Positions 1 to 45,042 of a DNA stretch of 45,042 nt are shown here, piece by piece (within the stretch, counting starts at the first letter, position 1; every line of letters begins with the position of its first letter). Below the pieces are notes generated by a model. That model saw nothing but the letters and a program-made list of their open reading frames with translations. It did not search any database and had not been told where the DNA came from. Both the position numbers and the translations under genes were made by a program. Source of the stretch: Chthoniobacteraceae bacterium (GTDB taxonomy: Bacteria > Verrucomicrobiota > Verrucomicrobiia > Chthoniobacterales > Chthoniobacteraceae); assembly GCA_947471505.1 (NCBI GenBank), contig CANIWM010000055.1:1-45042 (forward strand), read 5' to 3'.

Positions 1-145
1 CCTAAAAACGGCAGTTGAACGGATTTTCAGAGAAAAATGAGCCTTGGACGGGTGAGTGATTTTCAACTGCTCCGCAGTTGGCAATTTCCAGAGTAAAATA
101 CCCTATTTTTCGGCCTCAAAAACGGGGTCAACTGCCGTTTTTAGG
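1..145. repeat. Inverted-repeat region with four related arms
   Basis: Bases 1-18 and 128-145 are perfect inverted copies of each other (18 bp). Between them, 64-80 forms a 7-bp stem with a 3-base loop whose arms carry the same core (CAACTGC/GCAGTTG). Thus one short core occurs four times in alternating orientation within 145 bp. The sequence after the first core (about 20-43) resembles the sequence after the third (about 81-104), suggesting an old duplication. No coding frame is convincing in 1-215. It could be a small palindromic repeat family, the end of a mobile element cut by the window edge, or a regulatory region. Confidence 0.6.
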
Positions 146-215
146 TTGATTCGTGGGAGCGCCGCGCTGCGCGGTCTCTTAATTGACTTCGGCTTTCTCC
201 GCTTCGCTACGAATC

Positions 216-1043
216 TCAACCAGTCCGCGCATGATGAAAAAGCATCTGCTGCGCGTACCCCGCATACGGCCCGAAGTGCTTTGCGGCGAAAGCCTTTAGT
301 TGCGCTGGGTTTGAGCGCGTCTTGCGATACGTCCCGCGCAGGATACGGGCGATCCACACGTCTATGGGCACGGCGTCCAGCCGCTCGTAGGCGAAGAGCA
401 GCGCGCAGTTTGCCACCTTCTCGCCTACGCCCGAGAGGCGCGTGAGTTCTGCGAGCGCGGCGTCTGTTTCCAAAGTCGCGATGTGTGCGAGGTCCACCTC
501 TCCGCTGGCCACCATGCGCGCCGTTTTGAGCAGCGTCTTGGCGCGGTAGCCGAGGGCGCACGCGCGCAGGTCGCTCTCTTCCAGCGCGGCGAGCGCGGCG
601 GGCTCGGGATACGTATAAAGCGTCGCGCCTTCATACGTCACCGCGCGCCCGTATCGCTGGCGCAAAGTGTGGGAGATTTGCGTGATGTGCGGCACTGCTT
701 TTTGTGCGCTGGTGATGAACGTCGCCACGCATTCCCAAAACGGCTGGCGGATGATCCGAACCCCGCCAAACGCCGCCGCAGCCGCCTGCATCGCCGCATC
801 GCGAGGGAGCGTGGCGCGGATAGCTGGCATGTTGTGGTCCAGCGCGAGATAAGTGCTCACTTTCTCCGCCATCGCAGCCGGGACGCGCAGTGAGTCGCCC
901 TGCTGTTCGAGGTAGCACGGCTCGGCCCCGATCATCCCCAGCCAGCCCGCGCCCTGCGCCCGCCAGTGGAAGACCTGCCCGCAATTCAGCGTCAGCGCCA
1001 AGTCGAAGCCCGGCGCCGCGATGCTACACAAAGAACGTGTCAT
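216..1043 (-). CDS. OGG1-type 8-oxoguanine DNA glycosylase
   Basis: A 275-residue base-excision repair enzyme predicted to remove oxidised guanine from DNA and nick the strand by its lyase activity. The N-terminal part has the OGG_N-like stretch GFDLALTLNCGQVFHW. The helix-hairpin-helix part has GVGEKVAN with the expected catalytic lysine (about K209) and, after VPIDVW, the expected aspartate (about D228). The open frame continues upstream, but the start at 1043 is preferred because homology begins just after it and the upstream frame lies inside the cupin gene. Start overlaps the cupin 3' end by 20 bp, so the two are probably co-transcribed. AlkA-like glycosylases share the fold; the OGG_N segment argues for OGG1. 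Confidence 0.88.
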   Translation of the reverse strand: MTRSLCSIAAPGFDLALTLNCGQVFHWRAQGAGWLGMIGAEPCYLEQQGDSLRVPAAMAEKVSTYLALDHNMPAIRATLPRDAAMQAAAAAFGGVRIIRQPFWECVATFITSAQKAVPHITQISHTLRQRYGRAVTYEGATLYTYPEPAALAALEESDLRACALGYRAKTLLKTARMVASGEVDLAHIATLETDAALAELTRLSGVGEKVANCALLFAYERLDAVPIDVWIARILRGTYRKTRSNPAQLKAFAAKHFGPYAGYAQQMLFHHARTG

Positions 1044-1377
1044 CGTGGGAATAAGGCGGCGCGCAGCAGCACAGGAAAAGCAGGTCACTTTCCGCAGCGA
1101 TAAAGTGCCACGTCCCCGCCGGGATGAGGATCGCATCGCCCGGCCCGACGACGCGCACCTCATCGCCGAGGTGCATTCTCCCCGAGCCGTCGAGCACGTA
1201 GTAAAACTCCTCGCTCGCCCGGTGGTAATGCCGCTCCGTCGCGACGCCCGCAGGCACTCGCGCCTCCGCGAGAGATTGCTGGCGCACAGGCGCATTCGTC
1301 CGGTCCAGCAAGCTGCGAATCGTCGAGCCATCTTTCGTGGTAAACGGAACCTGCGTAGCGAGATTTTGGACAGTCAT
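1024..1377 (-). CDS. Small cupin-fold protein
   Basis: A 117-residue single-domain cupin. Both cupin motifs are visible: HYHRASEEFYYVLDGSG (metal ligands about H50, H52 and E56/E57) and PGDAILIPAGTWHF (ligand about H91), so metal binding is likely. The ATG at 1375-1377 was chosen because the longer upstream frame has no family similarity. It lies immediately upstream of the glycosylase with a 20-bp overlap. Cupins of this size bind small molecules or isomerise sugars; the substrate cannot be read from the sequence. The 83 bp between this gene and the divergent dehydrogenase must hold promoters for both. Confidence 0.8.
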   Translation of the reverse strand: MTVQNLATQVPFTTKDGSTIRSLLDRTNAPVRQQSLAEARVPAGVATERHYHRASEEFYYVLDGSGRMHLGDEVRVVGPGDAILIPAGTWHFIAAESDLLFLCCCAPPYSHDDTFFV

Positions 1378-1460
1378 AGAGCGCCGGCAGACAACGGCAT
1401 TTCGCGCGCGGTGAAAAGAAAAACGGTGAAATCTCCGGCGCGGGTGCGCATGGTCGAAAC

Positions 1461-2249
1461 ATGATTTCATTCCACGGCTGCACAGCATTGATCACGGGAG
1501 CATCATCGGGCATCGGCGCAGAACTAGCCCGCCAACTCGCGCCCTACGCGCGCACTTTGATCCTCGTCGCCCGCAGTCGCGATGCGCTCGCGCAGCTCGC
1601 CACCGAGCTTGCGAGGCCGGGCCTCGAAGTCACCGTGCACACCGCAGACCTCGCCGATGCCGGACAAGTCGCAGCCGTCATCACCGCAGCGCGGGAGGCG
1701 AAAGTGGACTTCCTCATCAACAACGCCGGGCTCGGCGACCACGGGCTGTTCGAGAAAAGCGATTGGTCCCGCGTGCAAGCCATGATCGACGTGAACATCA
1801 CCGCCCTCACTCGCCTCACGCACGGAATCCTCCCTGCGATGGTGGCGCGAAAAAGCGGGCGCATCCTCAACGTCAGCAGCATCGCAGGCGACATCCCCGT
1901 TCCCGGAATGGCCGTGTATGCCGCGACAAAATCCTACGTCACCAGCCTCACCGAAGCCACCCGCGCAGAGCTGAACGGCACCGGCGTCACCGTCACCGCC
2001 GTCTGCCCCGGCCCAGTAGATACCGGCTTCTCCAGCACCGCCGAACGTCCCGGTGAGCGTGATGACATGAAATCGCCCAGCATCCTAAAAGCCACCATCC
2101 CGCAAGTCGCCCGCGCCGCTCTCCTTGCCGTCGAGCGAGGGCGCGCACGAGTCGTCCCCGGATGGGTCCCCTCCGCCGTCGCGCTCGCCATCTCCATTAT
2201 ACCGATGTTTGCCATCCGCGCATTTTTGAAGACGAAAGCGCGCACTTAA
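1461..2249 (+). CDS. Short-chain dehydrogenase/reductase
   Basis: A 262-residue classical SDR of the NAD(P)-binding Rossmann fold. Visible motifs are TGASSGIG (residues 12-19, cofactor binding), NNAG (87-90), the catalytic serine at about 139-140 and YAATK (Y153, K157). After the catalytic domain comes PGPVDTGF and then a hydrophobic C-terminal stretch (about 232-255), as in SDRs that associate with membranes and act on lipid or steroid-like substrates. The substrate is unknown. It is divergent from the cupin gene and is followed after 56 bp by the transferase gene on the same strand. Confidence 0.88.
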   Translation: MISFHGCTALITGASSGIGAELARQLAPYARTLILVARSRDALAQLATELARPGLEVTVHTADLADAGQVAAVITAAREAKVDFLINNAGLGDHGLFEKSDWSRVQAMIDVNITALTRLTHGILPAMVARKSGRILNVSSIAGDIPVPGMAVYAATKSYVTSLTEATRAELNGTGVTVTAVCPGPVDTGFSSTAERPGERDDMKSPSILKATIPQVARAALLAVERGRARVVPGWVPSAVALAISIIPMFAIRAFLKTKART

Positions 2250-2277
2250 AAATTCCCGAAACTCCCTGTGGAAACTC

Positions 2278-2291
2278 GCCGAAATTTCGGC
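2278..2291. promoter_or_regulatory. 14-bp perfect palindrome upstream of the transferase gene
   Basis: GCCGAAATTTCGGC reads the same on both strands and ends 14 bp before the ATG at 2306. It could be an operator or, in RNA, a weak hairpin near the start codon. No Shine-Dalgarno sequence is obvious between it and the start. A chance palindrome is possible. Confidence 0.35.
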
Positions 2292-2305
2292 AAAATCCCC
2301 GCATC

Positions 2306-2971
2306 ATGCAGCCGGTCGAGCACGAACATTTTGTCAGTTGGAGCCAATCGCCAGAGCAGATGGATGTGCTTTGGGAGAAGGGCTGGCGTCACTTCGGGCC
2401 TATCTTCTACCGCTACCGCGAAGCATGGACGAATGAAGGGCTGCGCCACGTTCGACCCCTCCGCATCGAAGTCGCAAACTTCTCTCCCTCCAAAAGCCAG
2501 CGCCGCACACTTCGCAAAAACCGCGACCTTGAAGTCCGCGTTCATGCCGTCGAGATCGATGCCGAGCGCACGCGTCTCTTCGACATTCACAAGCTGCGGT
2601 TCGCGGACAACATCCCAAATTCGCTCGAAGACTTCCTCGGCCCCGCGCCGCAAATCGGCCCCTCGAGTATGGTCGAAGTCGCCGCTTATCTCGGGAAGCG
2701 ACTCGTCGCCGCCAGTTACCTCGATGTCGGGACCACCAGCGTCTCGAGCATTTACGCTTTTTTCGACCCAGAGTTTGAAGAACGCCGCCTCGGCGTTGCC
2801 ACAATGCTGTGGGAACTCATCTACGCCCGCAACACGGGCAAGCAGTGGCACTACCCCGGCTACTGCTACGTCGAGCCCAGCGGCTACGACTACAAAAAGC
2901 GCTTCCAGCCCATGTATTACTACGATTGGGACGGCTGGGAAAATCGCGCGCTGCCGCTCGGCGAAGAGTAG
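2306..2971 (+). CDS. Arginyl/leucyl-tRNA--protein transferase-like protein (Ate1/Bpt family)
   Basis: A 221-residue protein whose second half matches the ATE C-terminal GNAT-like domain: SIYAFFDPEFEERRLG, then YCYVEPSGYDYKKRF. These enzymes move an amino acid from charged tRNA to a protein N-terminus and so create an N-degron. The N-terminal part keeps the family's GWRHFGPIFYR and FSPSKSQRRTLRKNRDL blocks, but the paired cysteines normally found between them are absent: the segment reads YREAWTNEGLRHVRPLRI (about residues 37-54). The usual metal or Fe-S binding site is therefore missing. The protein is also shorter at its N-terminus than typical Bpt. The ATG at 2306 is the only good start in register. 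It ends 12 bp from the convergent lepA stop. Confidence 0.8.
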   Translation: MQPVEHEHFVSWSQSPEQMDVLWEKGWRHFGPIFYRYREAWTNEGLRHVRPLRIEVANFSPSKSQRRTLRKNRDLEVRVHAVEIDAERTRLFDIHKLRFADNIPNSLEDFLGPAPQIGPSSMVEVAAYLGKRLVAASYLDVGTTSVSSIYAFFDPEFEERRLGVATMLWELIYARNTGKQWHYPGYCYVEPSGYDYKKRFQPMYYYDWDGWENRALPLGEE

Positions 2972-2983
2972 GCGCAGTGCGCG

Positions 2984-4786
2984 CTAGTTCGTCTTGAGCA
3001 CCTCGATGAACGCCTCTTGCGGGATGTTCACCTGGCCGATCGCCTTCATGCGCTTCTTACCTTCCTTCTGCTTTTCGAGCAGCTTGCGCTTGCGGCTGAT
3101 GTCGCCGCCGTAGCACTTCGCCGTCACGTTTTTGCGCAGGGCGCTGATGCTTTCGCGGGCGACGATCTTGCCGCCGACTGCCGCCTGAATGGCGACCTGG
3201 TAGAGCTGCGTCGGGATGACTTCCTTCAGCTTCGTGGCGATTGCGCGGCCCCGGGCCTCCGCCTTGTCGCGATGCACGATGCTGCTGAATGCGTCCACGA
3301 TTTCCCCGTTCACGAGCATGTCCAGCTTCACGAGCTTGTCGGCGCGGTAACCGGCGTGCTCGTAATCCATCGAGCCGTAGCCGCGGGTGATGCTCTTCAT
3401 TTTATCCACGAAATCGACGAGGATTTCGTTCAGCGGCATGTCGGCGGTGAGCATCACGCGCTTCGGGTCGAGCGTCTCCGTATGGTCCACGACGCCGCGT
3501 TTTTCCATGATGAGCTGGAGCATCGGCGAGATGTATTCGTTCGGGATCATCACGAAGCAACGCACCAGCGGCTCGCGGATTTCCTCGATGACGGAAGGGT
3601 CGGGGAGCACTTCGGGGTTATCGACTTTCAGCAGTTCGCCGTTGGTCTTGAGCACTTCGTAAATGACCGACGGATACGTGGCGATGATGTCCATGTCGAA
3701 CTCGCGGCGCAGACGCTCGATGACGATCTCCATGTGCAGCAACCCGAGGAATCCGCAACGGAAACCGAACCCGAGCGCGACCGACGACTCCGCCATGTAG
3801 TGAAATGCCGCGTCGTTGAGCTGGAGCTTGCCCATCGCCGCTTTCAGATGCTCGAAGTCCGCCGAGTTGATCGGGTAAATACCGCTGAAAACCATCGGTT
3901 GCAGCTCCTTGAATCCGTCGAGCGGCTGGTCCGCAGGAAGGCGCGAAGTGGTGAGGGTGTCGCCCACTTTCACCTCAGCGGCAGACTTGATGTTCGCGAT
4001 GCAATACCCCACGTCGCCCGGCCCCAATTCGGGCTGCGGAACGAACTTCGGATACTGCGGCCGGAAGATGCCCACTTCTTTCACTTCGTAAGCATTGTTC
4101 GTCGCCATCAGCCGCACGACATCGCCCGCTTTGATCGCGCCATCCACGACGCGGACGTAAATCACCACGCCGCGATACATGTCGAACGTGGAGTCGAAAA
4201 CGAGCGCGCGGAGGCGAGCATCGCGATTATCCGGCGGGGCCGGGATGCGGGCGACGACAGCCTCCAGAATCTCCTCGATGCCGATGCCCATCTTCGCGCT
4301 GGCGAGCACGGCTTCATCGGACGGGATTGCGAGAATCTCTTCGAGCTGGCGGCAGGCTTCCGCGAGGTCAGCGTTGGGGAGATCGATCTTGTTGATTACG
4401 GGGATGATTTTGAGCTTCTGCTTCTCCGCGAGATGAACGTTCGCGACGGTCTGCGCCTCCACGCCCTGCGCCGCATCCACGATGAGCAGCGCGCCTTCAC
4501 ACGCTGCGAGCGAGCGGGAGACCTCGTAGGCGAAGTCCACATGCCCTGGCGTGTCCATGAGGTTCAGCTTGTAGGTGATGCCGTCTTTCGCCTTGTACAT
4601 CATCCGCACCGGATGCGCCTTGATGGTGATACCGCGCTCGCGTTCGAGGTCCATCGCATCGAGGAGCTGCTCCTGCGATTCCCGCTTTTGGATGGTGCCA
4701 GTGAACTCCAGCAGACGATCGGAAAGAGTCGTCTTTCCGTGGTCAATGTGAGCGATGATGCAGAAGTTGCGCGTGTTTTCGGACAT
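2984..4786 (-). CDS. lepA: Elongation factor 4 (LepA)
   Basis: A 600-residue ribosome-associated GTPase, full length for LepA. The N-terminus begins [20 protein letters not shown] with the P-loop at residues 12-20. The switch II region [16 protein letters not shown] and the NKID guanine-specificity motif follow. The C-terminal domain ends in the LepA-specific basic region ([20 protein letters not shown]). The start at 4786 matches family starts; the frame runs on upstream without homology. It is divergent from thrS with 155 bp between the start codons and converges with the transferase gene. Confidence 0.97.
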
Positions 4787-4941
4787 GGTTTTTGCCTTTA
4801 GAAAAAGGGCGCGGACGCTACTCGCCACATCTGGAGAGAGCAAGAGGCATCTCGTGGCTGTTGTATCGAACGACAAAGCGGGCTGAAATCGGAACGGTGA
4901 TTGCCAACGCTGGCGAGCTGGCTACTTTCGCGCCCCATTTT

Positions 4942-6993
4942 ATGCCTGAAGAAGAACGCAAGACACTCGAACAACGCCACCAGATGACCGACCTCGAACG
5001 GCTCCGCCATAGCGCGGCGCATGTGCTGGCGACGGCGATTTTACGCATTTGGCCGGAGGCGCAGTTTGCTGCCGGTCCGCCGGTGGAGCAGGGGTTTTAT
5101 TATGATGTGGACCTTCCGCACCGCATCACGCCGGAGGATTTTGCGCGCATCGAGGAGGAGATGAAGAAGGAGATCAAAGCGAACAACGTCTTTGAGCGCA
5201 CGGCGGTCTCGCGTGCGGAGGCGCTGGCGCTGGCAGAAAGCGGACGGCTGGGCGGCTTGTCGGAGCGTCCAGGGAATGCGTCGAAGTTCAAAATCGGCAA
5301 TCTCGCGGACATCCCGGAGGGCGAGGAAATCTCGCTGTTTAAGAACGGCGACTTCCTCGATCTGTGCGCCGGACCTCACGTCATGCGGACGGGAAATATC
5401 GGGGCGTTCAAGCTCACGAACATTGCGTCGGCTTACTACAAAGGGGACGAGAAAAACCCGCAGCTCCAGCGCATTTACGGCACGGCGTTTAAGAACAAGA
5501 CGCAGATGGAAGAGCACTTCAACATGCTCGAAGAGGCGAAGAAGCGCGACCATCGCAAGCTGGGCAAAGAGCTGGAGCTTTTCACGTTCGACGAAGACGT
5601 AGGCCCCGGCCTTCCGCTCTGGCTGCCCAACGGAACGGTGCTCATCGAAGAGCTGGAGAGGCTGGCTAAAGAGACGGAGTTTGCCGCCGGTTACGACCGT
5701 GTGCGGACGCCGCATCTGGCGCGGGAGAATATGTATCTCACGAGCGGGCATCTGCCGTATTACGAGGAGAGCATGTTCCCTCCGATGGAGCTCGACGAGG
5801 AACGCGGGCAGCGCGAGCCGATTCTGAAAATGCGTGCCGAGGCTCTTGCTGTGCTGGCGCTTTTCGTCCGCGATCATCTGGAGGATTCGCGCAACGTAAC
5901 GGCCGAGGATCCAGAAGTCATTGAGCGCATTAAAGCGGCGATCGACGCGGATACGGCGTCTGCGGAAGTGAAGGAGGCGTTCCAGAATTTGCAGAAGGCG
6001 GACAGCCAGCTCGCGTTCACGGCTGCGCCGAAGAAGTATTACCTCAAGGCGATGAACTGCCCGCATCACCACAAGATCTTCGGTGCGGTCCCGCGTTCGT
6101 ATCGCGACCTGCCGCTGCGCCTCGCGGAATACGGCACGTGCTATCGCTACGAGCAATCGGGCGAGCTCATGGGCCTGATGCGCGTGCGCTCGATGCAGAT
6201 GAACGACGCGCACATTTACTGCACGGAGGAACAGTTCGAGGAGGAGTTCCGCGCGGTGAACGAGATGTATCTGAAGTACTTCAGCATCTTCGGATTCGAG
6301 AAATACCAGATGCGTTTCTCCACGCACGACCCCGAGAAGCTCGGGCAGAAGTTCGTGGACGAGCCCGCGCTTTGGAAAAAGACCGAGGACATGGTGCGCA
6401 ATGTCCTCATCAAGTCGGGAATCAACTACGTGGAAGTGGCGAACGAAGCCGCCTTTTATGGACCGAAAATCGACGTGCAAGTTTGGAGCGCCATCGGCAA
6501 GGAATTCACCATCGCGACCAACCAGGTGGACTTCGCCGTGCCTGCGCGCTTCAAGCTGCAGTACCGGACGCGCGACAATTCGTTCGACACGCCGCTGTGC
6601 ATCCACCGGGCACCGCTCGGCACGCACGAGCGTTTCATAGGTTTCCTGATCGAGCACTACGCCGGCAATTTCCCGCTGTGGATGGCCCCGGAGCAGGTGA
6701 GTGTCATCACCATCGGGACCGACGAGCCTCTCGTCGCCTACGGCAAAGCCATCGTGGCCGAACTACGGTCGCACGGAGTCCGTGCGCACGGCGACTATGG
6801 AAGCGACAAGATGCAGGGCAAAATCCAGCAAGCCGAAAAGCGCAAAGTCCACACAATGCTAGTGCTCGGAAACCGCGACCTCGAAGCCGGAAATGTCAGC
6901 ATCCGCCTCCACGGAAAAGGCAACGTCGGCGCGAAGAAACGCGACGAGGCGATTGCGGACATCCTGGCTGCCATCAAAGACCGGCGGGCGTAA
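4942..6993 (+). CDS. thrS: Threonine--tRNA ligase, no TGS domain, with central insertion
   Basis: A 683-residue class II aminoacyl-tRNA synthetase charging tRNA-Thr. The editing domain is present: HSAAH (H23, H27) and CAGPH (C142, H146). The catalytic core has MNCPHHH (zinc ligand C373), motif 2 around RYEQSG, and NDAHIYC (zinc ligand H424), then the C-terminal anticodon-binding domain. Two features differ from the E. coli enzyme. There is no N-terminal TGS domain: the editing HxxxH starts at residue 23 instead of about 73. There is also an insertion of roughly 70 residues (about 290-360), mostly helical and charged, between the MFP segment and MNCP. ATG 4942 is the first in-frame methionine before homology; the longer upstream frame has no family similarity. 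Confidence 0.95.
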   Translation: MPEEERKTLEQRHQMTDLERLRHSAAHVLATAILRIWPEAQFAAGPPVEQGFYYDVDLPHRITPEDFARIEEEMKKEIKANNVFERTAVSRAEALALAESGRLGGLSERPGNASKFKIGNLADIPEGEEISLFKNGDFLDLCAGPHVMRTGNIGAFKLTNIASAYYKGDEKNPQLQRIYGTAFKNKTQMEEHFNMLEEAKKRDHRKLGKELELFTFDEDVGPGLPLWLPNGTVLIEELERLAKETEFAAGYDRVRTPHLARENMYLTSGHLPYYEESMFPPMELDEERGQREPILKMRAEALAVLALFVRDHLEDSRNVTAEDPEVIERIKAAIDADTASAEVKEAFQNLQKADSQLAFTAAPKKYYLKAMNCPHHHKIFGAVPRSYRDLPLRLAEYGTCYRYEQSGELMGLMRVRSMQMNDAHIYCTEEQFEEEFRAVNEMYLKYFSIFGFEKYQMRFSTHDPEKLGQKFVDEPALWKKTEDMVRNVLIKSGINYVEVANEAAFYGPKIDVQVWSAIGKEFTIATNQVDFAVPARFKLQYRTRDNSFDTPLCIHRAPLGTHERFIGFLIEHYAGNFPLWMAPEQVSVITIGTDEPLVAYGKAIVAELRSHGVRAHGDYGSDKMQGKIQQAEKRKVHTMLVLGNRDLEAGNVSIRLHGKGNVGAKKRDEAIADILAAIKDRRA

Positions 6994-7004
6994 GCCACCG
7001 GGCC

Positions 7005-7640
7005 ATGAGCTTCGACTGGCTTGCGCCGCATTATCGCTGGATGGAAGCCGTCCTTGCGGGGCGGAAGATGCAGCGGTGCCGGGTCGCGTGGCTGGATGAA
7101 GTGCGCGCGTGCCGGAATGTGCTCGTCGTTGGCGAAGGGCCGGGGCGGTTTCTGGAAGTTGCCGTAGCGCAGATGCCGGACGCGAGTTTCGTTTGCGTGG
7201 ATGCAAGCAGTGCGATGCTGGAGCGTGCGCGCGCAGCCGTTCTGGGAAACCCTCGGGTGAGCTTTCTTCATGCGTCGCTGCCGGAGTGGGAGCCACCCGC
7301 CGCCGCCTTCGATCTCATCGTCACGCACTTCTTCCTCGACTGCTTTCCTGAGCCCGTGCTCTCGCAAGTTGTGGCCCGCCTCGCCGCTGCTGCAACGCCC
7401 GATGCGCGCTGGCTACTTGCGGATTTCCAAATTCCCGAGCGCGGATTGGCCCGGCTGCGCGCGAGGGGCTTGCTCGCTCTGGCGTATCGTTTTTTCCGCA
7501 TCGCTACAGCACTTCCGGCAACGGAACTCGTCTCGCCGGACGAAGCGCTTCAGCGGCACGGTTTTCGTTTGAAGAGCCGCATCAGCGCGAACTGGGGATT
7601 GCTTCACAGTGATTTGTGGGCGCGGGATGCTGTCGTTTAA
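7005..7640 (+). CDS. Class I SAM-dependent methyltransferase
   Basis: A 211-residue protein with a Rossmann-type methyltransferase fold. Motif I is VVGEGPGRFL (41-50), followed by an acidic residue in FVCVDASS at the end of strand 2, and FDLIVTHFFLDCF as the later motif. The first residues (FDWLAPHYRWME) resemble UbiE-like small-molecule methyltransferases, but the substrate is not evident. It starts 11 bp after the thrS stop and is probably co-transcribed. Its TAA overlaps the TAA of the convergent sbtB gene. Confidence 0.85.
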   Translation: MSFDWLAPHYRWMEAVLAGRKMQRCRVAWLDEVRACRNVLVVGEGPGRFLEVAVAQMPDASFVCVDASSAMLERARAAVLGNPRVSFLHASLPEWEPPAAAFDLIVTHFFLDCFPEPVLSQVVARLAAAATPDARWLLADFQIPERGLARLRARGLLALAYRFFRIATALPATELVSPDEALQRHGFRLKSRISANWGLLHSDLWARDAVV

Positions 7641-7930
7641 TGCACGACCCATTGGGCGTCGGACATGAGACAGACGCCGCCACGGCGACGAAGGATCGGG
7701 CGGATGGCTGCGATCACGGCGTCGCTTTTCTCCGGGGCAATGGCGAGCAGAATGCAAGAGTTTCCGCTTCCTCCGCCGGGTTCGTCGTTGCGGCGTTCAC
7801 CGCGGTCTCCGCTGCCTGTGATGTTGTGGAACACCGTGTAGCCGGAGACACCTATATGGGTGAGTTCCTTTAAGAGTGAAGGGACTTCGGGGGAGTCCAC
7901 GATGATTTCGATCCGCTTTACGTTTTGCAT
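7637..7930 (-). CDS. sbtB: PII-like regulatory protein SbtB
   Basis: A 97-residue PII-superfamily protein. It begins with the strand pattern MQNVKRIEIIVDSPEVPSL, continues through a T-loop region rich in glycine and charged residues (about 43-58), and ends in a short C-terminal strand. The identity rests strongly on its position: it starts 3 bp after the sbtA stop on the same strand. SbtB is known to bind adenylyl nucleotides and to control bicarbonate uptake by SbtA at the inner membrane. The ending GVCLMSDAQWVVH has only one cysteine, so the paired-cysteine C-loop of some cyanobacterial SbtB proteins is not seen. The 3' end overlaps the convergent methyltransferase stop by 4 bp. Confidence 0.8.
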   Translation of the reverse strand: MQNVKRIEIIVDSPEVPSLLKELTHIGVSGYTVFHNITGSGDRGERRNDEPGGGSGNSCILLAIAPEKSDAVIAAIRPILRRRGGVCLMSDAQWVVH

Positions 7931-7933
7931 GGG

Positions 7934-8902
7934 TCAGCTCCAGATTCGGTTGATTATGGCCATATAGAGAGGCAGGCCGACGATGATGTTGAAAGGAAAT
8001 GAGATGGCGAGCGCCATGGTAACGTAGAGGCCGGGGTTGGCTTCGGGAATTGCGAGACGCATCGCCGCTGGAACAGCGATGTAGCTGGCGCTGGCGCAAA
8101 GGACGGTAAATAACAGTGCATCGCCCGGGCCAAGGCCGATGAATCGCGCGAGTGCCAGCGCCGCGATTGCGTTTACGAGCGGGACTGCCAGGGCAAACAC
8201 CACGGGAAACCAGCCGAATTGCCGGATGCCGCGGATTCTCCGGGCGCTCAGGATACCCATATCGAGAAGGAAAAGGCAGAGCATGCCGCGGAAGATGTCG
8301 CTCGTGAACGGCGCGAGAGCCTTTCCGCCCTTTTCTCCGGTGACGGCGCCGATGACGAGCGCGCCGCACAGTATGAACACCGACCCGTTGGCGAACGCGT
8401 CGCGCAGGAGATGGCTCCACGAGACGGGTGTTCCGCCGGGACTGCCGAGTTTTCTCGCCAGCGCAACGCCGATGATAATCGCGGGGGACTCCATGAGCGC
8501 CATCGCGGCGACCATGTGTCCGCCGGATGGTATGCCGAGCTGCGAAAGGAAAGATCCCGCGGCGATGAACGTCACTGCCGAGACCGAGCCGTAGGTGGCC
8601 GCTACGGCTGCCGCGTTGTTTATATCGAGTCGCTTGCGGAGGATTAAGAACGTCCAGAGCGGAACAACGATAGCCATGAGGATGGCTGCGCCGAGGGCTA
8701 TTGCCACCTCCGCAGTGAGACCGCTTTTGTGCAGTTCCACACCTCCTTTGAATCCGATGGAGAGGAGCAGGTAGAGCGAAAGGAATTTCGGGATGGGCTG
8801 TGGAATTTCGAGATCGGAGCCGACGAAGCATGCGATCATTCCGAGGAAGAAAAACAGGACGGGAGGATTGAGGAGGTTTGAAGCGATGAGTGTCAGATCC
8901 AT
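7934..8902 (-). CDS. sbtA: Sodium-dependent bicarbonate transporter SbtA
   Basis: A 322-residue polytopic membrane protein with about ten hydrophobic segments, matching the SbtA family (PF05982). Recognisable parts are LLLSIGFKGGVELHKSGL near residue 50, YGSVSAVTF, the MALMESPAIIIGV half-helix region and, near the end, LCASASYIAVPAAMR with IPEANPGLYVTMALA. SbtA imports bicarbonate with sodium. The linker between the two halves is shorter than in Synechocystis SbtA. It is followed by sbtB and faces a divergent winged-helix regulator across 177 bp. Confidence 0.9.
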   Translation of the reverse strand: MDLTLIASNLLNPPVLFFFLGMIACFVGSDLEIPQPIPKFLSLYLLLSIGFKGGVELHKSGLTAEVAIALGAAILMAIVVPLWTFLILRKRLDINNAAAVAATYGSVSAVTFIAAGSFLSQLGIPSGGHMVAAMALMESPAIIIGVALARKLGSPGGTPVSWSHLLRDAFANGSVFILCGALVIGAVTGEKGGKALAPFTSDIFRGMLCLFLLDMGILSARRIRGIRQFGWFPVVFALAVPLVNAIAALALARFIGLGPGDALLFTVLCASASYIAVPAAMRLAIPEANPGLYVTMALAISFPFNIIVGLPLYMAIINRIWS

Positions 8903-9079
8903 GAATCGTGGGCGGTAAGGTTTGCAGTCGTCCGGGATGTGTTTGGAGAGACGGCGATACGGGTAGTGCGGGGCAGAATGTGGACAAATGGAATTGAGGT
9001 TTTCATAACGGAGTGATGTGTGATAGTGTAATCATGAACGCGGAAGCATGAACTATAAGACATGTAATGCGCTGCATAT

Positions 9080-9403
9080 ATGGCGTCAATCAAAAAACCG
9101 AGCCCGAGTTCTGCCCAATCAACGTGGACGTTTCTCACGAACCACGCCCACGTCGCAATCTGTCTTGCCGCGGACGATTCACTACGCGTGCGCGACCTTG
9201 CTCAAAAAGTGGGCATCACGGAGCGCGCAGTGCTGAAAATACTCGCCGATCTGGAGGCTGGTGGGGTAATCGAACGGGAGCGCGACGGTCGCCGGAACCG
9301 CTACACGGTTTGTCGTGACGTCGCATTGCGGCATGACTTGGAATCGCACCGGACGGTGGGCGATCTCATTGCCGCCGTGCATGGCGCAGTGCGGCGCCGG
9401 TGA
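9080..9403 (+). CDS. Winged helix-turn-helix regulator divergent from sbtAB
   Basis: A 107-residue DNA-binding protein. The helix-turn-helix reads [20 protein letters not shown] (about residues 35-54), followed by a wing [14 protein letters not shown], as in MarR/ArsR-like and DUF-type wHTH regulators. Its start faces sbtA across 177 bp, so it is a plausible regulator of sbtAB; that is inference. The intergenic stretch contains two copies of CATGAAC (9033-9039 and 9047-9053) that could be part of a binding site. It converges with the next gene, 10 bp between stops. The start at 9080 is uncertain by a few codons. Confidence 0.78.
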
Positions 9404-9413
9404 GCAGCGAAAC

Positions 9414-10076
9414 TTACTCCGCCGCTTTTTTCCAGTCCGCCTTCGGCTCGGCTTTGGCGCTGTAGATGCGCACGTTGCGGAAGCTGGCGCTCTCTCCGGC
9501 GACGGTGAAGCCGGGGGCGACTTTTTCTTTTGAGGCGAGCGATGGATGGCTGCCCTGACCTGCAATCTTGTCATCAAGCGTTCCGAGCATGGTGTCGCCG
9601 ACCATTTCGAGGACGACGGTGTGCCAGGTGCCGGGAGCGAGTTCGACGGGTTTGGTTAGGAAGACTTTGCCCTTTTCCGCGCCTTCATGGTCCGGGTCAT
9701 CGAGCTGAACGGCGAAGAGTTTCGGGGCGATGCGGATGCGGGCGAGGTGGCCTTTTTCGGCGTTGATGGAGAGCGATGTCATCTTTGCGCCGTCGAGCTT
9801 CACGTCGAATGCGACGACCATGTTTTGGAGTTTCAGCGGTGTGCGGACGACGGCACCGTGCTTGTCCGCCGCGAGTTCTGATCCGCGTAGGCCCCCCCCG
9901 GAGACTTCCCATTTGCCTTTCGCGGCCTTCCATTGCTCGGCGAGTTTGTCGCCGGTGAAGCTGTCGGCGTAGGCAATCTTGTCGAGTTGGGCCATGCGCG
10001 TAATCGGAGGGGCGGGGTCTTGAGCGAGGGCTGTGATGGTCAACGCGGCGATGGCGAGAAGGATGATGTTTTTCAT
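9414..10076 (-). CDS. Secreted beta-sandwich protein (DUF1080/LamG-like)
   Basis: A 220-residue protein with a clear Sec signal peptide (MKNIILLAIAALTITALAQ). The mature part is one beta-rich domain: YADSFTGDKLAEQWKAAKGKWEVSGGGLR is typical of the concanavalin-like DUF1080 family, and GTWHTVVLEMVGDTMLGTLD and ASFRNVRIYSA close the domain. Such domains in this phylum bind or cleave sugars, but no catalytic residues can be assigned. A run of nine C at about 9892-9900 lies inside the gene; the frame is intact through it. It is 77 bp downstream of the DUF1501 gene on the same strand and may belong to that operon. Confidence 0.75.
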   Translation of the reverse strand: MKNIILLAIAALTITALAQDPAPPITRMAQLDKIAYADSFTGDKLAEQWKAAKGKWEVSGGGLRGSELAADKHGAVVRTPLKLQNMVVAFDVKLDGAKMTSLSINAEKGHLARIRIAPKLFAVQLDDPDHEGAEKGKVFLTKPVELAPGTWHTVVLEMVGDTMLGTLDDKIAGQGSHPSLASKEKVAPGFTVAGESASFRNVRIYSAKAEPKADWKKAAE

Positions 10077-10153
10077 TCGCGTAGAAACAGCGTGTTTTCG
10101 TGAAATCGCGACATTTCATTTGGGCTGCGGAGGTCGCTGGGGAATCGGAGTAA

Positions 10154-11518
10154 CTACGCGAGAATATCGCGCATCACATCGCCCGACACATCCGTAAGCC
10201 GGAAATCGCGACCTGCGTGACGGTAGGTAAGCCGTTCGTGATCGAAGCCGAGCAGGTGCAACATCGTGGCGTGGAGGTCGTGGACGCTCGCGCGCTTTTC
10301 CACGGCCTTGAATCCGAATTCGTCCGTCGCACCGTGAACCATGCCGCCTTTGATACCTCCGCCAGCCATCCACACGCTGAATCCGTAATGATTATGGTCG
10401 CGCCCGAGTTGCGACTTTCCGGCGTCGCCGAGTTCGACAGTGGGCGTGCGACCAAATTCGCCGCCCCATAATATGAGCGTATCTTCAAACATGCCGCGTT
10501 GCTTGAGATCGGCCATCAACGCCGCGATCGGACCATCGATGTCTCCCGAGTGTTTGCGGATGCTGTCCTTGATATTCGAGTGATGATCCCACGGCTGACC
10601 GGCTCCGTGCCAGAGCTGCACGAACCGCACACCACGCTCCAGCAATCGCCGGGCAATGAGCGTCTGGCGTCCGTGAACGTGGTCACCATACGCCGCGCGA
10701 GTGACCGCACTTTCCCTCGCGATATCAAACGCATCCGTCGCCTCCATCTGCATCCGAAATGCCAGCTCGAACGACTGAATGCGCGACTCCATCCGCGGGT
10801 CACTGTGTGTGCGTTGTTGGGCTGCATTAATATCGCGCAGGAGGTCGAGTTGCCGGCGCTGAATCGCCGTCGAGGCGTGAGGGCTGCGGATGTTCTCGAT
10901 GAGCTTGTCCAATTCGCGATGCTGCGGATCGACAAAGGTCCCTTGCAGCGCACCCGGCAGAAATCCCGCCTGCCAGTTTTCGGAATCCTTGATCGGCATT
11001 CCGCCCGGACACATCGCCACGAAACCCGGCAGATTCTGATTCTCCGAGCCGAGACCGTAGAGAAGCCACGAGCCGAAACTCGGTCGCGCCTGCACACTGT
11101 CGCCGCAATTCATGAGCATGAGCGAGGGCTCATGGTTCGGCACCTGCGCATACATCGAACGAACAACAGCGATGCTGTCGGCATGAGCGGCGGTCTTGGA
11201 AAACAGCTCGCTGATTTCCAGCCCGCTCTGCCCGTATTTCTGAAACGCAAACGGCGATGGAAATGCCGCGCCCGTCTTCCGCTCGGTGCGCAGATACTCG
11301 CCCGGAAGCGGCTGCCCGGCATACTTCGCAAGCATCGGCTTGGGGTCGAAGGTATCGACGTGCGAAGGCCCGCCGTTGAGGAAAAAATGAATCACCCGCT
11401 TTGCCTTCGGCGCGAAGTGCGGCGCGTGCGCAGCGAGCGGAGAATCGGCAAGCGCCCCGAGCGAAAGAGCACCCATGCCCATTCCAGCGCGTGTGAGAAA
11501 TTGACGTCGGTTCATCAT
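10154..11518 (-). CDS. DUF1501 family secreted protein (sulfatase-like fold)
   Basis: A 454-residue protein with a twin-arginine type signal (NRRQFLTRAGMGMGAL near the N-terminus). The family hallmarks are FFLNGGPSHVDTFDPKP, LPGFVAMCPGG and ILWGGEFGRTP, then DHNHYGFSVWMAGGGIKGG near the C-terminus. DUF1501 proteins are abundant in Planctomycetota and Verrucomicrobiota, are related to alkaline phosphatase/sulfatase folds, and are usually encoded next to DUF1549/DUF1553 proteins, as here (3 bp apart). The precise reaction is not established. Two adjacent ATG codons occur at the start (11518 and 11515). Confidence 0.92.
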   Translation of the reverse strand: MMNRRQFLTRAGMGMGALSLGALADSPLAAHAPHFAPKAKRVIHFFLNGGPSHVDTFDPKPMLAKYAGQPLPGEYLRTERKTGAAFPSPFAFQKYGQSGLEISELFSKTAAHADSIAVVRSMYAQVPNHEPSLMLMNCGDSVQARPSFGSWLLYGLGSENQNLPGFVAMCPGGMPIKDSENWQAGFLPGALQGTFVDPQHRELDKLIENIRSPHASTAIQRRQLDLLRDINAAQQRTHSDPRMESRIQSFELAFRMQMEATDAFDIARESAVTRAAYGDHVHGRQTLIARRLLERGVRFVQLWHGAGQPWDHHSNIKDSIRKHSGDIDGPIAALMADLKQRGMFEDTLILWGGEFGRTPTVELGDAGKSQLGRDHNHYGFSVWMAGGGIKGGMVHGATDEFGFKAVEKRASVHDLHATMLHLLGFDHERLTYRHAGRDFRLTDVSGDVMRDILA

Positions 11519-11521
11519 GGT

Positions 11522-14287
11522 TCAATCAACAAAGGCAAACTCGTTCGAGAGCAGAAGCACCTGCGTGTATTGTTCCCACGGCGCGAGGTATTGGGATTCC
11601 GGACTCGGGCCGCCAAATTCCATGCGTGCATCGTGTGTGATCGCACCGACCTTCACAATTGGCGACCATAGGAATTGGTCGTAGCTCAGCGTACCGCCGA
11701 TATCGACGACGAAGTCGATGGTGTCGCCCGCTTTCACCGTAACGCTCGCGCTCATATCAGCGGACGATCTGTGAACGCTCGCCGATTTCAACTCGCCACT
11801 GCGGCTCGACAAAATGAATGCGCGGACGCCGTCGCCCTGCTCAGGCTCATGCTTGAGGGTTCCTGTGATTTGAATATCCGAATCCACCGCCGCAACCCAG
11901 CGGCGCACGCAAGCATGTTGGCGTGTGTTGCCAGGATGCCCGCCTTCGGCGGTGAGTTGCGCCCACCCCGTATCGCTGCCCGGCCACGCGCTTGCGCCCT
12001 GCCATGAACTGCCGGTGAAGTATGGGAACGGCTTAAATGATTTCAGTCGCTTGTTGGCCTCGTCGTATTCACCCGTGCCATAGCGCCACTGCGTCTCGCG
12101 CACGGGCTTCGCTGAAGCAACGTCACTCTTAGACGCCGAGATGAAACGCACCGCCGCGTTCACTTCGTCGGGACTCGCCGCGCGTTGATACACCGCGCGA
12201 TAGAGCTGTTGAACCCGCGCATCAGGCTCGCCCGTGAGCCGCGCAGAAAGCGCCTTGGCACGGTCCGCAGCAAAAGCCCCGTTTAGAAAAAAGAGCGCCT
12301 GCTGCGGGACACTCGTCTCGTGCCGAACGGCGACGTGCATATCGGGGTTCGCAAAATCAAACGTCCGGAATACGCCGGGCAAAAACTGGCGATCCACATA
12401 CGAATACACCGTGCGGCGTTTGTTCGCAGCATCGAGCAACTCTGGCGGTTTCCCGGTGGTGGTCAGGTCGAGTTCGCCAGTCACCGCAAGCATCGCGTCG
12501 CGCAGTTGCTCGAAGCCCAATCGCTGACTCGGAAACTCGTCTGCCGCCTGCTGATACACAGCGCTTTTCAAAATGAGACGGTGCATGGCCTTCACGCTCC
12601 ATCCCTCCGCGATGAAACGTCGCGCGAGCCAGTCGAGAAGCTCCGGATGACTCGGCAATTCCGCGCGCACACCGAAATCGCTCGGCGTTTTCACCAACCC
12701 CGTTCCGAAATGATGTTGCCAGATGCGATTCACCATCACGCGCGCCGTGAGCGGATTATCCGCACTGGCGATGGCGCGTGCGAGTTCCAGTCGGCCACTG
12801 CCATTTTGAAAAGGCGTGCGTTTCTCGCCCGCAATCACTTCGAGAAACTGACGAGGAACTTCGTCACCAAGCCTAGACGCGCTGCCACGCTTGAAAACGC
12901 GCGGATTGGGCTCCGGCGAAAGATCCGCGACGATGAGCGCGACCGGTGTGCCGAGCTCGATGAGCCGGCGCTCTACATCACCCTGCATTTTCCAAAGCTC
13001 CTCAATAGCCGTGAACGGAAAGAACTGATCGTTATTTACGATTCCCGTATCCGGCACGGTCGTCGGAGAATCCGGGTCACGCAAAAATGCCCGCAGTTCC
13101 GCAGCTTCGGGAGCGCTCTGCTTTTCCGCATCGAGAAACAGCGCACCATATCGCTGCGCTGCTCCCGCGAGAGACTTCGGCGGCGTTGCGAATGCAGCCG
13201 CAACCAGCGGGTTCACGATGACGCCAGGCTCGATCTCGCTCTTCGTCACGAACGCGACCCACGGCGCAAAAATGGGATGGGACTTCGCACCGTGCAGAAA
13301 ATCTCTCCACCGTCGCACCGACGCCGGAATGATTTCGTCCGCCGCTAAAATCTGATCGAACCCTTCTTCGGGATACTTCCCCATCTCGCCCTGCGCTGTC
13401 AGGTAATCTGCAACTCGCGCCCTCAGCCGCGCAGCAGCTTCTTCGCGCCGCTTTGCCATCGTGGATGAAAGCTTCTCCTGACGCTTGCGCAATTCCTCGT
13501 CCGCGACCGCGGCGAGCGGAATAAGCCGGTCCTCGCCGCCGTGAAAAACTCCGTAAAGCGAGTAGTAATCCTCGGTGGAAATCGGGTCGTATTTGTGGTC
13601 GTGACAGCGCGCGCACTGCACCGTCAACCCCATCGTCCCACGCGTCACCACATCGATCCGGTCGTCGATGATATCATGCTTCACGCCAATAAAACGCCGC
13701 CCTCCCGTGAGAAAACCCATCGCTGCAAGATCCCGCGATCCCTCCGACACCAGTTGATCCGCTGCAATTTGAAGAAGCAAAAATCGGTCATACGGCAGGT
13801 CGTCGTTGAACGCCCGAATTACCCAATCGCGATACGTCGGCGCGTGGACAAATCGGCGTTCCTCACGACTGAACACGTAGCCCTTTGTGTTCGAGTATCG
13901 CGCCACATCCAGCCAGTGCCGCCCCCAGCGTTCACCGTAGCGCGGGCTGGCGAGCAGCCTTTCGATGAGCTGTCCCACAGCCTCGTCGCGGTTCTGCGCC
14001 TTGGCGAAAGACTCCACTTCCTCCGCCGTCGGTGGCAGCCCGATCAGATCAAAAGTCATCCTCCGAATCAGCGTGCGCGCATCGGCCAGCGGCGCGTCCA
14101 CCTTCGATGGGATAAAGCGGTCGATGTCCGTCTTCACCATGCGCGCATCGGCTACGGCGGGCGGTGCGACATCCCGTGGTGCTCGGAATGCCCAATGGTC
14201 GGTCGCCGCTAGGGCGGGAGTCGCGAGCAGCCAGCTGGCAGCGATGCCGCCGTAGAAAGAAGCGAGCTTGGTTCGAGAGAGAGTCAT
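11522..14287 (-). CDS. DUF1549/DUF1553 secreted protein
   Basis: A 921-residue protein with a signal peptide (SFYGGIAASWLLATPALAA). The DUF1549 domain (about 45-260) contains DRFIPSKVD, RRMTFDLIGLPPT and RYGERWGRHWLDVARYS; CARCHDHKYDPI is the CxxCH heme-binding-like motif. The DUF1553 domain (about 500-760) has ARVMVNRIWQHHFG. Near the C-terminus, WRYGTGEYDE to QFLWSPIVKV looks like a beta-sandwich carbohydrate-binding-like module inserted before the last helix. There is no separate N-terminal cytochrome domain, which many relatives carry. The start at 14287 is chosen because it gives the signal peptide. It lies 17 bp downstream of the dGTPase and is coupled to DUF1501. Confidence 0.92.
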   Translation of the reverse strand: MTLSRTKLASFYGGIAASWLLATPALAATDHWAFRAPRDVAPPAVADARMVKTDIDRFIPSKVDAPLADARTLIRRMTFDLIGLPPTAEEVESFAKAQNRDEAVGQLIERLLASPRYGERWGRHWLDVARYSNTKGYVFSREERRFVHAPTYRDWVIRAFNDDLPYDRFLLLQIAADQLVSEGSRDLAAMGFLTGGRRFIGVKHDIIDDRIDVVTRGTMGLTVQCARCHDHKYDPISTEDYYSLYGVFHGGEDRLIPLAAVADEELRKRQEKLSSTMAKRREEAAARLRARVADYLTAQGEMGKYPEEGFDQILAADEIIPASVRRWRDFLHGAKSHPIFAPWVAFVTKSEIEPGVIVNPLVAAAFATPPKSLAGAAQRYGALFLDAEKQSAPEAAELRAFLRDPDSPTTVPDTGIVNNDQFFPFTAIEELWKMQGDVERRLIELGTPVALIVADLSPEPNPRVFKRGSASRLGDEVPRQFLEVIAGEKRTPFQNGSGRLELARAIASADNPLTARVMVNRIWQHHFGTGLVKTPSDFGVRAELPSHPELLDWLARRFIAEGWSVKAMHRLILKSAVYQQAADEFPSQRLGFEQLRDAMLAVTGELDLTTTGKPPELLDAANKRRTVYSYVDRQFLPGVFRTFDFANPDMHVAVRHETSVPQQALFFLNGAFAADRAKALSARLTGEPDARVQQLYRAVYQRAASPDEVNAAVRFISASKSDVASAKPVRETQWRYGTGEYDEANKRLKSFKPFPYFTGSSWQGASAWPGSDTGWAQLTAEGGHPGNTRQHACVRRWVAAVDSDIQITGTLKHEPEQGDGVRAFILSSRSGELKSASVHRSSADMSASVTVKAGDTIDFVVDIGGTLSYDQFLWSPIVKVGAITHDARMEFGGPSPESQYLAPWEQYTQVLLLSNEFAFVD

Positions 14288-14304
14288 GTGTGCGAGTAGC
14301 CCAG

Positions 14305-15657
14305 TTAAGTCCCTGGAAGAGCGATGCCTTTGACTTTGCGGAAGAGTCCCACTGCGTAGCTGTCCGTCATGCCGCTGACGAAATCGAGCAGCCGCATCAA
14401 TCGCTCGTACGCGCTCAGTTCGCGGGCGGCGGTGAGGCACTCGGTGGGGAGCTGGCTGGCGAGTTTCTGGCTGCGCTTCGAGGCAGCGTCGCGCTTCTCG
14501 GCGATGTCGTTGAGCGCGCTGGCGAAGATGTCCAGCAGCCCGCCCAGCACTTCGTACCCCGCGATCTCGATCTGCACGCCGCGCTCTGTCGCGTAGATCG
14601 TCTTGCGGCTCACGTCTTGAATCTCGCCCATCGCTCCGGCGGCGGGGATAGCGTCGATGAGCGGCGTGTCGAACTTTCCATCCAAGATCGCCGCTTCTTC
14701 ATCGAGGAAAAGCGCGGCGCATTGGCCGAGGCACGCGCCGATCGCCATCGCGCGCAGCATCTCCACAGCGGCTTTGCGCGAGGACATCCCGCGCAAGTCG
14801 CGCGGGTGCTTCTCCTGCGGGATGACGGCGAGGAACGCATCGCGCACATCCTCAAAGCGCAAGTGCCCGAGCCGGAAGCCGTCCTCAAAATCGACGAGCC
14901 GGTAGCAAATATCATCCGCCGCCTCCACGAGGAAGACGAGCGGGTGCCGCGCCCAACATTCCGGCGCGCGCTGGATGAGCCCGCAGTGCTGGGCGATGGC
15001 GGAGAAGTGCTCCCGTTCCGTCTGGAAATAACCGAACTTCTTCAAGCTCGCGCCCTTGTGCGGCACGGCCCCGACGAGTGAAGCGTGCGGGTACTTTGTG
15101 AATGCGCCGAGGGTCGCGTAGGTGAGCTGGAGCCCGCCCGCATTATCCGGCATCTGGAGCCGTGTGAGGATGCGGAAGCCCTGCGCATTTCCCTCGTATC
15201 GCTCGATGTCCGCGACCTCCGCAGCCGAGAGCCCGCGCCGCGCGCCGCGTGCATGGACGCTGTCGCTCTTGAACCAATTCTGAATCGCATCCTCTCCGCT
15301 GTGGCCGAACGGAGGGTTCCCCAAATCGTGCCCGAGCGCCGCTGCGTGCACGACTTCGCCGAAGTCCGACGGGTCAAGCCCTTCATTCCCCAGCCGATGC
15401 CGCGCACACAGCACCGCGCCGACGCGCGAGCCAAGACTGCGCCCCACGCTCGCCACCTCCAGCGAATGCGTGAGCCGTGTGCGGGCGAAGTCGTTCTCCG
15501 CCAGCGGGAAGACCTGCGTCTTATCCTGCAAGCGCCGGAACGCGCTGGAGAAGATGATGCGGTCGCTGTCGCGTTGAAAATCGGAGCGCGCAGCCTCCCG
15601 CCGCCCAGGCTTTGTCCGCCCGAGCCGGTCTGCGCAGAGTAAGGAAAACCAGTTCAC
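14305..15657 (-). CDS. dgt: Deoxyguanosinetriphosphate triphosphohydrolase-like HD protein
   Basis: About 450 residues; hydrolyses dNTPs to deoxynucleosides and triphosphate. HD-domain residues are visible in LTHSLEVASVGR and AAALGHDLGNPPFGHSGEDA, and the family sequence RRLQDKTQVFPL precedes them. The frame is open to 15894, but that part overlaps the divergent antitoxin and lacks similarity. The GTG at 15655-15657 (VNWFSLLCADRLG) fits the usual family start; an ATG at 15756 is the alternative. It is followed closely by the DUF1549/1553 gene. The symbol is by family; the preferred nucleotide is unknown. Confidence 0.88.
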   Translation of the reverse strand: MNWFSLLCADRLGRTKPGRREAARSDFQRDSDRIIFSSAFRRLQDKTQVFPLAENDFARTRLTHSLEVASVGRSLGSRVGAVLCARHRLGNEGLDPSDFGEVVHAAALGHDLGNPPFGHSGEDAIQNWFKSDSVHARGARRGLSAAEVADIERYEGNAQGFRILTRLQMPDNAGGLQLTYATLGAFTKYPHASLVGAVPHKGASLKKFGYFQTEREHFSAIAQHCGLIQRAPECWARHPLVFLVEAADDICYRLVDFEDGFRLGHLRFEDVRDAFLAVIPQEKHPRDLRGMSSRKAAVEMLRAMAIGACLGQCAALFLDEEAAILDGKFDTPLIDAIPAAGAMGEIQDVSRKTIYATERGVQIEIAGYEVLGGLLDIFASALNDIAEKRDAASKRSQKLASQLPTECLTAARELSAYERLMRLLDFVSGMTDSYAVGLFRKVKGIALPGT

Positions 15658-15720
15658 GCCCAGCGGTGTGCCGCAGACGGGCGCGGAAGGGAACAGGGAA
15701 ATGCGGGGAGACTTTGCGCT

Positions 15721-15738
15721 TGGTGGATTCCTCCACCA
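15721..15738. promoter_or_regulatory. Inverted repeat upstream of antitoxin, likely operator
   Basis: TGGTGGA and TCCACCA form a perfect 7-bp inverted repeat around a 4-base centre, ending 16 bp before the antitoxin ATG. Toxin-antitoxin operons are usually repressed by their own antitoxin at such sites; that role here is inferred. Confidence 0.5.
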
Positions 15739-15754
15739 GTGCGAGATTCCAAGC

Positions 15755-15979
15755 ATGACGACTATTTTCCGTACCACCGTCGAAGAGCTCGACGAAAGGT
15801 TCCTCGCGAGCATTAAGGCCGCCTTCCGCGATGGAGCGATTGAAATCTCCGTGAGCGAGGCGGATGAAACCGCGTATCTCTTGAGCAATCCCACGAACCG
15901 TGCGCGACTCCTTCAAGCAGTTGCGGAGGTGGAAGCTGGGGTGAATGTGGTGACTCCTGAGCAAGCGATGTTTCAATGA
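15755..15979 (+). CDS. Antitoxin of a YefM/YoeB-type pair
   Basis: A 74-residue acidic protein. Its C-terminal half (ADETAYLLSNPTNRARLLQAVAEVE) resembles the YoeB-binding tail of YefM/Phd antitoxins. The N-terminal half is not a canonical Phd DNA-binding domain. It precedes the YoeB-like gene with an ATGA overlap (15976-15979). The frame opens 87 bp earlier, but the ATG at 15755 gives the family-sized protein and follows the inverted repeat. The reading frame is intact although the toxin is broken. Confidence 0.8.
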   Translation: MTTIFRTTVEELDERFLASIKAAFRDGAIEISVSEADETAYLLSNPTNRARLLQAVAEVEAGVNVVTPEQAMFQ

Positions 15980-16236
15980 GGACAGTGAGCTTTCACGCCG
16001 ATGCGTGGCGCGATTTGACCGAGATGGCGACTCGTGAACCGAAGCTCTTCGAGCGTTTAGTGCGGCTCATCAACGAGACAGCGCGAGAGCCCTTCACGGG
16101 CATCGGGAAGCCGGAGCCACTGCGTCATTAGCTAAAAGGTTGGTGGAGTCGGAGAATCAACGACGAGCATCGGCTGGTCTATCGGGTGACGGAGGAGGCC
16201 ATCACCATCGCGAGTTGCCGGATGCACTACTCGTGA
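15976..16236 (+). pseudogene. YoeB-like toxin interrupted by an in-frame amber codon
   Basis: Translation from the ATG at 15976 gives a YoeB-family mRNA interferase of 86 codons, ending at the TGA at 16234-16236. Codon 52 (16129-16131) is TAG. Before it the sequence reads TGIGKPEPLRH; after it LKGWWSRRINDEHRLVYRV and CRMHY, which is the normal YoeB order without any frame change. The catalytic residues (WSRR arginine, the late HY) all lie beyond the stop. E. coli YoeB has asparagine at the equivalent place (KHNLSG). A single substitution could have made this stop. Unless amber is suppressed, the toxin is inactive. Confidence 0.85.
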
Positions 16237-16314
16237 ACTGCCTCGTTTGCGTCGTAGTCCATCGAGGTCGAAAATGTGAGTCGCCAACACGGGGCTGCGC
16301 GTAGAGAGAGGGGC

Positions 16315-17355
16315 ATGTATATTACGGGTCTCGGCACGGTGGTGCCGCCACAGAAGTTCACGCAAGCGGAATGCTGGGAGGCGATTCGCGTGTCGCCGCA
16401 GTTCGCGGTGTTGGCTTCGCGGAGTCAGGCGATCTTGCGGAAAGTGCTGTCGGGCCAAAATGGGATCGAGTCGCGGAACCTTGCGCTGGAGCCGATTGCG
16501 GAGGCGTTCGAGATCACGCCGGATGCCATGCACGCGCGCTTTGAGCGTGTCGCGCCGCAGCTCGGGGAAGAGGCGGCGCGGCGTGCGCTGGCGGAGGCGG
16601 GGCTGAGGCCGGATGAAATCGGGGCGCTGGTGGTGGCGACTTGCACGGGCTATTTATGCCCCGGTCTTTCGAGCTATATCGGGGAGCGGCTGGGCCTTTC
16701 TCGGCGGGCGCAACTCCTCGATCTCGTGGGGCTCGGCTGCGGGGCGGCGGTGCCTGCGCTGCGGACTGCGGAGGCGCTGCTGGGGACGACGCAGCATGTG
16801 CTGACGGTGTGCGTGGAGGTGTGCTCGGCGGCGGTGTATCTGGATGATGATCCGGGCGTGCTGATCAGCGCGTGTCTCTTTGGCGATGGGGCGGCGGCGG
16901 CGGTGTGCTCGCAGCGTGCGCAGCCCGATGCGCGCGAGATTCGCTGGGTGCGCGCCGAATCGCTGCACGCGCCGGAAGCTCGGGAGAAGTTGCGCTTTGA
17001 GCATCGCGGCGGGCTGCTGCGCAACGTCCTCGCGCCGGATGTGCCCGCGCTGTCGGCGAAGTTTGCGGCGGATGTGCTGTCGCTCGCGGGGCTGGAGAAA
17101 GGGGACATCGCCGAGTGGCTGTTGCACTCCGGCGGGCGCGATGTGCTGCGGGAAATCGCAGCGCGTATCGGCCTGGATGATGCGGCGCTGCGGCACACGA
17201 GCGCGGTGCTCCGCGAGCATGGAAATATGAGCAGTCCGAGCTGTCTCTTCGCGCTCCGTCGGGCGCTGGATGAGAATGCGCCGGGCGGCAACTGGTGGCT
17301 GGCGTCGTTCGGCGCGGGCTTCAGCAGCCACGGAGCTTTGCTGGAGGTGAAATGA
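16315..17355 (+). CDS. Type III polyketide synthase (chalcone/stilbene synthase family)
   Basis: A 346-residue thiolase-fold enzyme that extends an acyl-CoA starter with malonyl-CoA to make pyrones, resorcinols or related phenolic lipids. The catalytic triad is visible: Cys142 in LVGLGCGAA, His271 in WLLHSGGR and Asn304 in EHGNMSSPS; GAGFSSHGALLE matches the C-terminal family signature. The start at 16315 follows a purine-rich AGAGAGAGGGG ribosome binding site. Downstream on the same strand lie a methyltransferase and an FAD oxidoreductase, the usual partners of bacterial type III PKS genes. FabH shares the fold, but the GLGCGAA and GFGSG-like regions favour type III PKS. Product unknown. Confidence 0.9.
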   Translation: MYITGLGTVVPPQKFTQAECWEAIRVSPQFAVLASRSQAILRKVLSGQNGIESRNLALEPIAEAFEITPDAMHARFERVAPQLGEEAARRALAEAGLRPDEIGALVVATCTGYLCPGLSSYIGERLGLSRRAQLLDLVGLGCGAAVPALRTAEALLGTTQHVLTVCVEVCSAAVYLDDDPGVLISACLFGDGAAAAVCSQRAQPDAREIRWVRAESLHAPEAREKLRFEHRGGLLRNVLAPDVPALSAKFAADVLSLAGLEKGDIAEWLLHSGGRDVLREIAARIGLDDAALRHTSAVLREHGNMSSPSCLFALRRALDENAPGGNWWLASFGAGFSSHGALLEVK

Positions 17356-17373
17356 ATCAGGGCTCACGAGAGA

Positions 17374-17491
17374 CGCGACAGGAGGGGCGGTATCATACCG
17401 CCCTGCGGCCCGAAGGGTCGCCCAAAGGTACGCCGTTTCATGGGAACCACTTCGTGGTTCAGGGCGGTATGATACCGCCCCTCCTATCGCG
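17374..17491. repeat. Nested palindromic element (REP/MITE-like, about 118 bp)
   Basis: Two arms, 17380-17405 and 17460-17485, are perfect 26-bp inverted copies; pairing extends outward to 17374 and 17491 with one mismatch. Each arm is itself palindromic: GGCGGTATCATACCGCC folds into an 8-bp stem with one central base. The 54-bp interior contains a further hairpin, GAACCACTTCGTGGTTC (7-bp stem). There is no room for a gene. The design resembles REP doublets or a miniature inverted-repeat element. It sits between the PKS and methyltransferase genes, so transcripts crossing it would be strongly structured. Confidence 0.85.
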
Positions 17492-17527
17492 CTTTGCGCG
17501 TCTTCAATCGGGGAGATGCTCTTTGCT

Positions 17528-18205
17528 ATGAATCTGCGCCGCCTGACTCCTGAGCTGCTCGACGCTCTGCCGCCGGATGCACCGGAGGCGCGCGCGTCGC
17601 GCCGGGACTTGCGGGCGCTGAATGCGGTGATGGGCCATCGCCGCGCGTGGACGCGCTGGTTGCGCAGCGAGCCGCGACCGCGCGCCATCGCGGAACTCGG
17701 CGCGGGAGACGGCGCGGCGTTTGCGGAGCAACTGCTGGCGGCTTTCCCGCAGGGCGAGGGAGGCACGGTTTTCCTCGTGGACCGCGCGCCGTGCGTCTCT
17801 GCGGAGACGCGGGGCGCTTTGATGCGTGCGGGCTGGCGGGTGGAGGTGGAGGCGGCAGATGTCTTCGAGTGGCTGGCTGTTTCTCGGGAGGTGGATGCGG
17901 TTTGCGCGAACCTTTTCCTGCATCACTTTACGGACGAGGCGCTCGCTCGCTTGCTGGCAGCGGCGGCGCGATGCACGGCGACCTTTGCCGCGCTGGAGCC
18001 GCGCCGTGGCTGGGCGAGCCTCGCGGGGGTGGCGGCGCTGCCGCTGATGGATGCGCATCCCGTGACGCTCCACGATGCGCGAGTGAGCGTGGAGGCGGGC
18101 TTTCGCGGGAGCGAGCTGAGCGCGCTGTGGCCGCGCGAGGGCTGGCGCTGCGAGGAGCGGCGGGCGTTCCCATTCAGCCATTGGTTTTGCGCACGGCGGA
18201 GATGA
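17528..18205 (+). CDS. SAM-dependent methyltransferase of the type III PKS cluster
   Basis: A 225-residue class I methyltransferase. Motif I is AIAELGAGDGAAF (about 53-65); later VDAVCANLFLHHF is the family's substrate-side segment. The C-terminal part HPVTLHDARVSVEAGFRG followed by SELSALWP is a pattern I recall from methyltransferases beside bacterial type III PKS genes. Its likely role is O- or C-methylation of the polyketide product. An in-frame ATG at 17516 is an alternative start. It ends in an ATGA overlap with the FAD oxidoreductase. Confidence 0.85.
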   Translation: MNLRRLTPELLDALPPDAPEARASRRDLRALNAVMGHRRAWTRWLRSEPRPRAIAELGAGDGAAFAEQLLAAFPQGEGGTVFLVDRAPCVSAETRGALMRAGWRVEVEAADVFEWLAVSREVDAVCANLFLHHFTDEALARLLAAAARCTATFAALEPRRGWASLAGVAALPLMDAHPVTLHDARVSVEAGFRGSELSALWPREGWRCEERRAFPFSHWFCARRR

Positions 18206-19221
18206 AGGCGCTGACGATCATCGGCGGCGGGCTCTCGGGGCTTGTGCTCGGCATCGGCCTGCGGCAGCGCGGCGTGCCGGTGCGTATCGTGGAGGCGGGG
18301 ACGTATCCGCGTCACAAAGTGTGCGGGGAATTTCTCAGCGGGAAAGGGCGCGCGGTGCTGGCGGCGCTGGGTATCGAGCCACGGCTGGGCGCAGTGGAGG
18401 CGCACGACGTTTCCTTTTCCCTCGGTGCGGAGTCCACAGTCGCACGGAGCTTGCCGGAGCCCGCGCTGTGCGTCTCGCGCTGGAAGATGGATGCGGTGCT
18501 GGCGGCGATATTCTGCGAGCTAGGCGGGGAGCTGATCACCGGGCGACGGGAGCTGGCGCTGGATGGCGAGGGGATGGTGCGTGCGACGGGTCGCCGCCCG
18601 CTGGCGGAGGAGGGCGGGTGGCGTCTGTTCGGGCTGAAGGCGCACGCCCACGGCATCACCCTCCGCGCAGGGCTGGAGCTGCACTTTACCCCGCGCGGCT
18701 ATGTCGGCCTCTGCGCTGTGGAGGATGGACGCACGAATGTATGCGGGTTTTTCCGTAGTCGCGCGGCGGTGCCGCAGCTTGCGCGTGATTGGCGCGAGTG
18801 GCTGGGCGGAGAACCGGGCTCTGCGCTGAGTGCAACGCTGTCCGGTGCTCGCTGGGACGACGCTTCTTTTTCCTCCGTCGCCGCGCTGGGCCTCGCGCCG
18901 CGCCGCCCGCCAGACGGTGAGCTGAGCATAGGCGATGCGGTAACGATGATCCCGCCGGTGACGGGAAACGGGATGTCTATGGCGTGCGAATCTGCCGCCG
19001 CCGCGATTGAGCCGCTGGCGCGCTGGGCGGCTGGCGCGGTGTCGTGGGAAGAGGCGCGGCAGGAGCTCGTGGGGCGGCTGGCGAGGGAGTTCAGCGCGAG
19101 GCTGCGCTTCGCCGCGCTGCTCCAGCGAGCGGTGGTGCATCGGCAAGCGCGCTGGCTTCTTTTCCAAAGCGCCCGCCTGCTCCCGGCTGTGCAGAGCGTG
19201 CTCTTCCGGCAGACGCGGTAG
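18202..19221 (+). CDS. FAD-dependent oxidoreductase (geranylgeranyl reductase-like)
   Basis: A 339-residue flavoprotein. The dinucleotide-binding motif is IIGGGLSGLVLG (6-17) followed by an acidic residue in VRIVEAG. YPRHKVCGEFLSGKG is typical of the geranylgeranyl-reductase and aromatic-ring hydroxylase group, and GDAVTMIPPVTGNGMSMA is the second FAD motif. It likely oxidises or hydroxylates the methylated polyketide. Its start overlaps the methyltransferase stop by 4 bp, showing translational coupling. The frame opens far upstream, but that is a shadow of the methyltransferase gene. Confidence 0.88.
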   Translation: MKALTIIGGGLSGLVLGIGLRQRGVPVRIVEAGTYPRHKVCGEFLSGKGRAVLAALGIEPRLGAVEAHDVSFSLGAESTVARSLPEPALCVSRWKMDAVLAAIFCELGGELITGRRELALDGEGMVRATGRRPLAEEGGWRLFGLKAHAHGITLRAGLELHFTPRGYVGLCAVEDGRTNVCGFFRSRAAVPQLARDWREWLGGEPGSALSATLSGARWDDASFSSVAALGLAPRRPPDGELSIGDAVTMIPPVTGNGMSMACESAAAAIEPLARWAAGAVSWEEARQELVGRLAREFSARLRFAALLQRAVVHRQARWLLFQSARLLPAVQSVLFRQTR

Positions 19222-19261
19222 CTGGACAGGAACCGGGGCTTCGCGCATACCACCGCGCTCC

Positions 19262-21133
19262 GTGCTCTTTTCCCGCACAACTTCCGAGGCGACGCGCAGC
19301 CGATATTCTGGCGCGGTGGATGCGGTCCGCGCGGGCTTGCGGCTGCTTGCCTCCGAGGGGGATGCGCGGCTGCGCGAACACGCGCTGGCTTTACGCAAAG
19401 AGGCGCGTGCGGGGGCGGGGGATTTCGCGGTGCGGGCGGTGACGCTGATCGGCGAGAGCGTGCGGCGGGCGCATGGGCTGGTGCCGTATGATTGTCAGTT
19501 CATGGCCGGGCTGGCGCTGGCGGATGGGATGCTGGCGGAGATGGCGACGGGCGAGGGGAAGACGCTGGTGGCGCTCCTGCCGGCGTTCGTTTTCGCGCTG
19601 CACGGGCGCGGGGCGCATGTGGCGACGGTGAATCCGTATTTGGCGGAGCGCGACTGTGAGTTTGCGCGGGCGGCGTTTGAGCGTCTGGGGCTCTCGGTGG
19701 CCCTGCTGAAGGAGCGCGTGTCGCCGCTGGAGAAGCGTGCGGCGTATCGCGCGGATGTGACGTATGGCGTGGGGACGGAGTTCGGGTTTGATTACTTGCG
19801 CGACCAACTGGCGATCCAATCTGCGGGCGGTGGAAAGGCGGCGCTGTTCCACGAAGTGCTGCTGGGCACAGCGCGAGCGGCGGCGGAGACGGCGCAGCGC
19901 GGGCACGCTTTTGCGGTAGTGGATGAGGCGGACAGCATCCTCATTGATGAGGCGCGCAGCCCGCTGATCATCAGCATGGGCCAGCCTCGACCTTGCGAAA
20001 ACGCTGCGCCTTATCAGCTCGCGGATCGGCTGGCGCGTGAGCTGGAACTGGGCGTTCACTTTTCCGCGAAAGAGCGTGGCGGGCGGCTGGTGCTCACGCC
20101 GGAGGGGCGCGCGGCGGCAAGTGCGGCGCTGACGGATGAGGTGCTTGCGGGCATCCGCCGATTGTGGCCGCAATACGTGGAGAATGCGCTGCACGCGCGG
20201 AAGCAGTTGCGGCGCGATGTCCACTATATCGTGGTGGAGGGGAAGGTGGTGATCGTGGATGAGTTCACGGGGCGTCCGTGCCCGGAGCGGACGTGGCGCG
20301 ATGGCCTGCATCAGGCCGTGGAGGCTGCGGCGGGCGTGGAGATTCAGGAGGAAAATGGGAGCGAGGCGACCATCACACGGCCTGCGTATTTCCGGCTCTA
20401 CGGCAAGGTTTGCGGGATGACGGGGACCGCTGCCGAGGCTGCTGCGGAGCTGCGCGCGAGCTATGGGATGGAGGTGCGCGTCATCCCGCTGAACAAGCCG
20501 AACCGCCGCGCACTGCTGCCGGATCGTGTCTTTATAAATCGCGAGGCGAAGCTCGGTGCGGTGGTGGAGGACATCGCCGTGCGGCACGCTCGCGGGCAGC
20601 CCGTGCTGGTGGGTACGCGCACGGTGGCGAATAGCGAGGAGCTGGCGGACTTGCTGGTGGCGCTCCGTTTTCCCTTCCGACTTCTGAATGCGAAACAGGA
20701 CGCGGACGAAGCGGAGATCGTGCATCAGGCGGGCGAGCCGGGCGTTGTCACCATCGCTACGAATATGGCGGGGCGTGGCGCGCACATCCCGCTCCCCGCC
20801 GAGAGCGAGGCGGCTGGTGGGCTGCACGTCATCGGCTTGGAGAGGCACGAGAGCGCGCGGATTGATCGTCAGTTGGTTGGTCGCGCGGCGAGGCAGGGCC
20901 AGCCGGGGAGCGCGCAATTTTTCCTCTCGCTGGAGGACGATCTTCTCCTGCGATACGGCGGCAGCATCGCGGAGAAACTCGCCAAGCTGCAGCATCGGGA
21001 TGGCGAGCTTCCACCGGATACCGCCGCCCATTTTCTCAAAGCACAGCGCGCCCTTGAAGCCGCCGACCGCGAGTCCCGCCGAGCCCTCGCCGAATACGAC
21101 AAATGGCTGGATGAACTGAAGCACGCTCTGTGA
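19262..21133 (+). CDS. Short SecA-like translocase ATPase
   Basis: About 623 residues from a GTG at 19262 (no ATG fits; GTG 19316 is the alternative and no good Shine-Dalgarno is seen). The motor core is clear: VPYDCQFMAGLALADGMLAE, Walker A TGEGKT (96-101), GTEFGFDYLRDQ, DEAD (221-224), IDEARSPLI, VCGMTGTA and GRAARQGQPGSAQFFLSLEDD. Compared with housekeeping SecA (over 800 residues) it ends right after the motor, without the helical wing, most of the scaffold and the C-terminal zinc linker. The SecA motif ATNMAGRGTDIKLG is changed to ATNMAGRGAHIPLP. It is therefore an accessory SecA-type protein, with unknown cargo. It starts 40 bp after the flavoprotein gene and precedes the HlyD-like gene by 13 bp. 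Confidence 0.85.
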   Translation: MLFSRTTSEATRSRYSGAVDAVRAGLRLLASEGDARLREHALALRKEARAGAGDFAVRAVTLIGESVRRAHGLVPYDCQFMAGLALADGMLAEMATGEGKTLVALLPAFVFALHGRGAHVATVNPYLAERDCEFARAAFERLGLSVALLKERVSPLEKRAAYRADVTYGVGTEFGFDYLRDQLAIQSAGGGKAALFHEVLLGTARAAAETAQRGHAFAVVDEADSILIDEARSPLIISMGQPRPCENAAPYQLADRLARELELGVHFSAKERGGRLVLTPEGRAAASAALTDEVLAGIRRLWPQYVENALHARKQLRRDVHYIVVEGKVVIVDEFTGRPCPERTWRDGLHQAVEAAAGVEIQEENGSEATITRPAYFRLYGKVCGMTGTAAEAAAELRASYGMEVRVIPLNKPNRRALLPDRVFINREAKLGAVVEDIAVRHARGQPVLVGTRTVANSEELADLLVALRFPFRLLNAKQDADEAEIVHQAGEPGVVTIATNMAGRGAHIPLPAESEAAGGLHVIGLERHESARIDRQLVGRAARQGQPGSAQFFLSLEDDLLLRYGGSIAEKLAKLQHRDGELPPDTAAHFLKAQRALEAADRESRRALAEYDKWLDELKHAL

Positions 21134-21146
21134 TACAAGCCGCCGT

Positions 21147-21845
21147 ATGAAACACTTCGCTCTCGCCGCCCTCGTCTGCATCCACGCCGCGCGCGCCGAC
21201 GTGCCCGGCTACACGGAGCCTTATAAGACGATCACCGTGTCGTCCGCCGAGTCTGGCGTCATCGCCGAGATGCTCGTGGAGGAAGGCGCGCATGTCGTCA
21301 AAAACCAGATACTCGCCAAGCTCGACACCGCCCAACACGAGGCCGAACTCGACATCGCCAAGACGAACACCGAGCTGCAGAAATCCAAGGTCGGGAAGCT
21401 CGAAGACATCGTCCGCAGCCAGCGCATCTCGCAGGACGAACTCGACCGCGCGCGCACCGACTTGAAGGTGCGCCAAGCCGAAGTCCGCAAGATTCAAGCG
21501 GTGATCGAAATCCGCATCATGCGCAGCCCCGTGGACGGCATCGTGACGGAAATCAAACGCGATCCGAGCGAGGCCGTGTCGCTTTCCAGTCCGCACGTTT
21601 TGACGGTTGTGCAAATTGACCGACTGCTCGTGAACTTGTTCCTTTCCCCGGCCCGCGCCGCACAGCTCAAAGTCGGCACCACCGCCAAACTCATCCTCGG
21701 CGAAAACGCCCAAGCCGCCACGGGCACGGTGGAGTTTATCTCGCCCGTCACCGACGCCGCGAGCGGCACCGTGCGGGTGAAATTTGTGTTGGATAATGCG
21801 AAGGGCGAATTTCGCAGCGGCACGACGGCGCGGCTGGCGGAGTGA
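21147..21845 (+). CDS. HlyD/RND-type periplasmic adaptor, short form
   Basis: A 232-residue exported protein (signal MKHFALAALVCIHAARA). SSAESGVIAEMLVEEGAHVVKN is the first half of a lipoyl-like domain, followed by a helical hairpin with coiled-coil character (about 65-120), the second lipoyl half IMRSPVDGIVTEI, and a beta-barrel domain (about 150-230). It lacks the N-terminal transmembrane anchor and the extended C-terminus of full-size membrane fusion proteins. No inner-membrane pump is encoded beside it; the neighbour is the SecA-like ATPase. The two may form a secretion-related pair, which is inference. Confidence 0.85.
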   Translation: MKHFALAALVCIHAARADVPGYTEPYKTITVSSAESGVIAEMLVEEGAHVVKNQILAKLDTAQHEAELDIAKTNTELQKSKVGKLEDIVRSQRISQDELDRARTDLKVRQAEVRKIQAVIEIRIMRSPVDGIVTEIKRDPSEAVSLSSPHVLTVVQIDRLLVNLFLSPARAAQLKVGTTAKLILGENAQAATGTVEFISPVTDAASGTVRVKFVLDNAKGEFRSGTTARLAE

Positions 21846-21890
21846 TGAAGGGGGCTTGCTAAGGGCTGATTCTGCCAGTATGAAAGAGGC

Positions 21891-22154
21891 ATGATACTTT
21901 CACTGGAAATGCCCGATGAAATCGCGCGGCAACTTTGTCTGGATGGACCACAGGGGAACCGTCGGGCGCTGGAGGAACTGGCTTTGGAGGGCTTTCGGCG
22001 CGGCGATATTTCACGTGGACAGGTGAGCGAACTTTTGCGGCTTTCTCTATGGGAGACGGAGGCTTTTTTGAAAGAGCACGGCTGTGGAATCGGGATGACA
22101 ACGACTGATTTTGCCAAGGGCTCTCGGGAATTGCGGGATTTTTTGAGCAGATGA
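21891..22154 (+). CDS. UPF0175 family antitoxin
   Basis: An 87-residue small helical protein. The segment ALEELALEGFRRGDISRGQV followed by SELLRLSLWETEAFLKEHG is the UPF0175 signature, a short helix-turn-helix-like region. A purine-rich GAAAGAGG lies just before the ATG. UPF0175 proteins are paired with DUF3368 PIN toxins, as here, with a 4-bp ATGA overlap at 22151. It probably represses its own promoter. Confidence 0.88.
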   Translation: MILSLEMPDEIARQLCLDGPQGNRRALEELALEGFRRGDISRGQVSELLRLSLWETEAFLKEHGCGIGMTTTDFAKGSRELRDFLSR

Positions 22155-22639
22155 GTTTAGTCGTTTCTGACACCACGCCGCTCAACTACCTGATTTTGAT
22201 CGGGGCTGTTGATGTGCTCCCTCAGATGTTTGGTAAGATATTGGTTCCACGGGCAGTGATTCACGAAATGAGCCATCCGAAGGCACCGAAGGAGGTTGCG
22301 GTGTGGGCTGGGAATCCCCCTCAGTGGGTCGAGATTCGATGCCCAATTGTGGACCTTCATCTCGAGTTGGGAGCGGGGGAAAACGAGGCGATTTCCCTCG
22401 TGGTGGAATTGAGCGATGCGGCATTGCTTGTTGATGATAAGAAAGCGCGACTCATAGCCGAACAGCGCGGAGTGTTGGCGTTTGGCACAATCAACATTCT
22501 TGATTTGGCGGATGAGCTGGGATTGCTCGATTTTGAAGAGTCGGTCACGCGACTGTCGGAGACCACTTTTCACATCGAGAAGGCGGTTCTCGATGCTGCC
22601 CTGAAAAAGGTCCGTTCGCGTAATGTAAGTGGTGATTGA
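22151..22639 (+). CDS. DUF3368 PIN-domain toxin
   Basis: A 162-residue PIN-fold ribonuclease. VVSDTTPLNYL places the first acidic metal ligand at D7; LGAGENEAISLVVE and LLVDDKKARLIAEQRGV supply the later acidic residues, and FGTINILDLA is the DUF3368 hallmark. The gene is complete and coupled to the UPF0175 antitoxin. Unlike the other two toxin genes in this window it shows no disruption. The base composition is lower in GC than the flanking genes, consistent with acquisition by transfer. Confidence 0.9.
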   Translation: MSLVVSDTTPLNYLILIGAVDVLPQMFGKILVPRAVIHEMSHPKAPKEVAVWAGNPPQWVEIRCPIVDLHLELGAGENEAISLVVELSDAALLVDDKKARLIAEQRGVLAFGTINILDLADELGLLDFEESVTRLSETTFHIEKAVLDAALKKVRSRNVSGD

Positions 22640-22644
22640 ACTGC

Positions 22645-23700
22645 CTACAGCCGCCGATACAGCGCCTCGTAAGCATCCACCATCGCGCCGTGGCCGAATC
22701 GGCTCTGGGCCTTCTCCCTCACGCCACGGCGATCTAGCGAAATGACCTGCGCGACGAGCGGCACGAGCGCATCCTCCGTGGCGGCGCTGAAGCCGGTCAC
22801 GCCCTCATTCACCACCTCGCTCACGCTGCCCCGGCGGATTGCCAGCACGGGCGTCCCGCAGGCCATCGCTTCGATCATCACCAGCCCGAACGGCTCGTCC
22901 CATTGGATCGGAAAAACGAGCGCCGCCGCCCCCTGCAAAAGTGCGGTCTTTTTGCCAAAATCCGCCGCGCCAATCCACTGGACGCGCTCGCCGTCAATGA
23001 GTGAGCGGATGCTTTGCTCGAAATAGTGCTCCTCCGAGCCGTTTTGCGGCACTCCTGCGAGCACGATGGGCATCCCGGCAGCCTGCGCGATGCGGATCGC
23101 GCCGAGCGGGTTCTTTTCCGGCGACATACGACCGAGAAATGCCAAGTATTTCCCCCGCTCCAGAGACAGCGAGTAGCGCGAAAAATCCACGCCATTATAC
23201 ACCACCGGGAACTCCCTCCCGAGCCGCGCCGAGGCCCCCGCGAGCTGCGCGTGGCTGATGCCGCAAACCGGGACCTGCGGGAACCGCCGCATCGCCCATT
23301 CATCATCCGCGTGCGGGCTCGTGTGGAAGGTGAAAAGACACGGCGTTCGCGAAGCCGCGCCGAAGGGCAACCAGCCTGTCGGGAGATGCGCGTGAATCAC
23401 GTCAAACTCCGACTGCCGAGCCAGCGCCAGAGCCAGTGCGGCGCTCATGTAGTATTCGTGCATCAGCGCCTCGCCGCGACCCATGAGTGCCGAGAGATTT
23501 GCCGGGATCACCGCTTCGAGTTGCGCTTTCGTCGTGCAATCGCCGCTGGCGAAGAGCGTCACCGAGTGCCCGCGCTCCACCAGTCCATCGCACAAGAGCC
23601 CCAAGAGCAGCTCGATGCCCCCGTAGGTGGACGGCGGGATCGGCGTCCAGAGCGGCGCGATTTGAGCGATGCGAAGCGGGCTTCCATTTTGCGAGTTCAT
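22645..23700 (-). CDS. Glycosyltransferase family 4 protein
   Basis: A 351-residue GT-B fold enzyme. The N-terminal domain begins RIAQIAPLWTPIPPSTYGGIE; HAHLPTGWLPFGA is the middle acceptor-side region. The C-terminal donor domain has YLAFLGRMSPEKNPLGAI and QWDEPFGLVMIEAMACGTPV, the EX7E-type sugar-nucleotide site. The acceptor is unknown; cell-surface glycan synthesis is plausible. The start at 23700 lies 17 bp from the divergent L,D-transpeptidase start, so at least one promoter must lie within the opposing gene. Confidence 0.9.
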   Translation of the reverse strand: MNSQNGSPLRIAQIAPLWTPIPPSTYGGIELLLGLLCDGLVERGHSVTLFASGDCTTKAQLEAVIPANLSALMGRGEALMHEYYMSAALALALARQSEFDVIHAHLPTGWLPFGAASRTPCLFTFHTSPHADDEWAMRRFPQVPVCGISHAQLAGASARLGREFPVVYNGVDFSRYSLSLERGKYLAFLGRMSPEKNPLGAIRIAQAAGMPIVLAGVPQNGSEEHYFEQSIRSLIDGERVQWIGAADFGKKTALLQGAAALVFPIQWDEPFGLVMIEAMACGTPVLAIRRGSVSEVVNEGVTGFSAATEDALVPLVAQVISLDRRGVREKAQSRFGHGAMVDAYEALYRRL

Positions 23701-23717
23701 GGCGTATAAGGGCAGCC

Positions 23718-24701
23718 ATGTTAGCCCGACTCGTCCGTTCGCCAATGCGCCATTTTACACTCGCCGTTCTATTTCTCAGCGGCACTGCGTCGGCGCAAGA
23801 GCCCGAAGTCGCCCGCGCCATCCTTGTCAATAAGCGCGAGCTCACCGCGCAGCTCCAGATTTTCCTCGATCAGCAAATGTTCAGCCCTGGCCGCATTGAC
23901 GGCACCCCCGGCCCATTCCTCGTCAACGCCCTCAAACGCTGTCAGCGCGCCCACGCCATGCCCGAGACTGGCGTTGCCGATGAAAACGTCCCGCTCGACA
24001 GCGTGTATCCCGTCTATACCTTCCACACTTTCGACAAAGCCGAGCTAAAATACATCGGAGAGCTGGCGACGAAGCCCGCCGAGCAAGCCAAGGTAAAATA
24101 CTTGCCCTACGCCACTTACAGCGAATATCTTTCCGAGCGATACCACTGCTCCACCGAGTTCCTCGCTAAACTGAACCTCGGCCTGAAATTCGGCAGTCTC
24201 AAAGTGGGCGACCAAATCCGAGTCCCCAACGTCGAACCGTTCAAACTCGAAGACATGCCGCCCACGGGAAACCTCCCCAAAAAGGCCGAATTTGCAGGCC
24301 GCAGGATCGTCGTCAGCCTCAAGGAAACCATCCTCGACATCTACGAAAAAGACGCCCTCATCGCCAGCGTCCCTATCGCCCCCGGATCAAGCGCCCATCC
24401 CACTCCACCAGGGAAATGGCGAGTCCTTGGCATCGCCTCCATGCCCAACTTTCGCTGGGACAAAGGCGTGCTCGACCGCGGCGTCCGCACCGAAGATTTC
24501 TACATGCTCCCCTGCGGCCCGAACAACCCTGTCGGAGTCGCATGGATCGGCCTCAGTAAGCCCGGAATCGGCATCCACGGCACCAATAACCCCAACAGCA
24601 TCGGCTCCTTCGCCAGTCACGGCTGCATGAGGACGGCCAACTGGGACATCTCCCGCCTCGCGCACATGATCACCAAAGAAACCCCCGTCGAAATCAAATA
24701 A
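23718..24701 (+). CDS. L,D-transpeptidase (YkuD/ErfK family)
   Basis: A 327-residue exported cell-wall enzyme. The signal region is RHFTLAVLFLSGTASA. Residues about 35-80 resemble a peptidoglycan-binding domain (DQQMFSPGRIDGTPGPFLV), and about 125-175 a LysM-like module ending LKVGDQIRVPN. The catalytic domain has IGIHGTNNPNSIG and SHGCMR, with the active-site cysteine in the latter. It forms 3-3 cross-links in peptidoglycan or attaches proteins to it. The ATG at 23718 has AAGGG at good spacing; an ATG at 23745 is the alternative. Confidence 0.92.
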   Translation: MLARLVRSPMRHFTLAVLFLSGTASAQEPEVARAILVNKRELTAQLQIFLDQQMFSPGRIDGTPGPFLVNALKRCQRAHAMPETGVADENVPLDSVYPVYTFHTFDKAELKYIGELATKPAEQAKVKYLPYATYSEYLSERYHCSTEFLAKLNLGLKFGSLKVGDQIRVPNVEPFKLEDMPPTGNLPKKAEFAGRRIVVSLKETILDIYEKDALIASVPIAPGSSAHPTPPGKWRVLGIASMPNFRWDKGVLDRGVRTEDFYMLPCGPNNPVGVAWIGLSKPGIGIHGTNNPNSIGSFASHGCMRTANWDISRLAHMITKETPVEIK

Positions 24702-24796
24702 TCGCGGTGAAATTTGCATTCTCACGAATTTTTTATTCCCTCGAAAATCAAGTGCCAGAGCCGATTCCGCGAAAAAGTGAGCATTCCGAAGAAAAC

Positions 24797-24898
24797 TTGT
24801 AACAAAAAACCCTTGCGCGGCGAATAGAAGATTGTAACTACTGCTCGCAAGCATACCGGTCGTGTGACCGATTAAAAATCTCAAAAATCCCTTGCGCG
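24797..24898 (+). promoter_or_regulatory. Direct repeats and possible promoters upstream of the secreted-protein gene
   Basis: In the 226-bp AT-rich gap, a 16-base sequence containing CCCTTGCGCG occurs at 24804-24819 and again at 24883-24898 with one mismatch. TTGTAAC occurs at 24797-24803 and 24832-24838. The second TTGCGC (24892-24897) is followed after 16 bases by TAAAAA (24914-24919), a possible sigma-70 promoter, although it lies very close to the ATG. The repeats could be regulator sites; this is inferred from pattern only. Confidence 0.35.
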
Positions 24899-24927
24899 CT
24901 TCACAAATACGCATAAAAATAACTCCA

Positions 24928-25977
24928 ATGAACATCACCCACGGACTCAAAAAATTCGCTCTTACAGCATCCATCGCGCTGCTCGTAGCTCCTGCCTTCG
25001 CGCAGACCACGGCCACGACGGACCCGGTGGGCTACGTCACAATGACAATTGCTGCGGGCACCGGTTCGACCGCGAATTACAGCTTTGATGGTTTGGCACT
25101 GACGCGGACGGTCGCTTATCAGGGGGCAGCGGAAACCGCGACTGCGGCAACGACTTCACTCGTGGACAATGAGGCGACTTGGACGGATAATCTTTACAAC
25201 GGTGCAGCTTCGGCAATTACGCATTACGTTGAGATTACGTCTGGAACTTCTGCTGGAACTACCTACGACATCATCGCTACTACGGCTGCCACAAAGACTT
25301 TGACTCTTGCTCAGCCACTAGCGAGCGGGGTGACTGCGGGGGCTACTTTCAAAATTCGGCAACACTGGACGATTGCGTCGGTTTTTGGTGCAGCGAATGA
25401 GGCCGGATTGACCGGTGGCACGTCTTCTACGGCCGACCAGATTCTCATTCATAACGGAGTTGGATTTGACACTTATTATTACAAGACCACTGGGCCTAAC
25501 GGCGTCGGATGGCGTAGCACTGCTTCTACGGCAACAGATCGCTCTGGGCAATTGATTTACCCTGATGATGCTCTCGTCGTAAAGCGTACAGCCGCAACAG
25601 CAGTTAATGTAGTAATAATGGGGTCGGTGAAACTGGGTCAGTCATCTTACCCGATTGCTACAGGGAACACATTTATTGCGAACCCTTGTGCAGCGCCGAT
25701 GACCCTTGCTAGTTGTGGTATTTACACTGGAAACTCGGCAACAGGGCTTTTGGGAGGAACTTCTGGTACCGCTGACAAAATTCTATTGTGGAACGGGACG
25801 GCTTATAATACTTACTACTATAAGACCACTGGGCCTAATGGCGTTGGTTGGCGCAGCACCGCTAGTACAGCAACCGATGCTAGTACGATTCAAATTCCTG
25901 TTGGTGTCGCATCAGTAATCGTTCGTGGCGGCGCGGCATTCAATTGGGTCATTCCACAACACCCTGCGAGCCTGTAA
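24928..25977 (+). CDS. Secreted protein with internal repeats (TIGR02597-like)
   Basis: A 349-residue exported protein (signal up to about LVAPAFAQ) starting with DPVGYVTMTI after the signal, a pattern I recall for TIGR02597, a family of verrucomicrobial secreted proteins of unknown function. A block starting TYYYKTTGPNGVGWRSTAST occurs twice, at about residues 182-203 and 296-317, each preceded by GGTS(S/G)TAD and an NG turn. The rest is rich in Thr, Ala and Gly and beta-prone. The DNA is clearly less GC-rich than neighbouring genes. It is followed after 39 bp by the PEP-CTERM gene and may be co-transcribed. Confidence 0.72.
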   Translation: MNITHGLKKFALTASIALLVAPAFAQTTATTDPVGYVTMTIAAGTGSTANYSFDGLALTRTVAYQGAAETATAATTSLVDNEATWTDNLYNGAASAITHYVEITSGTSAGTTYDIIATTAATKTLTLAQPLASGVTAGATFKIRQHWTIASVFGAANEAGLTGGTSSTADQILIHNGVGFDTYYYKTTGPNGVGWRSTASTATDRSGQLIYPDDALVVKRTAATAVNVVIMGSVKLGQSSYPIATGNTFIANPCAAPMTLASCGIYTGNSATGLLGGTSGTADKILLWNGTAYNTYYYKTTGPNGVGWRSTASTATDASTIQIPVGVASVIVRGGAAFNWVIPQHPASL

Positions 25978-26016
25978 TTATTTCCAAAAAACATAAAATC
26001 TACACCTTAACAAAAT

Positions 26017-26730
26017 ATGAAACGTATAATTCCATTACTGATCGGCATTTCCGCACTCTCGCTCACAGCTTCAGCCTCAACGGTGAGTTGGGGCGTTGAT
26101 AATGATTTCAACATGGTCCTTCATGATGCCCAAGGCGCACTCCTTCGCATTGGGTCATATTTACGGATCGGAACGTTCTCATTGAGCGACATTCAGATTC
26201 AGGCGCTTGCCGAGCCAACTCCTTCAAATATTGCATCGCTCGACGCGGCATTTACTCCGTTCGGCTCAACTGTTGCCCGGATCGGAGGGGATTTCACTGA
26301 TGGCGGGGGTGTTTCGGCGGTTTCTAGTCAAACCCTAGGTTCTTCGAATGCATTAATTGGAGCTCAGATTTACATTTGGGCATTTAAGTCAACAAATGAT
26401 ACGAGTGCGGCACTGAGTTTAAGCACCGCCTTTCAACAAGCTATTTTCTACAGAAACAAAGCGGTCGATGCTGACTGGCAGTTTCCAGGCGACCTTAGTC
26501 CCGCGCCAACTATTGACGCTGGCGACTTGCGGACTGCGGGTGGAGCTTTAGCGTCCGGCGGAGTAATTCTTGCGGGAAGTTTTGTTCCGAACAGCGTAGC
26601 TGGTGCGGCATATAATACGCAAGCGACGTCTGCTATTCAATTGGTAGCGGCAGTCCCCGAGCCTACCTCCGTATTCCTCATCGCCGCTGGTGCAGCGGGG
26701 TTGATGATGCGCCGTCGCCGCCAGAGCTAA
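26017..26730 (+). CDS. PEP-CTERM sorting-domain protein
   Basis: A 237-residue exported protein. The signal peptide is MKRIIPLLIGISALSLTASA. The C-terminus has the full sorting signal: VPEPTS, a hydrophobic helix (VFLIAAGAAGLMM) and RRRRQS, which is recognised by an exosortase and directs the protein to the cell surface. The middle domain has no recognisable fold. The DNA shares the lower GC of the gene before it. A strong terminator follows 27 bp downstream. Confidence 0.88.
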   Translation: MKRIIPLLIGISALSLTASASTVSWGVDNDFNMVLHDAQGALLRIGSYLRIGTFSLSDIQIQALAEPTPSNIASLDAAFTPFGSTVARIGGDFTDGGGVSAVSSQTLGSSNALIGAQIYIWAFKSTNDTSAALSLSTAFQQAIFYRNKAVDADWQFPGDLSPAPTIDAGDLRTAGGALASGGVILAGSFVPNSVAGAAYNTQATSAIQLVAAVPEPTSVFLIAAGAAGLMMRRRRQS

Positions 26731-26757
26731 TCTGAGCGAACAGACAGTCTTTTGACC

Positions 26758-26794
26758 AACGAAGGCAAGCCGCGAGGCTTGCCTTCGTTTTGTT
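26758..26794 (+). terminator. Rho-independent terminator after the PEP-CTERM gene
   Basis: A perfect 14-bp stem (AACGAAGGCAAGCC with its complement) and a GCGA tetraloop are followed by TTTTGTTT. The site should end transcription of the two secreted-protein genes before the PafA/Dop unit. Confidence 0.9.
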
Positions 26795-26815
26795 TATACG
26801 GCTTCCTTCATTTAC

Positions 26816-28222
26816 GTGAATCGCATCGTTGGACTTGAAACGGAGTTTGGCTGCCTCGTGACGCGCCAAGATGAGCGCGGCGCTGAGTCATGGCCGGCGC
26901 GCATTAAGAATCACCTGTTCAAAAAAGCGCGTGTCGGCGCACTGGATCGGCATCACCGCGATTATGAAGAGCCTGCTGGGAATGGCGGATTTTTACTGAA
27001 TGGGGGACGCTTTTACCTCGATATGGGGCACCTCGAATATGCGACGCCGGAGTGTCGCACGGTGCGCGATGTGGTGGCGTTCGATTTGGCGGGCGATGCG
27101 ATGATCCAGGCTTCGCTGGACGCGCTCGGAGTCGCGGAGGAAGTGTCGTTTTTGAAGAACAACGTGGACCATCACACGGGCGCGACGTTTGGGTGCCACG
27201 AGAACTATCTGATGCGCCGAGAGACGGAGTTCACGCCCGAGGCGCTTGGCTCGCTGCTCTCTTTCTTGGCGACTCGGCAGATTTTTACCGGTGCGGGTCG
27301 CGTCGGGCAGGCGGACCTGACGACGCATGAGATCGAGCCTTTGCCGCCGTTTGAGCGCGTCGATTTCCAGCTCAGTCAGCGGGCCGATCACATCATGAAC
27401 GACGTGTACCAGTGGGTGCAGTTCAACCGCGCAATCATCAATGCGCGCGATGAGCCTCTGGCGGACTATCGGAAGTATCGGCGGCTGCACCTGCTCATCG
27501 GCGACTCGAATATGTCGCCCTTTGCCACTGCGCTGAAAGTCGGCACGACGCATCTCGTGCTCACACTGCTGGAAGAGGGCCGTCTGCCGAGCAATGTGCT
27601 CCTGCAAGACGCCGTATTCGCCACGCGCTCGGTGTCGAGAGAAGGGCGTGCGGATGCGCCGGTGATTCTCTACGATGGCCGGGCGGAGACGGCGCTGGGG
27701 ATTCAGGAAAAGTTCCATGCTGCTGCCGTAGAGGCGCTTGCGGGGCGGGACGAGGAGACGGATTGGGTGCTGGAGCAGTGGGCGTTTGTCCTCGATGGGC
27801 TGCGGGCGAATGATTTGGAGATGCTGATTGGCGCAGTGGATTGGGCATCGAAGAAGTGGCTGTTGGAGACATTTCGTGCCGAGCAGGGGCTGGCGTGGGA
27901 CGACCCGTGGCTGCAAAGCCTCGACCTTGAATACCACAACATAAACCCCTCACGCGGCCTCTTTTACGCGCTGCCTGCGGTGCCGGAGATCGCGGAGTTT
28001 AATCTGCGAATCCGCCGCGAGAGTGCGCTGCGCGAGCCTCCGCAGGACACGCGGGCGAAGGGGCGGGGAATCGCGGTGGAGCGGTTCATGGAAACGCAGA
28101 TGCCGTATATCGTGAACTGGGATTCTATCGCCGCTGCGGACTTGCATATTTTGCCGATGAGTGACCCATTTATCACCTACGAACAGAACGCCCGCGCGCT
28201 CGTCGAATCTGCGATGATGTAA
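26816..28222 (+). CDS. PafA/Dop family (Pup ligase/deamidase-depupylase) homologue
   Basis: A 468-residue protein of the glutamine-synthetase-like fold that attaches or removes Pup-type modifiers on lysines. The N-terminus RIVGLETEFG carries the metal-binding glutamates (E8, E10); FYLDMGHLEYATPEC holds the catalytic aspartate (D69). NNVDHHTGATFGCHENYLM, FQLSQRADHI, INARDEPLADYRKYRRLHL and GDSNMSPFATALKVGTT all match the family. Motifs near the start (DYEEPAGNGGF) recall Dop, while LETEFG and DMGHLEYAT are closer to PafA, so ligase versus depupylase cannot be decided. Translation begins at a GTG. No Pup/UBact or proteasome subunit gene is adjacent. The stop directly abuts the ATG of the DUF3592 gene. 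Confidence 0.88.
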   Translation: MNRIVGLETEFGCLVTRQDERGAESWPARIKNHLFKKARVGALDRHHRDYEEPAGNGGFLLNGGRFYLDMGHLEYATPECRTVRDVVAFDLAGDAMIQASLDALGVAEEVSFLKNNVDHHTGATFGCHENYLMRRETEFTPEALGSLLSFLATRQIFTGAGRVGQADLTTHEIEPLPPFERVDFQLSQRADHIMNDVYQWVQFNRAIINARDEPLADYRKYRRLHLLIGDSNMSPFATALKVGTTHLVLTLLEEGRLPSNVLLQDAVFATRSVSREGRADAPVILYDGRAETALGIQEKFHAAAVEALAGRDEETDWVLEQWAFVLDGLRANDLEMLIGAVDWASKKWLLETFRAEQGLAWDDPWLQSLDLEYHNINPSRGLFYALPAVPEIAEFNLRIRRESALREPPQDTRAKGRGIAVERFMETQMPYIVNWDSIAAADLHILPMSDPFITYEQNARALVESAMM

Positions 28223-29869
28223 ATGAACACGAACACTGGAACCAAATTGGGAAAAGGCTGCGGAGTCCTGTTTTTCAGCGTCTTCGCGATGTTCGGCGTG
28301 TTTTTCACCGCGATGATGGGGAAGTCCATGCTCAAGGACTGGGAGACGCGGAGCTGGGTGGCGACGCCGGCTGTTTTGCTGGGCGAATCGCCGAAGTTGG
28401 AGAAGGAGCGCGATAGCTCCCGCGAGCCCGTGCCATTCCGATACACCTACGAGGGCCACACCTACACGCAGGATACCGTGACGCTCAAGGGCACCATGGC
28501 GGTGAATGGGAAAAGCTCCGACAGCGGGCGGCGGCTCCGCAATATGCCTGCCGGGACCAAGGTGACGTGCTACGTGAACCCCGCAAAGCCGGACGAGGCC
28601 GTGCTGGAGCATCGCAGCCTCGGCTATGCGTGGTTCCTTTTGCTGCCGGGCGTCTTTTTGCTCGTTGGCGTCGGGGGGATGATCGTCGTTATCCGCGCCA
28701 AGCCCGCGCATCTCCAGCCCGCCTCGGAGCGTCACCAGGGATGGAAATCCAACTCGAACAACAGCACTCGCGGCCTCCGTATCTTCGGCTTTATCTTCGC
28801 GGTCATCGGCGGAGCGGCGACGTGGTTTATCGCGGTAAAGCCGATGCTTGCCGCGCGAGCTGCCGAGAGCTGGCAGGAGGTTCCGTGCAAAATCGAATCC
28901 GCCCGCGTGACGAACCATCGGGGCAGCAAAGGAGGGACGACTTACAGCATCTCCGTGACGTACCGCTACGAAGTAGGCGGGCAAAAATACGTCGGCGACC
29001 GCTACAGTTTCTCCACGGGCTCATCGAGCGGGTATGACTGGCGGGAACAAGCCGTGCGCGAGCTAAAGCGCGACCCGCATCCCGTCTGCTACGTGAACCC
29101 CGACGACCCAAACGATGCCGTGCTCTCCACAAAACTTGGCAGCGATGCGTGGTTCGGCCTGATCCCGCTTGTCTTCCTGATTGTTGGCGTTGGCATCTTT
29201 CTCGGGGCTCCGAAAATGGCTCGCGCTCGCAGTGGACCGAGCGGAATCCCGGTGCCGAAGCCGCAACAAGTGGTATCGCTCGCGCACGGCGGGTTCGAGC
29301 TAAAGCCCAGTGCTTCACCCAAGGCCGCGTGTGTGGGCATGGGTTGCTTCGCCCTATTTTGGAACGGCATCGTGTGGACCATTTTTCTTCAAGCCGACGC
29401 TCCGCTTCCCGTGCGGATGTTTCTCATGATTTTCGTGCTTGTCGGGCTCGGGCTCATTGGAGGATTCGGCTACTTCATCCTCGCCCTGTTCAACCCCAAG
29501 CCCACGCTCATCGCCAACGAGCACTCCGTCGCGCTTGGCCGCTCCATAAAGCTCCAGTGGCGATTCTCTGGAAATACCGCGCGCATTTCCCAGCTCGCCA
29601 TTACCCTCACGGGAAAAGAATCCGCGACCTACCGGCGCGGCACGAATACGACGACGGACACGAGCTTCTTCGTCCATCAAACGATCTTCGAGACTCGGGA
29701 GCGCACGAATATCGCCGCTGGAGAAGTGACCGTCGCCATCCCCGCAAACTCGATGCACAGCTTCGAGGCTTCGAACAACAAGATCATCTGGGCCGTGAAG
29801 CTCCACGGCAACATCGCCAAATGGCCCGATGTGAACCTGGAATTCCCCATCACCGTTCTACCGCTATGA
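28223..29869 (+). CDS. Tandem DUF3592 membrane protein with C-terminal beta domain
   Basis: A 548-residue protein with about six transmembrane segments (roughly 14-36, 134-155, 190-212, 307-329, 371-388, 397-421). Two extracytoplasmic-type DUF3592 domains (about 45-130 and 215-300) share the pattern Y.GHTYTQD/VGGQKYVGDR and CYVNPAKPDEAVL/CYVNPDDPNDAVL, a clear internal duplication. The C-terminal 120 residues form a soluble beta-rich domain (LQWRFSGNTARISQLAITLTG, IPANSMHSFEASNNKIIWAV) that resembles an arrestin/Spo0M-like half. The gene starts at the base after the PafA/Dop stop and overlaps the next gene by 4 bp, so the three are one translation unit. Function unknown. Confidence 0.75.
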   Translation: MNTNTGTKLGKGCGVLFFSVFAMFGVFFTAMMGKSMLKDWETRSWVATPAVLLGESPKLEKERDSSREPVPFRYTYEGHTYTQDTVTLKGTMAVNGKSSDSGRRLRNMPAGTKVTCYVNPAKPDEAVLEHRSLGYAWFLLLPGVFLLVGVGGMIVVIRAKPAHLQPASERHQGWKSNSNNSTRGLRIFGFIFAVIGGAATWFIAVKPMLAARAAESWQEVPCKIESARVTNHRGSKGGTTYSISVTYRYEVGGQKYVGDRYSFSTGSSSGYDWREQAVRELKRDPHPVCYVNPDDPNDAVLSTKLGSDAWFGLIPLVFLIVGVGIFLGAPKMARARSGPSGIPVPKPQQVVSLAHGGFELKPSASPKAACVGMGCFALFWNGIVWTIFLQADAPLPVRMFLMIFVLVGLGLIGGFGYFILALFNPKPTLIANEHSVALGRSIKLQWRFSGNTARISQLAITLTGKESATYRRGTNTTTDTSFFVHQTIFETRERTNIAAGEVTVAIPANSMHSFEASNNKIIWAVKLHGNIAKWPDVNLEFPITVLPL

Positions 29870-30255
29870 TTCGACTCGGCCTTCGCGAAAACATCACGAC
29901 TTTCGAGCCCGGCGAGGAAATCGCGGGCGCAGTGCTGTGGGAGTTTACTGAACTGCGCAAATCGCTCGAAGTTCGCCTCGTCTGGCACACGCGAGGGAAG
30001 GGGACTGAAGACGGCGCAATCGTCGCCACGCAGCCGCTCGATGCCACTACGCTTGCCGACACCGCCACGTTTTCCTTCGTCGCCCCGCAAGCCCCATACA
30101 GCTTCAATGGCACGCTCATAGCCGTCATTTGGGCCGTGGAGTTCGTCGTTAAACCCGGCGAAGAGTTCGAGCGCATCGAGATCACCATCGCGCCCGGCGG
30201 AAAAGAGGTCGTCCTCCCGCGCATCCCGCAGCCGAAGAAAGCATTCGGCAAATAG
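29866..30255 (+). CDS. Small arrestin-like beta-sandwich protein
   Basis: A 129-residue cytoplasmic protein without signal or membrane segments. ITTFEPGEEIAGAVLWEF, SFVAPQAPYSFNGTLIAVIW and the ending FERIEITIAPGG follow the strand pattern of an arrestin N-type domain, and resemble the C-terminal domain of the preceding membrane protein. Its start overlaps that gene's stop (ATGA, 29866-29869). It ends in a basic, proline-containing tail (RIPQPKKAFGK). The fold assignment is by pattern and moderate in certainty. Confidence 0.65.
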   Translation: MIRLGLRENITTFEPGEEIAGAVLWEFTELRKSLEVRLVWHTRGKGTEDGAIVATQPLDATTLADTATFSFVAPQAPYSFNGTLIAVIWAVEFVVKPGEEFERIEITIAPGGKEVVLPRIPQPKKAFGK

Positions 30256-30299
30256 CGGGCGGGCTTGCGCAAAGTCGGTTCCTCTGCTGGTATCTACCT

Positions 30300-30557
30300 A
30301 TGCCAAGCGCGCCAATCATTGATAGTCTGCTAGACCCTGTGAGCCGTTGTTTTACCGCGGAGGCAGCGCGTGCTTTAGCGGAATTGAAAGGGGATGAGGC
30401 GATGCAGCGGCGAATTGAAGAACTTGCCGAAAAGGCCAATGAGGGTGAGCTCACCGAGGGCGAGCGGCGCGATTACGAAACCTACGTCCACGTCGGCAAC
30501 ATCATTGCCATCCTCCAAGCGAAGGTCCGACTCCGGCTCAAACAGGCTGCGGCGTGA
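30300..30557 (+). CDS. Small helical protein paired with HNH nuclease
   Basis: An 85-residue protein, nearly all helical and charged after about residue 20 (ARALAELKGDEAMQRRIEEL, then LTEGERRDYETYVHVGNIIA). Nothing in it shows catalysis. It ends in a TGATG overlap with the HNH gene. Such short helical proteins are often encoded immediately before small HNH proteins in several phyla; whether the two form an antitoxin-toxin or other pair is open. Confidence 0.7.
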   Translation: MPSAPIIDSLLDPVSRCFTAEAARALAELKGDEAMQRRIEELAEKANEGELTEGERRDYETYVHVGNIIAILQAKVRLRLKQAAA

Positions 30558-30955
30558 TGGATGCGGCGACGCGTGAACTGGTGCGCTTGCGAGCCAGCCA
30601 CCGCTGCGAATACTGCGGACTACAACAGCGCCAGATGGCTGTCCGCATTTTCCACATCGAGCATATCATCGCACGCAAACATCGTGGTGGAGATGAGCCG
30701 ACAAACCTCGCCCTCGCTTGCGATCAGTGCAATTTGCACAAGGGCTCGAACCTTTCCGGTTTAGACCCTGATACTGGCGAGTTGGCGCGTCTTTTTCATC
30801 CGCGCCTTGATGTTTGGTCGGAGCACTTTCGGTTCGACGGGCCAGAAATCATTGGCCTGACCGCCTGTGGGCGCACCACCGCGTGGGTGCTACAAATGAA
30901 CTCCGAAGAGCGAATCGAGCTCCGTGCGATTTTAGCGGAGCTTGGGGAGCTGTAG
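30557..30955 (+). CDS. HNH endonuclease
   Basis: A 132-residue nuclease. It has the zinc-binding CEYC (C17, C20), the HNH core FHIEHIIARKHRGGDEPTN with the catalytic histidine region at 33-36 and Asn50, and CDQCN (C55, C58) completing the zinc site. The C-terminal part (about 70-132) is not a known DNA-binding domain. ATG 30557 overlaps the preceding stop; a GTG three bases earlier is possible. Target DNA unknown. Confidence 0.88.
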   Translation: MDAATRELVRLRASHRCEYCGLQQRQMAVRIFHIEHIIARKHRGGDEPTNLALACDQCNLHKGSNLSGLDPDTGELARLFHPRLDVWSEHFRFDGPEIIGLTACGRTTAWVLQMNSEERIELRAILAELGEL

Positions 30956-31031
30956 CGGCGCTCTGCGAGTGCTGTTGAAATCCCGTTCGCATCCTTGCCA
31001 ACGCCTTTTCACCCCGCCAGCATCCCCAAAC

Positions 31032-31598
31032 GTGAGCGCCAAGGAAAATCCATTTGCCAGTGTGAAAATCGAGAGTCTGCCCTTCCGCTTTCCTGTCGGG
31101 ATGTCCTGGGATACACTGCTCAAGCGGCTCGAAGAACTGCGCTGGTGCGCCAGCATCGTCGGCGGCAACGGCGTGGGCAAAACCACGCTCATCGAGCAGC
31201 TCCTCCCCAAGCTCGAAGAGCGCGGATACCAGCCCGTCGTCATCCGCCTCAACGCCGAGACGAGTATGCGGGAAAAAGACCGCCTCCCCGAAAAGCTCCG
31301 CGAGATCGTAGCGCCGCAATTTATCATCATAGACGGTGCCGAGCAGCTCTCCACGCGGCACTGGCTGCCCGTTCGCGGCGCGGCGAGTAAAGCGGCGGGC
31401 TTCATCGTCACCGTTCATCGTTCCAGCCGTCTCCCCGTCGCGCTGGAGCTGGAGAGCAATGTGAAACTCTTTGAAGGACTCGTCACCGAACTCTGCGGCG
31501 GCAAGCTTCCCGAAGACGAATCGCACACCATTTTCCTGCGCAATCGCGGCAACATCCGCGAGTGCTTCCGCGAGCTTTACGACCGCTGGAACGGCTGA
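31032..31598 (+). CDS. P-loop ATPase (AAA/TniB-like), function unknown
   Basis: A 188-residue protein with a Walker A motif GGNGVGKTT (44-52) and a Walker B-like FIIIDGAEQL. The order (short N-terminal helix, P-loop, RLNAET strand, Walker B, then GFIVTVHR as sensor-like) resembles small AAA-type ATPases such as TniB/MuB or ATP-binding proteins of DNA systems, but no such partner is near. Start is uncertain: GTG 31032 is used; ATG 31101 would cut into the domain. It begins 76 bp after the HNH gene and ends 3 bp from the convergent dehydrogenase. Confidence 0.65.
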   Translation: MSAKENPFASVKIESLPFRFPVGMSWDTLLKRLEELRWCASIVGGNGVGKTTLIEQLLPKLEERGYQPVVIRLNAETSMREKDRLPEKLREIVAPQFIIIDGAEQLSTRHWLPVRGAASKAAGFIVTVHRSSRLPVALELESNVKLFEGLVTELCGGKLPEDESHTIFLRNRGNIRECFRELYDRWNG

Positions 31599-31601
31599 CG
31601 C

Positions 31602-33680
31602 TTACTTCGTCGCCATCCGTCGGGCGATGAACTCTGTCACTTTGGGAATCTTGCACGCGGCGAGTGCTTCCGTCGCCCACACGGGGTCGGCGGCGACGAT
31701 GGGCTCGGCGGCATACCAGAACATCAGCGGCAAATTGTGGTCGTCCTTGTCTTCCTCGTGCGCGAGCAGGGCGAGCACGATGGGCTTGCGCTGCTCGATG
31801 GTGAGACGTTGGCAGAGGCTTGCTGCGGCGCGGCGCTCGACGGCACTTCCGCCGGGCGCGGCGGCTTTTGCGGCAGCGGCGGCGTCTGCGAGGACGGCCT
31901 TTGTCGGCGCGGCTGGACGCGGAGCGCTGTTGGTCGCTTTCGAGCCTTTTTTCACGAGCTTCAGGATGCGCCCCGTGGTGAAATCGTGCGCCTCTTTCTG
32001 CGTGCGGTGGCATTGATTGAGGTCGTACCAATCAATCATCCACAAGCTCCCGTCGCGGTCCTCGCGGATGTCCACGATCTGGCTGGCTTTGTCGTTGAAG
32101 TTGATGAAGTCCGCGCCGTGATGCCCTACGCAGCCGCTGCCTTTTGCCTCCAGAATATCCATGTTGATCCGCGAGCCGTGGATGTTCCCCATGATTACGC
32201 CGCCGCGCAGATTTTCCGGCCACGAGGGATGCTGCAAAATGCACAGTCCAGCGTGCGCGTGCCCGCCGCCAGCCGTGTCGGATTTCCCGTTTCCGCCGTG
32301 CGGATTTGCGCCGAGGTAGTGGCGGTGGTCGGCGATGGTTTTGATGTCGTCGTAGGTGTTCGTATTAAAGTGCTGGCCGGCCTGCCGCTCGTAGCGTCCA
32401 CCGTCGAAAATATGGAAGAGATGCGGGATCACGCACGCTTCGATGAACAGCTCGCCGTCGGCATTCCAGTCCATGCCCCACGGGTTACTCGTGCCGTGCG
32501 CGAAGACCTCAAATTTCTGCTGCTCGGGTTGGAAGCGCCACACGCCCGCGTTGATCTTTGTGCGCTCTGCGGCGGTTGTTCCGGGCTTGCCGACGTTGCT
32601 GCTCACGAAGACGCCGTGGCAGCCGTAGAGCCAGCCGTCGGGCCCCCAGTGAAAGGTGTTGAGCGTCTCGTGCGCGTCGTTGTAGCCCCAGCCATCGAGG
32701 AGCGCCTTCGGCTCGCCCGCAGGCGTCGGTGCGTCCCAATTCGTCACCGGCACGAAATACAAATACGGCGCAGCCCCGAGCCACACGCCGCCGTTGCCGA
32801 CTTCGATGCCGCTGACGAGATTCAGCTTATCCATGAAGACGGTGCGTTTGTCGAATCTATGGTCGCCGTCCGTGTCCTCGAAAATGAGCACGCGGTCCTT
32901 GCCCTCGCCCTCCTTCGCCCGGTTCGGGTAAGTCATTCCTTCCACGACCCAAGCCCGTCCGCGCTCATCGAGGCAAAAGGAAATCGGGTTCACGATGTCC
33001 GGTTCCGCCGCGAAAACCTTCAGTTCGTAGCCCTCCGGCACCGTCGCCACACCGGGCACTTGCTCCGGCTTCAGTCCTGCGTTTTGGACGACATCGGCCA
33101 CGAGCGCGACTTGCGTTTTCTGCGCCGCAGGCAGCTTTGGCTCCTCGGCGTGAAAAACAAAATCGTCGAAGCTCACGTGCCCCCAATGCTCCGTGTGCTC
33201 ATCCACCAGCCGGATGAAAATCTCCCGCCCCGCAAACTTCCGCAAGTCCACGACCGAGCGGCGCAAGTCCTCGCGCTGGTCGCTGTGCGCGGTGTGGATG
33301 ACTTTGCCATCGTCCTTCGTCACGATGTCCACGCGCGTCTTCTCCGTTTCACCGCCAGCCACGAGGAAGCTGGCCCACGGCTGGGTGACTTTGAAAGCGG
33401 ACGATGTGAGAGTGCCGGTCGCCTTGTCATTTTGATGCACCTCAAAGCCGCCGATCCAATACTCCCCGGCATGGTTGCTCTTCATATCCGCCCGCCGCTT
33501 GGTCACCGTATCGCCCTTGATGGGCTGCTTCTCAAACGCCGTCCCTGTCGCCGTCCAGCCGTCGAGCGTGCCGGTTTCAAACCCGAGATTCAGCGGCTTG
33601 CCATCGGCCCCGACGGGCACGATGGGAGCCTGAGCAAAAATGGCGACGGAGCTGGCGAGAAGGAATAGCGGTGTTTTCAC
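31602..33680 (-). CDS. PVC-type membrane-bound dehydrogenase domain protein, short form
   Basis: A 692-residue exported protein with signal KTPLFLLASSVAIFAQA. Residues about 30-180 look like a carbohydrate-binding beta domain (LNLGFETGTLDGWTATG). The rest is the beta-propeller of the Pirellula/Verrucomicrobium dehydrogenase family: VPEGYELKVFAAEPDIVNP, WVVEGMTYPNR, FHWGPDGWLYGCHGVF and MIDWYDLNQCHR. Relatives commonly continue with HEAT repeats and a C-terminal heme-binding domain; this one stops after FIARRMATK, where such a region would begin. GTG 33680 has AGGTG at good spacing; GTG 33686 is the alternative. Confidence 0.85.
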   Translation of the reverse strand: MKTPLFLLASSVAIFAQAPIVPVGADGKPLNLGFETGTLDGWTATGTAFEKQPIKGDTVTKRRADMKSNHAGEYWIGGFEVHQNDKATGTLTSSAFKVTQPWASFLVAGGETEKTRVDIVTKDDGKVIHTAHSDQREDLRRSVVDLRKFAGREIFIRLVDEHTEHWGHVSFDDFVFHAEEPKLPAAQKTQVALVADVVQNAGLKPEQVPGVATVPEGYELKVFAAEPDIVNPISFCLDERGRAWVVEGMTYPNRAKEGEGKDRVLIFEDTDGDHRFDKRTVFMDKLNLVSGIEVGNGGVWLGAAPYLYFVPVTNWDAPTPAGEPKALLDGWGYNDAHETLNTFHWGPDGWLYGCHGVFVSSNVGKPGTTAAERTKINAGVWRFQPEQQKFEVFAHGTSNPWGMDWNADGELFIEACVIPHLFHIFDGGRYERQAGQHFNTNTYDDIKTIADHRHYLGANPHGGNGKSDTAGGGHAHAGLCILQHPSWPENLRGGVIMGNIHGSRINMDILEAKGSGCVGHHGADFINFNDKASQIVDIREDRDGSLWMIDWYDLNQCHRTQKEAHDFTTGRILKLVKKGSKATNSAPRPAAPTKAVLADAAAAAKAAAPGGSAVERRAAASLCQRLTIEQRKPIVLALLAHEEDKDDHNLPLMFWYAAEPIVAADPVWATEALAACKIPKVTEFIARRMATK

Positions 33681-33742
33681 AGGCACCGCACCTAGCGGGA
33701 TGCACTAAGTGGTGGAACCAAAAATATCGCGTTTCCTTGTGC

Positions 33743-34621
33743 CTACGACACGAGCTTCAACTCGCGCAGCGTGGTGCGCAGGGTTTCTTGCGATTTCGCG
33801 GTCAGCTCGCACAGGGGGAGGCGCACTTCTGGCGACATCCGGCCTTGCCATGCGAGGGCTTGCTTGGTCGGGGTCGGGTTGCTCTCGATGAAAAGGTTCG
33901 TGAACAGCGCGGACATCCGGTCGTGCTGCGCTTGCGCCTCATCCCAGCGCCCGGCGAGGGCTGTGCCTACGAGGTCGCTGACTTCGCGTGGGACGATGTT
34001 CGAGGCGACGCTGACGACGCCGACTGCGCCTTCTTTGATGAAAGAAACCGTCAGACCATCATCGCCGGAAAGGATCTCGAACGCGGCAGGGACGGCCTTT
34101 TTCAAAGCGATGACGCGCTCGACTTTTCCGCCTGCTTCTTTGATGGCGACGATGTTCGGGCAATCTGCCGCTAGGCGTGCGACGGTCTCCACTGCGATCT
34201 CGATGCCGCAGCGTCCTGGGATGCTGTAGAGCATGATGGGCAGCTTCGTGGCGTCGGCGATGGCCTTGTAGTGGCGATACACGCCTTCTTGCGTCGGCTT
34301 GTTGTAATACGGCGCGACGATGAGCACGGCATCCGCGCCGAGTTTCTCTGCGGCGATGGTGTATTCGATGGCTTCCTTGGTGCAGTTCGAGCCGGTGCCA
34401 GCCATCACTTTCACGCGGCCATTTGCGGTCTGCACGGCGAGTTCGATGACGCGCAGGTGCTCATCGTGGTCGAGGGTCGGAGATTCGCCCGTCGTGCCCA
34501 CGGGGACGATGCCCGTCACGCCACCAGCGACCTGCGCCTCCACGAGGCTGGCGAAAGCTGGTTCATCGAGTTGATCATTACGAAACGGCGTCACGAGAGC
34601 CGTAAAAGTGCCTGCAAACAT
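33743..34621 (-). CDS. dapA: 4-hydroxy-tetrahydrodipicolinate synthase
   Basis: A 292-residue TIM-barrel aldolase condensing pyruvate with aspartate semialdehyde in the lysine and diaminopimelate pathway. GTFTALVTPF opens the barrel; PVGTTGESPTL binds the pyruvate carboxylate; YYNKPTQEG is the signature; MLYSIPGRCG contains the active-site tyrosine region (usually YNVPSRTG); VAIKEAGG contains the Schiff-base lysine (about K161). Full length. It is in a minus-strand run after truA with an 81-bp gap. Confidence 0.95.
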   Translation of the reverse strand: MFAGTFTALVTPFRNDQLDEPAFASLVEAQVAGGVTGIVPVGTTGESPTLDHDEHLRVIELAVQTANGRVKVMAGTGSNCTKEAIEYTIAAEKLGADAVLIVAPYYNKPTQEGVYRHYKAIADATKLPIMLYSIPGRCGIEIAVETVARLAADCPNIVAIKEAGGKVERVIALKKAVPAAFEILSGDDGLTVSFIKEGAVGVVSVASNIVPREVSDLVGTALAGRWDEAQAQHDRMSALFTNLFIESNPTPTKQALAWQGRMSPEVRLPLCELTAKSQETLRTTLRELKLVS

Positions 34622-34702
34622 AGGGCTGCGGGTTGTAGTGGGTGGAGGCGTGAAGGCAAAGTGTTTTCTGGAAATTGGGCGCTCGAATCGCGCGCCAACG
34701 CT

Positions 34703-35455
34703 TCAGCGGTAGAAGACTTTCGCGAGGCAGAGGCCGTCGGGCGGCGCGCAATGATTGCTCTTTTTTGCGCCGCTGAGAATCGCGTGAAGCCACGCGAGGT
34801 CGCCGCGCCCTTGGCCCACCCGGATGAGGCTGCCGGTGAGGAGGCGCACCATTTTATAAAGGAAGCCTTCGCCCTCGAAAGTGAAGGTGATGAGTGGACC
34901 GCGCTTGGCGATGCGGATGTCGCTGACGGTGCGCACGGTGCTTTCATCGGGCTCGCCGCGATTGGCTGCGAAGCCTGCGAAGTCATGCCTACCCACGAGC
35001 ACTGCGGCGGCGGCGCGGAGGGTGGCGAGGTCGAGCGGGTAAGGGACGAGCCATGCGCGCCCAAGCTCGAAGGGGTGGAGGAAACGGTCGTTCCAGATGC
35101 GGTAGGTGTATCGCTTGCCGGTGGCGGAGTAACGGGCGTGGAAGCCTTGTTTGGTGCCGGGCACCCGGGTGACTTTGAGGATGCGGATTTCGGGTGGCAG
35201 GTTTGCGTTGAGGGCGATTTGCCAGCGTGCGGTGGTGCGGGTTTGCGGGGGTTCTTCAAAGTGGGCGACTTGGCCGAGGGCGTGGACACCAGCATCGGTG
35301 CGCCCGGAGCCGTGGATGCGGACGGGGCTGCCGACGATCTTGGCGAGGGCGCGTTCAATGTGGTCTTGGATGCCGTTGCCCGCTGCTTGGCTCTGCCAGC
35401 CGGTGAACGGGCGGCCGTCGTAGGCGATGAGGAGTTTGAGCCGCTTGGGTTTCAC
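34703..35455 (-). CDS. truA: tRNA pseudouridine synthase A
   Basis: A 250-residue enzyme making pseudouridine at positions 38-40 of the tRNA anticodon arm. KLLIAYDGRPFTGWQSQ starts the fold, and GSGRTDAGVHALGQVAHF carries the catalytic aspartate. GEGFLYKMVRLLTGSLIRVG is the C-terminal signature. The frame is open upstream to 35602, but the GTG at 35453-35455 fits the family start and overlaps the ruvX stop (GTGA), showing coupling. Confidence 0.95.
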   Translation of the reverse strand: MKPKRLKLLIAYDGRPFTGWQSQAAGNGIQDHIERALAKIVGSPVRIHGSGRTDAGVHALGQVAHFEEPPQTRTTARWQIALNANLPPEIRILKVTRVPGTKQGFHARYSATGKRYTYRIWNDRFLHPFELGRAWLVPYPLDLATLRAAAAVLVGRHDFAGFAANRGEPDESTVRTVSDIRIAKRGPLITFTFEGEGFLYKMVRLLTGSLIRVGQGRGDLAWLHAILSGAKKSNHCAPPDGLCLAKVFYR

Positions 35456-35871
35456 GCGCCGAGCATGGCTTGGGAGTCGAGCCAGCCTTGGAGGATGAGG
35501 ACGGCGGCGGCTTGGTCGATGAGCGGGCGGCTGGACTTGGCGTTGTGCCCGGCTTCGTGGAGGTTGCGCTGCGCGGCGACGGTGCTGAGGCGCTCGTCCC
35601 ACATGCGGGTGGTGATGCCGAGGGCGCGGAGTTTTTCGGCGAATGCTCGGGCTTTTTCGGCTGCGCTGCCGGTGGTGCCGTCCATGTTTTTGGGGAGGCC
35701 GATGATGACGATGGTGGCGCTTTTTTCGGCGACGAGTTGGGCGACGCGGGCGACGGGCTCGGTGGTGCGGACGGCGATGGTTTCGAGTGGGTGGGCGAGG
35801 ATGCCGAGTTCATCCGAGACTGCGACGCCGATGCGGGCGTCGCCAAAATCAATGCCGAGTGCGCGAGTCAT
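35452..35871 (-). CDS. ruvX: Putative pre-16S rRNA nuclease (YqgF/RuvX)
   Basis: A 139-residue RNase H-fold nuclease. RALGIDFGDARIGVAVSD has the first catalytic aspartate, VIIGLPKNMDGTTG the second strand region, and MWDERLSTVAA the downstream acidic residue. The family processes the 5' end of 16S rRNA; an older name is Holliday junction resolvase. It overlaps truA by 4 bp and starts 25 bp after the RluE-like stop. Confidence 0.93.
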   Translation of the reverse strand: MTRALGIDFGDARIGVAVSDELGILAHPLETIAVRTTEPVARVAQLVAEKSATIVIIGLPKNMDGTTGSAAEKARAFAEKLRALGITTRMWDERLSTVAAQRNLHEAGHNAKSSRPLIDQAAAVLILQGWLDSQAMLGA

Positions 35872-35896
35872 GTGTGCAGTAATAGCGTGAGGATGT

Positions 35897-36478
35897 TCAG
35901 CGGGCGAGGGCTTTGCCGCCGAAGACGCGGGCGCGTTCGCCGGCGGTGAGTTCGCGCCATTTCCCAGCGTGGAGGCCGCCGAGGTCGAACTCGCCGATGC
36001 GGACGCGGATGAGGCGGAGTGTGGGGTGGCCGATGCTTGCGGTCATTTTACGGACCTGGTGGTTTTTTCCTTCTACGAGGGCGAGGGCGATCCAGCAGTC
36101 GGGGACGTTTTTGCGAAAGCGAATGGGCGGATCGCGCGGCGGGATGAGCGGTTGCGGGCTGAGCATCCATGCGCGGCAGGGGAGTGTGTGCAGGTCTCCG
36201 AGGGTGATGCCATTTTCCAAAGTGGCGAGGGCTTCCGGCGTGGGGACTCGCTCGACTTGCGCCCAGTAGGTGCGGGCGTGGGCGTTCTCGGGGGCGAGGA
36301 GGCGTTTGTTTAAAAAGGGCTCGTCGCTGAGGAGGAGGAGCCCCTCGCTATTGGCGTCGAGCCTGCCGAGCGGGTAAGTGTCTCGGGGGAATCCGAAGTC
36401 TGCGAGTGTGCGGTTGGCGGAGCCGTCGGGGGTGAATTGGCTGAGGACTCCGTACGGTTTGTGAAAGGCGATAAGCAT
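35897..36478 (-). CDS. rluE: Ribosomal large-subunit pseudouridine synthase (RluE/RsuA family)
   Basis: A 193-residue enzyme without the N-terminal S4 domain, like RluE. It begins MLIAFHKPYGVLSQF; the catalytic aspartate is in PLGRLDANSEGLLLL; GKNHQVRKMTASIGHPTLRL is the family C-terminal motif. RluE modifies 23S rRNA; the exact site here is inferred. The start at 36478 is chosen because upstream codons lie in the inverted repeat at 36496-36565. Confidence 0.88.
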   Translation of the reverse strand: MLIAFHKPYGVLSQFTPDGSANRTLADFGFPRDTYPLGRLDANSEGLLLLSDEPFLNKRLLAPENAHARTYWAQVERVPTPEALATLENGITLGDLHTLPCRAWMLSPQPLIPPRDPPIRFRKNVPDCWIALALVEGKNHQVRKMTASIGHPTLRLIRVRIGEFDLGGLHAGKWRELTAGERARVFGGKALAR

Positions 36479-36495
36479 CGGGGCGGTGAGGTAGT

Positions 36496-36565
36496 TGTGA
36501 TTGGTGATTCGTGAGTCGTGATTTGTGGCTTGCGACAAATCACTACTCACCAATCACTAATCACA
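36496..36565. repeat. 31-bp imperfect inverted repeat of GTGATT-type units
   Basis: Arms 36496-36526 and 36535-36565 pair at 28 of 31 positions around an 8-base loop. Each arm is made of short iterations of (T)GTGATT(G/C)GTGA-like units. It sits 17 bp before the rluE-like start and 26 bp after the preceding gene's stop, so transcripts of the run would carry a long hairpin. There is no U-tract. Similar GTGATTAGTGATT iterations occur between genes in other bacteria; their role is unclear. Confidence 0.75.
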
Positions 36566-36591
36566 GCGAGAAAACACTGCCGACTCACTAG

Positions 36592-37449
36592 CTACTCCTC
36601 CGGGGTGGCGATGAGGGAGATGATGCTACGGGCGAGCTGGTGGATCTTTTTGAGGTCGTCTGCGGCGGGCGGTGCGGCGTTTTCTTTGATGGCGAGTTTG
36701 CGGATTTCGCCGAGCGCGGCGGCGAGGGTGGTGAAAAGTTTGGTCTTCTTGAGCGAGGGATTCAGCGTCGCGACTCGGTCGAGAAAATAGTCGAGCACGG
36801 GGGCTTGGACGATGAGTGCGGCGCGCTCGGGGGAGTATTGGTCGGCGACGAGTGTGGCGGTGATTTCGAGGCCGCGCAGCCAGCCGCCGAGGGCGACGAG
36901 GTGTGCGATCTCTTCGTCCTTGAGCGCCATCATCGCCTTCTCCACATCGCGCTGCGTGGCGATGAGTTCGGAGCGGATGCCGTCCCAGTCTTTGGTGGCT
37001 GCTTTTTCGAGGATGCTTTTGTTGTGCCGCGTGATGTGGTCGCCCACGCCGAGGCCCTTGGCGTGGCGGATGAGGAGGCGCCCGATGTCGTCGAGGTGCG
37101 ATTGCTTTTCCGCTGTGACGGCGAGGAAGCCGTCGGCGATCAGAGCGCCGGTATTCAGCGCAAGACGCGCGCGGTCGGCAGGGATCGAGTCGGGGAACTC
37201 GCGGGAGACTTTGTCGAAAGCGAGCGGGCGGAGTTCTTTCAGCGCGGCGAGGACGGTGCCGATGCTGGGCGTGGTGAATTGGTTGACGCCAAGCTCTTCC
37301 TTTAAGTGGTCGAGCCCTTCCTTGGCCGCGCCTTTGTCCACCTTTGGTTTGTCCTGCGCGTGCGAGGATGCGGCGGTGGCGAATACTGCCACTGCGATCA
37401 TCGAAAGAAATTTCCCCGGCACCACACTGCTCACGTAACCAAGCGTCAT
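36592..37449 (-). CDS. Exported helical protein of unknown function
   Basis: A 285-residue protein with a probable signal (VPGKFLSMIAVAVFATAASSHA). The mature part is almost wholly alpha-helical, with segments such as IGTVLAALKELRPLAFDKVS, HLDDIGRLLIRHAKGLGVG and DVEKAMMALKDEEIAHLVAL. No catalytic motif or family is recognised. ATG 37449 is chosen since it gives the signal; the frame is open farther upstream into the divergent gene's leader. It opens the minus-strand run that leads to the RluE-like gene. Confidence 0.7.
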   Translation of the reverse strand: MTLGYVSSVVPGKFLSMIAVAVFATAASSHAQDKPKVDKGAAKEGLDHLKEELGVNQFTTPSIGTVLAALKELRPLAFDKVSREFPDSIPADRARLALNTGALIADGFLAVTAEKQSHLDDIGRLLIRHAKGLGVGDHITRHNKSILEKAATKDWDGIRSELIATQRDVEKAMMALKDEEIAHLVALGGWLRGLEITATLVADQYSPERAALIVQAPVLDYFLDRVATLNPSLKKTKLFTTLAAALGEIRKLAIKENAAPPAADDLKKIHQLARSIISLIATPEE

Positions 37450-37570
37450 GGCTCCCTTGTGGCGGGGGTTCGTGGAAAATGCAGCTTCAAAGTGGACTGG
37501 CAGTGAAACTCGCCTCGCCTGCGGAAAATATTTTGCGACTTTCGAGCGAGGCGGTTGTTTGATTGCCCTG

Positions 37571-38044
37571 ATGAAAACATCCATTCCATCCATCGCAATC
37601 GCAGCCACCGCGCTGCTCTTCACAGCTCAATTCACCAACGCTGAGGATAAGCCCGAAGGCGGACGTCCGCCCGGTGGCCCAGGCGGTCCTGGCGGAGGTC
37701 GCAGCTTCGGAACTCCCGAAGAACGCCTCAAGCGGATGACCGAGACGCTCGGCCTCACGCAAGACCAGCAAGATAAAATCAAAGCCATCTACGCAAAGGA
37801 TGCCGACGCCATGAAGGCGCTCCGCGAGAAGGGCCGCGAAAACCTGACGGAGGAAGAAAGAACCAAGATGCGCGACGCCTTCAAGACGCAGATGGAAGCC
37901 GTCCAAGCCGTCCTCACCGAGGAGCAGAAGACCAAGATGAAAGACTCCTTCCAGCGTCGTGGCGGCCCCGGCGGCCCCGGCGGTGACCGCAAGCCCGAAG
38001 GCGACAAGAAGCCTGACGCGCCAAAGCCCGAGGAGAAAAAGTAA
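37571..38044 (+). CDS. Spy/CpxP-like LTXXQ exported protein
   Basis: A 157-residue protein with signal peptide MKTSIPSIAIAATALLFTAQ. A Gly/Pro-rich segment (RPPGGPGGPGGG) follows, then a helical hairpin: MTETLGLTQDQQDKIKAIYA and LTEEERTKM, AVLTEEQKTKM with repeated LTxxQ/LTEE motifs. The C-terminal tail is again Gly/Pro/Lys-rich. Periplasmic chaperone or metal-stress sensing is typical of the family. It is divergent from the helical exported protein with 121 bp between starts, and is followed by a terminator. Confidence 0.82.
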   Translation: MKTSIPSIAIAATALLFTAQFTNAEDKPEGGRPPGGPGGPGGGRSFGTPEERLKRMTETLGLTQDQQDKIKAIYAKDADAMKALREKGRENLTEEERTKMRDAFKTQMEAVQAVLTEEQKTKMKDSFQRRGGPGGPGGDRKPEGDKKPDAPKPEEKK

Positions 38045-38074
38045 GCTCGGTTCGTAAAATTTAACCAATCTCGA

Positions 38075-38108
38075 GGGCGGGACGCTACGGCGTTCCGCCC
38101 TTTCTTTT
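38075..38108 (+). terminator. Rho-independent terminator after the Spy-like gene
   Basis: Arms GGGCGGGACGC (38075-38085) and GCGTTCCGCCC (38090-38100) pair over 11 positions with one G-U pair and a TACG loop, followed by TTTCTTTT. It lies between the Spy-like gene and the convergent lipB stop. Confidence 0.85.
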
Positions 38109-38726
38109 CTACAAATCCACCGCGAGCTTCGCGAAGGCGTCGGCGGCTTCCTGCACGGAGATTTCCCGCCCGGCCTCGCGGGAGATGCTCGTCATTTCTA
38201 CGCCGGCGATGCCGCATGGGGTGATATGTGAGAAGCCCTCCAGCTCGCCGCAGACGTTGATGGCGAAGCCGTGCATTGAAATCCATTTCCTCACGCCCAC
38301 GCCGATGCTTGCCAGCTTGCGCTCGCCTGCCCACACGCCCGTGAGCCCTTCGCGCCGCCCGGCCACGACTCCGAAGCCTGCGCACAGCTCGATGAGCATC
38401 TCCTCCAGCGCGCGCAAGTGCCGGTGCAAATCCTGCCCGCGCGTGCGTAAATCCAGCAGCGGATAGCCCACGAGCTGCCCCGGCCCGTGCCACGTCGCTT
38501 GCCCGCCGCGCCCGATGATGACGAGCGGCGCGGGAAGTTGCGCCGGGTCGCGCAGGGAGGATTGGTCCGGCGTGCGGCCCATGGTGAAAATGGACTCGTG
38601 TTCGAGCAAGAGCACTTCATCCGGCAGTGAAAGGTCCGCGGCTTTTCGCGCGACGATTTCCTCCTGCATCCGCAGCGCGTCGCCAAACGCCACCCGGCCC
38701 AACCAGCGTGTGAGAGGTGCGCTCAT
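38109..38726 (-). CDS. lipB: Octanoyltransferase (lipoate biosynthesis)
   Basis: A 205-residue enzyme transferring octanoyl from acyl carrier protein to lipoate-dependent proteins. The signature GGQATWHGPGQLVGYPLLDL is present, the catalytic lysine is in RKLASIGVGVRKWISMHG, and the catalytic cysteine in ITPCGIAGVEMTS. The frame extends upstream without homology; the start at 38726 overlaps the previous gene's stop (ATGA). Cytoplasmic. Confidence 0.95.
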   Translation of the reverse strand: MSAPLTRWLGRVAFGDALRMQEEIVARKAADLSLPDEVLLLEHESIFTMGRTPDQSSLRDPAQLPAPLVIIGRGGQATWHGPGQLVGYPLLDLRTRGQDLHRHLRALEEMLIELCAGFGVVAGRREGLTGVWAGERKLASIGVGVRKWISMHGFAINVCGELEGFSHITPCGIAGVEMTSISREAGREISVQEAADAFAKLAVDL

Positions 38727-39307
38727 TGCCCGCAAAACTTGAACAGCAAAAGTTCCGCGACCCCATCGCTGTAATACAGCCGCAGCCCGCCGTCCTTGCC
38801 GATGATGTCGCGCTCCACCGCGCAACTCGCCCGGCGGCTGTGGATTTGATGGATGCCCAGATGCTCGCGGATATACAGGTCGCCCCACACTTCCGCGCGC
38901 ACGGCGGCGTTGCATTTTTTAATCAGCAGCGCCTCCAGCGGCTCGTAGTCCATCGCCACAAATTGCACCTCATACGTGGACTCCAGCACCGTGTAATCCA
39001 GCGGCGCGTGCAGCTCCAAGAGCGGTGCCGGCTTCTCCACATACCGCGTGGGAAGGATCGCCAACCGCACCCGCGAATCGTAGCCCGCATTCTGGTTAAA
39101 AAAGGACAGCGTATTGATGGAAACGGTGAGCTTCCCCACCGGCGGCACATCCAACGTCAGCCACACATGATCGATCTTCCTCGGGTCGCGCTCCGGCTCC
39201 AGCTCCACATGGAGAGGGATGCCGACCGCGCGCACATACAGATCGCCCCGCTTGTTGTACACGCGGGTCTTCCATTGTTCGCGGATGATGTGGTTTGGCT
39301 GCGGCAC
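38723..39307 (-). CDS. Hypothetical protein upstream of lipB
   Basis: A 194-residue protein of unknown family, probably beginning at the GTG at 39305-39307 (no upstream ATG in frame). The sequence is beta-rich with few charged helices: WLTLDVPPVGKLTVSINTLS, then DSRVRLAILPTRYVE and YEVQFVAMDYEPLEALLI. Two cysteines near the C-terminus (SCAVE, KFCGQ) are not in a motif. It is translationally coupled to lipB and lies 36 bp after the DUF1802 gene; a role in the same process is not implied. Confidence 0.7.
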   Translation of the reverse strand: MPQPNHIIREQWKTRVYNKRGDLYVRAVGIPLHVELEPERDPRKIDHVWLTLDVPPVGKLTVSINTLSFFNQNAGYDSRVRLAILPTRYVEKPAPLLELHAPLDYTVLESTYEVQFVAMDYEPLEALLIKKCNAAVRAEVWGDLYIREHLGIHQIHSRRASCAVERDIIGKDGGLRLYYSDGVAELLLFKFCGQ

Positions 39308-39343
39308 GTTGATGGGCGGAGAAGACGCCAGTATTCCTCTCGT

Positions 39344-39901
39344 TCAACAACCCAAAACCGCGAGAACCTCCGCCTCGCGCGCCGCGTGCGCCGCATCGTC
39401 CAGCACCGGCGCACAGGTAATCTCGGGCGGCAGCTCCGGCAGCGAAATCCACGAGCGACAGCCGCCGTATTTCGGTGAATCCGGGAAGACAAAAGGCGCG
39501 GACAATCTTTCCACTCGCACAAACGCCACGCTCACTCCCGTGCGCCCTTTTTCCTCCTCGTAATGGAAGCGCTTTAGCAGCTCGCTCTCCTGCCACAGAT
39601 GGAACGGAGCAAGCCGCTGCACCGTCGCGAAGTCCGCCACATCGCGCGTCCACGCCACCTTCACGCGATAGCACACCGAGTGCTGCCCATCCTCGCGCGG
39701 CGCGGGCAGGGGAGTCGTCGGTGGCAGCTTCAGCTTCGCGACTTGCTCGTGGAAGAGCGTGGGAAAAAGGAGGAAGTCATCGTGCTCAAACCGAAACCCC
39801 GCCCGCCCCTCCGCGATGCCGCCTTTGCGGATGATGAGACTTTGCGCCCCACTCCCGAGCTCCTCGCAGATGAGCGTCCATTCTTTGAAACCGTAAATCA
39901 T
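39344..39901 (-). CDS. DUF1802 family protein
   Basis: A 185-residue cytoplasmic protein. [40 protein letters not shown] and [16 protein letters not shown] are the conserved DUF1802 blocks; further on, [16 protein letters not shown]. The family's biochemical role is unknown. It is the first gene of the three-gene minus-strand set with the hypothetical gene and lipB, and is divergent from acs with 106 bp between starts. Confidence 0.85.
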
Positions 39902-40007
39902 AGGGCAGCAGCATCACACACGCAGCCGCGCGGGATCAATGCGCGCGTCATTCGCCTTGTCGCCACACGGTCTGGCGGTTACGAGACGGTCCCAATTTCC
40001 ATCACCA

Positions 40008-41960
40008 ATGAGCAACAATATCGAATCCACTCTCGTCGAAAACCGCGTTTTCAAACCAGCCAAGGAGTTTTCTAAAAAGGCGCGCATCAGCTCGATGGCG
40101 CAGTACAAGGCGATGTGGGAGGAGAGCGTGAATAAGCCGGAGAAGTTCTTCGGCGATGAGGCGGAGGAGCTTGTATGGCAGAAGCCGTGGGACAAAGTGC
40201 TGGAGTGGAAGTGCCCGGATGCGAAGTGGTTCGTCGGCGGGAAAATCAACGTCTCGGAGAACTGCCTCGACCGGCATCTCGGCACGGCGCGGCACAATAA
40301 GGCGGCGATCATTTGGCAGGGCGAGCCGACGGAGGAGAAGCGCACGCTAACTTACGCGCAGCTTCATCGTGAGGTGTGCCGGTTTGCGAATGTGCTGCTG
40401 CGAAATGGGGCGAAGAAGGGCACGCGCGTGATCATCTATATGCCGATGGTGCCCGAGGCTGCGATCGCGATGCTGGCGTGTGCGCGCATCGGGGCAATGC
40501 ACTCGGTGGTGTTCGGCGGCTTCAGCGCGGAGAGCATCAAGGACCGTGTGCTGGATAGTGGCGCGACGATCATTGTGACTGCGGATGGCGGCTACCGTCG
40601 CGGTGCCGTGGTGCCTTTGAAAAAGAACGTGGACGATGCGCTGAAGGGCAACGACACGCCGGTGAAAAAGGTGATCGTCTTCAAGCGCACGGGGCAAGAA
40701 GTGCATGTGGAAGAAGGGCGCGACGTGTGGTGGCATCGCGAGCTGGAGTATGTCGATAGTGACTGCCCGGCGGCTCTGCTGGATTCGGAGACTCCGCTGT
40801 TCATCCTTTATACAAGCGGCTCTACGGGCAAGCCGAAGGGCATCCTCCACACGACGGGCGGCTACTTGCTGCACGCCTACATGACGTGCAAATACGTTTT
40901 CGACCTGCGCGATGAGGACGTTTATTGGTGTACGGCGGATGTCGGCTGGGTGACGGGGCACTCGTATCTCGTCTATGGCCCGCTGGCGATGGGGGCGACT
41001 TCGCTGATGTATGAGGGTGCTCCGAATTGGCCGGAGAACGACCGCTTTTGGCAGATCATCGAGGAGAACGGCGTGTCGGTTTTTTACACAGCACCGACGG
41101 CGATTCGGGCGTTCATGAAGTGGGGCGACGAGTGGGTGACGAAGCACGACCTTTCCTCGCTGCGACTGCTCGGCACGGTGGGCGAAGTCATCAATCCCGA
41201 AGCGTGGATGTGGTATTACAAGACCATCGGCGGCTCGCGCTGCCCCATCGTGGATACGTGGTGGCAGACGGAAACCGGTGGCCACATGATCACGCCGCTG
41301 CCCGGCTGCACGCCGTGCAAACCGGGGACGGCGACGCTGCCGTTCTTCGGCGTGGACGCGGCGGTAGTGGACGACGCAGGCAAGGAGCTGGGCGCGAACC
41401 AAGGCGGCAAGCTCGTCATCCGCAAGCCGTGGCCGGGGATGCTGCGCGGCATATGGGGCGACAAGACGCGCTACAAAACGACTTACTGGACCGAGATCAA
41501 AGGGATGTACTTTGCCGGTGACGGCGCTCGTCGCGATGCGGACGGAAACTTCTGGATCGTAGGCCGCATCGACGATGTGCTGAACGTCGCCGGACACCGC
41601 CTCGGCACCGCCGAGTTGGAGAGCGCCCTCGTCTCGCACCCATCCGTCGCGGAAGCCGCAGTGGTGGGTAAACCGGATGAGATGAAGGGCCAAGCCGTGG
41701 TGTGTTTCGTGACAGTAAAAGAAGGCGTAAAGCCCACCAAAGCCCTCGCCGACGAGTTGAAGAAACAAGTGCGCAAAGTCATCGGCCCCGTGGCGACGCC
41801 GGACGAAATCCGCTTCACCGCCGCCCTGCCAAAGACGCGCTCGGGGAAAATCATGCGCCGCCTTTTGAAGCAAGTCGCAGCCGGCGAAGTGATCACCGGT
41901 GACACGACGACGCTGGACGACCTCAGCGTGCTGGCGAAGCTGGCGAGCGCGGAGGATTAA
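40008..41960 (+). CDS. acs: Acetyl-CoA synthetase
   Basis: A 650-residue AMP-forming enzyme converting acetate, ATP and CoA to acetyl-CoA. The core motifs are [12 protein letters not shown] (adenylate P-loop), [19 protein letters not shown] (acetate-site tryptophan), [20 protein letters not shown] and, at the C-terminus, [12 protein letters not shown] with the lysine normally acetylated for control. Full length; N-terminal extension before [12 protein letters not shown] is short. The start at 40008 is the first good ATG. It is followed after 3 bp by a small membrane protein gene. Confidence 0.96.
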
Positions 41961-41963
41961 AAC

Positions 41964-42353
41964 GTGGAGGAAATCCCAGCCGCCGAGATACGGCAAATAG
42001 GCCGTGCGACCCGCTTTGCGCTGGCGTGCATCGTGGTGGCGTTCTCGTATTTTTCCATCCGGTCAAATCTCAGCATTCCTGGATTTGAGCGCATCTTTGC
42101 GGACATGATCGGCGAGGACACACAACTGCCAGCAATCACCAGATTTGTCATCGCAGCGCGGTATGGATTGCTTGCGCTCAGTTGCGGAGTCCCGATTGCG
42201 TGCATCGTGTTCCTCTTCACTCGGAATATCGCAAAGTCCCTTTACTGGATCGGCGTAATGGCGCTCGTCACCGTGGTCCAATGGGTCGTGCTTTTCTACG
42301 CGATGTCGGCACCGCTGATGATGATCATCACGCAGATGAACAGTCCGCGCTAA
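41964..42353 (+). CDS. Small membrane protein of unknown function
   Basis: A 129-residue protein with three likely transmembrane helices: about 18-32 (FALACIVVAFSYFSI), 65-87 (YGLLALSCGVPIACIVFLF) and 92-118 (LYWIGVMALVTVVQWVVLFYAM). It starts with a GTG 3 bp after acs and so is probably co-transcribed with it. There is no family match that I can name; an acetate-related role would be inference from position only. Confidence 0.65.
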   Translation: MEEIPAAEIRQIGRATRFALACIVVAFSYFSIRSNLSIPGFERIFADMIGEDTQLPAITRFVIAARYGLLALSCGVPIACIVFLFTRNIAKSLYWIGVMALVTVVQWVVLFYAMSAPLMMIITQMNSPR

Positions 42354-42439
42354 ACGAAACGCTGAGACTGACGATCTCGCTACGCAGCGCTTGCCGTGGG
42401 CGTGTGTCGCACGTAGCGTCCGCGCCCTTTTACTAAAAT

Positions 42440-43966
42440 ATGAGCCAGCCACAAAACGCCATTTCACCACGCCGCGACGAAGATTTTCCTGAGTGGTATC
42501 AGCAAGTCGTCAAAGCCGCAGACCTCGCGGAAAACTCCGACGTGCGCGGCTGCATGGTCATCAAGCCTTGGGGCTACGGCATCTGGGAGGCGATGCAGCG
42601 CGGGCTCGATGGGCTCTTCAAAGCGACCGGGCACAAGAACGCCTACTTCCCGCTGTTCATCCCGCTTTCCTACATGGCGAAAGAGGCCGAGCACGTCGAA
42701 GGCTTCGCCAAAGAGTGCGCGGTCGTGACGCATCATCGGCTGAAGTCGGACGGCAAAGGCGGGCTCATGCCCGACCCCGAATCGCAGCTCACCGAGCCGC
42801 TCATCGTGCGGCCTACGAGCGAGACGATCATCGGCGCGACTTACGCGAAGTGGGTGCAGTCGTATCGCGACCTTCCCATCCTCATCAACCAATGGGCAAA
42901 CGTCGTCCGCTGGGAAATGAGGCCGCGCGTTTTCCTGCGCACGGCGGAGTTCCTTTGGCAAGAAGGCCACACCGCGCACGAGACGAGCGCGGAGGCGATT
43001 GGCGAGACGGAGCAGATGCTCGGCGTGTATGCGAAATTCGCGCGCGAGTGGCTGGCGCTGCCCGTATTTACAGGCGAGAAGAGCGCGGGCGAGCGATTCC
43101 CCGGCGCGGTGAATACGCTGTGCATCGAGGCGATGGTGCAGGACCGCAAGGCCATCCAAGCCGGCACGTCGCACTTCCTCGGGCAGAACTTTGCGAAGGC
43201 GAGCGGCATCCAATTTGTCTCGCGGGAAAACAAACAAGAGCACGCATGGACGACCTCGTGGGGCGTTTCGACGCGGCTCATCGGCACGGTCATCATGGCG
43301 CATGGCGACGACGACGGCGTCATCCTCCCGCCCCGCGTCGCGCCCTCGCAGATCGTCATCGTCCCCGTCGCGCCAAAGCCCGACACCCGCGACGCCGTCT
43401 TCGCAGCGTGCGAGGCGCTGGCGGCGAAACTGCGCGCCCAGAGCTACGGCGGCGAAGCCATCCGCGTGGAGCTGGATAAGCGCGACCTCGGCGGCGGGCA
43501 AAAGAGCTGGGAGTGGATCAAGCGCGGCGTGCCCGTGCGAGTGGAGATCGGCCCGCGCGATTTAGAAAAAGGAACGCTGGCCGTGGCCCGGCGGGACCGT
43601 GGGCATAAAGAGAAGAGCTTCCCGACGAGCGAAGAGTTCATCGCGGGCATCGCGGCGACGCTGCAAGAAATCCACGACGCCCTCCTCGCACGCGCCACCG
43701 CCCTGCGCGACGCGCACACAGTGAAGCTCGAAACGAAGGAAGACTTCATCGCCTTCTTCACGCCGAAGAACAAAGACAAAGCCGAGATTCACGGCGGCTT
43801 CGCGCTGGCACATTGGGACGAGTCGGCGGAGACAGAGGCAGAGATCAAAGAGGCGCTGAAAGTGACCATCCGCTGCATCCCGTTCGACTCCCCAGTCGAA
43901 GACGGACAGTGCGTCTGGAGCGGTCGCCCCAGCCGCCGCCGTGTGCTGTTTGCGAAGAGCTACTGA
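42440..43966 (+). CDS. proS: Proline--tRNA ligase, short (archaeal/eukaryote-like) type
   Basis: A 508-residue class II synthetase charging tRNA-Pro. It lacks the long editing insertion of E. coli ProS and has the arrangement of the archaeal/eukaryotic type (YQQVVKAADLAENSDVRGCM at the start, LIVRPTSETIIGATYAKWV, RWEMRPRVFLRTAEFLWQEG for motif 2, GVSTRLIGTVIMAHGDDDG). The C-terminal zinc-binding-like domain ends in KSY as in that type. It follows acs and the membrane protein by 86 bp. Confidence 0.95.
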   Translation: MSQPQNAISPRRDEDFPEWYQQVVKAADLAENSDVRGCMVIKPWGYGIWEAMQRGLDGLFKATGHKNAYFPLFIPLSYMAKEAEHVEGFAKECAVVTHHRLKSDGKGGLMPDPESQLTEPLIVRPTSETIIGATYAKWVQSYRDLPILINQWANVVRWEMRPRVFLRTAEFLWQEGHTAHETSAEAIGETEQMLGVYAKFAREWLALPVFTGEKSAGERFPGAVNTLCIEAMVQDRKAIQAGTSHFLGQNFAKASGIQFVSRENKQEHAWTTSWGVSTRLIGTVIMAHGDDDGVILPPRVAPSQIVIVPVAPKPDTRDAVFAACEALAAKLRAQSYGGEAIRVELDKRDLGGGQKSWEWIKRGVPVRVEIGPRDLEKGTLAVARRDRGHKEKSFPTSEEFIAGIAATLQEIHDALLARATALRDAHTVKLETKEDFIAFFTPKNKDKAEIHGGFALAHWDESAETEAEIKEALKVTIRCIPFDSPVEDGQCVWSGRPSRRRVLFAKSY

Positions 43967-44014
43967 GGAGTTGAGAGCTGAGAGACCGCTTCAGCGGGTT
44001 CGCGACGGGGGCAG

Positions 44015-44073
44015 GCGATAAAAAACGAGAACATTCCATCCAACAAAGCTGGATAGTTTTTTCATTTTATCGC
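44015..44073. terminator. AT-rich hairpin after proS
   Basis: GCGATAAAA (44015-44023) and TTTTATCGC (44065-44073) are perfect inverted copies, with an inner short stem (ATCCA/TGGAT) and A- and T-runs near both arms. It lies between proS and the convergent toxin remnant and could end transcription from either side. The loop is long, so the call is weak. Confidence 0.35.
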
Positions 44074-44107
44074 ACGACCCCGTTTTGCCCCGAAGTCCGG
44101 CGGGGCG

Positions 44108-44315
44108 TCAATTCAGGGGCTTGAGGAACTGACGGACAAATTGCTCAGGCGTGATCGGCTGCACCTTATAACCCGCCGTGCGCAGTGCCTCAAAATGACG
44201 GTCTTCGGTAACGATATGCGTAGCCTCAGCGGCGATAGCGCAATCCGCAAAAATGTCGTCGTCTGGGTCTGCGGTGATGATACGCGAGGGAATTTGTATC
44301 AATACAAACGATCAT
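44108..44315 (-). pseudogene. PIN-domain toxin with internal deletion
   Basis: From the ATG at 44313-44315 (overlapping the antitoxin stop as ATGA) the sequence reads MIVCIDTNSLA, the normal start of a PIN toxin with its first acidic ligand. The continuing frame then runs into unrelated sequence and stops. One base out of register, RIITADPDDDIFADCAIAAE, HIVTEDRHFEAL and PITPEQFVRQF continue as the C-terminal half of the same family (VapC-like, COG1569-type). About 70 central residues are missing. Both ends survive, so a deletion with a frame change has inactivated the gene. A TTG at 44302 opens a 64-residue frame, but it lacks half the fold. Confidence 0.78.
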
Positions 44316-44542
44316 CCCTGCGACCGACGACGCGCACGCACCTCGGCGAGAATCTCCGGCAACCGTTCCATCACACCGTTCGTCCGCATTTCATCCGCCA
44401 TCCCATCCAGTCGCTCCAGCGATTGCTCCATCCGCATCCGCAAAATGACACGATGGACCGTCTCGATGCCCTCATCGTCGAGCGCATCCAACTCTCGGTG
44501 GACCAGCGCACGAAGTTCTTCGGCTAAAGTGGCGGTGCTCAT
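44312..44542 (-). CDS. Antitoxin-like protein of the broken PIN locus
   Basis: A 76-residue charged helical protein (ELRALVHRELDALDDEGIET, VHRVILRMRMEQSLERLDGM). Such short proteins precede VapC-like toxins, and its stop overlaps the toxin ATG. The frame is intact. The DNA-binding part cannot be identified. It is called an antitoxin from its position and size. Confidence 0.6.
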   Translation of the reverse strand: MSTATLAEELRALVHRELDALDDEGIETVHRVILRMRMEQSLERLDGMADEMRTNGVMERLPEILAEVRARRRSQG

Positions 44543-44971
44543 GCGCGAAAAGTGCCCGAAGTCTTGTGGGGCGTCAACTCAGTGGTTTGGGCGGCAAGGG
44601 AAACGTGATTTTTACGCACTGATTTGAACGCTTTTAGCACATTGACCCCAGTTCCCAGGATAAATGCTCACAAAGTTTTCCATTTTTTCGCCTTCCCCCC
44701 CGCATCATCGTGGACGCCGGACACGGACCGGGCGAGGAGGAAGGCGGCTCGTCGTCGTCTTCGAGTAGCAGCTCGGGGGACGCCGTGAGCGAGCAACGCT
44801 TGATGAAAAATCAGAATAATAGAAACGGTGGCAGGAAAAAAATGGAGAACTTTCCGGCCTCCTTGCGTGTCGATTTGTGATTTTTCTCGCCTAACTCGTT
44901 GTCCCGCTTTTAACCTAAATAAAGCAGTTAGCCGGATGTGAAAATGGCGGAAGTCGTGCAACAACAGAGAG
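44543..44971. other. Mostly non-coding stretch
   Basis: The 429 bp hold the second 35-bp direct repeat (44555-44589), a run of eight C at about 44694-44701, a serine-codon-like CGTCGTCTTCGAG stretch (about 44750-44775) and AT-rich sequence from about 44790. No frame here has convincing similarity. Possible frames on both strands look like shadows. Confidence 0.5.
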
Positions 44972-45042
44972 ATGCACGACGAAACGAGCGCGAAAAACGT
45001 TCACCTATTGGGTGAGGCCGCAGTGGTGGGCAAAATCCTCCC
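44972..45042 (+). CDS. Possible start of a gene cut by the window end
   Basis: ATG at 44972 after CAGAGAG opens a frame reading MHDETSAKNVHLLGEAAVVG to the window end without a stop. The length seen is 23 codons, too short to assign. A 23-residue frame starting at 44944 overlaps it in another register, so the call is tentative. Confidence 0.25.
   Translation, partial: MHDETSAKNVHLLGEAAVVGKIL

Follow-up and report, generated by a model that had tools for sequence, protein, structure and literature searches.

A PafA-type gene, probably the ligase of a scattered UBact-proteasome pathway, beside a putative split-arrestin module in a verrucomicrobium

In the lineages surveyed in the available text of PMC2588565, Pup and PafA are neighbours. 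The same text proposes membrane-linked Pup ligases in Plesiocystis and Rhodopirellula, in which the ligase itself carries four transmembrane (TM) helices and has no linkage to proteasome genes. It also describes the role of the GhExE motif of these enzymes, while the role of the catalytic Asp and the definition of the Dop-loop are given in the accessible part of PMC7947786. UBact is not mentioned in the part of PMC7203096 at hand, and a limited literature search found no work joining UBact, PafA and Verrucomicrobia, nor any joining DUF3592 with arrestin or with Verrucomicrobia. The arrestin clan includes ARRDC3, TXNIP, VPS26 and Spo0M, of which Spo0M is given as the bacterial and archaeal branch in the portion available of a 2008 study on arrestin origins (PMC2515105). 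Here, we analysed a stretch of 45,042 nucleotides from a Chthoniobacteraceae bacterium (contig CANIWM010000055.1), hereafter the window, in which a Pup-ligase homologue lies beside a membrane-protein gene, a likeness to the Plesiocystis and Rhodopirellula ligases. Our preferred reading, to which we give a probability of about 0.68, is that the window holds the PafA of a UBact pathway next to a separate, membrane-anchored split-arrestin module with an ATP-binding partner. The features of the locus are as follows.

26758..26789, + strand: intrinsic-terminator-like hairpin with a 14-pair stem, upstream of pafA
26816..28222, + strand: PafA-type ligase gene (pafA), GTG start, 468 aa, with E8, E10 and D69
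28223..29869, + strand: DUF3592 membrane-protein gene (gene 2), 548 aa, PF12158
29866..30255, + strand: gene of a stand-alone arrestin-like lobe (gene 3), 129 aa
30300-30557, + strand: 85-aa gene, between module genes in the window
30554-30955, + strand: HNH endonuclease gene, between module genes in the window
30942..31598, + strand: P-loop/AAA-type ATPase gene, start uncertain, the conserved part beginning near an NPF motif

The coupling of pafA and genes 2 and 3 is as the original prediction described it, with a zero gap between pafA and gene 2 and a 4-base ATGA overlap between gene 2 and gene 3. The strong terminator that it placed upstream is also present as the 14-pair hairpin; since the region contains seven terminator-like sites and its shuffled versions contain 5.4 on average, only this long stem is notable. 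The ATPase gene is separated from genes 2 and 3 by the pair formed of the 85-aa and HNH genes. This pair is not found at the same junction in genome G025, where the ATPase reading frame begins 15 bases past the arrestin gene (locus L042).

The window enzyme matches PF03136 (Pup_ligase) with 423 bits (cut-off 25) over positions 1-440 of 441. Residues E8 and E10 align with the GhExE motif of solved PafA, and D69 aligns with the Asp of the YLD motif, a position that is Asp in 4b0t and Asn in 4bjr; these active-site residues are present, as first proposed. The PafA equivalog model TIGR03686 covers the protein end to end but scores 334.3 bits, below its cut-off of 551.3, and for this reason we file the enzyme as belonging to the PafA side of PF03136 only and not as a TIGR03686 equivalog. 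Given this full-length match to the PafA model, a large TM insertion is not expected in the enzyme, which distinguishes it from the Plesiocystis and Rhodopirellula ligases. Most of the Dop-loop stretch is absent from the window PafA and 17 orthologues, and it is present in AcelDop and in 11 Dop-type rows. In a tree in which the CgPafA branch is very long, AcelDop and the rows of the type encoded on contig C10 of this genome are joined with support of 98/95, and the window-type rows form one clade (100/99) outside the Dop clade. Neither tree nor alignment identifies the window enzyme as a Dop, and the alpha-loop region is unlike that of both solved reference enzymes in the alignment. Judged by sequence, the window copy falls with PafA and not with Dop.

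The original prediction called this enzyme an orphan. That description was rejected, for the genome encodes UBact, PrcA, PrcB, an ARC/Mpa-like ATPase and a Dop-type copy on four contigs other than that of the window, and the pathway genes are spread over five contigs (C55, C39, C3, C27 and C10). UBact (NF033388, 79.5 bits, cut-off 35) ends in the tail ...YKQRTGE, and its gene lies six bases upstream of the proteasome beta gene. The ARC/Mpa-like ATPase scores 453.7 bits, the next match in the genome reaching 131, and the C10 copy scores 388 bits against solved Dop versus 237 against solved PafA. A modifier with a C-terminal G-E/Q, 20S subunits, a ring ATPase and a Dop are all present; Pup itself was not found, PF05639 having no match in the genome. 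Only UBact and, in Pfam, Pup_ligase and the proteasome family score above their cut-offs; PafA, Dop, PrcA, PrcB and ARC fall below the NCBIfam equivalog cut-offs. The search for partners that had been suggested thus recovered the UBact and proteasome genes, in scattered form. It did not reduce the window copy to a plain paralogue: the window gene is the sole PafA-type copy of the genome and, as far as sequence comparison goes, supplies the PafA that goes with the C10 Dop.

Orthologues of the window enzyme occur in 20 of 40 family genomes, each with a second, lower-scoring copy, and all second copies placed in the tree (11 of the 20) are Dop-type. Two orthologues lie close to pathway genes recognised by eye, about 1 kb from the UBact, PrcB and PrcA genes in G020 and about 2 kb from PrcB in G017. 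Very probably, the window enzyme serves as PafA-type ligase in a UBact-proteasome pathway that is complete, though scattered, in this Prosthecobacter-like verrucomicrobium. The locus resembles the UBact/Pup-proteasome system in that all parts are in the genome, with the window gene on the PafA side; it differs in the dispersal of the genes over five contigs and in that pafA does not adjoin UBact. By analogy with its family, the window PafA would join the C-terminal Glu of UBact to substrate lysines, and the C10 gene would act as Dop.

Genes 2 and 3 have a different distribution. The three genes had been proposed as a unit, but pafA is followed by the DUF3592-arrestin pair in only 3 of 20 PafA loci, from the close genomes G000, G032 and G025, and the genes are not neighbours in the other 17, of which L055 ends about 200 bases past pafA and L059 stops at a truncated copy of it. 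The pair itself was found in 58 of 73 named loci from Verrucomicrobiota, Planctomycetota, Acidobacteriota and other groups; 45 of the 73 hold the pair together with the ATPase and two hold PafA, these two coming from among the same close genomes. Within the 58 pair loci, the two genes overlap by 4 bases in 23, are no more than 30 bp apart in 21, are 31-400 bp apart in 13 and are fused in one, the distances being partly measured from HMM starts. As read from tables of a 387-genome sample, 25 of 28 genomes have a gene-2 match directly before gene 3. In four genomes (G124, G179, G299 and that of locus L169) the two genes are fused into one protein. Elsewhere, PF03136 is found in 0 of 31 genomes carrying the pair or gene 2, and of the 24 genomes with the pair that were tested beyond the family, none has any PafA/Dop. 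Five family genomes (G026, G027, G001, G039 and G017) carry the pair on contigs without pafA. Other neighbours of the module vary: among reading frames of at least 80 aa within 5 kb, the commonest family, which we take to be an ABC-F-like ATPase, occurs in seven loci at varying places. A mobile element was considered and rejected, gene 2 having no match in plasmid and phage collections and gene 3 none in plasmids. The DUF3592-arrestin-ATPase set is a conserved module and very probably independent of pafA.

The gene 2 protein matches PF12158 (DUF3592) in two stretches with 95.6 bits (cut-off 25.3), in agreement with its first description as a DUF3592 membrane protein. The predicted model (pLDDT 84.2) has six long hydrophobic helices and a C-terminal arrestin-like lobe at about residues 425-548, and loop charges weakly favour a cytosolic C-terminus. 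The 129-aa protein encoded by gene 3 gave a model with pLDDT 94.5, which matches the N-lobe of ARRDC3 (Foldseek, E 2.9e-7) and VPS26A (VIA, Z 12.9). The two proteins were modelled as separate chains because an alignment of the L169 fusion with both families apparently put the membrane-protein rows over the wrong lobe, as judged from its summary. For both lobes, the best Z among the fold matches quoted is about 12 to 13, with an rmsd of 2.0-3.1 over 109-126 residues, and unrelated beta-sandwiches stand lower in the lists (8wac, E 5.3e-4; SoxYZ, Z 10.2). Both lobes also match Spo0M (5cl2) in structure (E 5.4e-5 and 2.1e-5); its Pfam family has no match at E up to 1. Pfam Arrestin_N gives 12 bits, and 16.9 for one homologue, both below the gathering threshold of 24.9. 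Compared by profile, the two lobe families give a weak match (hhalign probability 17%). In the predicted models both beta domains take the arrestin-lobe fold, as had been anticipated. This predicted fold is shared with the arrestin clan; the differences are that the two lobes are on two proteins, one membrane-borne with two DUF3592 domains, and that the lobe sequences fall below the Arrestin_N cut-off.

It is the ATPase at 30942-31598, beyond the stretch that the original prediction had marked, and not pafA, that recurs as third partner of the pair. Relatives of this ATPase occur in 45 of 73 loci, in L171 on the opposite strand, and the gene lies no more than 400 bp from the arrestin gene in 42 of 43 loci measured. 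No such gene was found in 13 of the 58 named loci with the pair, some of whose contigs end there, or in 9 of 24 unnamed ones. The family consists of proteins of about 190 aa with an invariant N-terminal NPF; the alignment shows a Walker A motif, the Walker B Asp and a GN-x-R motif like sensor 2. Its top profile matches are other P-loop proteins, with weak, domain-long matches to ORC5, RFC2 and RarA at E of about 1e-4, and among the 25 Pfam families listed none scores above its cut-off. These motifs and weak matches recall the AAA+ ATPases of the ORC/clamp-loader type, from which the family differs by its short length, the invariant NPF and a Walker B that reads D-G, not D-E, in 33 of 36 rows.

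We propose that the C-terminal lobe of the membrane protein would join the free lobe to form a two-lobed, arrestin-like scaffold at the cytosolic membrane face, with the DUF3592 domains facing outward and the putative ATPase serving as an ATP-dependent switch or partner. This split-arrestin mechanism is tentative, and we place it somewhat below an even chance. Points that count against our overall reading are the weak profile match between the lobe families, the unrelated beta-sandwiches in the fold lists, the pair loci in which the ATPase was not found, the equivalog scores below cut-off and the long CgPafA branch. A further step, that membrane and free lobes joined under AAA-type control form a cargo- or signal-selecting scaffold, of a kind absent from the literature searched, in PVC bacteria and Acidobacteriota, is possible but doubtful. 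The module could instead be a stress- or development-type regulator like Spo0M, its lobes forming a signalling scaffold without cargo sorting. The Spo0M matches of both lobes and its listing as the bacterial and archaeal family of the arrestin clan in the consulted part of PMC2515105 speak for this, but Spo0M is a single protein and here the lobes are split, one is membrane-borne and an ATPase is added; we consider it unlikely, at perhaps one chance in a few. That the genes form a conflict or anti-phage system is suggested by their patchy spread over phyla, their changing neighbours and the HNH pair inside the window copy. It is improbable, however, as PADLOC gave no match for genes 2 and 3 and, for the ATPase, only weak P-loop matches over short stretches (best 0.00041); the lack of gene-2 matches in plasmids and phages and of gene-3 matches in plasmids also counts against it.

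Two readings would keep the ligase at the centre. At least in this clade, a membrane-anchored arrestin adaptor might supply the PafA/UBact ligase with substrates in the way that alpha-arrestins serve Rsp5/Nedd4, which would preserve the membrane-linked ligase module first envisaged. The coupled order is retained in G000, G032 and G025, both lobes are arrestin-like in the models, membrane-linked Pup ligases have been proposed (PMC2588565, in the part available), and PafA is present in all eight family genomes that carry the pair (Fisher 0.0036) and in 11 of 12 with any gene-2 relative (Fisher 0.0015), both values uncorrected for kinship. However, the adjacency is confined to three close genomes, the recurrent partner is the ATPase, no TM insertion like that of the membrane-linked ligases is expected, and the absence of PF03136 from all 31 outside genomes led us to reject such an adaptor as a general system; even for this clade we regard it as very improbable. 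A local functional link between pafA and the module is possible given the co-occurrence in all eight genomes and the kept junction, which G000 and G025 have in common at a gene-2 identity of only 60% (PafA 87%). The module was probably placed behind pafA once, before G000, G032 and G025 split. Least credible is a true orphan acting on another modifier or a small molecule outside the UBact pathway: the score well below the PafA equivalog cut-off and the divergent alpha-loop region would fit it, but the genome, which also encodes UBact, proteasome and Dop, has no other PafA-type copy, the orthologues of the enzyme each come with a second copy that is Dop-type in the 11 cases placed in the tree, and two of these orthologues lie near UBact-proteasome genes.

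Two neighbouring but separate systems remain our preferred reading, and the locus illustrates that tight gene coupling seen in a single genome may be misleading: the partner that recurs lay just beyond the marked stretch. The scattered UBact pathway of the family is the smaller fact, useful for annotation. If the split-arrestin reading is true, a conserved gene set of a membrane-tied lobe, a free lobe and an ATPase would open the bacterial function of arrestin-like lobes to direct test, in phyla that are often discussed for their membrane biology.

Gene 1 (pafA, 26816-28222) encodes a protein with a full-length match to the Pup_ligase family (PF03136, 423 bits). Its residues E8, E10 and D69 align with the active site of the solved PafA, in line with the intact site described in the original prediction; the open reading frames, gene coupling and terminator that it described were likewise all confirmed in the sequence. 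Directly upstream of the terminator lies a gene for a PEP-CTERM protein (26017-26730, + strand). A genome search found two PF03136 proteins, the window copy and one on contig C10. The window copy scores 334 against the PafA model, over its full length, and 307 against the Dop model, over part of it, both below cut-off; in single-sequence searches against solved chains it scores 240 with Dop and 211 with PafA, the PafA match being the longer. The C10 copy, which has a Dop-type insert, scores higher with Dop than with PafA, both against the models (455 and 358, each below its cut-off) and against the solved chains (388 and 237 bits). A tree was made from 18 window-type and 11 C10-type sequences and two solved anchors, AcelDop and CgPafA, without the near-identical or broken copies of three genomes (G032, G019, G018) and the remaining second copies. 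The C10 type groups with AcelDop (98/95), and the window type forms a single clade (100/99) outside that group. Since the CgPafA branch is very long, the place of the window type on the PafA side rests on the split from Dop, a reduced Dop-loop (as defined in the available part of PMC7947786) and elimination.

The description of this ligase as an orphan was rejected, because UBact, proteasome alpha and beta subunits, an ARC/Mpa-like ATPase and the Dop-type copy are encoded in the same genome (a draft of 153 contigs, 96.7% complete). UBact, which ends in ...RYKQRTGE, scores 79.5 bits (NF033388, cut-off 35). The gene for a proteasome beta subunit of bacterial type (175.6 bits, cut-off 191.9) begins six bases after it; the alpha gene reaches 62.7 bits (cut-off 139), and both pass the Pfam proteasome cut-off. 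The ARC/Mpa-like ATPase scores 453.7 bits (cut-off 504.75), and the next match 131. The genome search found no Pup. In this draft, the UBact-proteasome genes are spread over five contigs (C39, C3, C27, C10 and the window's own, C55); PrcA is apart from PrcB, which UBact adjoins. By visual inspection of the sequences, the pafA orthologue is ~1 kb from the UBact, PrcB and PrcA genes in genome G020 and ~2 kb from PrcB in G017.

Genes 2 and 3, a DUF3592 membrane protein and a 129-residue arrestin-like protein, form a pair that occurs generally. A gene-3 relative was found in 28 genomes of a 387-genome phylum sample, with a gene-2 relative directly upstream in 25 (the exceptions are G187, G276 and G388). 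A scan of a species-genome collection with one short pattern, which undercounts and from which records very close to the window's genome may be absent, gave 73 loci, whose record titles include Verrucomicrobiota, Planctomycetota, Lentisphaerota, Kiritimatiellae, Thermoanaerobaculia, Hydrogenedentes and others. At E < 1e-10, both genes are present in 58 loci, gene 2 only in 11, and four lack an ORF match. The two genes overlap by 4 bases in 23 of the 58, are within 30 bp in 21, 31-400 bp apart in 13 and fused in one; a single ORF also spans both in G124, G179 and G299. A P-loop ATPase gene (30942-31598 in the window) accompanies the pair in 45 of the 58, no more than 400 bp from gene 3 in 42 of 43 measured loci; it is directly behind the fused gene in L169, and on the opposite strand ~2 kb away in L171. 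In another set of 24 pair loci, from partly the same genomes, it is present in 15. It lies ~5 kb upstream of gene 2 in L128 and ~1 kb behind gene 3 in L127. No other widely recurring gene was found in the neighbourhoods of these loci. The gap between gene 3 and the ATPase ORF is 15 bases in G025; in the window it holds two further genes:

30300-30955, + strand: two overlapping genes, one for an 85-aa protein and one for an HNH endonuclease

The endonuclease is similar to the PtuB models of PADLOC (best E 9.9e-13). Elsewhere in the window, two overlapping small ORFs (21891-22639, + strand) resemble an antitoxin and PIN-type toxin pair.

The arrestin-like character of both beta domains proved correct at the level of predicted folds. 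In sequence, gene 3 gives only a hint of Arrestin_N (12 bits, threshold 24.9). Its model (pLDDT 94.5) is a single seven-stranded sandwich, for which Foldseek ranks the ARRDC3 N-lobe top (E 2.9e-7), followed by TXNIP, VPS26, Spo0M and arrestins, with TM-scores by model length of 0.5-0.7; some non-arrestin sandwiches, such as 8wac (E 5.3e-4), rank lower. VIA aligned it to VPS26A (Z 12.9, rmsd 2.6 over 110) and to the C-lobe of arrestin-2 (Z 11.4, rmsd 2.3 over 109); with this tool the highest Z is typically 7 to 8 for a model that has no clear match. The gene 2 protein has two DUF3592 stretches, and its model (pLDDT 84.2) has long helices at 8-42, 133-158, 178-214, 307-336, 366-388 and 395-422 and a sandwich at 425-547. 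Foldseek again puts ARRDC3 at the top (E 3.0e-6), and in VIA, VPS26B (Z 12.4, rmsd 2.5 over 126) ranks above SoxYZ (Z 10.2). Six helices would place both protein ends on the same side, which loop charges weakly suggest to be cytosolic. The helix-DUF3592-helix units of gene 2 (28223-29869) faintly resemble BK-channel beta subunits (Pfam CaKB 0.0027, residues 110-156, under cut-off; Foldseek 6v22_E 1.7e-4). In 36 ATPase sequences, N-P-F, the Walker A Gly and Lys, the Walker B Asp, one His, one Arg and one Tyr are invariant, and Gly follows the Walker B Asp in 33. Profile searches of the PDB matched this family to P-loop proteins; ORC5, RFC2 and RarA are among the longer matches.

The three-gene order is local. 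PafA/Dop matches occur in 21 of 40 family genomes, and the full order is found in only three of 20 PafA loci, the window, G032 and G025; of the 17 negative loci, two end early, L055 ~200 bases past pafA and L059 at a truncated pafA. The G032 PafA is 99% identical to that of the window, and the G025 copy is sister to the window copy in the tree (100/100). PafA is present in two of the 73 loci (L149 and L150, from G032 and G025), and PF03136 in none of 31 phylum-sample genomes (24 with the pair, seven with gene 2 only). Five further family genomes (G026, G027, G001, G039, G017) carry the pair on a contig other than that of pafA, with the ATPase in G027, G001 and G039. A lineage-specific link between pafA and the module of genes 2, 3 and the ATPase could be argued from the coupling, which has outlived considerable divergence (60% identity in gene 2 and 87% in PafA between the window and G025), and from PafA being present in all eight family genomes with the pair (Fisher 0.0036, uncorrected for kinship); we regard such a link as very improbable. 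The gene after the module (31602-33686, - strand) encodes what we take to be a PVC-type dehydrogenase-like protein. By eye, its look-alike in G030 (L043) begins ~3.8 kb past the pafA start, and the module may therefore have entered an older pafA neighbourhood.

In the accessible part of PMC2588565, Pup ligases of Plesiocystis and Rhodopirellula are linked to a membrane-protein gene and contain TM helices within the ligase itself, an arrangement that differs from that of the window. The accessible part of PMC2515105 gives Spo0M as the bacterial and archaeal family of the arrestin clan. The best-supported reading is that of a UBact ligase gene with an independent split-arrestin module behind it, which arrived there once, and it is in this module that the remaining interest of the locus lies.
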